Source of the DNA: a bacterium
GTDB lineage: Archaea > Thermoproteota > Nitrososphaeria > Nitrososphaerales > Gagatemarchaeaceae
Direction: 5' to 3'
Length of the DNA stretch: 63,423 bases
NCBI GenBank assembly: GCA_027310575.1
Contig: DAIDAO010000011.1
Location: 1-63,423, forward strand
Made by a program: the position numbers and the translations under genes. Below, in pieces: positions 1 to 63,423 of the stretch. The notes under the pieces are model-generated. The model had not been told where the DNA came from and made no database searches. It saw only the letters and a list, made by a program, of their open reading frames with translations. Position 1 is the first letter of the stretch; each line of letters begins with the position of its first letter.

Positions 1-531
1 GGGGTGCTCGGCGGCAGCCTGACCAAAGGTGAGCTGAAGGTCGGGGACGAGATTGAGCTGAAGCCCGGGATGGTCGACGAGAGGAGCGGGAAGTTCGTGC
101 CTGTCATCACGAAGGTATCGAGCCTGCAGACCGGGGCAGGCGCGACCGAGAAGGTAGGCCCTGGAGGGCTGGTCGCGGTGGGGACCCACCTCGACCCCAC
201 GTTCATCAAAGGGGACCAGATGGTCGGGAGCGTCATAGGAAGGCCGGGAACACTCCCCGACACCCTTGAGCACGTCACGCTCGATGTGGACCTCCTCGAG
301 ACCGCGGTCGGGTCAGCCGACTTGGTCAAGGTCGAGAAGGTGAAGCTGGCAGAGACCGTGAGGCTCAACCTGGGAACAGCTTCGACGCTCGCAGTCGCCA
401 CGTCTGTGAGGGGCGACGTGGTCGAGCTGGACCTCAAGAAGCCCGTGGCGATCGAGAGCGGGATGCGGGCTGCGATAAGCAGGAGGATCGCAGAGCGGTG
501 GCGGCTCATCGGCTCCGGCGTCCTGAAGTAG
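1..531 (+). CDS. Translation initiation factor aIF2 subunit gamma, C-terminal part
   Basis: This is the 3' end of the gene for the GTPase subunit of heterotrimeric aIF2, which brings Met-tRNAi to the small ribosomal subunit. The reading frame is open from the first base, so the G domain lies outside the window. What remains is the pair of beta-barrel domains, ending in an arginine-rich tail with the family-typical RWRLIG. The stop is TAG at 529-531. A PIN-domain gene follows 2 nt later, an arrangement common in archaea. Confidence 0.93.
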   Translation, partial: GVLGGSLTKGELKVGDEIELKPGMVDERSGKFVPVITKVSSLQTGAGATEKVGPGGLVAVGTHLDPTFIKGDQMVGSVIGRPGTLPDTLEHVTLDVDLLETAVGSADLVKVEKVKLAETVRLNLGTASTLAVATSVRGDVVELDLKKPVAIESGMRAAISRRIAERWRLIGSGVLK

Positions 532-533
532 GG

Positions 534-902
534 TTGAAGCAGGTCATCTTCGACAGCAGCTTCCTCATGGCTGTGGTCGAGTCCCCGACCACCTGGTTCG
601 AAGACATCGTCGACGCCATCGGGAGGTTCCAGCCCGTCCTCCTCGGCTGCGTCCGCGCGGAACTGGACAAGCTGGCATCAGGACAGGGGAGGAAGGCGCG
701 GGCCGCCCGCGTGAGCCTCGACCTGGCGTCGAAGTTCTCCAGCCTGCCCTGTGGCGGGTCGAAGGTGGACGACGAGATCATGTCGGCCGCGCTCTCGTCG
801 AAGGCGCTCGTCGCCACGGCCGACGGCGGGCTGGCCCGCTCCCTCAGGGCCGCCCACGTCCGGGTGATCTCGCTGAGGGGCGGAAGGGTCTCCGTGGAAT
901 GA
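534..902 (+). CDS. PIN-domain protein (FCF1-like putative ribonuclease)
   Basis: A 122-residue PIN domain, a metal-dependent ribonuclease fold used in rRNA processing and toxin systems. The expected acidic residues are visible: D7 in IFDSSF, E43, D79/D80 in VDDEI and D97 in TADGGL. The TTG at 534 is chosen because it lies 2 nt after the aIF2 gamma stop and begins directly with the first PIN strand; the longer frame runs back into aIF2 gamma. The position behind aIF2 gamma and close to RNA polymerase and ribosomal genes fits the archaeal FCF1-like (COG1412-type) rRNA maturation protein rather than a toxin. No antitoxin gene is adjacent. The RNA target is not shown by the sequence. Confidence 0.85.
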   Translation: MKQVIFDSSFLMAVVESPTTWFEDIVDAIGRFQPVLLGCVRAELDKLASGQGRKARAARVSLDLASKFSSLPCGGSKVDDEIMSAALSSKALVATADGGLARSLRAAHVRVISLRGGRVSVE

Positions 903-966
903 GGTTTCCAGCTCGAAGCGGCGCCCGCAAAAGGGATTAAGACACTCCAGCTGTCGCCGGACCCGG

Positions 967-2895
967 ATGGCGGCCATGGCCCTGGACTGCGCCAGAGAAA
1001 CGAGGAGGATCGCTTCGTTCATCAGGCGCGTCGTCAGGGACGCGTCTGCGGAAGGCGTCGTCGTGGGGCTGAGCGGAGGGATCGACAGCGCGGTGACCGG
1101 GGCGCTCTGCGTGAGGGCGCTCGGCAGGGCGAAGGTGATTGGTCTGCTGATGCCCTCGGACCATACGCCCGCGGAGGACATGAAGGACGCGGAGGCGCTG
1201 GCAAGGTCATGGGGGATCAGGACGGAAGAGGTGCCCATCTCGAAGATCGCGAAGGGACTCGTGGCCTCGGCAGGCGCCGATGGGTCGAGGGTCGCGCGAG
1301 CGAACGTCGAGGCGAGAGTAAGGATGGTGATTCTCTACTACTACGCGAACTCCCTGGGGTACCTGGTCGCAGGGACTGGCGACAGGAGCGAAGAGACCCT
1401 CGGATACTTCTGCTACGATCCTCTGACCCGTGCAGTGACAACCGAAGGACTCAAGGGAATGAATGAACTCAAAGCCGGAGATACGGTGTTCTCGCTTGAT
1501 CCAAGTTCATGCGCGATGGTAGAAGCGAAGGTTGACGAGGTGTTCAAGTTCGACTACGACGCAGACCTGATTCATTTCAGAGGAAGAGGGGTCGATCTCC
1601 TTGTGACCCCGAATCATCGTATGCTAGTTCAAGCATCGTCATCTTCTCCCGAAGACCCTGCCTTCTTTCGTGAAGCTGCAGAGTGCCTAAGGTTCAAGAG
1701 GATATTGATTCCGTTGGCGACCAAGTGGGCTGGCAAGGAAGGGCTCCCGCTGGCAATCAAACTGGAATTCGAACAGAATCAGGTTAGGCAGAATATCCTC
1801 ATTGCGATTGAAGACATGATGTATCTCTTCGGATTGTTCATCGGAGACGGCAACGCCACCAAGGGCAGAGTGGTCACACCTGTAAAGTCGAGTCTGACCC
1901 AGCTCGAATATTCGACCGCGCACCGGGACAAATCGGGTCGATTCATGCTGCTGTCTCCCGATACGTTCAGACCACACATGAAAGAGTACCCAACCTACGA
2001 GACCTACTTCGCATTACCGGACTATACTAAGGAAGCAGCGGGAAAGCGGCTGCTGGAGATCCTGAACCGGTACAGTATTGGGTACTCTCTCACGCGAGAT
2101 GTCGTAAGAATTAGCTCCAAGGCCATCTACGAACTGTTCGTTCAGTGTGGCGTTGGAGCCCACAACAAGCACATACCTCGATGGCTGCTCGACTACCCTT
2201 CGGTCTATCTGTTCTGGCTTCTTAGGGGGCTCAAAGACAGCGATGCTACCCATACGGAGGACCAGAACGCGTACTACACATCATCAGAAAGATTGAAGGA
2301 TGATTTCGTGGAGCTATGCTACAAGATAGGAAGGAAAGCCACAGTCTCTGTTCGAGGACCTAGGCAATCTAAAATCAGAGGGAAGGTGGTTAGGACCGGA
2401 CCTAGCTTCGAGATATGTTTTGCAAAGAAACCTCGTCTCCAGCAAGCGCTATTCAATGAACACACTTGCACGGCTAGTTATTCAGGGAAAGTGTGGTGCC
2501 CATCTGTCCCCCCTTACGAGAATCTCCTAGTTGAGCGCAATGGCAGGTATATCGTCTCCGGCAATACCAAGGGGGGAGACGGCCAGGCCGACTTCCTGCC
2601 CATAGCCCACCTCTACAAGACCCAGGTCAGAGAGCTCGGGGCGCACCTGGGGCTCCCAGGGTCTGTTGTGCAGAAGCCGGCGTCGCCGCAGCTCTGGCCC
2701 GGCCACAGGGCCTCGGACGAGCTCCCGGCAGACTATGACAAGCTAGACGTGGCCCTGCACTGCGTCTTCGACCTGAAGAAGAGCCCCGCCGAAGCCGCCT
2801 CGAAGGCGGGGCTTTCCCGGGCGGTGGTGGACAGGGTCCTCGAAATGCACAGAAGGTCGGAACACAAGAGGAAGATGCCCCCTTCGCTGGCGTGA
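967..2895 (+). CDS. nadE: NH3-dependent NAD+ synthetase, intein-containing precursor
   Basis: NAD synthetase makes NAD+ from nicotinate adenine dinucleotide, ATP and ammonia. The precursor is 642 residues. Removing the intein (residues 149-533) leaves a 257-residue enzyme, normal for the ammonia-dependent form, with no glutaminase domain. The PP-loop motif SGGIDS is at residues 36-41. The N-extein ends in GTGDRSEETLGYF and the C-extein starts TKGGDG, so the intein interrupts a highly conserved active-site segment and activity should depend on splicing. A TATA-like GGATTAAGAC (932-941) lies about 30 nt before the ATG at 967. A T-run follows the gene at 2905-2909. Confidence 0.93.
   Translation: MAAMALDCARETRRIASFIRRVVRDASAEGVVVGLSGGIDSAVTGALCVRALGRAKVIGLLMPSDHTPAEDMKDAEALARSWGIRTEEVPISKIAKGLVASAGADGSRVARANVEARVRMVILYYYANSLGYLVAGTGDRSEETLGYFCYDPLTRAVTTEGLKGMNELKAGDTVFSLDPSSCAMVEAKVDEVFKFDYDADLIHFRGRGVDLLVTPNHRMLVQASSSSPEDPAFFREAAECLRFKRILIPLATKWAGKEGLPLAIKLEFEQNQVRQNILIAIEDMMYLFGLFIGDGNATKGRVVTPVKSSLTQLEYSTAHRDKSGRFMLLSPDTFRPHMKEYPTYETYFALPDYTKEAAGKRLLEILNRYSIGYSLTRDVVRISSKAIYELFVQCGVGAHNKHIPRWLLDYPSVYLFWLLRGLKDSDATHTEDQNAYYTSSERLKDDFVELCYKIGRKATVSVRGPRQSKIRGKVVRTGPSFEICFAKKPRLQQALFNEHTCTASYSGKVWCPSVPPYENLLVERNGRYIVSGNTKGGDGQADFLPIAHLYKTQVRELGAHLGLPGSVVQKPASPQLWPGHRASDELPADYDKLDVALHCVFDLKKSPAEAASKAGLSRAVVDRVLEMHRRSEHKRKMPPSLA
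1411..2565 (+). mobile_element. Intein with LAGLIDADG endonuclease inside nadE
   Basis: A 385-residue in-frame insertion. It begins with Cys (CYDPLTRAV) and ends in Asn before extein Thr, as protein splicing requires. The block-B motif TPNH is present near its N-terminal end. Two dodecapeptides of a LAGLIDADG endonuclease are visible: LFGLFIGDGN around precursor D294 and FWLLRGLKDSDA around D424, both with acidic residues, so the nuclease may be active. The C-terminus reads IVSGN, with Gly where most inteins have a penultimate His. Base composition looks richer in A+T than the flanking nadE exteins, which suggests recent acquisition. Confidence 0.92.
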
Positions 2896-2904
2896 AATGG
2901 GTCG

Positions 2905-2909
2905 TTTTT
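2905..2909 (+). terminator. Possible oligo-T terminator after nadE
   Basis: Five consecutive T residues occur just after the nadE stop and upstream of the TATA box of rpoE1. Archaeal polymerase can terminate at such T tracts. There is no hairpin and the tract is short. Confidence 0.3.
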
Positions 2910-2926
2910 GTCTCATGCCAGCCAAA

Positions 2927-2935
2927 GATTAAAAT
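2927..2935 (+). promoter_or_regulatory. TATA box for rpoE1-spt4
   Basis: GATTAAAAT lies 38 nt before the rpoE1 ATG in an otherwise GC-rich sequence. It would place the transcription start near 2957. Confidence 0.6.
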
Positions 2936-2972
2936 CGCTGACTCGAAGGGGTGCCACATTCCTGATTAATTC

Positions 2973-3557
2973 ATGTTTCAACTAGTCGAGCTCCACGATG
3001 TCGTCAGAGTCCCTCCAGACAAGTTTGGCTCCCCGCTGGAGAAGGTCGCGCTCGACCTTCTCAAGCTGAAGTACGAGAGCACGATCAACCCCGACCACGG
3101 CTACCTCGTCCTTGTCACCAAGGTGGACGTAGACAAGATCGGCAAGATCATCGCCGGGGACGGGGCCACCTATCACAGGGTGAAGTTCGAGGTGCTGTCC
3201 TTCTATCCGCTCAAGCAGGAGATTGTCGAAGGGGAGATCGTGGAGGTCACAGACTTCGGCGCCTTCGTCAGGATAGGCCCCGCGGACGCCCTGCTGCACC
3301 TGAGCCAGATAATGGACGACTACCTGACCAGCGACGTGAAGTCAGGCATCATAACCGCCTCTCAGAGCAAGCGGACCCTCCGGGTCGGGAGCAAGGTTAG
3401 GGTCAGGATAACGGCCGTGAGCCTCGGCCACGGGATCTCGATGGGGAAGATCGGGGTGACGTGCAGGCAGCCGTACCTGGGGGCCCTCGAGTGGATAGAC
3501 GACGAGATCGGGAAGGCCGCCAAGGCGCGGAAGGTCGAAGAGCGGGCGGAGAAGTAG
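2973..3557 (+). CDS. rpoE1: DNA-directed RNA polymerase subunit E' (Rpo7)
   Basis: The stalk subunit of archaeal RNA polymerase (Rpb7 homolog, 194 residues). With subunit F it helps open promoters and guides exiting RNA. The start MFQLVELHDVVRVPP is the family-typical N-terminus. An S1-type RNA-binding domain occupies roughly residues 82-190, beginning GEIVEVTDFGAFVRIG. Spt4 follows after 6 nt, the usual archaeal pairing. Its own TATA box lies upstream, so it need not be co-transcribed with nadE. Confidence 0.96.
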   Translation: MFQLVELHDVVRVPPDKFGSPLEKVALDLLKLKYESTINPDHGYLVLVTKVDVDKIGKIIAGDGATYHRVKFEVLSFYPLKQEIVEGEIVEVTDFGAFVRIGPADALLHLSQIMDDYLTSDVKSGIITASQSKRTLRVGSKVRVRITAVSLGHGISMGKIGVTCRQPYLGALEWIDDEIGKAAKARKVEERAEK

Positions 3558-3563
3558 AGCGGT

Positions 3564-3749
3564 TTGAAGGAGCAGGCTTGCAGGAAGTGCAGGACCTTGA
3601 CCACGGAGAAGGCCTGCCCGAACGACGGCTCCACCGAGCTGAGCAACGAGTGGTCGGGGCTCATAATCATAATCAACCCTGAGAAGTCGCAGGTCGCCAA
3701 GACCCTCGGTATCACCAAGCCAGGAAGGTACGCGCTCAAGGTCAGCTGA
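3564..3749 (+). CDS. spt4: Transcription elongation factor Spt4 (RpoE'')
   Basis: A 61-residue zinc-ribbon protein that binds Spt5 and clamps RNA polymerase during elongation. Recognisable segments are CRKC near residues 6-9, WSGLIIIINPE and the end GRYALKVS. The TTG start at 3564 lies 6 nt after rpoE1. Where many homologs have a second cysteine pair, this protein reads CPNDGS, so the fourth zinc ligand appears to be Asp or missing. Otherwise length and motifs are normal. Confidence 0.92.
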   Translation: MKEQACRKCRTLTTEKACPNDGSTELSNEWSGLIIIINPEKSQVAKTLGITKPGRYALKVS

Positions 3750-3753
3750 GGCC

Positions 3754-4275
3754 TTGCGCCGGGTGTTCAGGCTCCCCGAAGGACTCAGGTCCAGGCTGGC
3801 CGAGCCCCTGGGGAGGGTCTACACTGCAGAGGAGGTGGGCGGGGAGGAGTTCCGGAGCCTCGCGGCCTCCGCGTCGATGGTCATAACGGTCGGGGACAGG
3901 GTGACGGACACCTTGGAATCGCTCGGCCGGACCCCGGACGTCCAGGTTGTGGACGGGGTGGAGAGGAGGAGCCGCAGGATCCCCCCGAGGGTCCCGTTCG
4001 CGAGGCTGGTCAGGGTGAAGAACCCTGCGGGGACCCTCACGCTCGGCGCCATTGAGGGGGTGCGGAAGGCGCTCGGCGGGAAGAAGCCCGCCCGGGTGAT
4101 GGTGGAGGGGGAGGAGGACCTGATGGCCATGCTCGCGGTCGCGATGGCGCCGGTCTCGGCAGTGGTGTTCTACGGCCAGCCTGGTGTGGGGGTCGTGGCC
4201 GTGAGGGCGAACGCGCTCTCAAAGTCCAGGAACAGGGCGCTCCTTGCGGAGATGGGGATCAAGGGCATTCAATGA
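3754..4275 (+). CDS. GTP-dependent dephospho-CoA kinase (DUF359)
   Basis: A 173-residue protein of the archaeal DUF359 family, which carries out the last step of coenzyme A synthesis using GTP. Family signatures are TVGDRVTDTL, PDVQVVDGVERR, the VKNPAGTLT segment, the VEGEEDLMAM motif and the late FYGQPGVGVV. The TTG start is 4 nt after the spt4 stop, so the gene is in the same transcription unit. Such genes are often found beside spt4 and S24e in archaea. The gene's end lies just before the S24e promoter. Confidence 0.88.
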   Translation: MRRVFRLPEGLRSRLAEPLGRVYTAEEVGGEEFRSLAASASMVITVGDRVTDTLESLGRTPDVQVVDGVERRSRRIPPRVPFARLVRVKNPAGTLTLGAIEGVRKALGGKKPARVMVEGEEDLMAMLAVAMAPVSAVVFYGQPGVGVVAVRANALSKSRNRALLAEMGIKGIQ

Positions 4276-4282
4276 CCTCCAA

Positions 4283-4290
4283 GTTAATAT
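4283..4290 (+). promoter_or_regulatory. TATA box for rps24e
   Basis: GTTAATAT is centred about 29 nt before the TTG start of S24e. It supports that start over the longer frame beginning at 4244. Confidence 0.6.
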
Positions 4291-4315
4291 CCACGACGAA
4301 TTCGGGTGCGCCAGT

Positions 4316-4669
4316 TTGCAGATAGAGAAGAAATCCGAGTCGAAGGTCTTGGACAGGTCATACGTCGAGGTCTCGCTCGACGACAGGGCAGGCAAGGTCA
4401 CCCGCAAAGAGGCCATAGCGATGGTCGCGCAGGAGATGGGGGTCGCCGCAGAGAACGTGGGCCTCGTCAGGATGGACGGCCAGTCAGGGACGACGAAGGT
4501 GAAGGGCGTTTTCTATGTGTACGGCTCCGCAGCGTCGAAGAAGAGGATCCACCTGAGGCACCTCGACGAGCGGACGCTGACCAAGGAAGAGAGGGAGAAG
4601 CTCAAGCAGGAAAGGAAGAAGGCCGCAGCCCCGGCAGCGGCGGCCGCCCCGGCTGAGGCGAAGAAGTAG
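4316..4669 (+). CDS. rps24e: 30S ribosomal protein S24e
   Basis: A small-subunit ribosomal protein, 117 residues from the TTG at 4316. The start is chosen because LQIEKKSESKVLDR aligns with the usual S24e N-terminus, and a TATA box sits one promoter length upstream; the transcript would be nearly leaderless. The core carries DRSYVEVSLDD and GFVYVYGS-like segments. The C-terminus ends in a lysine/alanine-rich tail (PAAAAAPAEAKK). S27ae follows after 2 nt. Confidence 0.93.
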   Translation: MQIEKKSESKVLDRSYVEVSLDDRAGKVTRKEAIAMVAQEMGVAAENVGLVRMDGQSGTTKVKGVFYVYGSAASKKRIHLRHLDERTLTKEEREKLKQERKKAAAPAAAAAPAEAKK

Positions 4670-4671
4670 AG

Positions 4672-4950
4672 ATGTCAAAGCAGCCAGCCCCTGCGCCAGC
4701 TGCGCCCGCCCCCGCTCCCGAAGCTCCAGCCGCTCCGGTAGAGGAGAAGAAGCCTGAGAAGAAGGAGAAGCCGAAGGCGCCCAAGCGGAGGATCCAGGTC
4801 CACAAGCTGTACAAGGTCGACGGCGATTCGCTGTCGAGGCTCCGGAAGGACTGCCCGAGGTGCGGGAAGGGGTACTTCATGGCACAGCATGGGAACAGGC
4901 TGACCTGCGGGCACTGCGGATACACGACCTACACGAAGCCTCAGGCGTAG
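4672..4950 (+). CDS. rps27ae: 30S ribosomal protein S27ae with Ala/Pro/Lys-rich N-terminal extension
   Basis: A 92-residue protein. The C-terminal ~50 residues are an S27ae zinc ribbon with cysteine pairs CPRC and CGHC. Archaeal S27ae is usually only about 50-60 residues. Here roughly 38 extra N-terminal residues are almost entirely Ala, Pro, Glu and Lys and probably disordered. ATG at 4672 is 2 nt after the S24e stop. The 3' end overlaps the convergent kinase fusion gene by 10 nt. Confidence 0.92.
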   Translation: MSKQPAPAPAAPAPAPEAPAAPVEEKKPEKKEKPKAPKRRIQVHKLYKVDGDSLSRLRKDCPRCGKGYFMAQHGNRLTCGHCGYTTYTKPQA

Positions 4951-6566
4951 CTCGACAGCAGTTCTCTCAGCATCTTAGCCATTCCCGGCGTGAGGAAAGG
5001 CCTGAACGGGCCGAAGTACTTCTGGCCGCGCGCCTTCAGCAGGCTCGAGCGGTCCGCAGATTTCACGTAGGACTCCAGGAAGGCTTCCGCGACCTCCTTC
5101 ATCGCGTCCTCCCTGACCGAGAGCTTGGCAGTGTAGAAGAGGAACTCGGCTACGTCCCACGCCCTGTCCCCGCCCGCGAAGGACTGTTCCAGGTCGGTCA
5201 GGTAGAGCCCGTCCTGCGACGCGACGACGTTGCTCGGCTTGGCGTCTCCGAGAGCGATTCCGCTCGAGTGCAGCCTCGCCATCAGGGAGCCGTACGCAGA
5301 CACAGGAGCCAGCTCCTCGGAGATCCCCTTGAGGTAGGAGTTGATGATCGTGGCGAGTGTGGGACCTGTGACGAACTCCTTGACCAGGATCCTCTCCGCC
5401 GGGGCGACCGCGAGCACCGATGGGACCAGCACGCCGGCGTTCTTCAGCGCGAGCGTCATCCCGTACTCCCTGTCCATCCGCGAGACCGGCGAGGTGCTGA
5501 ACCTGTTGGCAGTTGAAGCCCAGACGCCGAGCAGTGCCCACTTGAGGGACCTGACGTCCGTGTAGTTCTTGACTATCACCGACCTCTCAGCGGAAGCGTC
5601 CCTGAAGGTCAGGACCCGCGTCGTGGAATACGGTTCGCCGATGTCCTTCTCGCTCGTGGAGTAGGTCTTGAACCCGAGCAGGTGGGCGAGCGCGCCGGGG
5701 AGCGACGAGGCGTCGGGTATGACTATCCCCTGCTCCAGCCTGAGCACGGAACGAGGCTTCTCCAGCGGCGGGAACGGCGGCGGGCTCTCCCTCATCCTCC
5801 GGAGCTTGGAAAGGGCCTCCCTGCTGAACACCGAGGGACCCACCCTCCCCGCGTACCCGTGCACCGCGTACTGGGTGACGCCCCGGGTGGTGACGGAGAA
5901 GAGTGACTGAAACCGCGTGAAGGCGTCCCCTTTCATCTTCTCAGGCTCGATCCTCACGCCGTCGGGCCCTGCCCGGAGGAAGCCCCTCGGCTGGAGCGCC
6001 TCGGCGGCTGCGGCGAACCCCTCGGTGGAGATAGACCTGTTCGCATCCCCCATCGGGCACGTGTACGTGTGGACGTAGCTGTAGAGCGCAGGCGGGTACA
6101 CGGACGCCCTGGTGCGGAGCTTGTCGAACAGGAAGTACTCGTATGGGACGAGTATGTGCCTAGCGAACTCGGCGTAGTCCGAGGACAGCTCCAGCAGGGC
6201 TTCGACGAGCACCCTCTTCTTGAACTCGATCTCCACGGACCTGAGGAGGCCGGGGTTCGCGATCGGCTCGTATACGTTCAGGAAGCGGCCGGCCACGAAC
6301 TCCCCGAGGTATGAGGAGCGGGCGTCCTGGAGGAGCATGTCCTCGTCGACAATGAGCGCAGACGCGGGGACGGGCGAGTCGACGTACCTGTACCTCACCC
6401 CCTCGCGGAACCTTTTGGATACCACGATGAGGTCGTAGTCGGAGTCCTGGCGGGCGTACCCTGCGACCTTGGAGCCGTAGGCGCAGACGGCGGAGACCTT
6501 GGCTGACCCGACGAGGGTCGAGGCGATGGAGCTCAGGGTGTCGCGCTCGGATTCCGAGAGCCTCAA
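4941..6566 (-). CDS. Nucleotidyltransferase-kinase fusion protein (MNT-like plus Bud32-like)
   Basis: A 541-residue two-part protein. The N-terminus is a Pol-beta-type nucleotidyltransferase: YGSKVAG at residues 30-36 and DSDYD at 41-45 (metal-binding D43, D45). The C-terminal ~230 residues resemble a small Bud32/RIO-type kinase. The catalytic loop is LGDAKPSN with D441 and N446, and the metal-binding DLE starts at D458. S27ae is often followed by kae1-bud32 in archaea, but here this gene is convergent and no Kae1 is seen. Its ATG overlaps the stop of the upstream HExxH gene (ATGA). It could adenylylate or phosphorylate a protein or RNA; the substrate is unknown. Confidence 0.75.
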   Translation of the reverse strand: MRLSESERDTLSSIASTLVGSAKVSAVCAYGSKVAGYARQDSDYDLIVVSKRFREGVRYRYVDSPVPASALIVDEDMLLQDARSSYLGEFVAGRFLNVYEPIANPGLLRSVEIEFKKRVLVEALLELSSDYAEFARHILVPYEYFLFDKLRTRASVYPPALYSYVHTYTCPMGDANRSISTEGFAAAAEALQPRGFLRAGPDGVRIEPEKMKGDAFTRFQSLFSVTTRGVTQYAVHGYAGRVGPSVFSREALSKLRRMRESPPPFPPLEKPRSVLRLEQGIVIPDASSLPGALAHLLGFKTYSTSEKDIGEPYSTTRVLTFRDASAERSVIVKNYTDVRSLKWALLGVWASTANRFSTSPVSRMDREYGMTLALKNAGVLVPSVLAVAPAERILVKEFVTGPTLATIINSYLKGISEELAPVSAYGSLMARLHSSGIALGDAKPSNVVASQDGLYLTDLEQSFAGGDRAWDVAEFLFYTAKLSVREDAMKEVAEAFLESYVKSADRSSLLKARGQKYFGPFRPFLTPGMAKMLRELLSSYA

Positions 6567-7270
6567 CTGCGGGTCTTCTCTTTGAGCTCGGCTATCTTGG
6601 CGAGGACACCGGGGTCGAACTTGGTGCCCGCCACTACCCCCATGGGGACCTTCACCCTGTTCTCCTCGGGCCCGACCCAGCGGATCGGGAGGGTCTTGCC
6701 TATCCAGGAGTCCCCCACCTTCTTGTTGAGCGCCGGGTCGGAAAGGTCGTTCTTGAACTTCCGGCTGATCAGGGACACGAGGGACTTCTCCGAGAAGAGG
6801 AGCTTCGGGGGGACGGTCCGCTCGGCGTCCGCGTAGGAGGCCTCGTAGAGCGTCGTGGCCATCTCGTCGCTGACGACGTCCTTCGTGCTCAGCTTCCGCA
6901 CGAGCTCGACGTAGTGGGTGAACTCGTGGGCCGCGACCGCCTCTATCGTCCCTTTGGTCCCATACGCGACGAGCGCAGCGGTGAACTGGACGAGTATGAC
7001 GAGCTGCCCCGTGACCGTGTGCGGGATGACCCGCGCGAACAGGACCCCCATCTGCCCGTACTCGGTCCCGCTCCTCGACACAGGCAGCACAGGGTCGACG
7101 TAGTAAGGCGGGTACCGGAGCCCGCTGGCCCGCTCCACCCTCTGCACCGCGCCCTGCAGGACCTTCATCTTGAGCCTCACCTTCTTCGCCATCGCCCGGG
7201 GGAGCTTCTCCTGCGCCACCGCCTGGTCAAGGAGTATCAGCGGATCCAATCGATTCGCGACCGACCCCAC
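6563..7270 (-). CDS. Uncharacterised HExxH metallopeptidase-like protein
   Basis: A 235-residue protein with HEFTH at residues 115-119, the zinc-binding motif of gluzincin-like peptidases. Glutamates further along, for example in the SYADAERTVPP region, are candidates for the third ligand. No signal peptide or membrane segment is evident, so it is probably cytoplasmic. GTG at 7270 follows the Lrp gene by 20 nt, and its stop overlaps the start of the nucleotidyltransferase-kinase, so the three are probably one operon. The substrate is unknown and the family cannot be named from sequence alone. Confidence 0.65.
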   Translation of the reverse strand: MGSVANRLDPLILLDQAVAQEKLPRAMAKKVRLKMKVLQGAVQRVERASGLRYPPYYVDPVLPVSRSGTEYGQMGVLFARVIPHTVTGQLVILVQFTAALVAYGTKGTIEAVAAHEFTHYVELVRKLSTKDVVSDEMATTLYEASYADAERTVPPKLLFSEKSLVSLISRKFKNDLSDPALNKKVGDSWIGKTLPIRWVGPEENRVKVPMGVVAGTKFDPGVLAKIAELKEKTRS

Positions 7271-7290
7271 GGGGATATGAACGTTAGCAG

Positions 7291-7749
7291 CTACTCGACG
7301 AGCTTGAAGCTCACAGGAGGGTTCCTGCGGGAGACCTCCATGAAGATCTCCGTGTGCATGACCCCCGGGATCTTCCCGATCACGTCGTAGACCGCGCGGT
7401 GGAGTTCGTCCAGGGACTGCCCCTTCAGGTTGGCTATGATGTCGAAGCGCCCAGTCACCTCCCGGATGAGCCTGACGCCGTCGATCTTCTCTATCTCCTT
7501 CAGGACCGCCTCCCTCTGTTTGGGGTCGATGTTCAGGCCTGCGAGCGCGCCCGCCCGCATGCCGAGCCTGTCCTCGTTCACCTGTACCGTGAACCTTTCG
7601 ATGACCCCTCTCTTCTGGAGCCGCTTGATCCTGCTGTACATGACCGAGAGGTTGACCCCCAGCTGCTTGCTGAGCTTCGGGACTGACACCGACGCGTCGG
7701 AATAGAGGGACGACAGAATCTTCATGTCAAGGTCGTCGAGCCTCGCCAA
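7291..7749 (-). CDS. Lrp/AsnC-family transcriptional regulator
   Basis: A 152-residue feast/famine regulator. Residues 1-60 form the winged-helix DNA-binding domain (LDDLDMKILSSLYSDASVSV, then the SVMYSRIKRLQKRGVI recognition region). The remainder is the ligand-sensing RAM domain (GRFDIIANLKG). TTG at 7749 is preceded by GAAATAT (7781-7787, minus strand). It is first in an operon with the HExxH protein and the nucleotidyltransferase-kinase, and may regulate them. The effector amino acid cannot be told. Confidence 0.9.
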   Translation of the reverse strand: MARLDDLDMKILSSLYSDASVSVPKLSKQLGVNLSVMYSRIKRLQKRGVIERFTVQVNEDRLGMRAGALAGLNIDPKQREAVLKEIEKIDGVRLIREVTGRFDIIANLKGQSLDELHRAVYDVIGKIPGVMHTEIFMEVSRRNPPVSFKLVE

Positions 7750-7845
7750 GAGAGTAATCCGCCTCCAGCGTGCCTGCGAGATATTTCTACTTTTCAGCCG
7801 GATAGTTCTGTAGGATTGCCGGAAAGCTCGGTCGATTGCGCGATT

Positions 7846-8205
7846 CTAGCTTGCCTTGGCTGCTTCTTCGACCCGCTTCGCGTTGACCTGGTAGGTCTCT
7901 TCGGTGATGGTCCCCCCGCGGACGAGCTTCCGCTTCTTGGCGCCCTCTTCCTTGGTCCTGAACCCCACCCCGCGGGTGAGCAGCACGTAGTTCTTGCCTC
8001 CCCCCAGGGTGTCGCCCCTCATCGGGAAGCCCGCCTTGTCGCTCCCCCCGGTGATCATCATCTTCCCCGTCAGCCCGATGCTGGACCCGTCGAGGACGTC
8101 CCCGATCTTCCTCCCAACGAGGAACTGGGCGCTCGCATCCTTGACTTCTGAAGCCTCCGACTTGCCGGTCTTCGGGTCGGACAGAATCAGTTTGAAACTG
8201 ACCAT
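7846..8205 (-). CDS. rps6e: 30S ribosomal protein S6e
   Basis: A 119-residue archaeal S6e. Typical segments are FKLILSDPKTGKS at the start, LVGRKIGDVLDG, ITGGSDKAGFPMRGD and the RRKLVRGG-like KRKLVRGGTI. It lacks the long phosphorylated tail of eukaryotic S6. It has its own promoter: a TATA-like GCTTATTTA at 8230-8238 sits about 29 nt before the ATG, just after the aIF5B stop, giving a nearly leaderless message. Confidence 0.95.
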   Translation of the reverse strand: MVSFKLILSDPKTGKSEASEVKDASAQFLVGRKIGDVLDGSSIGLTGKMMITGGSDKAGFPMRGDTLGGGKNYVLLTRGVGFRTKEEGAKKRKLVRGGTITEETYQVNAKRVEEAAKAS

Positions 8206-8238
8206 CTGGAGGGGACCAAAAGCGACCGGTAAATAAGC

Positions 8239-11200
8239 CTAGAACCCGTAGAGCGGGTCCGCCGGCGCCTTTATCGCGATTATCTCGTCGAGGACGGCCT
8301 TCTCGTCCGGGGTGAGCGAGCCCAAGAGCTCGGTGCGGAGGACCTTCGCCTCGTGGCTCCTCGGCATCGTGTAGATGACGTCGTTCTCCCTGACCTGGCG
8401 CCCGAGCGTCGGCCCGTCGACGGAGATGGCGACCTTGTCCCCCTGCCTCGCTTCGTTCAGCGCCTTCCCCTGGTCCTGGATCTGCTCGACCGTCCCGAGC
8501 TCGACCCCGGAGGAGGACATCAGCCTCACCTTGGGCCTGAGCCTGCCGGCGGCTATCTCGACCCCGAAGACAGCGGGGTCCCTGTTCCTGAAGAAGGCGC
8601 CTGGGATCACCTTCAGCCTGCAGGGCCTCGTAAGCGCGGAAAGCGCTGCCTTCTCGTCCGCCTCCTTCTTCGCTGCCGCCCAGTTCACGTAGTTGTCGAT
8701 CACCTCGTAGATGATGGGCGAGACGAAGACCGGGCTCGCCCCCACGTACTCCTTCGCTTCTGGGAGGACCTTCGCGTCGAAGCCGAGTATGGCCCCCAGG
8801 TAGGGGTCGTGCTCGCCCACGACGTTTGCGTCGACTATGTCGTTCTTGGAGATGTCCCCGATGTCTGCCTGCCTCACCGGGACGCCCCTCTCTTCGAGCA
8901 TCCTGAGGACGGCCTCCAGCCCGCCGATGCTCCCAGCCTTCACGATCACCCCCATGTTGTCTGTCTTGACGACTATGTTCGAGAGCTCCCTCTCCATCTC
9001 CGTCTTCAGGACCTGGAACTGCTTCTCAGTCTTGAACGAAGCGACCGAGGTGCCCGGGACGACCCCTCCCAGATCGGGGGAGACCAGCTTGACCCCGGCC
9101 GCTGCATAGACCGCGTCGACCGGGGTGAACTTGTCGCGCGGGTCGCGCATCTCGTCGAGGGGCTTCGGCATGAAGAGGGCCTTCACCTTCGACTTGAAGG
9201 CGCCGTCCTTCCTGACCAGGCCTATGGTGTCCCCCACGTGGAGCGAGCCCTCCGTCAGGATGACGTTGGCCGTCTCGCCGATCCCCACCTCCTCCTGCAT
9301 CTCGAGTATGATCCCGCGCCCGCCGCTGAAGGCGTCGACCGCCTGCAGCCTCCCCTTGAGGAACTGCTGCGCCAGGCCGATGAGCATCGCGAGCATCTCC
9401 GGGATCCCTGCGTGGGTCCTGGCCGACACTGGGACCACGGACACCTGCTGGCGGAAGTCCTTCACCCTGTAGTAGGCATCCGACTGGAAGCCCAGGCGAG
9501 AGAGCCCGCCCACGACGTTGTAGAGCCTCTCCTCCAACTCGTCGTTCCAGGAGGGGGGCTGCTCCTTCATCAGCTGAAGCAGCTGGCCCTGGCTCCCCTT
9601 CTTCCAGCCAGCGATCATGTCTATCTTGTTCAGCGCTATGAGGAAGGGGACGTGCCGCTGCTTCAGGATGTCGATGCTCTCCAGCGTCTGGTTCTCGAGC
9701 CCCTTGAGGACGTCGACCACCAGTATCGCGATGTCGGCCGCAGACCCGCCGCGCAGCCTGAGGTTCGAGAACACGGCGTGGCCCGGCGTGTCGATCATGA
9801 GGAGACCTGGTATCTGGAGCTCGCCCCCCGCCTTGCTGAGGAGCGGGCCGCAGATCTCCTTCAGGGTCTCCATCGGGAAGAAGCTAGCGCCTATCTCCTG
9901 GGTGATCCCGCCGACCTCGCGGGCCTGCACACCCGTGCCTCTCAGGGCGTCGGCGAGTGAAGTGTTGTGAATGACCAAGCAGTTGGCCATGAAATTGTGC
10001 GTATCGTCGACTGTGAAATCGAACACCTCAAAGTCTCCTTCTTCCACTTCGAGTTCGGTCACCTGTACTGTGCAGAAGTTCGCCAGCATCTTCTCGAGGC
10101 CTTCGTTCGAGAAGGTCGGCACGGCCTGCTTCAGCCTAGTCAGCACGCCCTTGCTCAGCCGACTGTAGGGCTCAAAACTCGTCAGTTGGAAGTGCTCATC
10201 CCAGACGACGCGGTTGGTCTCTCGGATCTGACGCAGAAAGTCGCCGGGAATCGGCGTCAGCTCGAAGACCCTGTTCGTTTCGGAGGACCTCTGGCGTCGC
10301 AAAGCAGACTCCGCCTTCCTCGGCTCGCGGAAGCCTATGCATTGGTTGAATGCCGACACGAAGTTCCTCCCGCTTATGATGACTTCGCGGGCGTGAGCGT
10401 GCTTGCCGAAGTACGCCAGGCAGCCGAACCTTTGAAGCAGCATGGGCAGATGCCTCATCAGGGCCTTGCTTTCGCACCCGACGCCGATGTTCCTCCCTTC
10501 CTGGACGAATCCCTCCGCATCGTAGAAGCCCTGCAGGAATGCGGAGACAAGTCTGTCAGGCATCATCGAGACCAATTCAGGGACTCTAAGAGAGCGGGTC
10601 TTGTCGGCCATTGGATACTCGAAGGCTTCGTGCAGGAGCGCTGCGAGCGTCTTCCCTCCTCGGTGGGCGACTATGTAGGATGTGCGGCGCCACGCCTCGG
10701 ACGCTCCGACCCCGAACGCCGAGTCTAGGCACTTCCTGAATTCTGAAATCAGGTCCAAAGAGATGTTCGAGAGATCGCCCGTCCCGGCGACCCCGTCGCC
10801 GTACAGGAGGCCGACCAGATACGCCAGCGACCTGAAGCCGTCCTCGCTCTTTGGGAGAGAGATCCACGGCGAGGTCTTGCCTCCAAACCGTGACCTTGAG
10901 GCGATCTTCACCTCCGCAATCCGGTCATACCCGCCTGCTTTCGTAAGGCCTAGCTCGGAGATCAGCTTGCGATATACGCTGGATCTGAAATATCGTTTCG
11001 TCAAGTGATATCTGAGACGTCCGTCTGACACCTTGCTGCCAAGCTCCTTGTACTTCCCTCCCGAAAGCTCCATGATGCGTTCTGTCAATTCCGGCGAGGG
11101 CCGAATCAGGAAGTCGTCGGAGATCCTGTCGAGAATTGCCGTTTTGATCGAGTCAAGCCCACCCTGTTCTACGTAAGTGCGGGTCGGCAGCATCAGATAG

Positions 11201-11598
11201 TCGCCGAGCCTGAGGCGTTCCGCTTCAACATAGGTGATGTCGCCAGCGCTGTTCATCACTAGGAACTTGTGCTCTGGAGTAGTTCTCACGGAATAACCAG
11301 CCTTCGTGCCCACCCGAACCAGCTTGTCCGCCCGAAGCTTCCAAACGTGCGAAGCAACATGAGGTGCCGCCTTTCCGTCCGGCCCCACAGATAGGAGCTT
11401 CAGCCCGCGAGCAGCGAAGGCATAGCCATCGGGTCTGGCTATTGGTTCGCCTTCCTTGAAGGTCTCGAAGACGTCTCTAGCCTCGAGAATCCTACCGTCA
11501 GCCAGCTGAATCGGTGTATCGCCGCTAACGCACTTTCCGCTGTCCACGTGCCCGAGGATTACGACTACCGGCTGCCGCAGCCTGCCCTTCTCTGACAT
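8239..11598 (-). CDS. infB: Translation initiation factor aIF5B (IF-2), intein-containing precursor
   Basis: A 1119-residue precursor. Removing the 523-residue intein leaves 596 residues, the usual length of archaeal aIF5B, the GTPase that promotes subunit joining. The intein splits the P-loop GHVDSGK/TS between Lys and Thr, so unspliced protein cannot bind GTP normally. Other G motifs include DTPGH and NKID. The P-loop reads GHVDSGKT, with Ser where GHVDHGKT is usual. It is the last gene of the L24e-ndk-infB run. Confidence 0.95.
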   Translation of the reverse strand: MSEKGRLRQPVVVILGHVDSGKCVSGDTPIQLADGRILEARDVFETFKEGEPIARPDGYAFAARGLKLLSVGPDGKAAPHVASHVWKLRADKLVRVGTKAGYSVRTTPEHKFLVMNSAGDITYVEAERLRLGDYLMLPTRTYVEQGGLDSIKTAILDRISDDFLIRPSPELTERIMELSGGKYKELGSKVSDGRLRYHLTKRYFRSSVYRKLISELGLTKAGGYDRIAEVKIASRSRFGGKTSPWISLPKSEDGFRSLAYLVGLLYGDGVAGTGDLSNISLDLISEFRKCLDSAFGVGASEAWRRTSYIVAHRGGKTLAALLHEAFEYPMADKTRSLRVPELVSMMPDRLVSAFLQGFYDAEGFVQEGRNIGVGCESKALMRHLPMLLQRFGCLAYFGKHAHAREVIISGRNFVSAFNQCIGFREPRKAESALRRQRSSETNRVFELTPIPGDFLRQIRETNRVVWDEHFQLTSFEPYSRLSKGVLTRLKQAVPTFSNEGLEKMLANFCTVQVTELEVEEGDFEVFDFTVDDTHNFMANCLVIHNTSLADALRGTGVQAREVGGITQEIGASFFPMETLKEICGPLLSKAGGELQIPGLLMIDTPGHAVFSNLRLRGGSAADIAILVVDVLKGLENQTLESIDILKQRHVPFLIALNKIDMIAGWKKGSQGQLLQLMKEQPPSWNDELEERLYNVVGGLSRLGFQSDAYYRVKDFRQQVSVVPVSARTHAGIPEMLAMLIGLAQQFLKGRLQAVDAFSGGRGIILEMQEEVGIGETANVILTEGSLHVGDTIGLVRKDGAFKSKVKALFMPKPLDEMRDPRDKFTPVDAVYAAAGVKLVSPDLGGVVPGTSVASFKTEKQFQVLKTEMERELSNIVVKTDNMGVIVKAGSIGGLEAVLRMLEERGVPVRQADIGDISKNDIVDANVVGEHDPYLGAILGFDAKVLPEAKEYVGASPVFVSPIIYEVIDNYVNWAAAKKEADEKAALSALTRPCRLKVIPGAFFRNRDPAVFGVEIAAGRLRPKVRLMSSSGVELGTVEQIQDQGKALNEARQGDKVAISVDGPTLGRQVRENDVIYTMPRSHEAKVLRTELLGSLTPDEKAVLDEIIAIKAPADPLYGF
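9964..11532 (-). mobile_element. Intein with LAGLIDADG endonuclease in the infB P-loop
   Basis: A 523-residue insertion that begins CVSGDTPIQLADGRI and ends CLVIHN before extein Thr, both canonical. Block B is present as TTPEHKFLV and block F as FDFTVDDTHNFMANC. The endonuclease motifs are LVGLLYGDGV and FLQGFYDAEGF, each with the catalytic acid. From general knowledge, archaeal IF2 genes are recurrent intein hosts. The infB intein therefore probably belongs to that lineage; alignment would settle it. Confidence 0.93.
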
Positions 11599-11624
11599 TG
11601 CCCATCCGGCCCCTTATGATGCCC

Positions 11625-12047
11625 TCACCCTCGAGTCTTGCCGAAAAACGCGGCCTGCTCGTGTGTAAAGCTTTCGACCGAGTCCGACGCGTGGATTATG
11701 TTGTCCGTGTATCCGAGTCCATAGTCCCCCCTGATCGTCCCTGCGGCCGCCTCCCAGCTCCTCGTGGCCCCCACCATGCGCCTGACAGTCGCGACCGCGT
11801 CTCTCCCCGAGAGTACGGCGCCGACGACCGGGCCGGACGTGATGAACGTGACGAGCTCCCCGAAGAACGGCTTCCCCTTGTGGACGTTGTAGAACTCCTC
11901 CGCCTTGGCCTTCGACATCGTGAGCATCTGCAGGCGCTTGACGACGAACCCCTTCGCTTCGAACCTTCCGAGGATCTGGCCGACGAGCCCCCGCCTGACG
12001 CCGTCGGGCTTCACCACTATCAGGGTGTCTTCGGCCGGTGCGCTCAT
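11625..12047 (-). CDS. ndk: Nucleoside diphosphate kinase
   Basis: A 140-residue enzyme that transfers phosphate from NTPs to NDPs through a phospho-histidine. KPDGVRRGLVG lies near the N-terminus and the catalytic His is H119 in NIIHASDS. The start at 12047 is chosen because its ATG overlaps the L24e stop (ATGA); the longer frame reads back through L24e. The order L24e-ndk-infB is typical of archaea. Confidence 0.95.
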   Translation of the reverse strand: MSAPAEDTLIVVKPDGVRRGLVGQILGRFEAKGFVVKRLQMLTMSKAKAEEFYNVHKGKPFFGELVTFITSGPVVGAVLSGRDAVATVRRMVGATRSWEAAAGTIRGDYGLGYTDNIIHASDSVESFTHEQAAFFGKTRG

Positions 12048-12226
12048 TTCTTGGTCGGCCTCCTCGCCCACTTCAGCTTCCTCGGGTCCCGGCCGAGCTT
12101 CAGGTCGTTTGTCTTGCACTTCGAAGAGCAGTAGGAGCGAGTCGAGCCGTCGTTCTTCACGAACAGGATGCCGGAGCCGAGCCTGACCTCTCTACCACAG
12201 AAGACGCATTTCTTTGGAACGTACAT
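12044..12226 (-). CDS. rpl24e: 50S ribosomal protein L24e
   Basis: A 60-residue zinc-ribbon ribosomal protein with CVFC and CSSKC pairs and the end KLKWARRPTKK. It normally follows S28e directly, but here a homing endonuclease gene lies between the two. The gene has its own TATA box (CCTTTATATT, 12271-12280 minus strand), with a short leader containing GGGGTG, a plausible Shine-Dalgarno-like element. Confidence 0.95.
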   Translation of the reverse strand: MYVPKKCVFCGREVRLGSGILFVKNDGSTRSYCSSKCKTNDLKLGRDPRKLKWARRPTKK

Positions 12227-12270
12227 CTCAGGCTACCGCACCCCTTTCTTTCACGGCCTTTGAAACTCGG

Positions 12271-12280
12271 AATATAAAGG
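12271..12280 (-). promoter_or_regulatory. TATA box for rpl24e-ndk-infB
   Basis: CCTTTATATT on the minus strand would start transcription near 12249, giving a leader of about 20 nt before L24e. It lies between L24e and the inserted endonuclease gene. Confidence 0.65.
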
Positions 12281-12344
12281 GCGCGCTGTAGCGCGTGTAA
12301 GGGACGCACTTTCACGGGCGTCGGCAGTCGGAACCGAGTTGGTG

Positions 12345-12353
12345 GCTTAATAG
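12345..12353 (+). promoter_or_regulatory. TATA box for the free-standing endonuclease gene
   Basis: GCTTAATAG is centred 25 nt before the GTG at 12374, fitting a leaderless message for the endonuclease. Confidence 0.55.
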
Positions 12354-12373
12354 CCCTCGTCAAGTCTTGGGTA

Positions 12374-13087
12374 GTGCCTCTCGAGCTACAGTCGAGCCTT
12401 TGGGGCAATGCAAGGTCGATAACTATAACCCCTGATTTGGCACACTTCGCCTGCCTTGCATACGGTGACGGGTTTCCCGCTTGGGGAGAAATCAGAGTGG
12501 TCACTTCTAATGAGGCCTTCGCAGATAGGCTGACATCGATTGTGCAGCAAATCGCGAAGGATTATGGGGGAACTTCGAGAGAATATGTGCGACCAAGCGA
12601 GATCTCAGATAATTCACAGCATAACATCGTACTCAACTCGACCCTAGTTAGACGAGCGTTCTTTGATGATAGCATGCGACCGAAGTACGATTCGATCTAT
12701 GCGATTACGATGGATGAGTTGCTAGCAGCAGACTCTCAAGCAGGACTGAGCGACGCCGAGGGCAGCTTGCTCTTGCCACAACCAGTTGAATACCCGCACG
12801 GGCGAATCTTCGCTGTGATGAACAATGACAAGCGCTTGCTCGGGATAGCCAGACTATCTCTGGTGAATAGGCTCAGACTTGAGCCAAGTTCCGTCAGGAC
12901 TCGGCTTGCGAGCAGGAGAGGCCGAACGCATGTGGTCAGAGGCGTGGAGTTCGTAGCTCGGCACAACAACTACTTGATTGAGATTCTCTCTGGCGCGAAA
13001 CGGAAGTGGCTCGAGAAGGTCGGTGCAGCCCTGTGGCATCCCACGAAGTTGGAGAGAGCCAGGACTCTGACTGCGACGTTCGCCTAG
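12374..13087 (+). CDS. Free-standing LAGLIDADG homing endonuclease
   Basis: A 237-residue two-motif LAGLIDADG protein. The motifs are FACLAYGDGF near residues 25-34 and AGLSDAEGSLL near 122-132, both with the catalytic acid. There are no splicing motifs, so it is not an intein. It is oriented against the flanking ribosomal genes and separates S28e from L24e, which are usually adjacent. Codon use is visibly richer in A+T than the neighbours, suggesting transfer. GTG at 12374 follows a TATA box. It most resembles archaeal intron-encoded endonucleases, but no intron boundaries were found around it. Confidence 0.85.
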   Translation: MPLELQSSLWGNARSITITPDLAHFACLAYGDGFPAWGEIRVVTSNEAFADRLTSIVQQIAKDYGGTSREYVRPSEISDNSQHNIVLNSTLVRRAFFDDSMRPKYDSIYAITMDELLAADSQAGLSDAEGSLLLPQPVEYPHGRIFAVMNNDKRLLGIARLSLVNRLRLEPSSVRTRLASRRGRTHVVRGVEFVARHNNYLIEILSGAKRKWLEKVGAALWHPTKLERARTLTATFA

Positions 13088-13187
13088 CGAGACAGCGTGT
13101 TCCCAGCTTGCTTAGTATCGGGGACTTCTATATGGGGCTGCTTCATCGAACAGAGGGCTGAATAGACTCAGATTGGCGAACGAAGCC

Positions 13188-13406
13188 CTACTTGAGCTTC
13201 CTCGCCTCGCGCTCCGTCTCTCGAAGGACCAGCACGTCTGCCAGCCTGATGGGCCCCTTGACGTTCCTCGTCAAGATGCGACCCTTTTCCTTCCCTTCTA
13301 GGATCTTTACCCTGACCTGGGTTATCTCGCCTGCGACCCCCGTCCTCCCCACGATCTGGACGACTTCTGCAGGGGTTAGTGTCTCTGCTTCTTTCTTGCT
13401 GCTCAT
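13188..13406 (-). CDS. rps28e: 30S ribosomal protein S28e
   Basis: A 72-residue S28e with an OB-like core: [19 protein letters not shown] and the end [12 protein letters not shown], both typical. Its ATG overlaps the L7Ae stop. The region downstream (13088-13187, about 100 nt) separates it from the endonuclease gene and holds no recognisable gene. Confidence 0.96.
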
Positions 13407-13789
13407 GCGGCCTTCTTCAGCCTCGAAAGCTCCTGGGTGACCTGCTCAAGGATCTGGGTCCCCTCCCCGGCTTCGAGGACAGCCGCAGCGGCAGTGGAGA
13501 CGTCGATCCCGATTGCCGGGCCTATCTGGTCCTTCGATGGGACGAATACGTAGGGTATCTTCCGTTCGTCGCAGAGGATCGGCAGGTGGGCCACCACCTC
13601 GGGCGGGGTCACGTCCTCGGCTATCACCACAAGCTTCGCCAGCCCCCTCTCTATCGCCTTCGTGGACTCGTTGGTCCCCTTGCGCACCTTCCCCGTGCGG
13701 GACGCCTGTCTCAGGACCTCGTACGCTGCCTCCGAGACTTCCTTAGGAGTCTCGAACTTGATGTAGTAAGGCTTCTTGTCTGGGGTCAT
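13403..13789 (-). CDS. rpl7ae: 50S ribosomal protein L7Ae
   Basis: A kink-turn binding protein of 128 residues, part of the ribosome, box C/D and H/ACA RNPs and, in many archaea, RNase P. RNA-contacting segments are [14 protein letters not shown] and [10 protein letters not shown]. The start at 13789 ([15 protein letters not shown]) is preferred because a TATA box (TATAAA inverse, 13827-13832) lies inside the longer frame. Confidence 0.95.
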
Positions 13790-13860
13790 CTTACAAATCT
13801 CCCAAGCGAGCCCGATTGGGCCGCCATATAAACGGTTAGGGGCTCCAGACGGAATTCGGG

Positions 13861-15576
13861 TCATCCGCTGAGGATGAACCGCCCCGGAGAGTCGAGCCTG
13901 CAGAACCCGAACCTAGGGAACTGGACGATGTCACCCACCTTCAGCCCGGACACGGACTCCTCTGCAAATCCGTCCACTTCCTTCAGGCTCCCCTCGTTAT
14001 ACACGTCCCCCTCTAGGAAGAGGACGTCTGGGACCGTGACTCTGACGTCCTTGTGCGCCTCTGTCACCCACTGGAACTTCCTTGAGTTCGGAATCAGCTC
14101 GTCCCCCATGTACTTCGCGGCTGGGCTCGGGCCGGCTGCCGTCAGCTCGACGTTGTAGAGCTCCATCAGGCGGAAGACCGAGCCCTTCGCAATCCCCTTC
14201 AGGTCAGCCGACGAGACGTAGAATTCCCCAGCGCTGTCGATCGTGCGGGAGCCGAGGTCCTTCTCTGGGTGGAAGGGGATCGTGACCTTCCGCCTAGGGG
14301 CGCCCTCGACCTTGAGCCTCACTGGGTCTGGGACGAAGAAGATCCTCTTCGAGACCGGGTCGAGGAGCTTCCGGTTGAGGGACAGGAGCATGCTCCAGTC
14401 GTACTCGTGCTCCGTCTTGGTGTAGCCCACCTGCAGCGTGAACTGCCTGATCGTCTGCGGGATGATCCCCCTGCGCTTGAGACCCTCGACTGTGGGCATC
14501 CGAGGGTCGTCCCACCCTGACACCACCTTCTTCTCGACGAGCGGCCTCAGGAGCCTCTTGGAGACCGGGGCCCCCTTGAAGTTGAACCTGGAGAACTGTA
14601 TCACCTCGATGCGCCTGAACTTCAGGGCGTCCCGAATCAGCTGCTGGAGCTCGTTCCTGAACTCTGAGCTCCTGAGCACGTGGGTGATCCCGCAGGTCTC
14701 GTCTTCCACGGCGTTGGCGAGGTCGTAGGTGGGCCAGAGGGTGTACCTCGTCCCCGTCAGGGGGTGGGGGTACTCGATTATCCTGAAGAGGTTCGTGTCT
14801 CTGAGGGAGTAGTTCGGGCTCTGCATGTCCCCCTTGAACCTGATGACGTAGGACCCCTCCTTGTGCCACTTGGAGACGAGCTCGTCCCATATGCGGAGGT
14901 TCACATCGACGGGGCTCCCCCTGTGCTCGCACGCGGTCCCCTCGAACCTCAGCCGCTTCACCTTGGCCTCGTCGCAAGAGCAGGCGTAGGCGTCCCCCTG
15001 CTGCAGGAGCCTTCTCCCGTAGTCGTAGATCAGCTCGATGTCGTCCGAGACGTTCTTCTCGCGGTCGTACTCTATGCCCAGCCACCGGATCCCGCTTCGG
15101 AAGCTGTCGAAGTACTTCGGAGCCACCTTCCTCGGGTTCGTGTCTTCGAAGCGGAGCCAGAGCTCGCCGTCATACTGCTCCTTGTAGAGGTAGTTTATCG
15201 TGAAGGCCATGGCGTGACCGACGGTCATGAAGCCGGACGGCTCTGGGGGGAGACGGAACGCCGTCTTCCCCTTCACCGCGTTCGGGAGCGGAGGGAGACC
15301 CACCCTCCCCTCCTTTTCAGGGCGTGCTGCTGCGTCTGGGTACCTCGCCTCCAGCAGGCGCTCCTGCTCCTGAGGAGAGAGGGCGTTTATCCGCTTCACG
15401 ACGCCGGCCGCCTCCTTCGAGACCCTCCCTGCGCTAGACCTGAGCTCAGGCGACTCGGCCAGGACCCGGCCGACGACAGCGCCCAGGTCAGCCTTTCCGC
15501 CGTGCCCGGTGGCGTTGACCAGGGCGGCCTTTTCGATGAGCGCCAGGGCGTCCGCGCCCAGAGTCGCGTCTACCAT
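13861..15576 (-). CDS. gltX: Glutamyl-tRNA synthetase (archaeal type)
   Basis: A 571-residue class I synthetase. The HIGH-like signature appears in FRLPPEPSGFMTVGHAMA and the KMSKS-equivalent in APVSKRLLRPL. The C-terminal part is the beta-barrel anticodon-binding domain of the archaeal/eukaryotic GluRS-GlnRS type. ATG at 15576 overlaps the end of the prenyl synthase gene. Archaea of this type usually charge tRNA-Gln with Glu and then amidate it; no amidotransferase is in this window. Confidence 0.95.
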   Translation of the reverse strand: MVDATLGADALALIEKAALVNATGHGGKADLGAVVGRVLAESPELRSSAGRVSKEAAGVVKRINALSPQEQERLLEARYPDAAARPEKEGRVGLPPLPNAVKGKTAFRLPPEPSGFMTVGHAMAFTINYLYKEQYDGELWLRFEDTNPRKVAPKYFDSFRSGIRWLGIEYDREKNVSDDIELIYDYGRRLLQQGDAYACSCDEAKVKRLRFEGTACEHRGSPVDVNLRIWDELVSKWHKEGSYVIRFKGDMQSPNYSLRDTNLFRIIEYPHPLTGTRYTLWPTYDLANAVEDETCGITHVLRSSEFRNELQQLIRDALKFRRIEVIQFSRFNFKGAPVSKRLLRPLVEKKVVSGWDDPRMPTVEGLKRRGIIPQTIRQFTLQVGYTKTEHEYDWSMLLSLNRKLLDPVSKRIFFVPDPVRLKVEGAPRRKVTIPFHPEKDLGSRTIDSAGEFYVSSADLKGIAKGSVFRLMELYNVELTAAGPSPAAKYMGDELIPNSRKFQWVTEAHKDVRVTVPDVLFLEGDVYNEGSLKEVDGFAEESVSGLKVGDIVQFPRFGFCRLDSPGRFILSG

Positions 15577-16610
15577 TCCCGCTCGACTGCGAACTTCGCG
15601 AAGGACGAGAGCATCTCTGCCGACTCCCTCTCCCCTGACCACCTTATCCCTTTCAGGGTCGAAAGCGCCTCCTTCAGCAGCTCAGCGGCCCTCTTCCTCG
15701 CATACCCCACGGCGTCGTATCGGTCCATCATCGAAAGCACGTAGGACACGTCCTCCTTGGTCTTGCTCCCGCGGCTCTTGTTCATTATCCCCACTATCCT
15801 GTCCTTCTCGCTCCGTGACGCTTCCTCCAGCAGGTGCAACAGGATCAGGGTCCGCTTCCCTTCGAGTATGTCGTCTGAGGTCGCCTTCCCGTATTTCTTC
15901 TGGTCCCCGACGAGGTTGAGCGCGTCGTCCTGGATCTGGAAGGCGACCCCTAGGGCCATCCCGAACTCCCTCAGGCCCTCAAGGACCCTGCTACCGGCGC
16001 CAGCGATGGTCGCGCCCAGGCGGCAGGGGCTCGCCACGGTGTACCACGAAGTCTTGCGGGTGCACATGTCGTAGTAGTCCCTCTCCCTCAGGTCCCACCT
16101 CTTGGAGGCCACCCATCCGAGCTCCATGTGCTGCCCCTCTGTCGTCTCGTTGACCATCTTCGAGAACTCGCTCAGGATCGCGACCGTCCTTTCGGGCCCG
16201 AGCCTTGACTCGTTCTTGAGCAGCGCCTCCCACATCCTGGCGTGCAGCGCGTCCCCGGCGTTGAGCGCGAGCGCCTGGGAGTACTTCAGGTGCAGGGCTG
16301 GCTGCCCCCTGCGCAGCTCCGAGCCGTCTTCGATGTCGTCGTGGATGAGGATCCAGTTCTGGAAGAGCTCTATGCACGCGGCCGTGAGGATCGCGTCGTC
16401 CTCGGCCCCCCCTGCGGCCCTGCAGGTGGTCACGCAGAGGAAGGGCCTCATCCCCTTCGCCTGCCTCGAGGGGTAGTCCCTCATCATGGTGTAGAGGAGG
16501 TCGACCTCGCGTATCCTGCTGGACTTCGGGAGGAGCTGGTTGAGGATCATGTCGTCGACGCGGGACTTCACGCGCTTCATCTCCTCCTGGAGGTCAGGCA
16601 TTCGCAGCAC
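15570..16610 (-). CDS. idsA: Geranylgeranyl/polyprenyl diphosphate synthase
   Basis: A 346-residue trans-prenyltransferase that makes the isoprenoid chains of archaeal lipids. The first aspartate-rich motif is in HDDIEDGSELRRG and the second in FQIQDDALNLVGD; KGKR-like EGKRTLI follows. Chain length cannot be fixed by eye. It ends a run of MVK, IPK and this gene, a standard archaeal isoprenoid cluster behind the S2-MEMO genes. Confidence 0.93.
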   Translation of the reverse strand: MLRMPDLQEEMKRVKSRVDDMILNQLLPKSSRIREVDLLYTMMRDYPSRQAKGMRPFLCVTTCRAAGGAEDDAILTAACIELFQNWILIHDDIEDGSELRRGQPALHLKYSQALALNAGDALHARMWEALLKNESRLGPERTVAILSEFSKMVNETTEGQHMELGWVASKRWDLRERDYYDMCTRKTSWYTVASPCRLGATIAGAGSRVLEGLREFGMALGVAFQIQDDALNLVGDQKKYGKATSDDILEGKRTLILLHLLEEASRSEKDRIVGIMNKSRGSKTKEDVSYVLSMMDRYDAVGYARKRAAELLKEALSTLKGIRWSGERESAEMLSSFAKFAVEREW

Positions 16611-16622
16611 CCCTCTTTCGGT

Positions 16623-17369
16623 CTATGACCTTACCACTGTCCCGTAGAAGTCCAGCCCGCGGAGGGCCTTCGAGAACTCGTTCCTGCGGTAGCCCGAGAC
16701 GAAACAGACTCTGGTTCCGGCTGCGGCTATGCGGGCTGCGGCGTCGAGTTTCAGCTTCATCCCCCCGGTGGCGTCGTCCCCTCCAGGCACGTCCATCCTC
16801 CTTATCTTCGATGGCGAGAGCTCCGGGATGATCACCCTGCTTGTGCCCTCGTAGACGCCGTCGACGTCCAGGGCGAAGACGCACCTGTCCGGGGCGAGGA
16901 CCTTGGCGAGCTCCTGGACTATGACGTCCCCGGAGATCACCCTGAAGCCGGACGGGGTGAGCATCACGTCCCCGAATGTTACAGGGGTGAGGCCCTCCTT
17001 GAGGAGACCCCTGAGCCAGGCTGCTAGCGGCGCCTTCCCCGCGCGGCTGACCGCGTCGAAGGGGGAGAACGGGTACGGGTTGAGCTTGTACTCCATCATC
17101 GTCTTGCAGACCATCCTGTCGAGGTCGTACATCGCGCCCCTGGTCTGGGCCACGCCGACTGCCGGCGCCTCGGCGGCGTCGGAGGTGATCCCGTGCTGCT
17201 TCGCGAGGACGTGCCCGAAGGACCCGCCGCCGTGGACGACGACGACCTTCTGGTCCGAAGACGCTATCTCCTCCGAAAGTGCTGAGACCACGTCCGGCCG
17301 GTAGGAGAAAGGCTTCGACTTGTCGGTTATCACCGACCCCCCGAGCTTGGCAACTACGGTTCTGACCAG
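16623..17369 (-). CDS. ipk: Isopentenyl phosphate kinase
   Basis: A kinase of the amino-acid-kinase fold that converts isopentenyl phosphate to IPP, the last step of archaeal mevalonate pathways. Features are KLGGSVITDK, the HGGGSFGH motif with the family-specific His, and the late DATGGMKLK motif. The conserved KLGGS segment lies upstream of the first ordinary start (GTG 17333). It must be translated, but the frame has no ATG, GTG or TTG there. I extend it to CTG 17369, preceded by GGGAGTGAG. The real start is uncertain. Confidence 0.88.
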   Translation of the reverse strand: MVRTVVAKLGGSVITDKSKPFSYRPDVVSALSEEIASSDQKVVVVHGGGSFGHVLAKQHGITSDAAEAPAVGVAQTRGAMYDLDRMVCKTMMEYKLNPYPFSPFDAVSRAGKAPLAAWLRGLLKEGLTPVTFGDVMLTPSGFRVISGDVIVQELAKVLAPDRCVFALDVDGVYEGTSRVIIPELSPSKIRRMDVPGGDDATGGMKLKLDAAARIAAAGTRVCFVSGYRRNEFSKALRGLDFYGTVVRS

Positions 17370-18283
17370 CTTCTCACTCCCTCTGCGGGGACGCTCGCCC
17401 TGAATGTCTCAAACCCTCGCGCCTGCAGGCCCGATACAATGCTTTTTTCCTTTGCTTCGGGGCATACCGCAACGACGCTCCCACCCCCGCCCGCGCCCGT
17501 GAGCTTCGCCCCGTAGCTCCCGAGCGACCCCAGGAGGTCCACCATCTCGTCGAGCGTCTCATTCGAGACCCCCATCGACTCCAGCACCGCATGGTTGACC
17601 GTAAGGAGGCTCCCGAGCCCTCTCATGTCCCCCCGGGCCAGCATGTCCGCGGCCGAGAAGCTGAGCTGGCTCACCCCTGCGACCAGGGTCGAGAAGAGCC
17701 CCGGAGTCCTTTCCCTCACCCTTGAGACTCGGCCTATCTGGCCCTTGGTGCTGCGCCTGATGCCGGAGTAGGAGACCAGCAGAGTGTGCGGGGAACCGAG
17801 GAGCACCTTCCGCGGCGCGGAGCCCGGCCTGTAGAGGAGGACCCCGCCCCTGGCGCAGATCGTGGGGTCGATCCCGGACGGCCTCCCGTGGATGCTGCGC
17901 TCCCCCACCATGGCGAGCCTCACGACCTCGTCTGTCCCCAGCCCCAGCGAATGGAACCTCGAGAAGGCGGACGCGACAGCGACCATAGTGGACGCCGAAG
18001 ACCCCAGGCCGGCGCCTCCCGGGACCGCCGAAGAGATCTCCACGCTGACGTGGGGGCTTACTGAGAACTCCCTCGACATGGCCTCCACGACCTCGGCGAC
18101 CGGCCTCAGCCCTGGAGAGCGGGCGTCTCCGAAGCGGTCGGAGCTGACGCGGAACTCGGATGAGGGCCTGAGCTCGACGCGGACCTTCCGGGGGAGGGCG
18201 GCAGCAAGCGCCCATCCCCCATGTACGACGAAGTGCTCTCCCGTGATGATCGCCTTCGACGGCGCCTCCGCGACCGCTTTCAT
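17354..18283 (-). CDS. mvk: Mevalonate kinase
   Basis: A 309-residue GHMP kinase that makes mevalonate 5-phosphate. It starts APSKAIITGEHFVVHGG, has the ATP-binding GGAGLGSSAS motif, and ends with the GHMP motif 3 KLTGAGGGGSVVAV. It lies 3 nt downstream of the MEMO stop and overlaps the IPK start region, so the two enzymes are probably translated together. Confidence 0.95.
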   Translation of the reverse strand: MKAVAEAPSKAIITGEHFVVHGGWALAAALPRKVRVELRPSSEFRVSSDRFGDARSPGLRPVAEVVEAMSREFSVSPHVSVEISSAVPGGAGLGSSASTMVAVASAFSRFHSLGLGTDEVVRLAMVGERSIHGRPSGIDPTICARGGVLLYRPGSAPRKVLLGSPHTLLVSYSGIRRSTKGQIGRVSRVRERTPGLFSTLVAGVSQLSFSAADMLARGDMRGLGSLLTVNHAVLESMGVSNETLDEMVDLLGSLGSYGAKLTGAGGGGSVVAVCPEAKEKSIVSGLQARGFETFRASVPAEGVRSWSEP

Positions 18284-18286
18284 TGG

Positions 18287-19129
18287 CTATACGAATCTGA
18301 GGGCGCCGTATCCCACGACTTGAACGTTGTCTCCCGTCGTGTCTCCGCTCGAGGCGTACTTCAGGAGCTCCGCCCTGCCGAGGCCCAGCGACTTCGCCGC
18401 TTCCATGACAGTGGCGATGGCGCCGAATCCGCATGCGGTCACGCCCAGCCTGTCCAGGGCGGAGTAGAACCCCTCAAGGTTCACCTCCAGCACCTGCTGG
18501 ATGAGGGCCAGGTCCTTCTTCTTCGCCTGCTCCGCGGGCTCGTAGTGGGTCAGGTCGGAGGACGCGACCAGGATCGCCCTCCTGCCGCGGACCACTTCGG
18601 CAAGCGCCCTGGCGACGGCCCTGGACGTGTCTATGTCCTGGAACAGGAGAGAGACCGGGAGGAACGGGACCGAGTCCCCGTACAGGCGCTGGAGAAACGG
18701 GAGCTGCACCTCGAGCGAGTGCTCGAGCCTGTGCGCCCCCGGGTCGAACATCACGACATCCGCGAGGTCTGACAGGCGGGCGGAAGCCCCCGCGTCCACG
18801 TGCATCCGCCCGAGCGGGGTCTCCCAGTCTCCTTCCTTGAAGGTGGACACCCCGCTCCCGATCCCGTAGTGGTTCGGGGCAACGATCACGATCAGGTCGG
18901 GCGCAGCCATCGAGGAGACGTGCAGGTACGAGTGGGCCGCGACCGGGCCCGAGTAGACGTAGCCTGCGTGGGGGCAGACGACCGCGACTGACTTGGCCTC
19001 GGTCCTGGGCGATGGCGGGACCTTCCCCGGGCCCAAGGGATGGGTGTAGCACCCGTCGATGAGAGATGTGAGCTCCTCGGGGTCGGACGGATAGAACTGC
19101 CCTGCGACCGCTGGCTTCCTTACCTGCAA
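18287..19129 (-). CDS. MEMO1-family protein
   Basis: A 280-residue protein of the MEMO family, related to extradiol dioxygenases. It has the start VRKPAVAGQFYPSD, the histidine-bearing VVCPHAGYVYSGPVAAHSY and the LTHYEPAE region. MEMO genes sit between S2 and mevalonate kinase in many archaea, as here, but their biochemical role is unsettled. Human MEMO1 is linked to copper/iron handling. TTG start at 19129. Confidence 0.92.
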   Translation of the reverse strand: MQVRKPAVAGQFYPSDPEELTSLIDGCYTHPLGPGKVPPSPRTEAKSVAVVCPHAGYVYSGPVAAHSYLHVSSMAAPDLIVIVAPNHYGIGSGVSTFKEGDWETPLGRMHVDAGASARLSDLADVVMFDPGAHRLEHSLEVQLPFLQRLYGDSVPFLPVSLLFQDIDTSRAVARALAEVVRGRRAILVASSDLTHYEPAEQAKKKDLALIQQVLEVNLEGFYSALDRLGVTACGFGAIATVMEAAKSLGLGRAELLKYASSGDTTGDNVQVVGYGALRFV

Positions 19130-19138
19130 GCGGGAGGG

Positions 19139-19831
19139 CTACTCGCGCCTCTCGGATATACGCTCTTCAAGGGCTTCCGGCCGCTGCTCCTCTTCGATCT
19201 TGGTCTCGAAGTCCTCGATGCTGTACTTCATCGGCTGGTCGTCTGTGAGGAGGTTGGAGTGGGTGAGCGTCGCCCTGGCGAGGAGCCAGAAGATCGCTGC
19301 TATCGCCTTGCGTCCCCTGTTGTTCCCAGGTATCACCAGGTCGATGTCGTCGGTGACGTTGTCAGTGTCGCAGACTGCGATCACCGGGACCCCCAGCTTC
19401 CCTGCTTCGACTATGGCCTGGACGTCAGACATCGGGTCGGCCACGACGACGAGCTCTGCGTCCAAGTGGCCGGGGTAGAGCGGGTTGGTGAATGTGCCAG
19501 GCATGAACCTCCCGATCCTCTGCATGGCGCCAGTCAGCTCGCAGAACTTCTCCACGGCCATGGCGCCGTGCTCTCGGCTGGTGTAGACCACGGTGTTCTT
19601 CGCCCCAGTCGCTGCGATGAACTTCCCCGCTATGTCGATCCTCTGGAGCGTCTTTGCGTAGTCGATCATGTGAAGCCCGTCAGGCCGCGGGCGGGCGGTG
19701 AAAGCCTCCATCGTCTTGGTCCGGACAGGGGTCCCGATGCGGATGCCGGTCGCGAGCAGCGCCTTCTCGGACAGGCCGAAGGCGACGATCTTGTCTGCGG
19801 AGCCGGCCTCGTCGTCGTCGAACTCAGACAA
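19139..19831 (-). CDS. rps2: 30S ribosomal protein S2
   Basis: A 230-residue S2. Recognisable blocks are IRIGTPVRTKTMEAF, RPDGLHMIDYAKT, RFMPGTFTNPLYPG, VVADPMSDVQAIVEA and VIPGNNRGRKAIA. TTG start at 19831. It has a long acidic/basic C-terminal tail. The usual archaeal rpoK and enolase genes are absent between rpoN and rps2. Confidence 0.96.
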   Translation of the reverse strand: MSEFDDDEAGSADKIVAFGLSEKALLATGIRIGTPVRTKTMEAFTARPRPDGLHMIDYAKTLQRIDIAGKFIAATGAKNTVVYTSREHGAMAVEKFCELTGAMQRIGRFMPGTFTNPLYPGHLDAELVVVADPMSDVQAIVEAGKLGVPVIAVCDTDNVTDDIDLVIPGNNRGRKAIAAIFWLLARATLTHSNLLTDDQPMKYSIEDFETKIEEEQRPEALEERISERRE

Positions 19832-19849
19832 CTTCGCTCAGCCCTTCCG

Positions 19850-20059
19850 CTACGGCTCGGCCTTCCGGCTGTAGAACGGCAGCACCTGGTCTATCACGTC
19901 GACCGAGGAGATGAGCATCCTGCGGCAGCAGTACCTCTTCAGCCCCAGGTCGTCGAGGACCTTGCCAGGGTCTTCACCGGCCTTGACCCTCGACTGGAAC
20001 GGGGTGAACTTGTCGCCTATCAGGTTCCCGCAGGTGAAGCAGCGGATTGGAATCATCAT
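19850..20059 (-). CDS. rpoN: DNA-directed RNA polymerase subunit N (Rpo10)
   Basis: A 69-residue zinc-bundle subunit, homologous to Rpb10. The motif [11 protein letters not shown] and the second pair in RYCCRRMLI are diagnostic. It assembles with subunits D, L and P. It sits 6 nt after S9 in the conserved rpoD-L18e-L13-S9-rpoN order. Confidence 0.96.
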
Positions 20060-20065
20060 GTCATA

Positions 20066-20497
20066 TCACCTGTAGCTCTTCTGGCGCTTCCTCCTCGCGC
20101 CTGGACCTCCGAACTTCTTTGGCTCAGCTTGTCGCGGGTCGCCCGAAAGCAGGTATTTATTGTATGCATTCAGCTTGTCCCTGATTTCGCTCCCTCTCAC
20201 CTGGTCGACGTACGCCCTTGCGATCGCCATCGCGGCCGCGTCGGCCTGCCCCATGAACCCCCCTCCGGACACGTTCACGTCGAGGTCGTACTTCTCCCTC
20301 AGCTCCCCGACGACCCTGATGGGAGCAAGCAGGTGGAGCCTCGCCGGTTCAGGCTCCCAGAGCTCGACCGGGGTCCCGTTGACCCTGACCCTGCCCACGC
20401 CGGGCAGGATGGCTGCCGTCGCCCTCGCGGTCTTCCGCGCACCGGAGTAGAGCTTCGGCGGCTTCTTCGTCTGGGCCCTCGAGGTGGTGGCTGGCAT
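20066..20497 (-). CDS. rps9: 30S ribosomal protein S9
   Basis: A 143-residue S9. Features are SGARKTARATAAI, the VSGGGFMGQADAAAMAIARA block and the basic tail GARRKRQKSYR, whose terminal Arg contacts P-site tRNA in the family. It starts 1 nt after the L13 stop. Confidence 0.96.
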   Translation of the reverse strand: MPATTSRAQTKKPPKLYSGARKTARATAAILPGVGRVRVNGTPVELWEPEPARLHLLAPIRVVGELREKYDLDVNVSGGGFMGQADAAAMAIARAYVDQVRGSEIRDKLNAYNKYLLSGDPRQAEPKKFGGPGARRKRQKSYR

Positions 20498-20498
20498 C

Positions 20499-20939
20499 CT
20501 ACTCGTTCCACCCCAGGCTCTTCGAAAGGTCGCGCATGGTCACGTAGACGGGTATGGGCCGGGTTGCGGCCGCGTCTTCGAACTTCGTCATCTTGCTTGC
20601 CTTCACGGCCGACGGCACCCCGATGTAGATCCTGAGCCTCTTCATGGCAGACGCGCCCTTTGGCTTCTTGCGGGGGACCATCCCTCTGACCATCCTGCGG
20701 AGGATGTTGTCTGGCCTCCTGGGGTGGATGGGCCCGTAGATCGGGTTCACCTTGCTGGCCAGCTCCAGCCTCTCCTTCCACTGGTTGATGACCGAGGTCC
20801 TCGAGCCGGAGACCAGGGCCTTCTCCGCGTTCACCACCACGACCCTCTTCCCCGAAAGGATGAGCTTCGCGACCTTCGAGGAGAGCCGCCCGGCTATCTG
20901 GTCCGTGGCGTCGATGTAGACCGTTTCCTCACCTGACAA
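20499..20939 (-). CDS. rpl13: 50S ribosomal protein L13
   Basis: A 146-residue L13 from TTG 20939. The protein begins LSGEETVYIDATDQIAGRLSS. The longer frame to 21053 merely reads back through L18e and lacks similarity. The TTG overlaps the L18e stop by 11 nt. Later blocks are PRRPDNILRRMVRGMVP and KRLRIYIGVP. Confidence 0.93.
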   Translation of the reverse strand: MSGEETVYIDATDQIAGRLSSKVAKLILSGKRVVVVNAEKALVSGSRTSVINQWKERLELASKVNPIYGPIHPRRPDNILRRMVRGMVPRKKPKGASAMKRLRIYIGVPSAVKASKMTKFEDAAATRPIPVYVTMRDLSKSLGWNE

Positions 20940-21282
20940 GTCTGACGCCGCTCCCCTTCGGAAACTTCTTGATGAACTGCTCGACTGTGAGGGCTGAGCC
21001 TCCCGATGCCTCGATTTTTGACTTCGCCCCCGAAGAGAACGTGAAAGCTCCAACCGTGACCTTCCTGTCGATCATGCCCGTGCCGAGGACCTTGCCTGGC
21101 ACGAAGACCGCATCGCCCTCCTCCGCGACCCTCGAGATCCTCCCGAGGTTCACCTCCACCCTTGTCTTGCCCGGGTTCGAGAGCAGGCCCGACGCCTCCT
21201 TCCAGATGGCAGCCTTCTGCTTCTTCCCGGCCTTCTCCAGCATGACCGACGCATGCCTCCTTATGGGGTTGCTTGCGGTCAC
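20929..21282 (-). CDS. rpl18e: 50S ribosomal protein L18e
   Basis: A 117-residue L18e with the family blocks AAIWKEASGLL, VEVNLGRISRVA, VPGKVLGTGMIDRKVTVGAF and the GSGVRLVR end. It overlaps the rpoD stop by 4 nt (ATGA type). Part of the archaeal RNA polymerase D operon. Confidence 0.96.
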   Translation of the reverse strand: MTASNPIRRHASVMLEKAGKKQKAAIWKEASGLLSNPGKTRVEVNLGRISRVAEEGDAVFVPGKVLGTGMIDRKVTVGAFTFSSGAKSKIEASGGSALTVEQFIKKFPKGSGVRLVR

Positions 21283-21923
21283 TCTGCGCCACCCACAGCG
21301 ACCTGGATCTCCTTCAGCTTCTTCTCGAGCAGCTCGATGGCCTTCAGGACTATCTGCCTCGCCGGGAGCGCCCCCGTTGACTCGACCGTAAGGTTGAACG
21401 CCCCTTCCTTCTTTCCGTCAGTCAGAATCGCAACAGTGCACGGCTGCCACTTCGCATGCTCCTTCCCTCGCCCCAGGCGGGCATACGCCTCGAGCTTCAC
21501 GGACTGTCCGAAGGCGAGCTTGACCAGCGGGATGCTCTCGCTCACCGGCCTGACCTCCCTGTCCTCGGAGACCAGGTCCCCGGAGGTCACAGTGGAGACC
21601 TTGTCCTTCCCCTTGGCGTCCAGGACGAACAGGACCCTGCACTTGTGGCACCCGAGGGGGTTCCCGCAGTCGCACTCTTCAGGGAGGTTGTACTTGGAAA
21701 GGTCGGTCTTGATCGGGACCATGCCGAGCCTGTGAGCCAGTATCTCGTCGTAAAGGACGGACGAGTTCTCCAGGATGACGACGTCGTCGATCGCCATGGC
21801 TGGGACCTCGGCTATGCAGAACCTGCGGACTGCGTTCGCATAAGACCTGTCGATGCCCTCCAGCTGCAGGGAGACGGTGTTACCGGCGTCTTCCAGCACC
21901 TTCACTTCAACCAATGAACACAC
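21279..21923 (-). CDS. rpoD: DNA-directed RNA polymerase subunit D (Rpo3)
   Basis: A 214-residue assembly subunit, homologous to Rpb3/alpha. The dimerisation region ANAVRRFCIAEVPAMAIDDV is typical. A cysteine-rich insert, ECDCGNPLGCHKC, resembles the Fe-S-binding domain of some archaeal D subunits, though cluster type cannot be read from sequence. GTG 21923 is the annotated start; TTG 21914 is possible. It is divergent from S13-S4-S11, genes that precede rpoD in the same direction in many archaea. Confidence 0.94.
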   Translation of the reverse strand: MCSLVEVKVLEDAGNTVSLQLEGIDRSYANAVRRFCIAEVPAMAIDDVVILENSSVLYDEILAHRLGMVPIKTDLSKYNLPEECDCGNPLGCHKCRVLFVLDAKGKDKVSTVTSGDLVSEDREVRPVSESIPLVKLAFGQSVKLEAYARLGRGKEHAKWQPCTVAILTDGKKEGAFNLTVESTGALPARQIVLKAIELLEKKLKEIQVAVGGAE

Positions 21924-22013
21924 CTGCTGGCTGGTTACGAGCTCTCATGAGACGTCGCGTTTCGACTTCGGCATTTCGTTCAGGTTAAAAAGATAGCGGG
22001 GACAGTTCTCGGA

Positions 22014-22049
22014 GATTTCGCGGGAGCGCCCGACGGCCCGGGCGAAATC
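22014..22049. repeat. Inverted repeat between the rpoD and rps13 promoters
   Basis: GATTTCGC (22014-22021) and GCGAAATC (22042-22049) are perfect 8-base arms around a GC-rich 20-nt centre with an inner GGG/CCC pairing. It lies between the rpoD TATA box (near 21987) and the rps13 TATA box (near 22074), outside both expected transcripts. It could be a protein-binding site or chance structure. Confidence 0.4.
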
Positions 22050-22069
22050 CGCGATGAAAGCGTTCAAAC

Positions 22070-22079
22070 CTTATATCCG
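22070..22079 (+). promoter_or_regulatory. TATA box for rps13-rps4-rps11
   Basis: CCTTATATCC is centred about 30 nt before the S13 ATG in a GC-rich background. Confidence 0.65.
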
Positions 22080-22103
22080 AAGGGGGAAGGGCAGGTCCGG
22101 AAA

Positions 22104-22601
22104 ATGTCGGAAGCCTCCGAGTTCAGACACCTCGTCAGGATCTCGGGAAGAGACCTTGACGGTGGGAAGAAGCTCATCGTGGCGCTTTCTGATCTCAGGG
22201 GGGTCGGGTACAACTTCGCCAGCGTGATAACCAAGCGGCTCAACCTGGACCCGAGGGTCAGGCTTGGGACGCTTTCAGAGGAGCAGGTCAAGGGCATCGA
22301 AGAGGCGATACTGACCAGCGCCAGCGCGGCCCTCCCGCAGTGGTACTATAACAGGAGGAACGACCCTGAGACAGGGGAGGCTAAGCAGCTCCTCGGGTCA
22401 GACCTTGACTTCATCCAGAAGAACGACATTGAGGACGAGAAGAACATTCAGAGCTGGAAGGGGGTGAGGCACGGCCTGGGGCTGAAGGTGCGGGGGCAGA
22501 GGACGAGGACGACCGGCAGGAAGGGAAGGACGGTCGGTGTCAGGAAGGCGACGCTTGTGGCCGCGGCCAAGGAAGCTGCGGCGAAGAAGGAAGAGAAGTA
22601 A
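22104..22601 (+). CDS. rps13: 30S ribosomal protein S13
   Basis: A 165-residue S13. Blocks are HLVRISGRDLDG, LSDLRGVGYNFA and near the end GVRHGLGLKVRGQRTRTTGRKGRTVG. A lysine/alanine-rich tail (AAAKEAAAKKEEK) follows. First of three ribosomal genes transcribed away from rpoD. Confidence 0.96.
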   Translation: MSEASEFRHLVRISGRDLDGGKKLIVALSDLRGVGYNFASVITKRLNLDPRVRLGTLSEEQVKGIEEAILTSASAALPQWYYNRRNDPETGEAKQLLGSDLDFIQKNDIEDEKNIQSWKGVRHGLGLKVRGQRTRTTGRKGRTVGVRKATLVAAAKEAAAKKEEK

Positions 22602-22604
22602 GAC

Positions 22605-23147
22605 TTGGGAGACCCGAAGAAGGCGAGGAAGCAGTACAGCAGGCCGCGGAGCCCCTGGCGGGCTGACCAGCTGGCGCAGGAACTCTACCTTCTCGGGACC
22701 TTCGGGTTGAGGAACAAGAGGGAGCTCTGGAAGTCGCAGACGCAGCTCAGCTCGGTCAGGAAGCAGGCAAGGACGCTCCTGGCCGCCACTGAGGCGGTCA
22801 GGCTCCGCGAGGAGAAGAAGCTCCTGGACAGCCTGAGGAGGAGAGGCCTGATCGGCGAGACCGCGTCTCTCGACGACATACTCAGCCTGACCGTCGAGGA
22901 CGTCCTGGCCAGGAGGCTTCAGTCGATGGTGTTCAAGAAGGGGATGGCGCTGTCGCCCTTCCATTCGCGGCAGCTGATCGTGCACGGGCACGTGTCGGTC
23001 GGCGGGAGAATCATCACGGTGCCGGGGTACGAGATAGGGGCAGGGGAGGAGGGGACGATCACACTGGTCGGCGGAGCCGCGCCGAAGGAAGGGAAGCCCG
23101 AGGCGGAACAGGAAGCACAGGCCGAGCAGGCGGCCAAGGCGCAGTGA
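22605..23147 (+). CDS. rps4: 30S ribosomal protein S4
   Basis: A 180-residue S4, a primary binder of 16S rRNA. It starts DPKKARKQYSRPRSPW, typical of archaeal S4. The S4 RNA-binding domain lies at about residues 105-160 (LARRLQSMVFKKGMA through HSRQLIVHGHVSVGG). TTG 22605 is 3 nt after the S13 stop. The last ~25 residues are a low-complexity Glu/Ala/Gln tail. Confidence 0.95.
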   Translation: MGDPKKARKQYSRPRSPWRADQLAQELYLLGTFGLRNKRELWKSQTQLSSVRKQARTLLAATEAVRLREEKKLLDSLRRRGLIGETASLDDILSLTVEDVLARRLQSMVFKKGMALSPFHSRQLIVHGHVSVGGRIITVPGYEIGAGEEGTITLVGGAAPKEGKPEAEQEAQAEQAAKAQ

Positions 23148-23152
23148 GATAG

Positions 23153-23557
23153 ATGTCCGAAGAAGAGGTCCTCGCAGACAAGTGGGGCGTCTGCCACATC
23201 TACTCGTCCTACAACAACACGATAGTCCACATCACGGACCTGACCGGGGCGGAGACGATCGCGTTCTCGTCGGGGGGGAGGCACGTCAAGGCGGACAGGT
23301 TCGAGTCATCTCCCTACGCTGCGATGAGGAGCGCATCTGCGGCGTCAGACGTGGCGAAGTCGAAGGGGATCACGGCGGTGCACATCAAGGTGAGGGCAGT
23401 TGGCGGCACAGGCCCGAGGACGCCAGGGCCAGGGGCGCAGGCCGCGATCAGGGCGATAGCGAGGGCAGGGTTCAAGATAGGCCGCATAGAGGACGCGACC
23501 CCAATCCCGCACGACACCACGAGGAAGAAGGGCGGACGCAGAGGAAGAAGGGCGTAG
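23153..23557 (+). CDS. rps11: 30S ribosomal protein S11
   Basis: A 134-residue S11. Blocks are [31 protein letters not shown] and the end [18 protein letters not shown]. It overlaps nothing and ends 4 nt before the convergent winged-helix gene. Confidence 0.96.
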
Positions 23558-23561
23558 GCCC

Positions 23562-24512
23562 TCAGAGCTGCTTCAGGACGTCCACCGAGTCGACCTTCCC
23601 GTCACCGTCTCTGTCGACCCCGCGGAGCAGAGCGGCGTAGTCTCCTGCCGTGTACTTACCGAACAGTGTCTCTGAGAAGTTGCATACCCCGATGATCGCC
23701 GCCTTGGTCCCGGCTCCGGTGAGCCCGGCCGCGATCACGCATGTCTTCGACTGGTCCCACGGGTTGCGTATCTTCTCTACGATGCAGTCGAGCTCCGAGG
23801 TGTGGGACTTCCCCTCGTCGTCGAGTATCGAGCCCCAGAACTCGCCCTGGCTGAACCTTATCGGGAGATGGGGGTTCAGCTCCTCGGCCACGACGTTGTT
23901 CCTCGGTCCACCGACGACTATCAGGTTCGAAGCCAGCAGCTTCTCGGCCCTGAGGTCGACGTCGAGCTTGACCGGGAACTTCGTCGGGAGGTTGACGAAC
24001 TGGCCCAGAGCGAACCCGAGCTGCACAGCGTAGTGGCCGTCCCGAGCCTGCGCCCCCGAAGCGCCGTGCTGCACAGGGGAGCCGACGACCACCCAGCCGT
24101 CCAGCTCGCCTTCGTCGAAGAACTCCCTGAAGAAGCGGCCCAGGGCCTTCGAGCGCCCTGAGGACCTCAGGGTCGGCAGCATCTCCCCCTTCACAGGGAA
24201 CTCCACTGCGTAGCCGTCGGAGGCCAGGGCGAACAGGTTGGCTTCTCCCCCGCGTATCTGCTCGCTCCTGACCCGCGTTATCAGGCCCGCCTTCTGCAGC
24301 CTGCCGATGTGATAGTAGACTGTCTGGTGGTGCGTGCCGAGCGACCGGGCCATCTCGGCCGGGTACATCGGGCCCGAAGACAGCAGCGCGAGGATCTTCT
24401 GTCCGACCTTGCCGGCCGCGGGCCTGAAGGCGTCCGGTCTGTCGGAGACCAGGACCCGCTTCGCCAGCCCCGCTTCAGACTTGGGGTCGAAGAGCATCTT
24501 CTCCTTCGGCAT
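23562..24512 (-). CDS. Winged-helix protein with S-layer-like domain and EF-hand-like tail
   Basis: A 316-residue protein from ATG 24512. N-terminal ~100 residues form an ArsR-type winged helix (YPAEMARSLGTHHQTVYYHIGRLQKAG). The following region contains NLIVVGGPRNNVVAEELN, resembling the GGPxxN segment of archaeal S-layer C-terminal domains. The end, DRDGDGKVDSVDVL, looks like a calcium-binding dockerin/EF-hand loop. There is no signal peptide. The start is chosen because a TATA box (24537-24546) falls inside the longer frame. The function is unknown; a DNA-binding regulator with a domain borrowed from a surface-protein family is possible. Confidence 0.72.
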   Translation of the reverse strand: MPKEKMLFDPKSEAGLAKRVLVSDRPDAFRPAAGKVGQKILALLSSGPMYPAEMARSLGTHHQTVYYHIGRLQKAGLITRVRSEQIRGGEANLFALASDGYAVEFPVKGEMLPTLRSSGRSKALGRFFREFFDEGELDGWVVVGSPVQHGASGAQARDGHYAVQLGFALGQFVNLPTKFPVKLDVDLRAEKLLASNLIVVGGPRNNVVAEELNPHLPIRFSQGEFWGSILDDEGKSHTSELDCIVEKIRNPWDQSKTCVIAAGLTGAGTKAAIIGVCNFSETLFGKYTAGDYAALLRGVDRDGDGKVDSVDVLKQL

Positions 24513-24536
24513 GGACGCGAGGGCGCGGGACACCCT

Positions 24537-24546
24537 ACATAAACGG
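24537..24546 (-). promoter_or_regulatory. TATA box for the winged-helix gene
   Basis: CCGTTTATGT on the minus strand is about 30 nt before ATG 24512. It argues against the upstream start at 24554. Confidence 0.6.
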
Positions 24547-24632
24547 TTTTGCATGGTGATGAGAGGAGGGGCGTTTCCCTGGCGCGACCATGCATAGAAG
24601 ATTCTGGTGGGTACAGCGGAATCTTTTGCGGG

Positions 24633-24640
24633 GTTTAAAG
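24633..24640 (+). promoter_or_regulatory. TATA box for glmS
   Basis: GTTTAAAG is centred 29 nt before ATG 24665, consistent with a leaderless glmS transcript. It lies inside the longer frame from 24590. Confidence 0.65.
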
Positions 24641-24664
24641 CGCGAACGGGCCAAGTTCGACCAA

Positions 24665-27600
24665 ATGTGCGGCATCGTGGGCTGCGTCGCCGAAGAGCCC
24701 GTGGCTGGGATGCTCCTCGACGGCCTCAGGAGGGTGGAGTACAGGGGATACGATTCCGCAGGGATGGCGACATTGGACGGTTCGGCGTTCGAAATCAGGA
24801 AGGGCGTTGGCAGGATCGCGCATCTCGCTGAGAAGCTGGACTTCGCAGGCATGGAAGGGAACGTCGGGATGGCACACTGCCTCCACCCCGATACCTACGT
24901 GCAGCTGGCTGACGGGCGAATCAGAAGGATTGCCGATATGGACGACGTCGAGGAGGTGGTATCACTCGACACAGCTACGCTCAAGGTCGTGGCCAAGAGG
25001 GCTCGCAAGACCGCTCATCCCGCCCCTGCCCATCTCCTGCGGATAAGGACAGACTCGACGGAAATGCTTTGCACGGACGTACACAAGCTGGTAGTCGCGA
25101 GGGAGGGCTCGCTGGTCCAGGTTCCTGCTGCACAGGCCCTTGAGGACGACCTGCTGATTCTGCCGAAGTCCCTCGCTATCAGAGGTGAATCGAGACTGTT
25201 GAATCAGGTCGGTTTCAAGAGATACGTCAGGCCGAGTCAGGCGTGGTCCGTCGCCCTCAGGTCTTCCATCAGGGCGAGAGGTGTCAGCATAGCTGAGGCG
25301 GCGAGGAGGAGCGGAATAAGCACGTCCTACATGGAGCACATGATCAAGGGGGACAGGACGCTCCGAGAGGACATAGCCGTGCGTGTAGGGAGATTCTGGG
25401 GGCTTCGAGGGAACGAGGGCCTGCCCCCGGTATCTCATAGCCATTCGAACTACGTACGATTCCCAATCAAGACCACGCCCGCGCTGATGCGGCTGGTCGG
25501 TTATCTCTTCGGCGACGGGTACGTACATTCCAAGGGGGTCAGGATACGGGAAGAGGACGAAGGGTTGGTCCGCTATTACCAGCGCATCTTCTCCCGTCTA
25601 TTCTCCCTGCAGGGTCGTGTCGTCAGGATCGGCTGGGCCAGCGCCTACGAGCTGACCGTGAACAGCACCGCCCTCGGCAATTGGCTCCGCGCCAACTTTG
25701 CCTTCGACTCCGGGGATTTTCTCGCTCGGCTAGGACGACTCCCCGATGAAGAAGTCGCCGGATTCATCTCCGGTCTCTTCGACGCGGAGGGGGCGGTCAA
25801 CACATTGAGCGGTCAGCTCACGATCAGGATGACCGACAAGCCTGCCCTCAGGACTCTGCAGGGGCTGTTGCTCCGGTTAGGCGTGCACTCCTCTGTCTCC
25901 GTAGCGAAGAGGCAGAATCCGAACTGGAACGACTCTTACATTCTTTCGATAAGCGGACATGAGAACATATCGGCGTTCCTTCGGAGGGTTTCCTCTTCTT
26001 CTGGGCCAAAGCTTCGCAAGATGTTGATAGTCGAACGGGAGACCAAGCCAGGGCAGTCCATCAGGGAGATCCCAATCCCGTACACCAAACAGGGCTTGCG
26101 ACGGTTTTCCGGCAGCGTGGGCGTCAGGCATTACTTGCAACGGGACGAGTATCCGACATCCGGGTCGGTCATCAAGCTCATCGACGCCATCTCATCCAGG
26201 GCGGAAGGGCTGCAGCTTGAAAAGGAGCTGCGGCGATTCAACGAGTCAGACGTCTATTTCGAAAGAATAAGCTCGGTGACCCAGGTCGAAGCAGGAACCG
26301 ACACAGTCTACGACCTCGAGGTGGAAGGGACTGAGACCTTCCTCGCGAACGGCGTATTCACACACAACAGCCGGTGGGCCACGCACGGCGGGGTCACGGA
26401 CGCGAACGCGCACCCGCACGCGTCGTGCAAGGAACTCGTCGCAGTCATCCACAACGGGATAATCGAGAACTACCTTCCCCTGAAGAAGGCCCTCGCTTCG
26501 AAGGGGCACAGGTTCAGGAGCGAGACGGACACAGAGGTGATCGCTCACCTGCTGGAGGACGAGTACAAGAGGTCGAAGGACCCGCTCAGGGCGACCCTTT
26601 CGGCGACCAAGAAGCTCAAGGGGCAGTACGCCATAGTCGCGATGTTCCAGGACAGGCCGGACGTGATAGTCGGCGCTAGGAAGGACGCGCCGCTCGTAGT
26701 CGGGCTGGGGGCGGACAAGACGTTCCTCGCGAGCGACGTCCTCGCGTTCATCGGCCACACGGACAAGACGATCTTCCTCGACAACCACGAAGTGGTGATG
26801 CTGACCAAGGACAGGGTGAAGATAGTGGGGCCGGACGGCAGAGGGATCAGGCGCAGGCCCACCCAGGTCGCCTGGGAGCTCTCCGACCTCTCGAAGAAGG
26901 ACTACGCGCACTTCACCCTGAAGGAGATCAACGAGCAGCCGCAGACTGTGCTCGCAGCCTCGGTACAGGAGCCGGGGAAGGTCGAGGGGTTCGCGAAGGC
27001 GATCGCGAAGGCGCGGCCTCTGTACCTGACCGCGTCCGGGACTTCCTACCACGCTGCCCTCCTGATGAGACACAGGCTGAGCAGGGAGGCGCACATCAGG
27101 GGGGAGGCGGTGGTCGCGGGGGAGCTGAAGGAGCACGCGGGGTTCCTGGGGAAGAAGGCGGTCGTCGTGGCTCTCTCTCAGAGCGGGGAGACCGCGGACC
27201 TGCTCGAGGCCGTGAAGGAGGCGAAGAAGAAGGGGGCGAAGGTCTACTCCATAGTCAACGCAGCCGGGTCGACCCTGGCGAGGGAGAGCGACGGGGTGCT
27301 GCTGCTGAACTGCGGGCCGGAGGTCGGCGTGGCTGCGACCAAGAGCTTCACCGCGCAGGTGGTGGTCGCGAACCTGGTCGTGGACGCGGTCCTGGGAAGG
27401 AGGCGCTCGAACGGGTTCAAGGAGCTCTCGGAGGCGGTCGCCGAGGCGCTGAAGTGCGAAGGGACAGTGCGCGGCCTCGTCGAAAGGTACGGGGACAGAC
27501 CGGACTTCTACTTCGTCGCGCGCGGGTACGAGAGCCCGGTGGCGATGGAGGGGGCGCTCAAGCTGAAGGAGCTGTCCTACGTCCACGCGGAAGGGATGCC

Positions 27601-27922
27601 AGCGAGCGAGCTCAAGCACGGGACGCTGGCGCTGATCGAAGAAGGGACGCCGGTGGTCATCCTGAACCCGAGCGGGGACAACCATGCGGACTCGCTCTCC
27701 AACGCCGAGGAGCTCAGGGCGAGGGGGGCGGACGTTATCGGGGTCTCGGACGTCAAGGACGAGGTCTACAGGCACTACATCCACGTGCCAAAGGTCCAGC
27801 CCAAGTTCACCCCCATAGTCGAGGCCGTCCCCCTCCAGCTCCTGGCTTACCATTTCGCCCTGGCGCGCAACAACGACCCGGACTATCCGAGGAACCTGGC
27901 GAAGTCAGTCACTGTAAAGTGA
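24665..27922 (+). CDS. glmS: Glutamine-fructose-6-phosphate aminotransferase, intein-containing precursor
   Basis: GlmS makes glucosamine-6-phosphate for amino-sugar and glycan synthesis. The precursor is 1085 residues; without the 497-residue intein it is 588, normal for GlmS. MCGIVG supplies the N-terminal catalytic Cys of the glutaminase domain, so ATG 24665 must be the start. Two sugar-isomerase domains follow, with SGTSYHAALL, SQSGETADLLEA and the C-terminal NLAKSVTVK ending. The intein splits the glutaminase motif between GMAH and SRWATHGG. Confidence 0.96.
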   Translation: MCGIVGCVAEEPVAGMLLDGLRRVEYRGYDSAGMATLDGSAFEIRKGVGRIAHLAEKLDFAGMEGNVGMAHCLHPDTYVQLADGRIRRIADMDDVEEVVSLDTATLKVVAKRARKTAHPAPAHLLRIRTDSTEMLCTDVHKLVVAREGSLVQVPAAQALEDDLLILPKSLAIRGESRLLNQVGFKRYVRPSQAWSVALRSSIRARGVSIAEAARRSGISTSYMEHMIKGDRTLREDIAVRVGRFWGLRGNEGLPPVSHSHSNYVRFPIKTTPALMRLVGYLFGDGYVHSKGVRIREEDEGLVRYYQRIFSRLFSLQGRVVRIGWASAYELTVNSTALGNWLRANFAFDSGDFLARLGRLPDEEVAGFISGLFDAEGAVNTLSGQLTIRMTDKPALRTLQGLLLRLGVHSSVSVAKRQNPNWNDSYILSISGHENISAFLRRVSSSSGPKLRKMLIVERETKPGQSIREIPIPYTKQGLRRFSGSVGVRHYLQRDEYPTSGSVIKLIDAISSRAEGLQLEKELRRFNESDVYFERISSVTQVEAGTDTVYDLEVEGTETFLANGVFTHNSRWATHGGVTDANAHPHASCKELVAVIHNGIIENYLPLKKALASKGHRFRSETDTEVIAHLLEDEYKRSKDPLRATLSATKKLKGQYAIVAMFQDRPDVIVGARKDAPLVVGLGADKTFLASDVLAFIGHTDKTIFLDNHEVVMLTKDRVKIVGPDGRGIRRRPTQVAWELSDLSKKDYAHFTLKEINEQPQTVLAASVQEPGKVEGFAKAIAKARPLYLTASGTSYHAALLMRHRLSREAHIRGEAVVAGELKEHAGFLGKKAVVVALSQSGETADLLEAVKEAKKKGAKVYSIVNAAGSTLARESDGVLLLNCGPEVGVAATKSFTAQVVVANLVVDAVLGRRRSNGFKELSEAVAEALKCEGTVRGLVERYGDRPDFYFVARGYESPVAMEGALKLKELSYVHAEGMPASELKHGTLALIEEGTPVVILNPSGDNHADSLSNAEELRARGADVIGVSDVKDEVYRHYIHVPKVQPKFTPIVEAVPLQLLAYHFALARNNDPDYPRNLAKSVTVK
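24878..26368 (+). mobile_element. Intein with HTH and LAGLIDADG endonuclease inside glmS
   Basis: A 497-residue insertion starting CLHPDTYVQLADGRI and ending GVFTHN before Ser. Block B is CTDVHKLVV; block F is VYDLEVEGTETFLANG. The endonuclease motifs are LVGYLFGDGYV and ISGLFDAEGAV. Between the splicing block and the nuclease lies an XRE-like helix-turn-helix (SIAEAARRSGISTSYMEHMI), perhaps adding DNA contacts. A GlmS intein is known from Methanocaldococcus jannaschii; whether the site is the same needs alignment. Confidence 0.93.
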
Positions 27923-27980
27923 CGGACGTGCGACCGCGCGACTCACAAGATAATTAAGGAAACGCCGCTGACGCCCAGCC

Positions 27981-29000
27981 GTGGTATCAAAGAAGGATGT
28001 TCTGTCGAAACCAGTGGCGACCATAGAGGTCGGCAAGAAGAGCGTCTCAGCTTTGTTGGACGAGATGTCTCAGACCGGATTCCAGGGGAAGAAGCTAGGA
28101 GAGGTGGCGAAGATCTGGGCCGAGATGGCGAAGCAGAAGGACCTCACGGTCTTCCTGGGCCTCACTGGCTCCCTCAGCACCACAGGCCAGTGGAAGATAA
28201 TCCGCTGGCTCGTCGAGAACAGGTACGTCGACGTCGTGGTCAGCACGGGCGCGAACATCTCAGAGGACATCCTGGAGGCGCTCGGCTACCACTACTATCA
28301 GGGGACATGGCTCGCCGACGACGAGCAGCTCCTCAAGATGAAGGTGGACAGGTTCTACGACGTCTATGCGGACGAGATGCAGTACCGCAAGCTGGAGAAC
28401 ACGATCTACAGGTACGGCGCCACCCTCAAGGACGGCGGGGTCTACTCGACGAGGGAGTTCCTCCACGGGTTCGGGGAGTTCCTGTCGAAGAAGGGCATCG
28501 ACAGCATCGTGGCGGCGGCATACAGGGCCAAGGTGCCGATCTACTCGCCGGGGCTGATAGACAGCGGGTACGGGGTCGCGCTGAGCCTCCTGAAGAGGGA
28601 GAAGGGTAAGATGATCAGGCTCGACCAGACCAAGGACATGGAGGAGCTCGCCCAGATCGCGGAGAGGACCAAGAGGACCGGGGTGGTCTACCTGGGCGGG
28701 GGCGTCCCCAAGGACACGATCCAGCTCTCCACGATCATAAAGTCCCTCGCCAAGGGAGGGGAGGAAGAGACGCCGCACGAGTACGCCATCCAGATAACTG
28801 CGGACAGCCCGCAGTGGGGAGGGCTTTCAGGCTGCACCCTCGAGGAGGCGGTAAGCTGGGGCAAGATAGCGTCTGATGCGAAGAAGGCGACGCTGTATGC
28901 CGACATCACCCTGGCCCTCCCGATCGTGGCTCATGCCCTCAACGAGAAGGTCAGCAGGCGGAGCCACCCGGCGGACCTGGGCTGGGTCTTCAAGAACTAG
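27981..29000 (+). CDS. dys: Deoxyhypusine synthase
   Basis: A 339-residue enzyme that uses spermidine and NAD to begin hypusine formation on aIF5A. It has LTGSLSTTGQW, the NAD-binding STGANISEDI segment and, near the C-terminus, EEAVSWGKI with the catalytic lysine. GTG 27981 is preceded by a TATA-like ATAATTAA about 30 nt upstream. The protein ends in SHPADLGWVFKN. It is convergent with purA. Confidence 0.93.
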   Translation: MVSKKDVLSKPVATIEVGKKSVSALLDEMSQTGFQGKKLGEVAKIWAEMAKQKDLTVFLGLTGSLSTTGQWKIIRWLVENRYVDVVVSTGANISEDILEALGYHYYQGTWLADDEQLLKMKVDRFYDVYADEMQYRKLENTIYRYGATLKDGGVYSTREFLHGFGEFLSKKGIDSIVAAAYRAKVPIYSPGLIDSGYGVALSLLKREKGKMIRLDQTKDMEELAQIAERTKRTGVVYLGGGVPKDTIQLSTIIKSLAKGGEEETPHEYAIQITADSPQWGGLSGCTLEEAVSWGKIASDAKKATLYADITLALPIVAHALNEKVSRRSHPADLGWVFKN

Positions 29001-29064
29001 GCCCCAGCGCCCGCCGAGCGCGGCACCCGCGGCGCTGCGCCTCCGGTCTGGGAGGGAGAGACCG

Positions 29065-30279
29065 TCAGAGCTCGATGGTCTTGGACCGCTCTTCGCCGTA
29101 CGACAGGAGAGCGACCTTCACGTCCAGTTCCCGCTCCAGCCAGCCTAGGAACTTCCTTCCGTCTGCGGGGAGGGGCCCCTCGAACTTTGCGCCGTGAATC
29201 GGCGGCGGGGACTCGTACACGGGCTCGACCTCGTCGAGACGGCCGAGCGATGACTGGAAGTCTGTCGACTCGCTCCCTTCGTGCCTGTAGGCGGTGCAGA
29301 CCTTCAGCTCCCTGATCTGCGAGAGGACGTCGAGCTTCGTGAGCGCGATCTCCTTCGACCCGTTCAGCCTGATCGCATACTTCAGGGCCACGAGGTCGAG
29401 CCACCCCACCCTCCTCGGCCTGCCCGTGGTCGCCCCGTATTCGTTCCCCACGCCGCGCAGCGTCTCGGCGAGGTCCCCGCTGATCTCGGTCGGGAAGGGG
29501 CCCCCGCCCACCCTCGTGGTGTAGCACTTCGCGACCCCCAGTGGCTTCCCGGCGAGGGACGGTCCGATCCCCAGGGCGGCCGGGATGTAGCTGGCCGTGG
29601 TGTGCGTGCTCGTCACGTATGGGTACGACCCGTGGAGGAGGTCCAGGAGCGTCCCCTGCGAGGCCTCGTAGAGAATTGAGCCCCCCTTCTCCGCGATCGC
29701 AGTAATCCTCCCCCCGACGTCGCCGGTGATGCCCGAGAGGAGCCTCTTCGATTCTTCCGCCCACCCGAGGAGGCCGGCGGTGCCGACGCCCTGCTTTCCG
29801 TAGAATCTGAGGAGGGGCTCGAAGTCGAAGCCGTCGATGATGTCAGAGACCCTCGGGGAGAGCCGCAGCGCCCTCATGGCGTATGAAGGGCCGATCCCGC
29901 GTCGCGTGGTCCCGATAGCAGCGGAGCCCCTCAGCTCCTCTAGGACCCTGTCGAACTCCTTGTCGAGGGGGGACACGAGGCTGCATCTTCCGTCCACCAT
30001 CAGCCTGCGCCGCGTCTCGTCCGGGAGGAGGGACAGCTCCCCGCTGAGGACTTCGGGGTCGACCACAACGCCCGCGCCGATCAGGAGCTCCTTCCCCTTG
30101 AGCGCTCCTGACGGGACTAAATGGAACGTGTGCTTCCTCCCACCGATCACGACCGTGTGCCCCGCGTTGCTCCCGCCGTTGAACCGCGCGACCGCGTCGA
30201 ACTCGCCCGCGAGATAGTCGACTATCTTCCCCTTGCCTTCGTCCCCCCACTGAAGGCCCACGACCGCTAGGTTGGCCAT
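29065..30279 (-). CDS. purA: Adenylosuccinate synthetase
   Basis: A 404-residue enzyme for the first step from IMP to AMP (GTP, IMP, Asp). It starts with the P-loop-like GLQWGDEGKGKIVD, then NGGSNAGHTVV with the catalytic His, and TTRRGIGPSYA. The Asp/GTP-binding TTGRPRRVGWLD follows. The end is KTIEL. ATG 30279 lies one base after the stop of a possible 21-codon leader ORF. Confidence 0.95.
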   Translation of the reverse strand: MANLAVVGLQWGDEGKGKIVDYLAGEFDAVARFNGGSNAGHTVVIGGRKHTFHLVPSGALKGKELLIGAGVVVDPEVLSGELSLLPDETRRRLMVDGRCSLVSPLDKEFDRVLEELRGSAAIGTTRRGIGPSYAMRALRLSPRVSDIIDGFDFEPLLRFYGKQGVGTAGLLGWAEESKRLLSGITGDVGGRITAIAEKGGSILYEASQGTLLDLLHGSYPYVTSTHTTASYIPAALGIGPSLAGKPLGVAKCYTTRVGGGPFPTEISGDLAETLRGVGNEYGATTGRPRRVGWLDLVALKYAIRLNGSKEIALTKLDVLSQIRELKVCTAYRHEGSESTDFQSSLGRLDEVEPVYESPPPIHGAKFEGPLPADGRKFLGWLERELDVKVALLSYGEERSKTIEL

Positions 30280-30280
30280 G

Positions 30281-30346
30281 TCAGAGGACCTTCCGGACGT
30301 CGGCGAAAGTGAGGCCGGCCCGCGAGCCGGGAGCGGAATCCTTCAC
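30281..30346 (-). CDS. Possible 21-codon leader ORF upstream of purA
   Basis: A GTG-started ORF encodes KDSAPGSRAGLTFADVRKVL after the start residue. The GTG is 26 nt downstream of the TATA box centre, exactly where leaderless starts fall elsewhere in this window. Its TGA ends one base before the purA ATG (TGA-C-ATG), which would allow translational coupling. I know no homolog, so it may be an untranslated leader. Confidence 0.4.
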   Translation of the reverse strand: MKDSAPGSRAGLTFADVRKVL

Positions 30347-30367
30347 TTGACTTCGGCTTTCCACTTC

Positions 30368-30376
30368 GGTTTATAC
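30368..30376 (-). promoter_or_regulatory. TATA box upstream of purA
   Basis: GTATAAACC on the minus strand predicts a transcript start near 30346, about 67 nt before the purA ATG. The leader is much longer than for most genes here. Confidence 0.65.
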
Positions 30377-30441
30377 GGCTTGTGGGGGTTGGACGCCGGG
30401 ACTGGGATTTGAACCCAGAACCCGCTTTCGCGAGACAGGCT

Positions 30442-30458
30442 CGCCGGACAGACGCGAT
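30442..30458 (-). other. tRNA-Ser intron 2 (position 37/38)
   Basis: A 17-nt intron after the anticodon loop. The bulge-helix-bulge is canonical: CTGG (positions 32-35) pairs with intron CCGG, the 5' bulge is AA^A and the 3' bulge is CG^A, followed by stem GCCTG. Confidence 0.9.
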
Positions 30459-30466
30459 TTCCAGGC

Positions 30467-30482
30467 TTGCGCAGCTTGTGCT
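30467..30482 (-). other. tRNA-Ser intron 1 (position 29/30)
   Basis: A 16-nt intron within the anticodon stem. Central helix GCGC/GCGC, 5' bulge AG^A, 3' bulge AA^G and outer helix AGG/CCT form a complete bulge-helix-bulge. Shifting either cut by one base destroys the anticodon stem. Confidence 0.88.
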
Positions 30483-30534
30483 CTGCGCCCTACCAGATTA
30501 GGCGATCCCGGCGTTCGCGAGCCCGTAACAGGCG

Positions 30535-30544
30535 GCTTAAAACC
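30535..30544 (-). promoter_or_regulatory. TATA box for tRNA-Ser
   Basis: GGTTTTAAGC on the minus strand is centred 27 nt upstream of the tRNA 5' end. Confidence 0.6.
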
Positions 30545-30567
30545 TAATTTGAAAAGAGCCGATTCGG

Positions 30568-31557
30568 TCAGCCTGTCTTCTTCTGGGACTTCGTCTTCCA
30601 GAGCTTCGGGTACGTCCCGGCCCTCATGACGACGCGCTCTGTGGTCGAGGCCAGGCCCCTGCGCATGGACTGCACCTCGTCTGTCGTCAGGAGCGCCTTC
30701 CCTATCGCGACCAGCTCCTGCTTCGGGCTCAGGATCGCCACCGTGTCGTCCTTCTTCACCCCTTCCGATACCGCGAGGACGCCCGGGATCCCCAGGCGGG
30801 CCCCGTGGCAGACCGCGTCGACCGCGGAGTCGCGTATCACTATCCTGCCTATCCCGCCCAGCGACTCTTCGATCGGGAGCACGAGCCTGCGGAGCGGGGC
30901 TTCGTCACCGGACTTCAGGCGGAACATGGCGTCGTTGAGCTGGTGGAGGGTCACCAGTCCGTTCTCCTCCGTGAGGGGACCGACCTTGGTCCTTCTGAGC
31001 TCCACCATGGTCGCGCCCACCCCAAGCACCTCGCCTATGTCGTAGACCAGCTTGCGGATGTACGTCCCCGACTGGCACAGGACCCTGAAGAGGTAGAGGT
31101 TCCCCGACGCCTCTGCAAGCTCCAGCTCGTAGATGGAGCGGCTCCTGGTCTGCCTGCTCACGGACGAGCGCTGGGGGGGCCTCTGGAAGATCTCGCCCGT
31201 GAACTCGGCCACGACAGTGTCGAGCTGCTTCCTCGGAACCGAAGAATGGACCCTCATCACCCCGCGATATTCCTTCGGGAAGAGGAGAAGGAGGCTGAGG
31301 GCCCTCGTCGACTGGCCCAGGCCTATCGGGAGGAGCCCCGAGACAGGCGGGTCGAGCGTGCCGCTGTGCCCCGCCTTGTCCACCCCCAGGAGCTTCTTCG
31401 TCCAGGCGACGACTTCGTGGCTCGTCGGGCCCCGCGGCTTGTCCAGCGGGACCAGGCCATAATCGAGCATGGCAGCGACGGGCCGGGCCGCGGGGCTCCA
31501 GCCGTGCTGAGGGTCGCTCTGTTCGTCGTCGACTGTGACCATTCTGCGGGGCTGCAT
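30568..31557 (-). CDS. cbf5: tRNA/rRNA pseudouridine synthase Cbf5
   Basis: The catalytic subunit of H/ACA RNPs, 329 residues. The TruB-type core has LDKPRGPTSHEVVAW, then GHSGTLDPPVSGLLP with the catalytic Asp, and CQSGTYIRKLVYDIG. A PUA domain follows from about residue 240 (RIVIRDSAVDAVCHGARLGIPGV). ATG 31557 is one base after the cmk stop. The gene is intact and shows no intron. Confidence 0.94.
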   Translation of the reverse strand: MQPRRMVTVDDEQSDPQHGWSPAARPVAAMLDYGLVPLDKPRGPTSHEVVAWTKKLLGVDKAGHSGTLDPPVSGLLPIGLGQSTRALSLLLLFPKEYRGVMRVHSSVPRKQLDTVVAEFTGEIFQRPPQRSSVSRQTRSRSIYELELAEASGNLYLFRVLCQSGTYIRKLVYDIGEVLGVGATMVELRRTKVGPLTEENGLVTLHQLNDAMFRLKSGDEAPLRRLVLPIEESLGGIGRIVIRDSAVDAVCHGARLGIPGVLAVSEGVKKDDTVAILSPKQELVAIGKALLTTDEVQSMRRGLASTTERVVMRAGTYPKLWKTKSQKKTG

Positions 31558-31558
31558 C

Positions 31559-32119
31559 TCAGTCCCTTCGGCTCTTCACGTACTGGATGACAATCTCCGC
31601 GACCTTCGCCTCGTCGATGTTGTCAGTCTCCACCACGAGGTCGAAAGGATCGAGGTCCCTCCCGAATTCGATGCCATAGAGGTTCCTGTAGAGGACGTGG
31701 TTCTCCCTGTCCCTCACGGAGAGCACTTTCCTGCACCTGTCGACCGGCATCCCGTCCCTCTTGGACATCCTCTTCGCCCTGCTGCCGACGCTCCCAGACA
31801 GCCAGACGTTCACCCCTTCCCTTGTGAGCCAAGGGACGGGGTAGCTGGTGATCACGACATTCCCCTTCTTCGCCTTCTGGATGAGCCTCGCGTCCACCTC
31901 CTTGTCGAAGCCTGACCTCCGCTTCCTCTCCTGGAGGAACTTCATCCCTTCGGCCGTGTCCCACCAGTCGTCCCCCCCCGGCTTGTAACCCTCCTCCACA
32001 GCCATCTCCTTCAGGACGTCCCCGCCGCCGAGCATCGGCTTCTTGAGCGCGTCGGCCACCTTCCTCGATACCGACGTCTTTCCCACCGCAGGCATCCCCG
32101 AGATGATGATCGCCTTCAA
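31559..32119 (-). CDS. cmk: Cytidylate kinase (archaeal type)
   Basis: A 186-residue P-loop kinase that phosphorylates CMP/dCMP. The Walker A motif is SGMPAVGKTSVSRKVA at the N-terminus. The sequence RAKRMSKRDG, followed by RDRENHVLYRNLYG and DPFDLVVETDN, is typical of archaeal CMP kinases. It sits between DUF106 and cbf5, as in the archaeal secY-adk-DUF106-cmk-cbf5 order. Confidence 0.88.
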   Translation of the reverse strand: MKAIIISGMPAVGKTSVSRKVADALKKPMLGGGDVLKEMAVEEGYKPGGDDWWDTAEGMKFLQERKRRSGFDKEVDARLIQKAKKGNVVITSYPVPWLTREGVNVWLSGSVGSRAKRMSKRDGMPVDRCRKVLSVRDRENHVLYRNLYGIEFGRDLDPFDLVVETDNIDEAKVAEIVIQYVKSRRD

Positions 32120-32131
32120 CCGGCTTCGCCT

Positions 32132-33046
32132 CTATGGGTTGGTGTGGAGGAGCCTGCTGAGCATGATCGAGAAGGTGAACGAGCTGAGGAAGTACCACCA
32201 GAACAGGCTCACTTCGAAGATCGCAGGATTCTGCGTCGGGGCAGCGATGATGGGGATCGGGACCGGGGTGTACGCGACTATGACCCCGTAGCCTCCCAGG
32301 AACGTGGCCATCAGGTAGTACACGGCGAGCAGCGGGATGAAGGTGATGCCGGTCACCTTGAGCCTGGCAGTGGACACCTTGGCCTGCTCCTGCCGCATCT
32401 GGACCTCGCGTTTCTTGAGCTTCTCGAGCCTTGCCTTGTCCTTCGCCAGCGTCGCCTCCCGCTTCTCCTTGTTGAATTCGTTGAGCTCTGCCCTCATCCT
32501 CCTCTCCTTGTTGAGGTCGACGACCCTCTTGGTGACCAGCTGCGTGATGAGGCCGAGGGCGATCGACGTCGCAGTGACGAGGACCGTGGAGACGGGTGGC
32601 GCGTACTGGGGTATGGTGAACACGGAGACCGCAGCGGCTGTTCCCATCTTCACTGTCACGTCGTACGAACCTGCGGAGGCTTTGGGGATCCAGAAGGTGC
32701 ATTCGGCGAGCGTGCCGCTCCCGCTTGTCCGGCAGCCTCCTGCCCCGGTCGAGCCGTTGGTGAGCTGCAGGCTCGTGGCGCCGAAGGTGGCGCTGACGTT
32801 CGCTCCAGCGGGGAGCTTCTCTCCCGATATCGTCACCTGGGTGCCGCTGATGTCGGTCGACGGGCTGAGCGAGACAGTGTAGGTTGAGCCCGATGTGGAG
32901 GTCGTCACAGTCCCGGGCGATCTTGGGGTGAAGGCGGGGAGGACTATGTAGTAGCCGACCAGGAAGGCGATCAGTATCACCAGGACGTACGTGAGGGTTC
33001 GGGAGCCAGACTTCGGGGCTGCGGCCCTGTTCTTCCTCGCTATCAT
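32132..33046 (-). CDS. DUF106/EMC3-like membrane insertase with extra extracytoplasmic domain
   Basis: A 304-residue member of the archaeal Oxa1/YidC-EMC3 superfamily, thought to insert membrane proteins beside SecY. Membrane segments are seen near residues 14-33, 150-175, 235-255 and 275-297, with a long charged cytoplasmic coiled coil between the second and third. Between the first two lies a Ser/Thr/Gly-rich, beta-looking stretch of about 105 residues resembling an IPT/TIG-like domain, with two cysteines (GGCRTS and LAEC). That domain is unusual for the family. Confidence 0.85.
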   Translation of the reverse strand: MIARKNRAAAPKSGSRTLTYVLVILIAFLVGYYIVLPAFTPRSPGTVTTSTSGSTYTVSLSPSTDISGTQVTISGEKLPAGANVSATFGATSLQLTNGSTGAGGCRTSGSGTLAECTFWIPKASAGSYDVTVKMGTAAAVSVFTIPQYAPPVSTVLVTATSIALGLITQLVTKRVVDLNKERRMRAELNEFNKEKREATLAKDKARLEKLKKREVQMRQEQAKVSTARLKVTGITFIPLLAVYYLMATFLGGYGVIVAYTPVPIPIIAAPTQNPAIFEVSLFWWYFLSSFTFSIMLSRLLHTNP

Positions 33047-33615
33047 CGCCCGGCCTTCTCCAGCATCCTGACCACCGTCTGGGCCGCTTCGGCCTGCCTG
33101 CCTTCCGCGTTCCTCACTATGAACATCGGCGCCCCTGTCAGCGTGGAAGTCACTGTGAGGAAACCCCTTGCCATCGCGAGCTCTTCGGCGAGGCTCTCGG
33201 TCGTGGCAGCGTCCCTGTACCTTGTCTTGTCGGCTGACCGCCTCCTCGCTATCTCCTCAGGCGCGGCCTCGACCAGCACGAGGTGCGTGGGCTTCAACGC
33301 GCGCACGACATCGAAGGGGAGGCCGGGCCAGAAGCCCTCCTCCGTCCTGATGAAGAGGTGGGTGTCCACGAGGACGGCCCTCCCCTGCATCTTCGAGATC
33401 TTCGTTGCCGCAAGCTTCTGCAGCTTCTTCTGCTTCTCGACAGTCAGCCTGCGCAGGTCGTCCCTGTGCTTCACCCACTTGAGGGCCAGCGCAGCTTCGA
33501 GCATGACTGTCCCGAAGCTGACGAGCTTGGCGCCTGGGAAGCCTGAGACGATCCCTTCGACCACGGTGGTCTTCCCCACGCCTGGGATTCCCACGACCAC
33601 AATTCGCAGCCCCAA
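33043..33615 (-). CDS. adkA: Adenylate kinase (archaeal AdkA type)
   Basis: A 190-residue archaeal adenylate kinase interconverting ATP, AMP and ADP. The P-loop is VVVGIPGVGKTTVVEG. VDTHLFIRTEEGFWPGLPFDVV and ADKTRYRD follow the family pattern. It overlaps the DUF106 start by 4 nt and follows secY after 3 nt. Confidence 0.93.
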   Translation of the reverse strand: MGLRIVVVGIPGVGKTTVVEGIVSGFPGAKLVSFGTVMLEAALALKWVKHRDDLRRLTVEKQKKLQKLAATKISKMQGRAVLVDTHLFIRTEEGFWPGLPFDVVRALKPTHLVLVEAAPEEIARRRSADKTRYRDAATTESLAEELAMARGFLTVTSTLTGAPMFIVRNAEGRQAEAAQTVVRMLEKAGR

Positions 33616-33618
33616 AGG

Positions 33619-35073
33619 CTAGCCAGCTCCGATGAGCCCTGCAAGGGCCGGCGATACCTCCTCCACCTGCTCCTTGAGCAGCATCTGGTAGTACTGGAGG
33701 ATGATGTCGACCATCAGCAGTATCCCTATGCCTGTCCCGAACACCCCGAAGAGGTCGGAGACGCCCGCTATGAGGCCTATGAGTATCCCTCCGATTATGG
33801 TCAGCGTGGGGATGTAGCGGTTCAGCATCTGCTCTATCGAAAGGCCGGTCCGCCTGAACCCTGGCACCTGGACGTCTGCGCCCATCAGGTTCTTCGCCAC
33901 GGCCCTCGGGTTGAGGCCGCCTATCTCGACCCACAGGCGCGCGAAGATGACTGCCATCCCGACGAGGTACAGGAGGTAGATGAGGGCGTGAAGCGGGTCC
34001 TGTATCGTCCCTGTCCCTGTCGAGTCCGTCAGCCCCTGCGGGGCTGTGATGAAGTAGGCCAGCCCCCGGATGGGGTAGGCGCTGGTGGTAGCCCCGGTCG
34101 TGGAGTTCGTAGGGAAGACGGCCAGATACTGGAGCCACCATGGCGGGCTGCTGCTGTAGAAGTTGTACAGGAGCCTCGTGAAGAAGGTCACGTTTGCGCC
34201 CAGCGCCGAGACGAGAATCACAGGTATGTTGGACACGTAGAGGAGCTTGATCGGGTAGACCCCCTGGAACCCTCTGTACTTTATCGACGTGATCGGCAGC
34301 TCCACCCTGATTCCCTCGACGTAGATGAGGACGAGGATCATCACGAGGGTGAGCGAGAAGGTGAGGAGGCTGGGATACTTGAACTCCCTGACTACAATGC
34401 TCGGGAGCGTGTTCGAGAAGAACGCGGATATCGTCGCCGGGATGAACCCGAAGTATGCTGACTGCGTGGTGCTGATTGCGAACGTGATGGGCGAGAAGGT
34501 GTACCACAGGACCGTCTGCGTGACGCCAGCCAGGATGAACAGGGAGACCCCGCTCCCGATCCCCCACCCCTTCTGTATCAGCTCGTCCAGCAGGAGGACC
34601 AGCACGCTGGCCACGAACAGCTGCACGAAGACCACCAGGGCCTGGGTCTGCCCCAGCACCCCCAAGGCTCCGCCGTAGATGTAGGCGAGGGACTCCCCCA
34701 CGATCACGATGAAAGTCAGGAGCTTAGTCGCCGAGCCGAAGATGGCCCTGTCGGCCGAGTCGCTCATGTCGAGCTTGATGATTTCGCTACCGACGAGCAG
34801 CTGGAGGATCAGGCCCGCGGTCACTATAGGCCCTATGCCTAGCTCCATCAGAGTCCCCTGCGTAGAGGCGAATACCACCCTCAGGAAGGCGAGCTGGTCG
34901 TTGGACTGGGTGCCGCTGAAGCCGTAGAGGGGGGTGGTCGCCATCACGAGGTAGGCGATCAGGGCTATCCCCGTCCAGACGAAGCGCTCGTTCAGGGTGG
35001 GCTTCTTCTCAGGCTTCGGGATCTCCGGGAGTACGGTGCCTACATTCTTGATGAATTCGCGCATCGAAGCCAA
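33619..35073 (-). CDS. secY: Preprotein translocase subunit SecY
   Basis: The channel subunit of the Sec translocon, 484 residues with about ten membrane helices. The start, IPEIPKPEKKPTLNERFVWTGIA, and the plug-region segment LGIGPIVTAGLILQLLVGS are typical. The cytoplasmic loop NLMGADVQVPGFRRTG and the C-terminal loop are also visible. It follows L15, closing the ribosomal spc cluster. Confidence 0.96.
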   Translation of the reverse strand: MASMREFIKNVGTVLPEIPKPEKKPTLNERFVWTGIALIAYLVMATTPLYGFSGTQSNDQLAFLRVVFASTQGTLMELGIGPIVTAGLILQLLVGSEIIKLDMSDSADRAIFGSATKLLTFIVIVGESLAYIYGGALGVLGQTQALVVFVQLFVASVLVLLLDELIQKGWGIGSGVSLFILAGVTQTVLWYTFSPITFAISTTQSAYFGFIPATISAFFSNTLPSIVVREFKYPSLLTFSLTLVMILVLIYVEGIRVELPITSIKYRGFQGVYPIKLLYVSNIPVILVSALGANVTFFTRLLYNFYSSSPPWWLQYLAVFPTNSTTGATTSAYPIRGLAYFITAPQGLTDSTGTGTIQDPLHALIYLLYLVGMAVIFARLWVEIGGLNPRAVAKNLMGADVQVPGFRRTGLSIEQMLNRYIPTLTIIGGILIGLIAGVSDLFGVFGTGIGILLMVDIILQYYQMLLKEQVEEVSPALAGLIGAG

Positions 35074-35083
35074 TGGGTGAGGC

Positions 35084-35485
35084 TTACTCCTGGACCAGCA
35101 CTTTTCCGCCCGCGGCCTCTATTTTAGCCTGAGCTTTCTTTGTGAAGGCGCCGACCTTCACCTCGTATGCGCCGTTGACCTCGCCTGACCCGAGCAGCTT
35201 GCCGATCCCCAGGGCCGACAGGTCCAGGGACTTCGCTCCCTTGGCCAGGCCGTCCAGCTGTCCGACGTTGACCCACCTCGACGGACGGACATAGCCAGGT
35301 GGCCGGAACGGGTCCCGACCGAAGTGGTCCGGGTCGTTGAGGATAAGCCAGCTCCACTTGTGCTTGTGCAGCCCGGCGTTGCCGTGCCCGCCCTGCTTGC
35401 CGGAGTGGCGGTGCTGGCCGATCTGGCCGTAGCCGTGGGTCCTCATCCCCCTGTATCTCCTTCCCTTGCGCGCCCTGGTAGGCAA
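35084..35485 (-). CDS. rpl15: 50S ribosomal protein L15
   Basis: A 133-residue archaeal L15 (L27a type). The Arg/Gly/His-rich N-terminus (RKGRRYRGMRTHGYGQIGQHR and GGHGNAGLHKHKWS) and the C-terminal KVGAFTKKAQAKIEAAGGKV are diagnostic. It starts 1 nt after the L30 stop. Confidence 0.96.
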   Translation of the reverse strand: MPTRARKGRRYRGMRTHGYGQIGQHRHSGKQGGHGNAGLHKHKWSWLILNDPDHFGRDPFRPPGYVRPSRWVNVGQLDGLAKGAKSLDLSALGIGKLLGSGEVNGAYEVKVGAFTKKAQAKIEAAGGKVLVQE

Positions 35486-35486
35486 C

Positions 35487-35951
35487 TCAGAGCATCCTCC
35501 TGACGATCCCCTCCAGCGCGGGGTTGTTCCCGAGAAGCCCCCGCTCGGTGGACTGCCTCCGGAGGGAGCGCTTGAACCCGCCCTTCGGCGGTGCCAGCCT
35601 GAAGAACGGGAGGACCCCCTTGACCGCAGAAAGCCTGACCTGGTCCTTCACCATCATGGCCGCGATGTCCTCGTGCTTCTTGAACCCCATCTGCTTCAGC
35701 GACGCCTGGTCGAGGGTCCTGGTCGAGCTCACCATCCCCCTCTTCCTGAGCAGGTCGCCCAGGAGCCCCTCGTTGACAGGGGACCAGGCGATGTAGTCCT
35801 TGCAGAGGCGCAGCGCCCCGACCGTCGCCGGGTCGTCAGTGACGACCGACGCCGAGAACTTCTTCGCCACCCAGAGCTCGTTGAGCGCCTTGCGGACCGG
35901 CGCGGAGCTGTTGATCGAGCCGTGCAGGTTCACAACCAAGAGCAAGCCCAT
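35487..35951 (-). CDS. rpl30: 50S ribosomal protein L30
   Basis: A 154-residue archaeal L30 (L7 family). It starts LLLVVNLHGSINSSAPVRKAL, with LCKDYIAWSPVNEGLLGDLL in the middle and LKRSLRRQSTERGLLGNN near the end. It follows S5 by 11 nt. Confidence 0.94.
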   Translation of the reverse strand: MGLLLVVNLHGSINSSAPVRKALNELWVAKKFSASVVTDDPATVGALRLCKDYIAWSPVNEGLLGDLLRKRGMVSSTRTLDQASLKQMGFKKHEDIAAMMVKDQVRLSAVKGVLPFFRLAPPKGGFKRSLRRQSTERGLLGNNPALEGIVRRML

Positions 35952-35962
35952 CTATCGATCAC

Positions 35963-36589
35963 CTATACGTTGAGCCCGTGCGACATCCTGAAGGCGTCGT
36001 ACACGGCGTTCGCGAGCGACGACATCGTGTTTGTGGAGCCGAACGTCCTCACCCAGGCGTCCTTCACCCCCGCGAGCTGAAGGAGGTTCTTGAGCGCCGG
36101 CCCGGCGACCAGCCCCAGGGCTCGCGGAGCGGGGATGATCTCGACTGTGACGCTTCCAGCCTTCCCCCTGATCTTGTAGGGGACCGAATGCGGTCTGCCG
36201 TCCCGGCACTCCCAGGAGCCGCACCCCAGCTTCACGGGTATGATGTTCAGCAGAGCCGCCGTGGTGGCCTTCTCTATGGCTTCCCTCGTCTGCATGGCCT
36301 TCCCCTTGCCGACCCCGAACCAGCCCGCTCCGTTGCCTACTGCCACGACCGCGAGGAACCTCGTCAGCTCCCCAGCGTCGGTCTGCTTCTGGACGACGCT
36401 GACCCCGACGATCTCGTTCCTCAGGTCGGGGAGGAGCTTCTTGACGATCTCGGCCTCGCGGACCCGCTGCCCGCTCCTGAAGATCTCCTCTAGGGACGTG
36501 ATCTTCCCCTCGTTGACAAGGGCCCCGAGCTTGGTTCGGGGGACCCAGACCCGTTCCTCCTCCTGTCTGTCCCTGCGGGCGTAGCCCAT
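35963..36589 (-). CDS. rps5: 30S ribosomal protein S5
   Basis: A 208-residue S5. Blocks are WVPRTKLGALVNEGKITSLEE, VVAVGNGAGWFGVGKGKA and PRALGLVAGPALKNLLQLAGV. Its ATG overlaps the L18 stop (TGATG). Confidence 0.96.
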   Translation of the reverse strand: MGYARRDRQEEERVWVPRTKLGALVNEGKITSLEEIFRSGQRVREAEIVKKLLPDLRNEIVGVSVVQKQTDAGELTRFLAVVAVGNGAGWFGVGKGKAMQTREAIEKATTAALLNIIPVKLGCGSWECRDGRPHSVPYKIRGKAGSVTVEIIPAPRALGLVAGPALKNLLQLAGVKDAWVRTFGSTNTMSSLANAVYDAFRMSHGLNV

Positions 36590-37170
36590 CAGCTGTTTCC
36601 TCCTTCGATTGCGGCCTTCACTTTCTCGAACTCCGCCTGGTAGGCCTCTGGCTTGAACCCTGTCTTCAGGAGCGCGGAGAACCTCTTCTTGTAGGCGTCG
36701 GCGTCCTCTGCCGCCAGCTTCGCAGCGTATTCCGAGATGGACCTGCCTGTCATGCGCTCCTCGCTCGGGAAGGCGGACTCCCCCACCGGGACGGCGACGC
36801 CCGCGTCGAGCACCCCCTTCAGCAGGGCTGCGACCCTGGAGCCTCTGATGAACGGCGTGAGACCGTTGTACGCGACCGCCCCCTTCAGGCCCGCCTTGAT
36901 GGCCTTCTTCCCGGCCAGCAGGCCGAGGAGGTAGCAGGCAGGGGTCGACTTCGCCGAGCCGTGCCAGCCGAGCTTCACAAGCTCCTTCGAATGAGCGGAA
37001 GACAGCACGACGTCCCCCTTCACCGTAGGCTTCACGAACTGCGAGGTGACGTTCTTGTTCGAGATCCGGACGACGAGCAGGGGCTTCTGGGAGGTTATCG
37101 CCCTCTTCCTCGCCCTGTAGTCTGTGACCCCCTCGCGCCTTCTTCTGAGCAGCGGGACGTGAACCGACAT
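36589..37170 (-). CDS. rpl18: 50S ribosomal protein L18
   Basis: A 193-residue archaeal L18 (L5e type), a 5S rRNA binder. It starts MSVHVPLLRRRREGVTDYRAR; ATG 37170 overlaps the L19e stop (TGATG). A longer frame to 37332 is only an L19e shadow. Blocks are LLVVRISNKNVTSQFV and ACYLLGLLAGKKA. Confidence 0.95.
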   Translation of the reverse strand: MSVHVPLLRRRREGVTDYRARKRAITSQKPLLVVRISNKNVTSQFVKPTVKGDVVLSSAHSKELVKLGWHGSAKSTPACYLLGLLAGKKAIKAGLKGAVAYNGLTPFIRGSRVAALLKGVLDAGVAVPVGESAFPSEERMTGRSISEYAAKLAAEDADAYKKRFSALLKTGFKPEAYQAEFEKVKAAIEGGNS

Positions 37171-37604
37171 CACTTCTTGGCCTCCTTCATGAGGTCCAGG
37201 AGGTGCTTGACCCCCCTGACCTGGCCGCCCTTCACCTGCTTGTAGAGCCGCTTGTACGCCGCCTGGGATATCTCCTTCCTGTCCTTTGCGACCTTCAGCC
37301 TCCACCTGAGGGCACGGACCTTGGATATCCACATGTCCTTCCTGGGGTTGCGCGCGTACGCCGTCCCCTCGGTGGACCCGGCGCTCCTTCCGCGCTTCAG
37401 CTTCTTGGACCTCGTCCTGAACCGCCCCCTCGAGACCCCCTTCTCAGGCGCCACTGTGATGGCCCCGAAGCCCACGAGCCCTCGGATGGTGCTCCGGGTG
37501 ATGGCGTCCTGTATGAGGTCGGAGTAGTCGTCGTTGAAGATCACCCTGTCCGCCCCCACGCCGAGGACAGAAGCGGCGAGCCTGCGCTTACTCTTTAGAT
37601 TCAA
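37170..37604 (-). CDS. rpl19e: 50S ribosomal protein L19e
   Basis: A 144-residue L19e with LKSKRRLAASVLGVGADRV at the start, the basic GRFRTRSKKLKRGRSAGST linker and a late ISQAAYKRLYKQVKGG. TTG 37604 overlaps the end of L32e by 17 nt. Confidence 0.95.
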   Translation of the reverse strand: MNLKSKRRLAASVLGVGADRVIFNDDYSDLIQDAITRSTIRGLVGFGAITVAPEKGVSRGRFRTRSKKLKRGRSAGSTEGTAYARNPRKDMWISKVRALRWRLKVAKDRKEISQAAYKRLYKQVKGGQVRGVKHLLDLMKEAKK

Positions 37605-38016
37605 CTATCCTCAACCCCGTCGGATTGACGACCCTGATCCCCAGCTCGGTCGCCCTCGAAAGTATCGCGTCCCGCTTCCTCGCGCCCACGGTCCCGCCGA
37701 TCCTCGCCACGTCGCGGCCAGGCACCAGGCCGACAAGGTCCGATGGCCTGTGCACAAGGACTTCGTAGTGGCCGCTCGGATGCAGCCCGCGCGCTCCCGC
37801 CGGCCCCCTGTACCCCACCCTCACCAGCGCGGGCCACCCCTTGTCCTGGCGCCTCATCTTGCTGTCGACCCCCTTGGGCTTCCGCCATTCTGGATGGATC
37901 CTGACGTACCGCCAGCTCTCCTGCCTCACGAAGGCAGGCCTGTTCTCGGAGACCTGCTTGCGCTTGGCCACGAGCTCCTTCAGCCTGTTCTCTTCCGACT
38001 GCTTCGCCTTCGGCAT
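37588..38016 (-). CDS. rpl32e: 50S ribosomal protein L32e
   Basis: A 142-residue L32e. It has FVRQESWRYVRIHPEWRKPKG, then VGYRGPAGARGLHPSG and VLVHRPSDLVGL. It starts 4 nt after the L6 stop. Confidence 0.95.
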   Translation of the reverse strand: MPKAKQSEENRLKELVAKRKQVSENRPAFVRQESWRYVRIHPEWRKPKGVDSKMRRQDKGWPALVRVGYRGPAGARGLHPSGHYEVLVHRPSDLVGLVPGRDVARIGGTVGARKRDAILSRATELGIRVVNPTGLRIVESKE

Positions 38017-38020
38017 GGGT

Positions 38021-38566
38021 TTACGACCCCTCCTCCCTATGGTATATGTACAGCCCGTCGAGGAATATCCGCTGGTCCTTCCGCCTTATCTTCGTGGCCA
38101 GCTCGATGTTGGCTGCGGTCTGCCCGACGTCCTCGAGAGAGACCCCCTTTACGATCACGTCGTCCCCTTCCACTGACACCTTGGTGCTCCCCACTATCTC
38201 GGCGACCCGCGGCGACCTCTCGCCGACGAAGTTCTCGACCAGGACCTGGTTCCCTTTCGTCTTGACCGTGATGGGGAAGTGGGCGTAGACCACCTTCACC
38301 TTGTAGGTGTACCCCTTGGTGACGCCCGTGACCATGTTGTTGATGATGCTGGTGATCGTGTTGATGATCACGTTGTCCTTCTTCTTCGCGGAGAAGGGGG
38401 AGATCACCACCTTGCTCCCTTCGACCCCGATGTTCACGTTGATCTTGTCGAAGCTCTTCTTCGCCTCTCCCAGCTTCCCCTTGACCGAAAGGGTCCTCCC
38501 TGCGAGGGACACCGTCACCCCCTCGGGCATGCTGACTGCCGTCTGCTGCAGAGCCTCAGAAGACAT
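38021..38566 (-). CDS. rpl6: 50S ribosomal protein L6
   Basis: A 181-residue L6. Typical segments are MPEGVTVSLAGRTLSVKGKLG, GVTKGYTYKVKVVYAHFPI and RIFLDGLYIYHRE. The ATG at 38566 overlaps the S8 stop by 11 nt; an internal Met before PEGVTV is a possible alternative. Confidence 0.95.
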   Translation of the reverse strand: MSSEALQQTAVSMPEGVTVSLAGRTLSVKGKLGEAKKSFDKINVNIGVEGSKVVISPFSAKKKDNVIINTITSIINNMVTGVTKGYTYKVKVVYAHFPITVKTKGNQVLVENFVGERSPRVAEIVGSTKVSVEGDDVIVKGVSLEDVGQTAANIELATKIRRKDQRIFLDGLYIYHREEGS

Positions 38567-38948
38567 ACCCGATTAGCCTCCCCCCGATCCTCTTCTCCTG
38601 GGCTTCGACGTGCGACATCACTCCCTGCGGGGTCGACACGATCAGGGTCCCGACCCCGACTGCCGGGAGGTACCTGTGCTCCCAGTCCACGAGCTTGAGC
38701 GACCTGACGGGGAACCTCGGCGAGATCACCCCGCACTTGTTTATCCTGCCAAGGAGCTGGACCCTGAGCTTCCCGCCGATCCCGTCATCTATGAACTCGA
38801 ACTCCCCGATGTACTTCCGCTTCTGCAGGACCTTGAGGACCTCGCTCGCGAGGCTGGACGCGGGTATCACGACGCACTCCTTCTTGTTCCTCATCTCGGC
38901 GTTCTGAAGGCTCGCGAAGAGGTTTGCTAGCACGTTGGTGGCTGGCAT
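38556..38948 (-). CDS. rps8: 30S ribosomal protein S8
   Basis: A 130-residue S8. It begins with NVLANLFASLQNAEMRNKKE and ends with the SHVEAQEKRIGGRLIGYVF region. ATG 38948 is used; the frame upstream only shadows S14. It lies 11 nt after the S14 stop. Confidence 0.95.
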   Translation of the reverse strand: MPATNVLANLFASLQNAEMRNKKECVVIPASSLASEVLKVLQKRKYIGEFEFIDDGIGGKLRVQLLGRINKCGVISPRFPVRSLKLVDWEHRYLPAVGVGTLIVSTPQGVMSHVEAQEKRIGGRLIGYVF

Positions 38949-38959
38949 GCTCCTATCTC

Positions 38960-39121
38960 CTAGTCGTACTTCCTGAAGCCAAGCTTCGCGGCTACCTCCC
39001 TGAAGCACTGCCTGCATAGCACAAGGTCGTAGGACCGGATGACAGCCCCGTACTGGCCGCACCTCTGGCAGTAGTGGGTCGACTTGCCGTACTTTCTCAC
39101 CTTTGGATGCCTCTCTTTCAT
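38960..39121 (-). CDS. rps14: 30S ribosomal protein S14 (zinc-binding type)
   Basis: A short gene encoding 53 residues, [18 protein letters not shown] and onward, ending [13 protein letters not shown]. Two cysteine pairs, CQRC and CRQC, form the zinc ribbon of archaeal S14/S29e. ATG 39121 overlaps the L5 stop (ATGA). The L5-S14-S8 order is standard. Confidence 0.95.
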
Positions 39122-39645
39122 TGGATCGTCACCCCGAAGTTGTCCTTGAAGTACTGCATCGCCTCGTCCCTCGACACGAGGTGGGACCTGCCTACGCGGG
39201 ACGTCCTCCTGCTCCTCCTGCTCACTGCGAACCCGGGCCTCTCCAGAAGGACGGAGATGTTCATCCCCAGGATTCCGATCGCCGGGTCGTACCTGATCCC
39301 CGGGACTTCGATGTGCTCACGGATCCCGAAGGACACGGAGCCCCTCTGGTCGAAGCAGGATTCCTGCAGCTTCTTCTCCCTGGCCGTGAGCAGCTTCTCG
39401 ATCAGGGGGGTCGTTTCGCTCCCCCTCACGGTGACCATCACCCCTATGGGTTCCCCCTTGTGGATCCCGAAGTCCCTGACCGAGCGCTTCGCCCTCGTCG
39501 GTGTGGGGCTCTGGCCTGTGACCTGCTCGAGCACCTTCTTGCCCCTCTCGATCGCCTCCCCTGACTTGCCGAGCCCGATGTTGACCACGACCTTACCTAC
39601 CCTGATCTTTCGCATCGGGTTCTCCTGCACCGCTTCCTGGCTCAT
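39118..39645 (-). CDS. rpl5: 50S ribosomal protein L5
   Basis: A 175-residue L5 that contacts 5S rRNA. It starts [21 protein letters not shown]-like sequence with [15 protein letters not shown], then the block [19 protein letters not shown] and the [16 protein letters not shown] motif. Its ATG overlaps the S4e stop. Confidence 0.96.
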
Positions 39646-40370
39646 GCCGCTCCTGCTCCTACCGTGATCATCGGGGAGTCGGTCCCGACCGGGAAGACGA
39701 GCCTCGAGGGGATTTCAGCCTCCCCGCTGGGGAGCGTTATCCTGACCATCTTCTCGCGCGAAATCGTCCCCTTCTTGACGTCCGCGATCCTGCCCAGCTG
39801 CCCGGCGCGGTCCCCTGTCAGGACAAGCCCTAGCGAGCCCTTCGCCAGCTTCGCCTGCCCGAGCACCTTCTGGGACGGGAGCTCGATCAGGACTGCATCG
39901 CCAGGCGACAGGTCGAGCCCGTCGTTCACCATCGACCTCCCGTCGTGGAGGCCATACTGGATGTGGCCGCCCTTGACCTTGGTCTTGCTCTGGACGCTGC
40001 AGAGCTTCTTCTGCGCCTCCTCAGAGCCGACCTTCGCGAGCGCCAAGCCCTTCGGCGAGGGGACGAGCCGGAAGTCTGCCCCCTCGAGGGGGACGCTGAC
40101 GACGTTGAACAGCCCGACGGGGAACCTGGGGGTCCGGCGCTCCTTGCCGTCCACCTTCACCTTCCCCGTCTTCATCATGAACTTCAGCTCTCTTGAGAGT
40201 TTGGCCATGGACGCCATGTCCCGCACGACCACCCCGAGCGGGTAGGAGGCCGCCATCGGGTGGGGTCCTGGGACCGGCTTGAAGACGAACCTGCTCGACT
40301 TGCGCGAGATGTCCCAGCTTCTCGGCGCCGCCAGCCTCTTCATCTTGTTGCGCCCTCCCTTCTTGCCCAT
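39642..40370 (-). CDS. rps4e: 30S ribosomal protein S4e
   Basis: A 242-residue S4e with an S4-type RNA-binding domain followed by a KOW-like part. It starts KKGGRNKMKRLAAPRSWDI and carries GPHPMAASYPLGVVVRDM. It directly abuts L24, the order usual in archaea. Confidence 0.96.
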   Translation of the reverse strand: MGKKGGRNKMKRLAAPRSWDISRKSSRFVFKPVPGPHPMAASYPLGVVVRDMASMAKLSRELKFMMKTGKVKVDGKERRTPRFPVGLFNVVSVPLEGADFRLVPSPKGLALAKVGSEEAQKKLCSVQSKTKVKGGHIQYGLHDGRSMVNDGLDLSPGDAVLIELPSQKVLGQAKLAKGSLGLVLTGDRAGQLGRIADVKKGTISREKMVRITLPSGEAEIPSRLVFPVGTDSPMITVGAGAA

Positions 40371-40661
40371 CTACGCGGCCACCTCGAGCTTGCTCTTCCT
40401 TTGCTTGTCGACCAGCACGAGCGACGTTATGATGACGTTGGAGGCCTGGACCGGGACCGGAGCCGTCCCCCCCTTCAGCTTCTCCCGTGTCACCCCTTCC
40501 ACGTTGACCACCCCTGCCTTCGAGTCGACCTTCGTGACCTTCCCCTCGATGTCCTTGAACTCTCCGCGCACTATCCTGACCGTGTCCCCGACCCTGGGCC
40601 TTACGGTCCGCCTGCCGTGCCTCTCCCTCAGCTCTGCGGACAGTCGGGATCCAAACTTCAC
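40371..40661 (-). CDS. rpl24: 50S ribosomal protein L24
   Basis: A 96-residue L24 with a KOW motif (VGDTVRIVRGEFKDIEGKV). GTG 40661 is 10 nt after the L14 stop. It is shorter at the C-terminus than many archaeal L24 proteins but complete. Confidence 0.93.
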   Translation of the reverse strand: MKFGSRLSAELRERHGRRTVRPRVGDTVRIVRGEFKDIEGKVTKVDSKAGVVNVEGVTREKLKGGTAPVPVQASNVIITSLVLVDKQRKSKLEVAA

Positions 40662-40671
40662 TCTCTGTCAC

Positions 40672-41106
40672 CTATACTATGATGGACGCCAGGTTGGCTA
40701 TCCTCGGCCACTTTTCTGCGGCCTCGCTCGCGACCGGCCCCTTGATGTCCGTCCCCTTCAGGTCCCCCTCCGGGGTGATGATGACTGCCGCGTTGTCCTC
40801 GAACACGATCCGCTGCCCGCTGACCCTGCGGACCGGGTACTTCTGCCTCACGATCACCGCTCCGAAGACTGACTTCTTGAGCTCCGGGGGGCCCTTCTTC
40901 ACCACGCAGACGATCGAGTCACCGACCGACGCCGCCGGGACGCGGCTCAGCCTCCCCTTCGCCTTGGTCACCTGGACCACCCTGAGGGTCTTCGCCCCCG
41001 TGTTGTCCGCGCAGGTGATGACGGCGTAAAGCGGGATCGCCCTGGTGATGTAGTTCTTGAACTCCTCGACCCCTTTCGCCGAGACAGCGCGAGATTTCGT
41101 GGACAT
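40672..41106 (-). CDS. rpl14: 50S ribosomal protein L14
   Basis: A 144-residue L14. It has PLYAVITCADNTGAKTLRVV and, further on, VRQKYPVRRVSGQRIVFEDN. ATG 41106 overlaps the S17 stop (TAATG). Confidence 0.96.
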   Translation of the reverse strand: MSTKSRAVSAKGVEEFKNYITRAIPLYAVITCADNTGAKTLRVVQVTKAKGRLSRVPAASVGDSIVCVVKKGPPELKKSVFGAVIVRQKYPVRRVSGQRIVFEDNAAVIITPEGDLKGTDIKGPVASEAAEKWPRIANLASIIV

Positions 41107-41432
41107 TAGCTTCCCCTCTTCGATTCGACCACGACGAACGATATCGTCTTGGAGAGCGGCCTGCACTCACCGAGCGTGACGGAGTCGCCTTCCTGCACTT
41201 CGATGCAGGGCGGCACGTGGGCGCTCACCCTGCTCCTCCGCCTCTCCCCCCTGTTGAACTTGGGGACCATGTGGAGATATTCCATCTCGACGACCACGAA
41301 GCCCTTCCCCGCTGTGGAGACGGCCCTCCCCGAAAGCAGCCTCCCCCTGACCTTGACGCTCCCGTGGAAGGGGCACCTATCGTCCTGGCACTTCTTCCTC
41401 GGCATGCTGACCTCGAGTCCGGCCGCGGTCAT
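41106..41432 (-). CDS. rps17: 30S ribosomal protein S17
   Basis: A 108-residue archaeal S17 (S11 type). A short CQDDRCPFHGSVKVRG segment leads into the OB fold (YLHMVPKFNRGERRRSRVSAH, then EGDSVTLGECRPLSKT). Its ATG overlaps the stop of the RNase P protein gene. Confidence 0.95.
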   Translation of the reverse strand: MTAAGLEVSMPRKKCQDDRCPFHGSVKVRGRLLSGRAVSTAGKGFVVVEMEYLHMVPKFNRGERRRSRVSAHVPPCIEVQEGDSVTLGECRPLSKTISFVVVESKRGS

Positions 41433-41665
41433 GCCGTCCTCCTCCCCAACCTGTCTTCGAGCCTCCCGGCGATGTCGGCCCCGGTGACCACAGCGCCTGA
41501 ATCGAGGAGCTGGAACGCGGCCCCGGCCTTCGCGACGCGCACGACATGGCCTGCAGAATCCAGCACAAGGGTCTTCGCAGTCTCGAGCAGGACCCGGCCG
41601 GCCCGCCCCGCGGCTGTCGGATCGGACGACGAGAGCACCTTCACCCTCTCCCCAATGACGTTCAT
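41429..41665 (-). CDS. rnp1: Ribonuclease P protein component 1 (Rpp29/Pop4)
   Basis: A 78-residue archaeal RNase P subunit of the Sm-like Rpp29 fold, needed for tRNA 5' maturation. It has VIGERVKVLSSSDPTAAGRAG and TLVLDSAGHVVRVAKAGAAF. It lies between L29 and S17, the standard archaeal position. Confidence 0.88.
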   Translation of the reverse strand: MNVIGERVKVLSSSDPTAAGRAGRVLLETAKTLVLDSAGHVVRVAKAGAAFQLLDSGAVVTGADIAGRLEDRLGRRTA

Positions 41666-41868
41666 TCGGCTATCCCCTTCTCGTGCATCACGGTCACCAC
41701 CCTGGCTATGTCCCTCCGGATCCTCCTGATGTTCCCCACGTCCTTCTTGACGACACCGCGCTGAGCGCTTCCGGCAAGCTTGGAGAGCTCCGACCTGAGG
41801 TCGAAGAGCGTCTGCCTAAGCTTGTCAGCGTCCTGCTTCCTGAGTTCCTTCGGTTTGAGCTGTGGCAT
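41662..41868 (-). CDS. rpl29: 50S ribosomal protein L29
   Basis: A 68-residue two-helix protein: LKPKELRKQDADKLRQTLFDL and the typical NIRRIRRDIARVVTVMHE. It overlaps the S3 end by 44 nt, longer than the other overlaps in the cluster. Confidence 0.94.
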   Translation of the reverse strand: MPQLKPKELRKQDADKLRQTLFDLRSELSKLAGSAQRGVVKKDVGNIRRIRRDIARVVTVMHEKGIAE

Positions 41869-42499
41869 CTTCTTTCTTCTCCTCTTTCACGTCCTCCTTC
41901 AGCGTGAAGTCAGGCGGGAGGGCGTCTCTTAGCGCAATTTTCACCTTGATTCCGTAGAGGCCGAGCTTCATCAGGACGTCGGTCGTGGCCTCGTCGACAG
42001 ACCTGTCGGCCGTGTCCCCGCTCTTGGGGACTATCCCGGCCCTGTACTTCTCGCCGTGTGACCTGTCGCTCCTCAGCTTCCCTGCGACCGATATCTCCAC
42101 CCCAGCCGCTCCGGCGTTCATGATGTTGTTGACCGACCACTGCGCCGCCCTCCGGAACGCGGTACCTCTGGACACGATCTGGCCTATCCTCGCTGCCATT
42201 ATCCTGGCGTTGAGCTCCGGGTTCTCCACCTCCGTCACTGCGATCTGGGGATTGGGGAAGCCGAACTTCGCAGCCACCTTGTCGGTGAGGTCCTTGATGC
42301 CTGTCCCCCTCCTGCCGATTGCGAGCCCGGGCCTGGCGACGTAGACCTTCAGGGTCGTCCCGACAGGTGACTTCTGCACTTCGAGACCACCGTAGCCGGC
42401 GTCCCTGAGCTCCTTCTCGAAGAATTCGTCAAGGTCAGCGTACGACTTGCTCGTGGTGAGAATCGACTTCACTGTGGTCCGTTGCTGCTGGGCGGACAT
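41825..42499 (-). CDS. rps3: 30S ribosomal protein S3
   Basis: A 224-residue S3. The KH domain region reads VYVARPGLAIGRRGTGIKDL, and the C-domain has RAAQWSVNNIMNAGAAGVEI. A charged, low-complexity tail overlaps the L29 start. It begins 2 nt after the L22 stop. Confidence 0.96.
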   Translation of the reverse strand: MSAQQQRTTVKSILTTSKSYADLDEFFEKELRDAGYGGLEVQKSPVGTTLKVYVARPGLAIGRRGTGIKDLTDKVAAKFGFPNPQIAVTEVENPELNARIMAARIGQIVSRGTAFRRAAQWSVNNIMNAGAAGVEISVAGKLRSDRSHGEKYRAGIVPKSGDTADRSVDEATTDVLMKLGLYGIKVKIALRDALPPDFTLKEDVKEEKKEDATAQTEGTQEAGR

Positions 42500-42501
42500 G
42501 C

Positions 42502-42963
42502 CTATACTTCCTTGCCCACGACTTCGATGTGGACCATCTGGTGGAAGTTAGGGGAGCTCCTCCCGAAAGCGCGCGGGACGTAGTCCTTCTGGGTCCTCCC
42601 CGCATACCCCGAGGCGTGTATGATCTTCACCCTGTCCGGGTCGAGCCCCTTGAATTCCGAGTTCCCTTCCAGATTATGCAGGACGTCAAGGTACGCCTTG
42701 GCTGCCCGAACGGGATAGGAGCCCGTCGGGAACCCCTGGAGCTCGCTCCTGTGGCCCACCTTGAGCTTGTGGCGCCTGAAAGCGATCGGCATCTTCTTGC
42801 TTTCGACCTGCTCGAGCAGGTCTATCGCCCTTGAAAGCTGCATTCCCTTTATCGTGAGAGCGATTTCCCGCGCGGCCTTTGGCGACACGTTGACCTCCCT
42901 TCCGCTGGCCCTAACGTGTACCGCGGGGTCGAAACCCTCGAAACTGTAACCGTAGTGAGGCAC
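42502..42963 (-). CDS. rpl22: 50S ribosomal protein L22
   Basis: A 153-residue archaeal L22. The GTG start at 42963 gives VPHYGYSFEGF, matching the family N-terminus; a TATA box (43003-43008) lies inside the longer frame and rules out ATG 43020. Blocks are KAAREIALTIKGM and FGRSSPNFHQMVHIEVV. L3, L4, L23, L2 and S19, which usually precede L22, are not here. Confidence 0.92.
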   Translation of the reverse strand: MPHYGYSFEGFDPAVHVRASGREVNVSPKAAREIALTIKGMQLSRAIDLLEQVESKKMPIAFRRHKLKVGHRSELQGFPTGSYPVRAAKAYLDVLHNLEGNSEFKGLDPDRVKIIHASGYAGRTQKDYVPRAFGRSSPNFHQMVHIEVVGKEV

Positions 42964-43002
42964 TTTATCCCTCTCGTAGACCCGGCCGATTGTTGATGCG
43001 GT

Positions 43003-43008
43003 TATAAA
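43003..43008 (-). promoter_or_regulatory. TATA box for the L22-to-Cbf5 ribosomal cluster
   Basis: TTTATA on the minus strand, in CGTTTATAACC, would start transcripts near 42980. A GAGAGG element precedes the L22 GTG. Confidence 0.65.
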
Positions 43009-43140
43009 CGTGTCCTTCATGAAACGGTGGAATTACCGGCCGAAAACGGAGTTTCGCAGGACCGGTTTCCATTTTCAAACGAGGGTGCGCCGATTAGGGA
43101 AACGCCTAAGAAAACAACGGAGGAGCCCTTGCCTTGCGCG

Positions 43141-44856
43141 ATGGTCGAGACTTCCCGCCATGACATCGTCATCATAGGTTCGGGTATCGCAGGTCTGAGG
43201 GCGGCAATCGAAGCTGCCCGAGTGAGCAACGGGAAGGCTGACATCGCGATCGTCACCAAAGTTCAGGCGATGAGGTCCCACTCCGTCAGCGCGGAAGGAG
43301 GGACGGCCGCGGTCCTCTACCCGGAGCTGGGGGACTCGCTCGAGTCCCACGCGTTCGACACGGTGAAGGGCTCAGACTACCTCGCAGATCAGGACGCGGT
43401 CGAGCGCTTCGTGAAAGAGATGCCGAACGAGATCTACCAGCTGGAGCACTGGGGGCTCCCCTGGAGCAGGAGGGAGGACGGCAGGATCGCGCAGAGGAAT
43501 TTCGGTGGTTACAGCTATCCCAGGGCTGTCTTCGCAGAGGACAAGGTCGGCTTCTTCGAGATGCAGACGCTCTACGATACGACGACGAAGTACGACAACA
43601 TCCACTACTACCAGGAGTGGTACGCCACGACGATCCTCTCCGAGGGAGGGGAGTTCAGGGGCGTGACAGCGATCGAAAGGAAGAGCGGGGACTTCGTCCA
43701 GATCCTCGGAAAGGCGGGGATCTTGGCGACCGGCGGCTCGGGACGGCTCTACAGCTTCGCGACGTATGCCTACAGCTCGACCCCGGACGGCATGGCGATG
43801 GCATACCGCGCCGGCGTTCCGCTGAAAGACCTGGAGTTCATCCAGTTCCATCCGTCAGGGCTCATACCCTCCGGGATACTCATCACCGAAGCGGTCAGAG
43901 GGGAGGGCGGGGTCCTCCTCAACAAGGACGGGGAGCGGTTCATGAAGAGGTACGCCCCGAACAAGCTGGACCTGGCGTCCAGGGACGTCGTGTCCAGAGG
44001 GATGATGACCGAGATAGAGGAGGGGAGGGGGTTCAAGGACGAGGCTTCCGGGCTGGACTACCTGCACCTCGACCTTTCTCCCATCGGCGCCCAGAAGATC
44101 AAGGACAGGCTGTCCCAGATCAGGGAGATAGCAATAAAGTTCAGAGGCATCGACCCTGTAGAGAAGCCCCTCCCTGTGAGGCCTGTGTGCCACTACGTCA
44201 TGGGGGGGATAGACACGGACATCGACGGGGCGACGAAGCTCAAGGGGCTCTGGTCAGCAGGGGAGGCGGCGTGCGTCAGCATCAACGGAGCCAACAGGCT
44301 CGGGGCCAACTCCACCGCCGAGTGCCTGGTCTGGGGGAAGATAACCGGCGCCGAGGCGGCTAAGTACGTGGAAGGGAAGCCGCAGCCCGCGACCCCCGGA
44401 GGGCAGGCGGCGACTGAGGAGAAGAGGATCTTCGACGGGATATTCCACGGCGGAGGAGGCACGAACCCCTACGAGGTGAGGGACGCGCTGCAGAAGGTGA
44501 TGGCGAAGGACGCTTTCGTCTTCAGGACCAAGGAAAGCCTCTCGGAGGCGCTCCGGACGATAAGGGAGCTCAAGAAGAAGGACTTCCTCCACTGCGAGGA
44601 CAAGGGCAGGGTCTACAACACCAACCTGAGCGACGTCCTGGAGGTGGAGAGCATGCTGACCGTGGCAGAGGTCGTGGTGGCGGGCGCGCTCGCGAGGACG
44701 GAGTCGAGGGGGTCGCACTTCAGGAGAGACTATCCTGCGAGGGACGACAAGAGCTGGCTGAAGCACACGCTGGCGTATCCCGGCCCCGACGGCCCGAGAC
44801 TGGAGTATTCGACTGTCAAGATCACAAAGTACCAGCCTGCGGAGAGGCACTACTGA
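43141..44856 (+). CDS. sdhA: Succinate dehydrogenase flavoprotein subunit
   Basis: A 571-residue FAD subunit that oxidises succinate to fumarate. It has the dinucleotide fold DIVIIGSGIAGLRAAIEAA, MRSHSVSAEGGTAA around the FAD-linking His, FHPSGLIPSGILITEAVRGEGG and the late RPVCHYVMGGI. ATG 43141 is chosen because it precedes the FAD fold directly and GGAGG lies 15 nt before it. First gene of a four-gene Sdh operon, divergent from L22. Confidence 0.95.
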   Translation: MVETSRHDIVIIGSGIAGLRAAIEAARVSNGKADIAIVTKVQAMRSHSVSAEGGTAAVLYPELGDSLESHAFDTVKGSDYLADQDAVERFVKEMPNEIYQLEHWGLPWSRREDGRIAQRNFGGYSYPRAVFAEDKVGFFEMQTLYDTTTKYDNIHYYQEWYATTILSEGGEFRGVTAIERKSGDFVQILGKAGILATGGSGRLYSFATYAYSSTPDGMAMAYRAGVPLKDLEFIQFHPSGLIPSGILITEAVRGEGGVLLNKDGERFMKRYAPNKLDLASRDVVSRGMMTEIEEGRGFKDEASGLDYLHLDLSPIGAQKIKDRLSQIREIAIKFRGIDPVEKPLPVRPVCHYVMGGIDTDIDGATKLKGLWSAGEAACVSINGANRLGANSTAECLVWGKITGAEAAKYVEGKPQPATPGGQAATEEKRIFDGIFHGGGGTNPYEVRDALQKVMAKDAFVFRTKESLSEALRTIRELKKKDFLHCEDKGRVYNTNLSDVLEVESMLTVAEVVVAGALARTESRGSHFRRDYPARDDKSWLKHTLAYPGPDGPRLEYSTVKITKYQPAERHY

Positions 44857-44871
44857 GTCGGAGGGAGCCTG

Positions 44872-45354
44872 GTGGCAGATAATACCCCGAAGGGCGCTGA
44901 GAGAGCGAAGAACAAGCGCGGCATCTGGGGATGGATCAACCCCTACCATTACAACCTGGAGAGGTGGGCCTACGCGTTCCAGAGGATCACGGGGGTCGCG
45001 GTGCTCGCATACGTGCTGGGGCACCTGGGGGACACGAGCTTCTTCGTCGGTGGACCGACCGGGAGCGGGCCCAGTCCGTCGAGCTGGGATTTCATAGGGA
45101 CGATCTTTGAGAATTCATTCGGGCATCTGATCCTGGTCCTGGTCGTCCTGGTGCTCGTCTTCCACGGCGTCAACGGGATCCGGCTCATACTGGCCGAGTT
45201 CGGGTTCATCCTCAAGAAGCCTTCGAAGATAGAATACCCGTACAAGGCGAAGGGGCTCGGGTCCGGGCAGAAGTACCTGATCTGGATCGGGATCGCAGCA
45301 GGTGTGGCCGCGGCCGTCTGGGCCTTCCTGGTTCTGTTCGAGGGGATGGGATGA
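44872..45354 (+). CDS. sdhC: Succinate dehydrogenase membrane anchor subunit SdhC
   Basis: A 160-residue membrane subunit with about three helices. YAFQRITGVAVLAYVLGHLGDTS carries candidate quinone and heme b contacts (Arg and His), and LVLVFHGVNGIRLILAEFGF is characteristic of the family. GTG 44872 starts 15 nt after sdhA. Its end overlaps the SdhD start by 4 nt. Confidence 0.88.
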   Translation: MADNTPKGAERAKNKRGIWGWINPYHYNLERWAYAFQRITGVAVLAYVLGHLGDTSFFVGGPTGSGPSPSSWDFIGTIFENSFGHLILVLVVLVLVFHGVNGIRLILAEFGFILKKPSKIEYPYKAKGLGSGQKYLIWIGIAAGVAAAVWAFLVLFEGMG

Positions 45355-45704
45355 AAGAGTCCAGACTGATGCTGATCCAGTATGCCACAGCGGTGCTGGC
45401 GGTCGCCCTCGTTTCGATCCACCTCATAATGCAGGGCGTGATCTATCCCTACGCCACCGCGATATCGTTCAGCAACATACTGTCGATCTACCAGAACGGC
45501 TTCTATGCCGTATTCCTTGAGGCGCTGCTGGTGATAGTCCTGGTGCACGGCTTCAACGGCGTCAGGATAATCCTCCACGAATGGAGGCAGACCGCGCCAT
45601 GGAGCAGGTGGGTGGACGTGGGGACGGTCCTTGCGATAGTGGTCTCGGTCGGCTACGGGACCAGGACAGTGATCCTGGCCTTGTTCGGAGGGGTTACGGC
45701 TTGA
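45351..45704 (+). CDS. sdhD: Succinate dehydrogenase membrane anchor subunit SdhD
   Basis: A 117-residue membrane protein with three helices: YATAVLAVALVSIHLIMQG, VFLEALLVIVLVHGFNGVRII and TVLAIVVSVGYGTRTVILALF. The HGFNGVRIILHEW motif parallels that of SdhC. It overlaps sdhC by 4 nt and sdhB by 4 nt, so translation is probably coupled. Confidence 0.86.
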   Translation: MKESRLMLIQYATAVLAVALVSIHLIMQGVIYPYATAISFSNILSIYQNGFYAVFLEALLVIVLVHGFNGVRIILHEWRQTAPWSRWVDVGTVLAIVVSVGYGTRTVILALFGGVTA

Positions 45705-46474
45705 CCGACGTGAGGCTGCTGGTGCAGAGGTTCGACCCCCTCACGGACGAGAAGCCCAGGTTCGCTGAGTACTCGGTCCCGAAGAGGGAAGGGATGACAG
45801 TCCTGGATGCGCTCCTCTACGCCAGGGACTACCTCGACCATTCGATCGCGCTCAGGTTCTCGTGCAGGCAGGCGTCATGCGGGTCGTGCGGGATGAAGAT
45901 CAACGGCCGCCTGCGCCTCGCGTGCTACACTCAGGTGGAGGAGCTCGGCGGGGAGAAGGTCGTCGCCCAGCCCATGGACAACTTCGAGATAATCAAGGAC
46001 CTCGTCACCGACCTCGGGTCGTTCTTCGCGAAGCACAAGCAGCTCATGCCCTATGTGCTCCGTTCTGACTCTCAGGAGATGGACCACCCGAGCGCCGAGT
46101 TCCTGATGAAGCCCGAGGAGCTGGAGAAGGTCCTTCAGTTCACTTACTGCATAAAGTGCGGACTCTGCACGTCCTCGTGCCCGACTGTGGGGACTGACGC
46201 CCTCTTCCCAGGGCCGCAGGCTCTGGCGCAGGCCTACCGATACCTCAGCGACGAGAGAGACGAAGGCGGGAAGAGGAGGATCGACGCTCTGGACACGGCG
46301 CACGGGGTCTGGCGGTGTCACTACGCAGGCTCGTGCTCCGCAGTCTGTCCGAAGGGGGTCGACCCTGCCCTTGGGATCCAGCTGCTGAAGCGGCATGTGA
46401 TGTCTGGGAAGGCCCGAAGCGAGGGGGCCGAGGTCTGGAAGCAGCAGGCGGCAGCGGCACCGCCCCTGAAGTAG
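45701..46474 (+). CDS. sdhB: Succinate dehydrogenase iron-sulfur subunit
   Basis: A 257-residue subunit with three Fe-S clusters: [2Fe-2S] in CRQASCGSCGMKINGRLRLAC, [4Fe-4S] in CIKCGLCTSSCP and [3Fe-4S] around CHYAGSCSAVCPKGVDP. TTG 45701 overlaps the sdhD stop (TTGA); GTG 45710 is an alternative. It passes electrons from SdhA to the membrane quinone. Confidence 0.93.
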   Translation: MTDVRLLVQRFDPLTDEKPRFAEYSVPKREGMTVLDALLYARDYLDHSIALRFSCRQASCGSCGMKINGRLRLACYTQVEELGGEKVVAQPMDNFEIIKDLVTDLGSFFAKHKQLMPYVLRSDSQEMDHPSAEFLMKPEELEKVLQFTYCIKCGLCTSSCPTVGTDALFPGPQALAQAYRYLSDERDEGGKRRIDALDTAHGVWRCHYAGSCSAVCPKGVDPALGIQLLKRHVMSGKARSEGAEVWKQQAAAAPPLK

Positions 46475-46525
46475 AAAGCTAGGCTAGGATTATGACCGGA
46501 ACGGCCGAGTTGCCGGGGAAGGACG

Positions 46526-46726
46526 ATGGTGCGGAGGATCGGGAACCCGGCCAGCTGGCTCGCCTGCCACGTCCCGAAGAGCAGAGGTGAGCTGGAGCTT
46601 GCTGCACGCTCCCTGCTGAAGCTCGCGTTCTGGGCCGCCCTTCTCGCCCCTGTGATAGTGGTGCCAGCCTACTACCTGCTGGTCACGTTCGGCATACTCC
46701 CGCCCGTGCACCTGCCGTCAGGCTAG
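46526..46726 (+). CDS. Small membrane protein
   Basis: A 66-residue ORF with one long hydrophobic segment (LLKLAFWAALLAPVIVVPAYYLL) and a basic N-terminus. A GGGGAAGGA element precedes its ATG. It lies 51 nt after sdhB in the same direction and overlaps the sufU 3' end by 4 nt. It might be an accessory of the Sdh complex, but I see no recognisable homology. Confidence 0.5.
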   Translation: MVRRIGNPASWLACHVPKSRGELELAARSLLKLAFWAALLAPVIVVPAYYLLVTFGILPPVHLPSG

Positions 46727-47136
46727 GGCGTGTCGTCTGGGTCTTCGTAGTGCGCGCCCAGGTAGCCGTAGACGCCCATCTTCAGCACCTTCATGCCCAG
46801 GAGGGCGCACTTCACCCGCGAAGGCCCCAGGTCCGGGTCGCCGAGCATCTTGAATATGTCTTCCTTCGAGAGCTGCTTGACCCACTCCAGCGGCTTTCCC
46901 TTGGCCAGCTCGGTGAGCATCGAGGCGGAGGCCTGGCTGATGGCGCACCCCTTCCCGGAGAACTTGATCTCCTCGATGCTCCGCCCGACCCCCACCCTGA
47001 TCTGCATCCCGATGTCGTCCCCGCAGAGCGGGTTCGTGTCGTGGGCGTCGATGTCGAACTTCTCCAGCTTGCCGAAGTTCCTCGGGCTCCTGTAGTAGTC
47101 GAGGATCAGCTCGCGGTAGATGTCGGCGGAGCTCAC
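46723..47136 (-). CDS. sufU: SufU/IscU-type Fe-S scaffold protein
   Basis: A 137-residue scaffold. Three cysteines typical of the U family are in NPLCGDD, GKGCAISQASASM and RVKCALLG. The start is the GTG that overlaps the SufS stop (GTGA), giving SSADIYRELILDYYRSPRN. The longer frame upstream only shadows SufS. Last gene of the SUF run. Confidence 0.92.
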   Translation of the reverse strand: MSSADIYRELILDYYRSPRNFGKLEKFDIDAHDTNPLCGDDIGMQIRVGVGRSIEEIKFSGKGCAISQASASMLTELAKGKPLEWVKQLSKEDIFKMLGDPDLGPSRVKCALLGMKVLKMGVYGYLGAHYEDPDDTP

Positions 47137-48371
47137 AGCCTGAAGATCGAACCTGCCTTGTCGAGGCCAGCCTTCAGTGCGTCGACGTCGTCGTAGGAGT
47201 TGTAGACGTGGAAGCTCGCCCTGCTGGTCGCTGCTACGTTGAGCCACCGCATGAGCGGCTGCGCGCAGTGGTGCCCGGAACGGATCGCGATCCCTTCCTC
47301 GTCGAGTATCGTAGCTAGGTCGTGCGGGTGGACGTCCCCGAGGTTGAACGAGACCACCCCTCCCCGCTTCTGCGGATCCGAGGGGCCGTAGGAGTGGAAG
47401 CCTTTGGCCTTCGAAAGCGTCTCGAGTGCGTACTTCAGGAGCCGGACCTCGTGCTCCCTGACCTTCTCCATCCCGATCGCGTTCAGGTAGTCGATCGCCG
47501 CCCCCAGGCCGATGGCGTCTGCGATGTTGACTGTCCCAGCCTCGAACTTGTAGGGGACGTCGTTCCATGTCGCGTGATCCAGGAACACTTCCCTGATCAT
47601 CTCCCCGCCGCCCTGGAACGGGTCCATGTCCTCGAGAAGCTCCTTCTTCGCGACGAGGGCGCCGATCCCTGTCGGGCCCAGCATCTTGTGCCCGGAGTAG
47701 GCATAGAAGTCCGCCCCGATGGCGCCGACGTCGACGGGCATGTGAGGCACCGACTGAGCCCCGTCCACGAGGGTGGTGGCCCCCGAAGCACGCGCCTTCG
47801 CGCACATCGCATGGACGTCGTTGATCGTGCCGAGGACGTTGGAGCAGTGCGCGAACGCGACCAGCCTGGGCGACTCTTTCAGAAGCTTCTCGAAGTCTGC
47901 CATGTCGATCGTCCCGTCAGGCAGGAGCCCGGCGAACTTCAGCGTGGCTCCCTTCTCCTTCGCAAGCAGCTGCCAGGGGACAATGTTGCTGTGGTGTTCC
48001 ATCAGCGTGGTCACGAGCACGTCCCCCTTCTTCACGTTCTTCTCTCCCCACGCGAACTTCACCAGGTTCGTGGCCTCGGTGGTCCCCCTGACGAACACGA
48101 GCCCCTTCGGGGACGAGCCTACGAATCTGGCCGCCTTCGCCCTTGCCTCCTCGTACGCCTCCGTGGCCTCCTCGCCGAGCGTATGGACAGACCTGTGGAC
48201 GTTGGAGTTGTATCTGGAGTAGTAGTCGACGAGCGCGTCGATGACGGCCTGCGGCTTCTGTGCCGTCGCGGCGCTGTCCAGATAGACGAGCCTCTTCCCG
48301 TGGACCTTCCTCTTCAGTATGGGGAAGTCGGCCCTCAGCTTCTGGACGTCTATGGCTTCGGTCTTCAGCAT
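47133..48371 (-). CDS. sufS: Cysteine desulfurase SufS
   Basis: A 412-residue PLP enzyme that provides sulfur from cysteine. The PLP lysine is in YSGHKMLGPTG, and the active-site Cys is in RSGHHCAQPLM. VYLDSAATAQKP is near the N-terminus. The start at 48371 gives MLKTEAIDVQKLRADFP; the frame upstream lacks similarity. It is 17 nt after the Rieske gene. Confidence 0.94.
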   Translation of the reverse strand: MLKTEAIDVQKLRADFPILKRKVHGKRLVYLDSAATAQKPQAVIDALVDYYSRYNSNVHRSVHTLGEEATEAYEEARAKAARFVGSSPKGLVFVRGTTEATNLVKFAWGEKNVKKGDVLVTTLMEHHSNIVPWQLLAKEKGATLKFAGLLPDGTIDMADFEKLLKESPRLVAFAHCSNVLGTINDVHAMCAKARASGATTLVDGAQSVPHMPVDVGAIGADFYAYSGHKMLGPTGIGALVAKKELLEDMDPFQGGGEMIREVFLDHATWNDVPYKFEAGTVNIADAIGLGAAIDYLNAIGMEKVREHEVRLLKYALETLSKAKGFHSYGPSDPQKRGGVVSFNLGDVHPHDLATILDEEGIAIRSGHHCAQPLMRWLNVAATSRASFHVYNSYDDVDALKAGLDKAGSIFRL

Positions 48372-48388
48372 CCTGGCAGAAGAGCCCC

Positions 48389-48703
48389 CTATACCTCGAT
48401 AAAAATCGTGTCCCCTAAGACCTTGACGTTGAAGCGCCTGAGCGGCACGGTCGCTGGAGGGTTCACGACCTCCCCGGTCTTGAGCTCGAACTGCGACAGG
48501 TGCAGCGGACAGACTATCCTGTCCTCGACCACGAAGCCCCGGCCAAGGTCGGCCTCCTCGTGGGTGCAGGTCCCGCTCACTGCGAAGACCTCTCCGCCGA
48601 TTCTGGAGAGGAGCACGTGCAGCCCCTTGAGGTCGACCGTCGAGATCGACCCTTCGGCGAGGTCGGACACCTTCATGGCAGGAAGGTACTCTCCCAACTG
48701 CAT
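48389..48703 (-). CDS. Rieske-type [2Fe-2S] ferredoxin in the SUF operon
   Basis: A 104-residue Rieske protein. The cluster ligands are in CTHEEADLG and CPLHLSQF, the two-Cys/two-His pattern of non-heme oxygenase ferredoxins. There is no membrane anchor. It abuts SufD on one side and SufS on the other, so it probably donates electrons during assembly or to Fe-S proteins. That role is inferred from position. Confidence 0.9.
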   Translation of the reverse strand: MQLGEYLPAMKVSDLAEGSISTVDLKGLHVLLSRIGGEVFAVSGTCTHEEADLGRGFVVEDRIVCPLHLSQFELKTGEVVNPPATVPLRRFNVKVLGDTIFIEV

Positions 48704-50116
48704 TCATCGGTACTTGTAGTGCCGCTCGAAGATGTCTTCCGTTTCCTTTACCTCCGGGGTCAGCTCCCCGGTCTCCGCGAGGAGAGTCTCCCTGTCGGCG
48801 AGGCGCCTCTTCTCGCCCTGCCACTTCCCCTCAATCATGAACCTGGCGCCTTCCCTCGTCTGTTCAATGGGTACCCTGGAAAGGACGGGCTCGAAGAATC
48901 CCAGCACGACCATCTTCTTGGCCTCGTCCTGGGAGAGGCCCCTCGCCATCAGGTAGAAGAGCTGCTCCTCGTCGATCTGCGCGACCGAAGCGGAGTGGGT
49001 CGCCCTGACCTCGTTGTTGTCTATCTCGAGGCTGGGGACGCCGTCGGACTTCGCAGTCCGTTCGAGCAGCATGGCGTGGTGGGCCAGGTACGACCTCGAG
49101 TTCTTCGCCGCGTTGACTATCTTGATCATCCCCTTGAAGATCGACTGGGACTCCCCCTTGAGCACCCCCCTCGCCTGGGTCGAGCCGGTCGAGTCAGGGG
49201 AGTTGTGGACCAGGTTGGTCTCGTAGTCGTACCTCTGTTTCCCGTCGGTGAAGAAGATCTCGAAGCCTTCGGCCAGTGAGCCTCTTCCGTTGAGGAAGAA
49301 GTTCGTCCTCGACCTAGACACCTCCGCGCCGAGCGAGAGCGAGCTGAGGGTGGCCTTCGAGTCGTTGGACGTCTCGATGCCCCTGTTGGACACATGGGTC
49401 GTCCTGTCGCCCAGGAGCTGGATGGAAGAGAAGTCCACGTGAGAGCCAGGCCGGGCAAGTACCTCTGTGGTCGACGCCACGAACGCCGGGGAGGGGACGC
49501 CTTTCGAATACAGCTCCTCGAGGTAGACCAGCTTGGCCTCCTCTTCTGCGATGACGAAAGTCTGCTCCACGATGGAGGTGCTCGGGGAATCGAGCAGGAG
49601 CATCCTGCGGAGCGGCCTGTCCAGGCTGACGCCTGTGGGCACCCGGACGAACGTGCCGCCGCTGAAGAACGCGTTCACGAACGCCGCGAACCTGTCGCTC
49701 CCCGACTTCACGAGGCGCCCCTCGATCAGCTTCCTGATCGCTGCCTCCTCCTGCTTCAGGGCGGCATGGAAGGACATCAGTCTGACCCCCTGCGACTCCA
49801 GGTCCCTGCTGAGCTCGGTGTGGACCTGCGTCTCGTTCCCCTGGAGTATGATGTCCTTCTCCTTCCCGGTCAGGAAGCCCTGGAAGAAGCTTCTGAAGTC
49901 GATCTCGGAGCGGCCTGGGATTATCTTGAACCTGTCGAGGGGGAAACTGAACGTGGACACATACTTGGTGTAGAGAGGGTTCTTCTCCGGAGGTAGGGCG
50001 GCGAACTGTCTGAAGGCGTCCAGCCTGGAGCTCGTCAGCCAGGCGGGCTCGTCCAGGGACGCGGATATCGACCTGACCAGGTCCTCGTCGAACGAGGAGA
50101 CGGCCTTCTGAGACAA
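48704..50116 (-). CDS. sufD: Fe-S assembly protein SufD
   Basis: A 470-residue member of the SufBD family, forming the SufBCD scaffold. The C-terminal part carries the beta-helix and RNFFLNGRGSLAEG-type segments, then EIDNNEVRATHSASVAQIDEEQLFYLMARGLSQDEAKKM, a hallmark. It lies 22 nt after SufB. Confidence 0.93.
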   Translation of the reverse strand: MSQKAVSSFDEDLVRSISASLDEPAWLTSSRLDAFRQFAALPPEKNPLYTKYVSTFSFPLDRFKIIPGRSEIDFRSFFQGFLTGKEKDIILQGNETQVHTELSRDLESQGVRLMSFHAALKQEEAAIRKLIEGRLVKSGSDRFAAFVNAFFSGGTFVRVPTGVSLDRPLRRMLLLDSPSTSIVEQTFVIAEEEAKLVYLEELYSKGVPSPAFVASTTEVLARPGSHVDFSSIQLLGDRTTHVSNRGIETSNDSKATLSSLSLGAEVSRSRTNFFLNGRGSLAEGFEIFFTDGKQRYDYETNLVHNSPDSTGSTQARGVLKGESQSIFKGMIKIVNAAKNSRSYLAHHAMLLERTAKSDGVPSLEIDNNEVRATHSASVAQIDEEQLFYLMARGLSQDEAKKMVVLGFFEPVLSRVPIEQTREGARFMIEGKWQGEKRRLADRETLLAETGELTPEVKETEDIFERHYKYR

Positions 50117-50138
50117 CTGTCCGTTCTCCCCTTCGGTC

Positions 50139-51548
50139 CTAGCCCACTGCGTTCGTCATTTCAAGGGACATCAGACGGTTGAACTCGACCGCGTATGTCA
50201 TCGGGAGCTCCTTCGCGAATGGCTCCATGAAGCCGTTGACCACCATGCTCAGAGCGTCGCCTTCCGAGATCCCCCTGGCCATCAGGTAGAAGAGTTGTTC
50301 TTCGCCCACCTTGCCTACGCTCGCCTCGTGGGTGACGGTCGCGTCGTCTTCCTGGATCTCCATGTATGGGTAGGTCGCGGTCGTGCTCATCGGGTCGACC
50401 AGGAGGGCGTCGCATCTCACGGTCGACTTCACGTTCTTCGCGCCCTTGGCAATGTGGAGGAGACCGCGGTAGGCCGTGTGCCCCCCGCCCTTCGAGACCG
50501 AGCGGGAGATGATCTTCGACGTCGTGTCCTTTGCCAGGTGGATCGCCTTCGCGCCCGTGTCCTGCACCTGTCCGGGCCCGGCGTAGGCGACCGATATGAT
50601 GTCCGCCCTCGCCCGCGGGCCGAGGAGGTAGACCGAAGGGTACTTCCTTGTGAGCCTCGAGCCCCCGTTGAAGTCCACCCACGATACGGTGGCTTCTTCG
50701 TGGGCGTGAGCCCTCTTCGTGACGAGGTTGAGGACGTCCCTCGACCAGTTCTGGAGAGTCGTGTACTTCACGAGCGAGCCCTTCCTGGCCACGATCTCGA
50801 CGATGGCCGAGTGCAGAGACTGGGCCGAGTAGACGGGAGCCGAGCACCCCTCGTTGTAGGAGACTTCGCTGTAGGGCTCTGCGACTATCAGCGTCCGCTC
50901 GAACTGCCCCATCTTCCTCTCGTTTATCCTGAAGTAGGCCTGGAGGATCATAGGGACCTTCACGCCCTCCGGGACGTAGACGAACGACCCTGCGCTCCAG
51001 ACGGCTGTCTGCAGAGCCGCGATGTAGTTGTCCTGGTAGGGCACCACAGTCCCGAAGTACTTCTTCATGATCTCGGGGTATTCCTTGAGCGCGGTCACGG
51101 TGTCTGTAAAGACGACCCCCTGCTTCTGGAGCTCCCCCTGGATGCTGTGGTAGACGGCCTCGCTCTCGTAGACAGCGCCTACGCCTGCGAGGAACTTCTT
51201 CTCGGCCTCGGTTATGCCGAGCTTGTCGTACGTCTTCTTGATGTAGTCCGGGAGCTGGTCCCAGGAGTCAGCGGCCTTGGCCGTAGGCCTCGCGTAGTAG
51301 TAGAAGCTCTGAAAGTCTATGTCAGCAAGGTCGGGCGCCCATGCAGGAGGCTTCATGTCCAAGAAGTGCTTCAGGGCCTTCATCCTGATCTGCTCCATCC
51401 AAGCTGGCTCGTCGTGTATCCGGACGATCTCCTGGACGACCCTCTCGCTGAGCCCCTTGATCCCCTGGATCGCGTAGGACTCTACCGGGTCGCTGAAGCC
51501 GTACTTCTCCTTGTAGTCGTCGGTAACGATATCCGTCTTGGCGCTCAA
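50139..51548 (-). CDS. sufB: Fe-S assembly protein SufB
   Basis: A 469-residue scaffold core. Typical segments are YAIQGIKGLSERVVQEIVR, QTAVWSAGSFVYVPEGVKVP, GCSAPVYSAQSLHSAIVEI and THEASVGKVGEEQLFYLMARG. TTG 51548 is preferred: a TATA-like TTATAT element lies about 25 nt upstream, inside the longer frame. A shared 14-bp palindrome overlaps that promoter. Confidence 0.94.
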   Translation of the reverse strand: MSAKTDIVTDDYKEKYGFSDPVESYAIQGIKGLSERVVQEIVRIHDEPAWMEQIRMKALKHFLDMKPPAWAPDLADIDFQSFYYYARPTAKAADSWDQLPDYIKKTYDKLGITEAEKKFLAGVGAVYESEAVYHSIQGELQKQGVVFTDTVTALKEYPEIMKKYFGTVVPYQDNYIAALQTAVWSAGSFVYVPEGVKVPMILQAYFRINERKMGQFERTLIVAEPYSEVSYNEGCSAPVYSAQSLHSAIVEIVARKGSLVKYTTLQNWSRDVLNLVTKRAHAHEEATVSWVDFNGGSRLTRKYPSVYLLGPRARADIISVAYAGPGQVQDTGAKAIHLAKDTTSKIISRSVSKGGGHTAYRGLLHIAKGAKNVKSTVRCDALLVDPMSTTATYPYMEIQEDDATVTHEASVGKVGEEQLFYLMARGISEGDALSMVVNGFMEPFAKELPMTYAVEFNRLMSLEMTNAVG

Positions 51549-51567
51549 GCCCGTCTCACGCTCGAAT

Positions 51568-51581
51568 ATAACATAGGTTAT
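51568..51581. promoter_or_regulatory. Palindromic operator-like site upstream of sufB
   Basis: ATAAC-ATAG-GTTAT, a perfect inverted repeat with 5-base arms. It overlaps the sufB TATA region, so a bound protein would compete with TBP. The same arms and central TA occur at 52414-52427. Confidence 0.75.
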
Positions 51582-51597
51582 TTCCTTGTTAAAAGCG

Positions 51598-52374
51598 TTA
51601 TGGGGTCTGCTGGGCCACCTGCTCCTCTTCCTTGTAGCCCTGTATCCAGGTGTACCCCTTCTCCTCAAGCAGCCTGGAGAGCTCCTCCCCGCCCGACTCG
51701 ATGATGCGCCCCTGGTACATCACATGGACGAACTGGGGTTTGACGTACTTGAGTATCCTCTGGTAGTGGGTGATCAGCAGCGTCCCGGTCTGCGGACCTG
51801 ACACAGTGTTGATCCCCTCCGCGACTATCCTCAGCGCGTCGATGTCGAGCCCGGAGTCGGTCTCGTCGAGGACCGCGAACTTCGGCTGCATGAGCGCCAT
51901 CTGAAGGATCTCCGCCCTCTTCTTCTCCCCGCCCGAGAACCCCTCGTTGAGGTAGCGGCTGAGGAACGAGTCGTCCATGCTCAGCATCTTGAGCTTCTGC
52001 GCCACGGTCTCCTTGAATTCGAAGATCGTCGGCGGCTCGGTGCCGGCTGGTCTGGAGTTGTTGTATGCAGCCCGGAGGAAGGAGAACATGCTCACCCCCT
52101 GGACGCTCACCGGGTATTGGAACGCCAGGAAGAGCCCCTTCTTCACCCTCTTGTCCGGGGTGAGCCCGAGCAGGTTCTCCCCGTCAACGGTCACCTGCCC
52201 CGAGGTCACCTGGTACTTCGGGTGCCCCATCAGGGTGTAGGCGAGCGTGCTCTTTCCGGAGCCGTTGGGGCCCATGAGAGCATGCGTCTCCCCCTGACCA
52301 ATCGTGAGGTTGACCCCCTTCAGGATCTCCTTCCCCTCCACCGATGCGCGGAGGTCCTTGATCTCAAGCTTCAA
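51598..52374 (-). CDS. sufC: Fe-S assembly ATPase SufC
   Basis: A 258-residue ABC-type ATPase that drives the SufBCD scaffold. Walker A is GPNGSGKSTLAYTLMG, the signature FSGGEKKRAEILQMAL and Walker B FAVLDETDSGLDIDAL. TTG 52374 follows a TATA box by about 30 nt, fitting a leaderless message. It is transcribed first; sufB has a separate promoter 50 nt downstream. Confidence 0.95.
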   Translation of the reverse strand: MKLEIKDLRASVEGKEILKGVNLTIGQGETHALMGPNGSGKSTLAYTLMGHPKYQVTSGQVTVDGENLLGLTPDKRVKKGLFLAFQYPVSVQGVSMFSFLRAAYNNSRPAGTEPPTIFEFKETVAQKLKMLSMDDSFLSRYLNEGFSGGEKKRAEILQMALMQPKFAVLDETDSGLDIDALRIVAEGINTVSGPQTGTLLITHYQRILKYVKPQFVHVMYQGRIIESGGEELSRLLEEKGYTWIQGYKEEEQVAQQTP

Positions 52375-52400
52375 CGTTGGGCTGGCCGCGTTTCCGGTTT

Positions 52401-52410
52401 CTATTTAAGT
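52401..52410 (-). promoter_or_regulatory. TATA box for sufC
   Basis: ACTTAAATAG on the minus strand is centred about 31 nt before TTG 52374, directly downstream of the palindrome. Confidence 0.65.
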
Positions 52411-52413
52411 ATT

Positions 52414-52427
52414 ATAACGTATGTTAT
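52414..52427. promoter_or_regulatory. Palindromic operator-like site upstream of sufC
   Basis: ATAAC-GTAT-GTTAT, adjacent to and upstream of the sufC TATA box at the BRE position. With the sufB site the consensus is TATAACRTAKGTTAT. Confidence 0.75.
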
Positions 52428-52535
52428 CGTGCAAGTTGAATGGGCGGCTGATGCCGGGGCAGGTGCGTAAGGGTCAGGACCGATGGTCCGCAAAACGGGG
52501 GCCTGGGGCCTCCGCTCGGCAGCAGTTGCCTTGCG

Positions 52536-52874
52536 TCAGACGAGACCCCAGATTCCTACGATGATGGCTATTATTCCTATGATTGTCTGGAACCTTCCGA
52601 GCCACTTCGCGACCTTCTCGAGGCTGCTCCCCACAGCAGGGATACTCGGAAGAATCCCCATTATGAGGATCAGCCCGGCGATTATGGCGACTGTTCCTTG
52701 GAGCGCTGAGAAGAAGAGTATCGCGACGATTATCGCGATGATGCCTATGATTGTCTGGAACCTCCCGAGCCACTTCGCGACCTTGGCAATGGAACCCCCC
52801 ACGCCTGGGATGCTTGTGACGATGCCCGCGGCGAGAATGAGCCCGGCTATAATGTTCATCAGTTCGACGATCAT
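52536..52874 (-). CDS. Small membrane protein made of two 56-residue repeats
   Basis: A 112-residue hydrophobic protein, about four membrane helices. Two copies of the pattern AGLIL.xGI.xSIPxVGxSxxKVAKWLGRFQTIIGIIAIIV follow one another at a 168-nt offset. The stretch KVAKWLGRFQTIIGIIAIIV is identical in both, and the DNA is nearly identical there, so the duplication is recent or kept uniform by conversion. A TATA box (CTTAAATAAC, 52901-52910 minus strand) lies about 31 nt before the ATG. Function unknown; no export signal other than the helices. Confidence 0.75.
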   Translation of the reverse strand: MIVELMNIIAGLILAAGIVTSIPGVGGSIAKVAKWLGRFQTIIGIIAIIVAILFFSALQGTVAIIAGLILIMGILPSIPAVGSSLEKVAKWLGRFQTIIGIIAIIVGIWGLV

Positions 52875-53005
52875 GTTCTTCGAGCGTCGTTGGTCGGCGG
52901 TTGTTATTTAAGGGTGGGCGACCGCTTCATGCAAGGCGGGCGGAGCGGCCCCGTAGGCTCTGGAGGCTCCGGACTCTGGCGAAGGTACGGGTGCGGCGAC
53001 TATCG

Positions 53006-53485
53006 CTAAGCCCAGAGGGCGCTGGCCTTCTTCGCGACGGCTTCGAGGAACTCCCTGTCGACCGATGAGAAGGCGTCGAGCTGGTCGCTGTCGATGTCGA
53101 TCTCCCCTATGACCGCGCTCCCGTCCATGATGGGCACCACTATCTCGGACTTCGTCGAGAGGAAGCACTGCAGGTATCTCGGGTCCTTGTTGACGTCCGA
53201 AACGATCTCTGTCTTCCCAGCCTTGGCGGCAAATCCGCAGACCCCCTTCCCGACCGGGATACGCACGTGCTCCGTCGCGGCTGGGCCTGACCATGCGTCT
53301 AGCACGAGGTCCTTCCCTTCGACGATGTAGATCCCGACCCAGGAGTAGGTGGGGACTGCGGAGTTGAGGAGCTTGACCATCGATTCCCTCGCTTCCTTGC
53401 CTTTGGACGCCCCCAGTGCAGAGTCGACCCTGACCAAGACCTCCTTCGCCTGCTCTCTGCTGAGCCTCAAGGTGGACGTCTTCAA
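53006..53485 (-). CDS. GAF-domain protein, fRMsr-like
   Basis: A 159-residue single GAF domain resembling free methionine-(R)-sulfoxide reductase, which repairs oxidised methionine. Motifs are PTYSWVGIYIVEG, GKGVCGFAAKAGKTEIVSDV and a further Cys in YLQCFLSTKSEIVVPI; these two cysteines match reactive positions of the family in general layout. The His-Ile-Ala-Cys-Asp segment of bacterial enzymes is changed to RYLQC, so activity is not assured. TTG 53485 has a TATA-like AATAAATAA upstream. It could instead be a sensor domain. Confidence 0.78.
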   Translation of the reverse strand: MKTSTLRLSREQAKEVLVRVDSALGASKGKEARESMVKLLNSAVPTYSWVGIYIVEGKDLVLDAWSGPAATEHVRIPVGKGVCGFAAKAGKTEIVSDVNKDPRYLQCFLSTKSEIVVPIMDGSAVIGEIDIDSDQLDAFSSVDREFLEAVAKKASALWA

Positions 53486-53531
53486 ATCCTGAATTCGCCT
53501 TCGACCCGAGTTATTTATTCCCGTCCCCTTT

Positions 53532-54227
53532 TCAGTTCGGGTTCTCGATCACGTACCTGTAGACGAGCCCCGCCAGCGCGCCGCCCAGTATGGGCCCGAT
53601 CAGGTAGATGTACCAGTATCCTGGGTAGAAGCCACCCGCGATCATGGGTCCGAACGCCCTGGCTGGGTTCATGGCAGCGCCTGTGAGGTTGCCAGCCACG
53701 AGGACATCCGCGACGACCGCGAGCCCTATGCCGAGCCCTCCTATGCGAGGCGCCCTCGGGTCGACTACCGTCCCGTAGACAGCGAAGACCAGCACGAACG
53801 TGAGGAGGGCTTCGATGGCCATCCCCTGCCACGAATTGAGCAGGCCGCTCAGGGTGGGAGAGCCCCACTGCACTGCGTTCCCGAGCGCCGAGGGAAAGGC
53901 AGCGACGAGGGCCACCCCGGCGAGGGTCGCACCGAGCAGCTCCATGACTATGTATGGTATCAGATCCCTGGAGGGGAGCTTCTTCCCGACCCAGAGACCG
54001 ACGGCAACCGCCGGGTTCAAGGCCCCTCCGGAGATCCCCATGGTCGCGGATACAGCCACGGCCAGGCCTATGCCGTTCGCGAAAGCAGCCACCAAGATCC
54101 CCGTCCCCGACAGCGGGCTCAGCTGGGAAGCCACGCCGACCGCGGACCCTGCGCCGACGAGCACGAACACGAAAGTCCCGACCGCTTCAGCGGCCAGCTT
54201 CTTCGATAGCTTTGGAGGCGCGGACAA
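53532..54227 (-). CDS. Aquaporin/glycerol facilitator (MIP family)
   Basis: A 231-residue channel with six membrane helices. Both NPA motifs are intact: GGALNPAVAVGLW and AAMNPARAFGPM. The Arg after the second NPA, part of the selectivity filter, is present. TTG 54227 is preceded by a TTCTTAAGTG TATA-like element about 35 nt upstream. Water or small neutral solute transport is expected; specificity cannot be fixed by eye. Confidence 0.93.
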   Translation of the reverse strand: MSAPPKLSKKLAAEAVGTFVFVLVGAGSAVGVASQLSPLSGTGILVAAFANGIGLAVAVSATMGISGGALNPAVAVGLWVGKKLPSRDLIPYIVMELLGATLAGVALVAAFPSALGNAVQWGSPTLSGLLNSWQGMAIEALLTFVLVFAVYGTVVDPRAPRIGGLGIGLAVVADVLVAGNLTGAAMNPARAFGPMIAGGFYPGYWYIYLIGPILGGALAGLVYRYVIENPN

Positions 54228-54349
54228 AACCGTCGGGCAACTGCCGGGAGAAGCTCACTTAAGAATTGTTTCCGGGATGGAGGCTCCGGGCCCCCTCCTC
54301 TCAGCGGACGACAATTCTTATAAACCGAAAGTTGTATACCGAAAATGAA

Positions 54350-55993
54350 ATGTCGGCAACAGGCCAACCAGTCATAATCCTGAAGGAAGGTTCCGGAGAG
54401 TCCAGAGGCAGAGAGGCTCAGAGGAACAACATTTCTGCGGCGAAGTTGATCGCGGAAGTCGTCAGGACGTCTCTCGGGCCGCGGGGGATGGACAAGATGC
54501 TAGTGGACTCCATGGGGGATGTCACGATTACGAACGACGGCGCGACGATGCTGAAGGAGCTGGACGTCCAGCACCCGGCAGCGAAGATGATGGTAGAGAT
54601 CAGCAAGGCGACGGACAACGAAGTCGGGGACGGGACCACGTCCGCGGTCGTCGTCGCCGGGGCTCTGCTAGAGAAGGCAGAGGACCTGATCAACAAGAAC
54701 GTCCACCCCGTGGTCGTAGTGGACGGCTACTCGCGCGCCGCAGAGAAGGCGCAGAAGATACTCGAAGAGATCGCCGAGAAGGTCGATCCGAAGAGCCGCC
54801 CGGACATCCTGAAGGTGGCGAACACCAGCATGCTGACGAAGCTGGTGAACGAGGACTCCCCGCACCTGGCCGGGATAGTCGTCGACGCGGTGCTGCAGGT
54901 GGCTGAAGAGAGGGCGGACGGGTTCAAGGTGGACATCGACAACGTGAAAGTCGAGAAGAAGCCAGGGGGCGCGCTCACCGACACGCAGATGATAAAGGGG
55001 ATCGTCCTTGACAAGGAGGTAGTCCACTCAGGGATGCCGAAGAAGATCGAAGAGGCGAAGATAGCCCTCGTCAACTCGGCCCTCGAGATCGAGAAGACAG
55101 AGTTCTCGGCTGAGATCAGGATCAACGACCCTCAGCAGATGCAGCAGTTCATGGACGAAGAGACGAGCATATTGAAGGGCATGGTCGAGAAGATCCAGGC
55201 CTCGGGCGCCAACGTCCTCATCTGCCAGAAGGGGATCGACGACCTGGCGCAGCACTTCCTGGCGAAGGGAGGGATCCTAGGCGTGCGGAGGGTGAAGGAG
55301 AGCGACATGACGAAGCTCGCCAAGGCGACGGGCGCTAGGATAGTGACCAACCTCGACGACCTCACAAGCAAGGACCTCGGATACGCGAAGCTCGCCGAGG
55401 AGCGGAAGCTGGAGGAGGACAAGTGGGTGTTCATCGAGGGGTGCAAGAACCCGAAGGCAGTCACCATCCTCGTGAGAGGAGGGACGCAGAGGATCGTGGA
55501 CGAGGCCGAGAGGGCCCTTCACGACGCCATAATGGTGACGAAGGACGTGGTCGAGCTCCCCGCGGTCGTCGCCGGAGGAGGGGCCCCTGAAGAGGAGGTC
55601 TCCGTCCAGCTGCGGAACTGGGCCCAGAAGCTGACAGGGAGAGAGCAGCTCGCGGCCCTGAAGTTCGCGGACGCCATGGAGAGCATCCCCCTCACGCTCG
55701 CGGAGAACGCCGGCATGGACCCCATCGACACCCAGGTCGACCTGAGGGCGAGGCATGGGAAGGAAGGCAAGTGGTACGGGGTCGACGCGCTCAACGGGAA
55801 GGTCGCGGACATGTACGCGAAGTCCGTGTGGGAGCCGCTGGCCGTGAAGCTGCAGATCCTGCGCGCAGCCACCGAGGCCGCGTCCATGATACTGAGAATC
55901 GACGACGTCATCGCAGCGAGTAAGATGAAGGCCCCGCCTGGCCCTCCAGGTGGAGGCGGGATGGGTGGCATGGGCGGCATGCCGCCGATGTAG
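54350..55993 (+). CDS. thsA: Thermosome subunit (group II chaperonin)
   Basis: A 547-residue archaeal chaperonin. Blocks are [30 protein letters not shown], the ATPase segment [16 protein letters not shown] and a C-terminal [12 protein letters not shown]-type tail. ATG 54350 is used; the longer upstream frame contains the promoter elements TATAAA (54315-54321) and a second TATA-like element near 54330. It forms an ATP-driven folding chamber. Confidence 0.96.
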
Positions 55994-55997
55994 AAGG

Positions 55998-56942
55998 CTA
56001 CGCCAGCTCCACGCTAGGGTAGGGCCTGCCCGACTTCAGCGCCCTGTCATAGAGCATACTTGCTACTGCGACGTCCTCGAGCGCCACGCCGCCGGACTTG
56101 AACAGCGTGCGCCCCTCCCCCTTCCGCTTGCCGGCCACGATGTCTCCGAGCTCGACTGCGGAATCCCATGAGAACGCTCCTGCGGCTGCGGCCTGGATCA
56201 GGTCGCCGTATTCCACCTTGGCCTGCGCGACGTCGTCGACCGCTACGGTGTCGAACGACTGCACCGCAGCGGCGGAGACCTCCGAGTGCGACGCCACGTT
56301 GCTTCCGCAGATGTTCGCGTGAGAGACAGAACTCAGCATGACGTCGGTCAGGAACGGTTCCTTCGACGACGTGATGGCCGAGGCCACGTCTGCGCCGCGG
56401 AGGGCCTGCTCGGGAGATTCGTGCGGCGATGCGGCAAGCCCTGCCTCGGACAGCTTCCTGGCGAAGGCGTCTCTGCGCTCCCTGTTGGGGCTCCAGACCC
56501 TCAACTCGTCGATGCCCATGACCGACCCGAGAGCGAGCGCCTGCGTAAGCGCCTGCTTCCCTGACCCGAAGATGGCGACCCTCCCCGAAGGACGACGGTA
56601 GAGGTACTTCGTCGCGACCCCGGAGGCTGCGCCCGTCCTGTACCTCCCGAGGACGTCCGCGCCCATGATAGCGAGCGGGACGGAGCTTGCGGCGTCGAAG
56701 AGGATGAAGGCAAACCTTGAGCCGGCCCTCGACGACATGTACGCTTTGAGCCCGCCGCGCCCCAGGTATGCGAGGCTCGCGTGCATCACGTTCAGGACGG
56801 AGTCGCTCCCCCTCGACCTGGTCCTCATCGAGTTCGAGACATCCCCGGCCCCCTTCCGGCGGAAGGCCTCCTCAACCGACGACACGACCTCGTCCATGTC
56901 GATGAGGTCCTGGACGTCTCTCTCGGAGAGGACTAGCGTCAA
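55998..56942 (-). CDS. Ornithine cyclodeaminase/mu-crystallin family enzyme
   Basis: A 314-residue NAD(P)-dependent enzyme of the OCD/alanine dehydrogenase family. The substrate-binding GGLKAYMSSRAG (Lys), GRYRTGAASGVATKYLYRRP and the dinucleotide motif VAIFGSGKQALTQALAL are visible. The family includes ornithine cyclodeaminase, archaeal alanine dehydrogenase and ketimine reductases; the substrate cannot be told. TTG 56942. Confidence 0.85.
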   Translation of the reverse strand: MTLVLSERDVQDLIDMDEVVSSVEEAFRRKGAGDVSNSMRTRSRGSDSVLNVMHASLAYLGRGGLKAYMSSRAGSRFAFILFDAASSVPLAIMGADVLGRYRTGAASGVATKYLYRRPSGRVAIFGSGKQALTQALALGSVMGIDELRVWSPNRERRDAFARKLSEAGLAASPHESPEQALRGADVASAITSSKEPFLTDVMLSSVSHANICGSNVASHSEVSAAAVQSFDTVAVDDVAQAKVEYGDLIQAAAAGAFSWDSAVELGDIVAGKRKGEGRTLFKSGGVALEDVAVASMLYDRALKSGRPYPSVELA

Positions 56943-56946
56943 GTGG

Positions 56947-57186
56947 TCAGGCTTCTTTGTGCTCTTCCGTTTCAGGCTTGCCCCAGCGGCCCACCTTCGG
57001 CAGCGACTTCGACCTGAAGAGGGCCATCCCCTGCTGGTAGCGCTGCAGCTCGACCTCTAGGAACCTTATGTCTGACATCAGGGCTGCGGACTCCTTCTCG
57101 GCGCCCTTCTTCCCCGTGAGCTCCGCGAGCTTCGCCTTCTTGTCGCCCACCATCTTTGAAAGCAGCTGCTCGTATTCGGTGGTCAA
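56947..57186 (-). CDS. Small coiled-coil protein
   Basis: A 79-residue charged protein rich in Lys, Glu and Leu with heptad-like spacing, for example EYEQLLSKMVGDKKAKLAEL, and a Trp-Gly-Lys tail. TTG 57186 is used because the TATA box at 57213-57223 lies inside the longer frame. It ends 5 nt before the OCD gene, probably co-transcribed. No homology recognised; a prefoldin-like role is not supported. Confidence 0.6.
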   Translation of the reverse strand: MTTEYEQLLSKMVGDKKAKLAELTGKKGAEKESAALMSDIRFLEVELQRYQQGMALFRSKSLPKVGRWGKPETEEHKEA

Positions 57187-57212
57187 CGCTGATGTGGACG
57201 ACGCCCTCCTCG

Positions 57213-57223
57213 AAAGTATAAAG
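57213..57223. promoter_or_regulatory. TATA element shared by two divergent genes
   Basis: AAAGTATAAAG reads as a good TATA box on the plus strand (27 nt before ATG 57246) and as CTTTATACTTT on the minus strand (about 32 nt before TTG 57186). One element may serve both. Confidence 0.5.
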
Positions 57224-57245
57224 GCGTTATCCAGAAACGGGAGGC

Positions 57246-57515
57246 ATGAGGCCACAGCTTTTTCTTGGGGGTCTTCTGGTCGCGATCATGGGTGGGGGAT
57301 TCTATGCCCTGCAGCTCCCCCTGGCCTATTTCTGGAGCATCCCCTTCGTCATCGGGGGAGGGATAATGATCGTCGTCAGCCTCTTCCTCCCCGAAAGCGA
57401 GGGCCCGGTGCTTCCCCCCGAGGGGTTCAGGTTCTGCGCCTACTGCGCGACGCCCGTCCCGCTCGCATCTGAGCGCTGCCCTCACTGCGACGGAGTGCAG
57501 CCCAGGGAGGCCTGA
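57246..57515 (+). CDS. Membrane zinc-ribbon protein
   Basis: An 89-residue protein with two membrane helices (LFLGGLLVAIMGGGFYALQL and SIPFVIGGGIMIVVSLFL). A C-terminal zinc ribbon follows, with FCAYCATP and CPHCDGVQ. A GGGAGG ribosome-binding element lies 5 nt before the ATG. It is followed by DUF371 after 3 nt. Function unknown. Confidence 0.75.
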   Translation: MRPQLFLGGLLVAIMGGGFYALQLPLAYFWSIPFVIGGGIMIVVSLFLPESEGPVLPPEGFRFCAYCATPVPLASERCPHCDGVQPREA

Positions 57516-57518
57516 AGA

Positions 57519-57977
57519 GTGAGCATCGCCCCCGAAACGACGGCCGGACGGAGGCTGGTTGCAAGGGAACTCGTGGAGTTCCGGGGCCATCGCTTGGTGA
57601 GGGCCACCCATCCTACGACCATCGAGATAACTACAGAGGAGTACCTTACGGAGAACGGCGACTGCATCATCGGCGTGGGCGCCTCGAAGGGGTGCGCGGG
57701 CCTGGGCGCGGCGCTGAAAGAGGGGCTGAGGAAGCGGGGATCGAGGGTCACCGTAAGGGTGGTGGCGGGGTCCAAGTCCTTCGAGGTGAGGGCGGCGGGG
57801 GACCCGAAGCTGCAGCTCTCCGACCCACACGAGATGATCATCCGTCGGAGCGATTTCGTCAGCGAGAGGACCCTGGCCGTGCGCGCCGACGCGGCGTCGA
57901 GGGACCTTCCCCGCGACCTGGTCCGCCTTCTCAGGAACCCTGACACGCGGGCTAGGCTGGAGATCGAGGTGTCGTGA
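57519..57977 (+). CDS. DUF371-family protein
   Basis: A 152-residue conserved archaeal protein. The signature is GHRLVRATHPTTIEITTEEYLTENGDCIIGVGASKGC, matching DUF371. No catalytic role is established for the family. GTG 57519 is 3 nt after the zinc-ribbon gene and the stop overlaps the next gene by 4 nt. Confidence 0.85.
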   Translation: MSIAPETTAGRRLVARELVEFRGHRLVRATHPTTIEITTEEYLTENGDCIIGVGASKGCAGLGAALKEGLRKRGSRVTVRVVAGSKSFEVRAAGDPKLQLSDPHEMIIRRSDFVSERTLAVRADAASRDLPRDLVRLLRNPDTRARLEIEVS

Positions 57978-58924
57978 GAGTGGCAGAATACAGGGCAGTC
58001 GCATATACGATGCAGGCGCTGGTCAAGTATCACGGGCTGAAGGACTGGAATCTCAGGCTCCCCTATCATGACAGCATTTCGGTCAACACCACCTCGATGA
58101 AGACCGAGGCGTCGATCAGCGATTCGAGGAAGGGAGGGGTGTTCATCGAAGGAAGGGCGAACGAGTCGGCCAATGCGCGGATGCAGGGGGTGATAGCGAG
58201 CCTCTCGCCAGGGAAGAAGGCGACCGACTTCAGGATAGACAGCCGGAACCTGCCTTCGGGGAAGTCGAAGGGGATCGGGTATTCCTCCTCAGCCGGGGCG
58301 GCCCTTACGCTGCTTGCGCACCGGATGCTGGTGGGGGAAAAGCCGGACCTCGTCAGGCTCTCGAGAACAGCGCGCCTGTTCGCGGCTTCGGCTTCGCGGT
58401 CCCTCGTGGGCGGGTTCTCCAGGCTCTACGCCGGGGACGACGACGAGGGCACATACGCAGAGCGGTTCGCTGACGGCAAAGCCATGGACCTGAGGATGGT
58501 CATAGTCCCGCTGTCTTCCAGAGTGAGGACCGAGGACGCACACAGGGAGGTGCTCACATCGCCCTTCTTCGAGGCGAGGGTCAGGTCGGCGCAGAAGAGG
58601 TGCGACGAGATGCAGAAGGCGATCCTGGGGAACGACCTGGACGCGCTTGGGAGACTGGCAGAGAAGGACACCCTCGAGCTTCACAGCCTCACGATGACCG
58701 GTGAGAACGGCCTGATCATAATGACGGACGACTCGCTCAGGATAATCCAGAAGGTCAGGGAGCTGCGCGACTCCGGGGTGAAGGCCTACTTCTCTATGCA
58801 GACTGGCCCATCCGTGTTCGTCAACACTGACGACAGGAACGAAGGCGCGGTCCTCCGGGCCCTCGAGAAGCTGGGCTACAGGGCATACCTGTCAAAGGTC
58901 GGCGGCGAGGCCACGCTGGTGTGA
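57974..58924 (+). CDS. Diphosphomevalonate decarboxylase-like GHMP protein
   Basis: A 316-residue homolog of diphosphomevalonate decarboxylase. The order is LVKYHGLKDWNLRLPYHDSISVNTT at the N-terminus, the ATP motif KSKGIGYSSSAGAAL, then SRSLVGGFSRLY and TSPFFEARVRSAQ. The Asp of the family's xDAGP segment, considered essential for decarboxylation, appears as Gln here (FSMQTGPSV). It may act as a mevalonate or phosphomevalonate kinase, or be a decarboxylase that uses another residue. IPK lies elsewhere in the window. Confidence 0.78.
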   Translation: MRVAEYRAVAYTMQALVKYHGLKDWNLRLPYHDSISVNTTSMKTEASISDSRKGGVFIEGRANESANARMQGVIASLSPGKKATDFRIDSRNLPSGKSKGIGYSSSAGAALTLLAHRMLVGEKPDLVRLSRTARLFAASASRSLVGGFSRLYAGDDDEGTYAERFADGKAMDLRMVIVPLSSRVRTEDAHREVLTSPFFEARVRSAQKRCDEMQKAILGNDLDALGRLAEKDTLELHSLTMTGENGLIIMTDDSLRIIQKVRELRDSGVKAYFSMQTGPSVFVNTDDRNEGAVLRALEKLGYRAYLSKVGGEATLV

Positions 58925-59136
58925 CGTCGAGGGTCAGGGACGTCCGGTCTTACCTCGAGGAGCTGGAGAAGAGCAGAGAGGGGAGGGACGAACAGGTGAA
59001 GGCTGGGCTCGAGATATACATCGGACTCTGGAAGAAGGCGCTGGAGAGAGGGATAGTCGCCGAGAACGACGGCGTCGACGCGGCGCTCGCCAAGATCGAA
59101 AGAGAAGGCGGGCTCTACAAGGCTGCCGGGGAGTAG
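58921..59136 (+). CDS. Small conserved-looking acidic/basic helical protein
   Basis: A 71-residue protein of mixed charge, all predicted helix (YLEELEKSREGRDEQVKAGLEIYIGLWKKALERG). GTG 58921 overlaps the decarboxylase-like stop (GTGTGA), suggesting coupled translation. I recognise no family. Confidence 0.6.
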   Translation: MTSRVRDVRSYLEELEKSREGRDEQVKAGLEIYIGLWKKALERGIVAENDGVDAALAKIEREGGLYKAAGE

Positions 59137-59151
59137 GGGCGCGGCCGACGG

Positions 59152-59901
59152 CTATCTGAGGGCTTCCCCGCCGTCGAGGACGACCACCTGCCCGGTCATG
59201 AAGCTCGACTCGTCGCTGGCAAGGAAGAGCGCGAGGCTGGCGGCCTCGGCCGGCTTCCCGAACCTGCCCAACGGGATCGCTGCCCTGTACGATTCGACCT
59301 GGTCCTTGCGGAGCCAGTCGACCCACGTCGTCTCGAAGGAGCCGAAGGCCATGCAGTTCACCCGGATCTTGGGGGCGAGGCTCTTCGCCAGCATGCGGGT
59401 CATCGACACGACGGCCCCCTTCGCCGAGGCGTAGACGAGCCCTTCCTTGTCGCCCACCAAGGCTGGGGTGGACGCGACGTTGACGATGGAAGAACCCCGA
59501 CCCATGAGCCGGGCAGCGCCCTGGCAGCAGAGGAAGGTGCCGAAGGCGTCGACCGCGAAGACCCGCTTCCACATGTCCAGGCTCGTCTCGGCGAGGCCCA
59601 GGTTCCAGAGATTTCTGTCTGCATATCCTGCAGTGTTCACCAGAACGTCCAAGCCGCCGAGCTCTGCCTTGATCCTGTCAAACATGCCGTCGACGCTCTG
59701 CGGATCCGAGACGTCGGCATGGAAGACCAGCCCCTTCCCGCCTGCCTTCCTGATGGAATTGAGGACCGGCTCTGAGTGCGTCGTACCTGCGCGATGGTTG
59801 ATCGCGACCGCCGCTCCCTCCTTTGCGAAGAGCTTGGCAATCTCAGCCCCGATTCCCTGCGAAGAACCGGTGATCAGGGCACGCCTGCCCTTCAGCCTCA
59901 A
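59152..59901 (-). CDS. Short-chain dehydrogenase/reductase
   Basis: A 249-residue SDR enzyme. The NAD(P)-binding TGSSQGIGAEIAKLF is at the N-terminus. The active-site YASAKGAVVSM (Tyr and Lys) is preceded by NVASTP with the catalytic Ser. It ends VVVLDGGEALR. The usual substrates are 3-oxoacyl or sugar alcohol compounds; specificity cannot be read. TTG 59901 follows a weak TATA element (CCTTAAGACC). Confidence 0.88.
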   Translation of the reverse strand: MRLKGRRALITGSSQGIGAEIAKLFAKEGAAVAINHRAGTTHSEPVLNSIRKAGGKGLVFHADVSDPQSVDGMFDRIKAELGGLDVLVNTAGYADRNLWNLGLAETSLDMWKRVFAVDAFGTFLCCQGAARLMGRGSSIVNVASTPALVGDKEGLVYASAKGAVVSMTRMLAKSLAPKIRVNCMAFGSFETTWVDWLRKDQVESYRAAIPLGRFGKPAEAASLALFLASDESSFMTGQVVVLDGGEALR

Positions 59902-59942
59902 GCCGGCCGTCGGCGGAGCGGCCGGGTCTTAAGGGTTCGACC

Positions 59943-60452
59943 CTACGGCCTCGGAGCCCTTTCTCTCGCCGTGGGTCCGGAGGAGTACTGCCTGAGGAAC
60001 CTGATGTTGAAGAGGGACGCCTTCGCCGAGTTCCTCACCATCTCGTCCGTGTCGGAGAGAGCCTTCGTCAGGACGTCTTCGGAATCCGCGCTCCCGACCG
60101 ACCCGAGGGCCGCGGCCGACTCGTGCCTCACTATTGGGTCCCTGTCGTCCAGGACTGCGATGGAGAGAGCCCTGTTTCCCTCCGAGAGGCCTATCTGCCC
60201 GAGGGAGAAGGCCGCCTCGTGCCTCACCAGCGGATCAGGGTCGCGAAGCAGCACGTCCGACAGCGTGGAGACGCACCCCTCGCCCCCCACCTCGGCGAGG
60301 ATGCAGACGGCGTGGACCCTCAGCACCAGGCTGGGTTCTTTCTTCAGGACGCCCACGAAGTAAGACTCGTCTCTCCTCTGCCAGGCTTCCTCCATCCCCT
60401 TCATCACCTGCATGGCATGGACTTCGTCGTCCACCACGGTGCTCGTGTACAT
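59943..60452 (-). CDS. HEAT-repeat protein
   Basis: A 169-residue protein with about four HEAT repeats: DPDPLVRHEAAFSLGQIG and DRDPIVRHESAAALGSVG are clear, with a third DTDEMVRNSAKASLF and a fourth, less clear, at the N-terminus. Proteins of this form are protein-protein scaffolds and resemble PBS-lyase HEAT-like repeats, but nothing marks a lyase. TATA box GTTTATAG (60479-60488, minus strand) lies about 31 nt before the ATG. Confidence 0.82.
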   Translation of the reverse strand: MYTSTVVDDEVHAMQVMKGMEEAWQRRDESYFVGVLKKEPSLVLRVHAVCILAEVGGEGCVSTLSDVLLRDPDPLVRHEAAFSLGQIGLSEGNRALSIAVLDDRDPIVRHESAAALGSVGSADSEDVLTKALSDTDEMVRNSAKASLFNIRFLRQYSSGPTARERAPRP

Positions 60453-60611
60453 CTGCAGTTCCAGCTCGGCGCCCTGGGGCTATAAACAGAGCGCGGGGCA
60501 GCGAGGGCTCCTGCTCCCGAAGACCCGGAGGCCCATGCGGCGCTGGCTGCGCCGGAAGCGGGAGACCAAAACCCATAATGGCGGCCGGGCGAACTGCGCC
60601 GAGGGTACGCC

Positions 60612-61301
60612 TTGACCAGCGCTGACCGGCCGCTCCCTCGCGGACGGGCACTTTCGGTCGCAGTCCTCGCCGGGGGGAGGAGCAGCAGGATGCAGTCTGA
60701 CAAGGCGTTCTTACCCTACGGTGGGATTTCGTTCATCGCCCGGATCGCCGCCGAAGCATCCAAGGTCAGCGACCGCGTCCTTGTCGTGATAGGAGACAAA
60801 GAGAAGGGAAGGTTCGAAGCCCACCTGGGGACGGGCGTGACGATACTCCGCGACTCGTACCATCTGGAGGCGCCCATCGGCGGGATGCTGACTGCGTTCG
60901 AGAAGCTCGGGGACGGATTCGCGGCCGTGGTCGGGTGCGACTCTCCTCTCATCCGGGGCGAGGTTCTGGGGCTCATCTTTTCGTGCGCAGTCGGTCACTC
61001 CGCCGCTGTCCCTCTCTGGGATTCGGGGAAGGTCGAGCCCCTCTGCGCAGTCTACGAAGCGTCGGAGGCGAGGGAGGCGTCCGTGAAGGCGGTGGCGAAG
61101 GGGAAGCTGAAGTGCAGGGACATGATCGCCCTCCTTCGGGACGTGAACTATGTCCCTGTTTCGCGGCTGCGCGGCCTTGACCCGACCCTCGGCTCCCTGG
61201 CCAACATCAATACTCCAGCTGACCTCGAAGCCCTTCAGAGCGGGCTGCCCACGAGGATGCTCCCGCTGAGGGCCGCGGCAGCCCTTCCGCCAGACGATTG
61301 A
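60612..61301 (+). CDS. mobA: Molybdenum cofactor guanylyltransferase MobA
   Basis: A 229-residue nucleotidyltransferase that turns Mo-molybdopterin into the guanine dinucleotide form. The GTP motif LAGGRSSRMQSDKAFLPYGG is at residues 18-37. VVGCDSPLI carries the metal-binding Asp. TTG 60612. It is convergent with moeA and near a Mo-enzyme subunit gene, supporting the cofactor role. Confidence 0.87.
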   Translation: MTSADRPLPRGRALSVAVLAGGRSSRMQSDKAFLPYGGISFIARIAAEASKVSDRVLVVIGDKEKGRFEAHLGTGVTILRDSYHLEAPIGGMLTAFEKLGDGFAAVVGCDSPLIRGEVLGLIFSCAVGHSAAVPLWDSGKVEPLCAVYEASEAREASVKAVAKGKLKCRDMIALLRDVNYVPVSRLRGLDPTLGSLANINTPADLEALQSGLPTRMLPLRAAAALPPDD

Positions 61302-61380
61302 GCCTCGGGGCAGTTCCAAGACGTGGACCCGCCCCATGCACCCTCGCGGCCGAGCAACCGGGCCACTTCAGATGAGGCGG

Positions 61381-62697
61381 CTACCCCGGGATCCGAGCGA
61401 TCTGAGACGGTCCGAGGAGCTCGACCGGCAGGGTCCCCCCGGCTGGGACGCGCTCCCTAGGTCCCAGGCGGACGAAACCGTTGGCGATGGCGAGGTTGTG
61501 CTGCAGGTTCGACCCCCAGCCGAGCGGTCTGGCTGAATACACGCCGCCACTGTTCTCGAGTGTCGCAAGCAGGAAGGCGTCCATCGGGCGGTCGTTGGCG
61601 AATTCCTCCGTCGCCCTGGCGAGGAGGACGGCTCTGCGGGCGTCCGGTTCGAGCCCGCTGATGACGTTGAGGACAGGCAGTGCCACTTCAAAGAAGGCGA
61701 GGGCAGCCGAGACCGCCTTCCCTGGGACGAGCACGACGGGACGCCCCTTCACCGAAGCAAGTCCGGCAGGCCGGAGCGGCACTGCGCGAAGGCCATGGAA
61801 GATCATCTTGGACCCGGAGCAGCGGAGCACCGATTCGGGCACAAGGTCGCCCCTGCCGACGGAGACCCCTCCGACGGTCACCAGGATGTCGAAGAGCCGC
61901 GAGGCGCGCTCGATGGCTCGGCCGACCGCTGGCCCGTCCCCATCCGCGACCCCGACGATCGTCGCCGTCGCCCCGAACTCCTCGAAGTACCCCTGGAGGA
62001 GATTCGCGTAGTTGTTGACCGTCTTGCCCGGCCGTCTCTCCCGGAAGCCTGTCAGCCCCCTCCCCACGGAGATTATGCCGACCCTGGGGACCCTTGCTAC
62101 CCTGACCCTGTGGACGCCGGCCGAGATCAGGAGCGCCGCACCGGCCGGGGAGATGACGCTTCCTGCGCGGAAGATTACCTGCCCCGCCCGGACGTCCTCT
62201 CCGGACAGAGACACGTTCTTCCAGCGGGGCACAGGCTCTGAGACGACCAGCGCCCCTCCTCCCAGCCGAGCACGCTCGACCCTGAGCACAGCGTCCGACC
62301 CGGCGGGGAGCCGTTCCCCCGTCGAGACCTCCGTCGCCTCTCCCTTGCGGATCCTGGTGGAGGCAGGGAGCAGCCTGAGGCGAACGGGGTCGGAGCGCGA
62401 AGCATCAGTGGTGTCTGCGGAGCGGACGGCGTACCCGTCCATCGCGCTGGTGGTGCTCTCTGGGATGTCGCTCCTTGACCGGACAGTCTCGGCGCACACC
62501 CTCCCTGAGGCCCTGTCGGCGTACACGAGCTCCGAGCCGACCGTCCTGAAGGAAGAGTTCGAGACGAGGTGCGTTGCCTCTCCGAGCGGGAGTAGCTTGA
62601 GGTAGCGGGGCCTGCCCTCCCAGGCGGTCGTGCCAGGCGACCCCTGCGATGGTCGCCGCGCCGCGTGTCTACTCATCGCCGGTTCGAACCCCCACAT
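61381..62697 (-). CDS. moeA: Molybdopterin molybdotransferase MoeA
   Basis: A 438-residue MoeA that inserts molybdate into adenylylated molybdopterin. It has STTSAMDGYAVRSADT, SGEDVRAGQVIFRAGSVISP and VGGVSVGRGDLVPE (the TGGVSVG motif). ATG 62697 is 8 nt after the FAD-subunit stop; the first ~25 residues look nonconserved, so an internal start such as ATG 62676 is possible. Confidence 0.9.
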   Translation of the reverse strand: MWGFEPAMSRHAARRPSQGSPGTTAWEGRPRYLKLLPLGEATHLVSNSSFRTVGSELVYADRASGRVCAETVRSRSDIPESTTSAMDGYAVRSADTTDASRSDPVRLRLLPASTRIRKGEATEVSTGERLPAGSDAVLRVERARLGGGALVVSEPVPRWKNVSLSGEDVRAGQVIFRAGSVISPAGAALLISAGVHRVRVARVPRVGIISVGRGLTGFRERRPGKTVNNYANLLQGYFEEFGATATIVGVADGDGPAVGRAIERASRLFDILVTVGGVSVGRGDLVPESVLRCSGSKMIFHGLRAVPLRPAGLASVKGRPVVLVPGKAVSAALAFFEVALPVLNVISGLEPDARRAVLLARATEEFANDRPMDAFLLATLENSGGVYSARPLGWGSNLQHNLAIANGFVRLGPRERVPAGGTLPVELLGPSQIARIPG

Positions 62698-62705
62698 GGC
62701 ACCAC

Positions 62706-63423
62706 CTATTCAGCCAGGAGGGTCTTCAGGGCCCTGGCAACGAACACATGGACCATGGCCTTCCTGTACTGGAGGGTGAGGCCCGCGTTGTCCATCGGCT
62801 TGGCGACCCTCGACGCCTCTACCGCGGCTGCCCCGATGTCGTCATCGGCGATCCGGGTTCCCAGCAGGATGTCCTCCGCCCCTCGGGCGCGTAGCGGGCT
62901 AGATCCGACCGCGCCGATCACCACCCTGGCAGATGTGCAGACCCCACGCTCGTCGAGGCGGACCGCGGCCGCCACTCCCAGCATCGGAAAGTCTACCGCT
63001 CCCCGCTGGCGGAGCTTCAGATAGCACGCCCGGACCCCGGCAGATGGAGGCAGCTTCAACTCCGTGAGGACCTCGTCACCCCTCTTGTTCAGGTGGGAGG
63101 TCCCGTCGTCCCTGAACAGGGAGGCCGCATCAAGCCACCTCTTGCCCCTCCCGCTCACCAGGCGCACCCTCCCCTCAAGCGCGACGACCACCGGAGCGAG
63201 GTCGGAAGACGATACCGCCCAGCATCTGTCACTGCCAGGCGCCACCCTGCAGACACCTCCGCCGTCCTTCAGGCAGTGGCCGACGCCTTCCCTCCATCCT
63301 GAAGGCGTGTCGAAGTAGCTGCACCGCGTGTCCTGGCAGAGGTTGCCGCCCAGGGTGCCCGACGCTCTGATCTGGGGGCTCCCGACGCTCGCCGCGGCTT
63401 GGGCGAGGGCGGGATAGCGCTCG
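62706..63423 (-). CDS. Molybdenum hydroxylase FAD subunit, [4Fe-4S]-containing (HcrB-like), partial
   Basis: The 3' part of a gene cut by the window end, about 239 codons. The fold is the FAD subunit of xanthine-oxidase-family enzymes (IRASGTLGGNLCQDTRC). Just after it a cysteine set appears: LCQDTRC, then GHCLKDGGGVC. This matches the extra [4Fe-4S] loop of 4-hydroxybenzoyl-CoA reductase beta subunits, as I know that family, rather than ordinary CO dehydrogenase. MoeA is co-directional after 8 nt. The substrate is not known. Confidence 0.82.
   Translation of the reverse strand, partial: ERYPALAQAAASVGSPQIRASGTLGGNLCQDTRCSYFDTPSGWREGVGHCLKDGGGVCRVAPGSDRCWAVSSSDLAPVVVALEGRVRLVSGRGKRWLDAASLFRDDGTSHLNKRGDEVLTELKLPPSAGVRACYLKLRQRGAVDFPMLGVAAAVRLDERGVCTSARVVIGAVGSSPLRARGAEDILLGTRIADDDIGAAAVEASRVAKPMDNAGLTLQYRKAMVHVFVARALKTLLAE

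Follow-up and report, generated by a model that had tools for sequence, protein, structure and literature searches.

The window, by which we mean the whole stretch of DNA analysed (63,423 nucleotides), carries on its minus strand a tRNA-Ser(GGA) gene of 119 nt, running from position 30512 to position 30394. The Rfam tRNA model matches this interval end to end (30394–30512, minus strand; score 37.7 bits, gathering threshold 29), at the same coordinates where the first-pass annotation had placed a tRNA-Ser(GGA). All elements described here lie on the minus strand; their order, read 5' to 3', is exon 1, AGCACAAGCTGCGCAA, exon 2 (GCCTGGAA), ATCGCGTCTGTCCGGCG and exon 3. Exon 1 (30 nt; 30483–30512) falls within the Rfam match, supplies the acceptor 5' strand and D arm (positions 1–29), and does not differ between relatives that have the intron following it and those that lack it. 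That intron, 16 nt long (AGCACAAGCTGCGCAA; 30467–30482), interrupts the tRNA at the non-canonical position 29/30. Exon 2 (positions 30–37, GCCUGGAA; 30459–30466) displays the anticodon GGA in its sequence and is constant in the relatives that were found by it, and a second intron of 17 nt (ATCGCGTCTGTCCGGCG; 30442–30458) occupies the canonical position 37/38. Exon 3 (48 nt; 30394–30441), assigned from the Rfam match and the type II fold, contains position 38, the anticodon 3' strand, a variable arm with GAAA loop, the T arm, the acceptor 3' strand and G73. A box A-like element, TTTTAA (30537–30542), 25–30 nt upstream of the gene, is the putative promoter, and AGGTTTTAA is conserved at about the same upstream place in 14 related loci.

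When both inserts are taken out, the resulting 86-nt RNA has G73 and a minimum-energy fold identical to the type II cloverleaf, its variable arm being capped by GAAA, so that the cloverleaf, long variable arm, anticodon GGA and G73 of a tRNA-Ser(GGA) are all present. G73 and the type II arm agree with the predicted charging with serine. We assign a probability of roughly 95% to the reading that 30394–30512 is a functional tRNA-Ser(GGA) gene with two short introns, whose expression and splicing we infer from its sequence and from that of its relatives. The gene is a well-supported further example of an already known type, from an uncultured Nitrososphaerota archaeon.

Such a gene is easily missed. 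An Rfam scan of the whole window did not report it, while the same model does find it when given a short stretch or when the genome is searched; ARAGORN run without introns found no tRNA-Ser(GGA) gene in the window, and with introns allowed it called a tRNA-Arg, which we reject as a misreading of the tRNA-Ser(GGA) gene. Annotators should be warned that intron-blind tools overlook or misname intron-bearing tRNAs of this kind.

Related loci in Nitrososphaerota metagenome genomes were retrieved with the neighbouring cbf5 as protein query, and in many relatives the same tRNA gene directly follows cbf5. Of the family's 46 genomes, 28, the window included, yielded the gene in whole-genome pattern searches; removal of duplicates gave 28 distinct genes. 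The first pattern used for relatives carried GGGTCGCC where the window gene has GGATCGCC, and it was widened for the family searches only. Exon sequences around both junctions match across relatives, a constancy partly built into patterns that demanded the exon sequences flanking both junctions, whereas the inserts, which were left free, differ in sequence and length. The 29/30 insert measures 12, 15–17, 22 or 24 nt and occurs as 21 distinct sequences; it is absent from six of the 28 distinct genes, natural alleles in which the exons are continuous as CAGGCCTGGAA. The 37/38 insert is present in all 28 (26 distinct sequences, 12–25 nt). The sizes and boundaries originally proposed for both introns are right, and this comparison is the best proof of the two-intron gene.

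The pairing that each insert makes with its exon is also conserved. Nineteen of the 21 distinct 29/30 introns retain the central helix, compared with a mean of 0.24 and a maximum of 4 in 5000 shuffles, as do 19 of the 26 distinct 37/38 introns, compared with a shuffle mean of 0.98 and maximum of 9, figures that do not amount to strict probabilities given the shared descent of the inserts. Shifting the register by 1 to 3 leaves only 0 to 2 introns with a helix. On this comparative evidence the motif pairing is far above chance. That the locus is instead a decaying pseudogene, its inserts random damage, is very improbable: two insertions within one tRNA gene, and one overlooked by intron-blind tools, might be taken that way, but the exons are conserved in relatives, every stem is intact, the insert helices and the promoter element are conserved, and a pattern search of the window's genome found no other gene of this tRNA-Ser(GGA) pattern.

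At both introns the exon and the intron end form four of four pairs, at a distance of 2 nt from either cut, and the GCGC/GCGC and CTGG/CCGG helices reported initially are indeed present. At 29/30, exon GCGC (tRNA positions 24–27; 30485–30488) pairs with intron GCGC (30469–30472), the 3' splice site lies inside a clean 3-nt bulge (AA^G), and A21–G23 may form an outer helix with C31–U33. On the 5' side, pairing of A28 and G29 with U and C of the intron can produce a 6-bp helix with an 8-nt loop; the lowest-energy fold, which contains this helix, reaches -10.9 kcal/mol, 3 kcal/mol better than the -7.9 of the strict bulge-helix-bulge. This additional pairing is possible in eight of the 21 distinct 29/30 introns and impossible in the other 13, and because those 13 disallow it we take the 4-bp helix to be the conserved element. 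At 37/38, exon CUGG (30461–30464) pairs with intron CCGG (30444–30447) and the 3' bulge is again clean; a proper inner helix is absent. The two junctions had been described as textbook bulge-helix-bulge structures with 3-nt bulges; the bulge is intact at each 3' splice site, but the minimum-energy fold puts both 5' splice sites in or beside a hairpin loop. Judged from these folding models, both motifs would best be filed as bulge-helix-loop, that is, the relaxed form, and relaxed motifs with one bulge also count among archaeal bulge-helix-bulge tRNA introns (PMC4090602).

The stable hairpin into which the 29/30 insert can fold raises the alternative that splicing removes just one of the inserts, the second being retained in the tRNA as an extended arm; yet either insert, if left in place, breaks the anticodon arm and six distinct genes lack the 29/30 insert altogether, and we give this reading very little credence. 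Less probable still is the removal of a single 33-nt intron at 29/30 leaving the anticodon GGC, a parse that ranks slightly higher in a crude scoring script penalising each extra intron but whose product would lack U33 and, with its G73 and long variable arm, be an alanine tRNA, and which is at odds with the six distinct genes that lack the first insert and keep the second, exon GCCTGGAA lying between the two sites (as the search pattern demanded this exon, its constancy is in part a selection effect; the absence of the first insert alone is natural and is not).

For the gene with two introns, we envisage that a precursor would be transcribed from the gene's own promoter, that an (alpha-beta)2 tRNA-splicing endonuclease would cut both introns at the bulge-helix-bulge-like motifs, and that an archaeal tRNA ligase would join the exons, yielding a mature tRNA-Ser(GGA) expected to read UCC and UCU codons. 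The 29/30 intron probably leaves first, ahead of the 37/38 intron, since its outer helix (A21–G23 with C31–U33) uses bases needed by the 37/38 motif, and since the full anticodon stem, which is the 37/38 outer helix, forms only once the 29/30 intron is gone; in folding, prior removal of the 29/30 intron does allow the anticodon stem to form. The authors of tRNAscan-SE 2.0 note such dependence on splicing order in general (PMC8450103).

With its 5' splice site paired in the lowest-energy fold, splicing of the 29/30 intron would rely on an enzyme that tolerates relaxed motifs. A search of 14 other genomes of the genus found a pair of paralogous splicing endonuclease genes in 12 and a single gene in the remaining two. 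In the window's genome the first endonuclease gene is complete (184 aa) and the beta-subunit gene is a fragment cut by a contig end; its last residues agree with the beta-subunit C-terminus of a relative, and it is followed by the same next gene. Nearly the full length of the alpha chain can be aligned to the subunit in PDB 3p1z from Aeropyrum pernix (E = 5e-44), and the chain has the complete Tyr-His-Lys catalytic triad; the relative's second (beta) subunit is without the histidine. Across the specificity loop the alignment with A. pernix has no gap and places K39 on the loop lysine K44, and K41 on R46. This loop lysine has been linked to cleavage of relaxed motifs (PMC6379350), and the thaumarchaeotal enzyme is alpha2-beta2 (PMC4090602). 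The genus encodes a two-subunit (alpha-beta)2 endonuclease that carries the loop lysine associated with broad specificity, and the introns are very probably cut out by this host tRNA-splicing endonuclease.

The double-intron tRNA-Ser(GGA) is not very unusual. Position 29/30 is among the known non-canonical tRNA intron positions, archaeal tRNA introns range from 11 to 129 nt with most medians at 12–25 nt, and tRNAs with several introns have been described in archaea (PMC4090602); tRNAscan-SE 2.0 recorded 107 non-canonical introns for Thaumarchaeota, along with genes holding as many as three introns (PMC8450103). The same genome has a tRNA-Ser(GCU) with a 15-nt intron at 29/30 (ACAAGATAGGCGCAA; locus L137, G000:C3:35384-35484, minus strand), which shares the end GCGCAA with the 29/30 intron of the window tRNA-Ser(GGA); a tRNA-Cys call made there by ARAGORN was discarded in favour of the intron-bearing tRNA-Ser(GCU). 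Its tRNA-Pro(UGG) probably has another 29/30 intron. A custom intron parser, which gives only approximate positions for other tRNAs and prefers a single 33-nt intron for the window gene, suggests that, among the 25 best tRNA genes in this genome, the majority have one intron or more. Two further tRNAs of the genome, tRNA-Ala(GGC) (L139, G000:C3:1732-1836) and tRNA-Arg(UCU) (L140, G000:C34:389-495), seemingly have two introns each, partly non-canonical, at approximate positions. The first-pass annotation, partly supported overall, was thus right in kind and overstated the rarity: 29/30 introns are not as uncommon as it held, and 16–17 nt, which it placed near the size limit, is within the usual range, relatives having versions of 12 nt.

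Further variation marks this tRNA among relatives. A T-loop intron at 59/60, 25–27 nt long with an inner hairpin, occurs in the same tRNA of the relatives L011, L012, L016, L021, L026, L031 and L079, and six of the seven distinct genes having it carry three introns each, the known maximum. In a distant relative (L071, L032) the acceptor 5' strand upstream of tRNA-Ser(GGA) is apparently split as GCCGG + 25 nt + GGTCGCC, which would put an intron near 5/6; a second GCCGGGG is found immediately upstream of the split strand. On the cbf5 tree, which is poorly resolved, at least three changes are needed for the 29/30 intron and at least four for the 59/60 intron, with gain and loss indistinguishable. 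In one relative (L151 1096-4143, G059:C3; the same genome as L013) a 3-kb insertion at the tRNA gene lies between 22-nt direct repeats of the tRNA 5' end (GCCGGGATCGCCTAATCTGGTA), with a 5' tRNA fragment on one side, a restored three-intron gene on the other and an AbiEii-like gene between; a broken reading frame beside the insertion looked like an integrase, for which Pfam gave no confirmation.

Because tRNA-Ser(GGA) and tRNA-Ser(GCU) share both the site and the GCGCAA end, and the intron comes and goes among relatives, we entertain, as a speculation that is more probably wrong than right, that the 29/30 intron of this lineage's serine tRNAs is a mobile or copied unit, perhaps pressed by integrating elements that target the gene's 5' half, and one that must leave before the 37/38 intron. 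Alone, the single gene is of little weight; the set of relatives is more useful, in that one tRNA locus with the same neighbour carries, in addition to its canonical intron, from zero to two non-canonical ones in several genomes, and so forms a natural series in which to study the gain, loss and splicing of archaeal tRNA introns.

Among known systems, the 107 non-canonical introns of Thaumarchaeota (PMC8450103) share with the window gene its phylum, kind of intron and motif, in a count of genomes that may or may not include this lineage. The multi-intron tRNAs of Thermoproteales, for example tRNA-Pro(UGG) of Pyrobaculum islandicum, likewise combine canonical and non-canonical introns in one tRNA, and likewise have short introns, relaxed motifs and a two-subunit endonuclease, but belong to another phylum and have their introns at positions 25/26 and 56/57 (PMC4090602). 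Finally, although the insertion considered here sits in a relative, outside the window, and its integrase is unconfirmed, the arrangement in the L151 relative resembles the tRNA-Thr(GGU) locus of Caldiarchaeum subterraneum, where a restored intron-bearing gene stands beside a 5' tRNA fragment left by a mobile element (PMC3293823).
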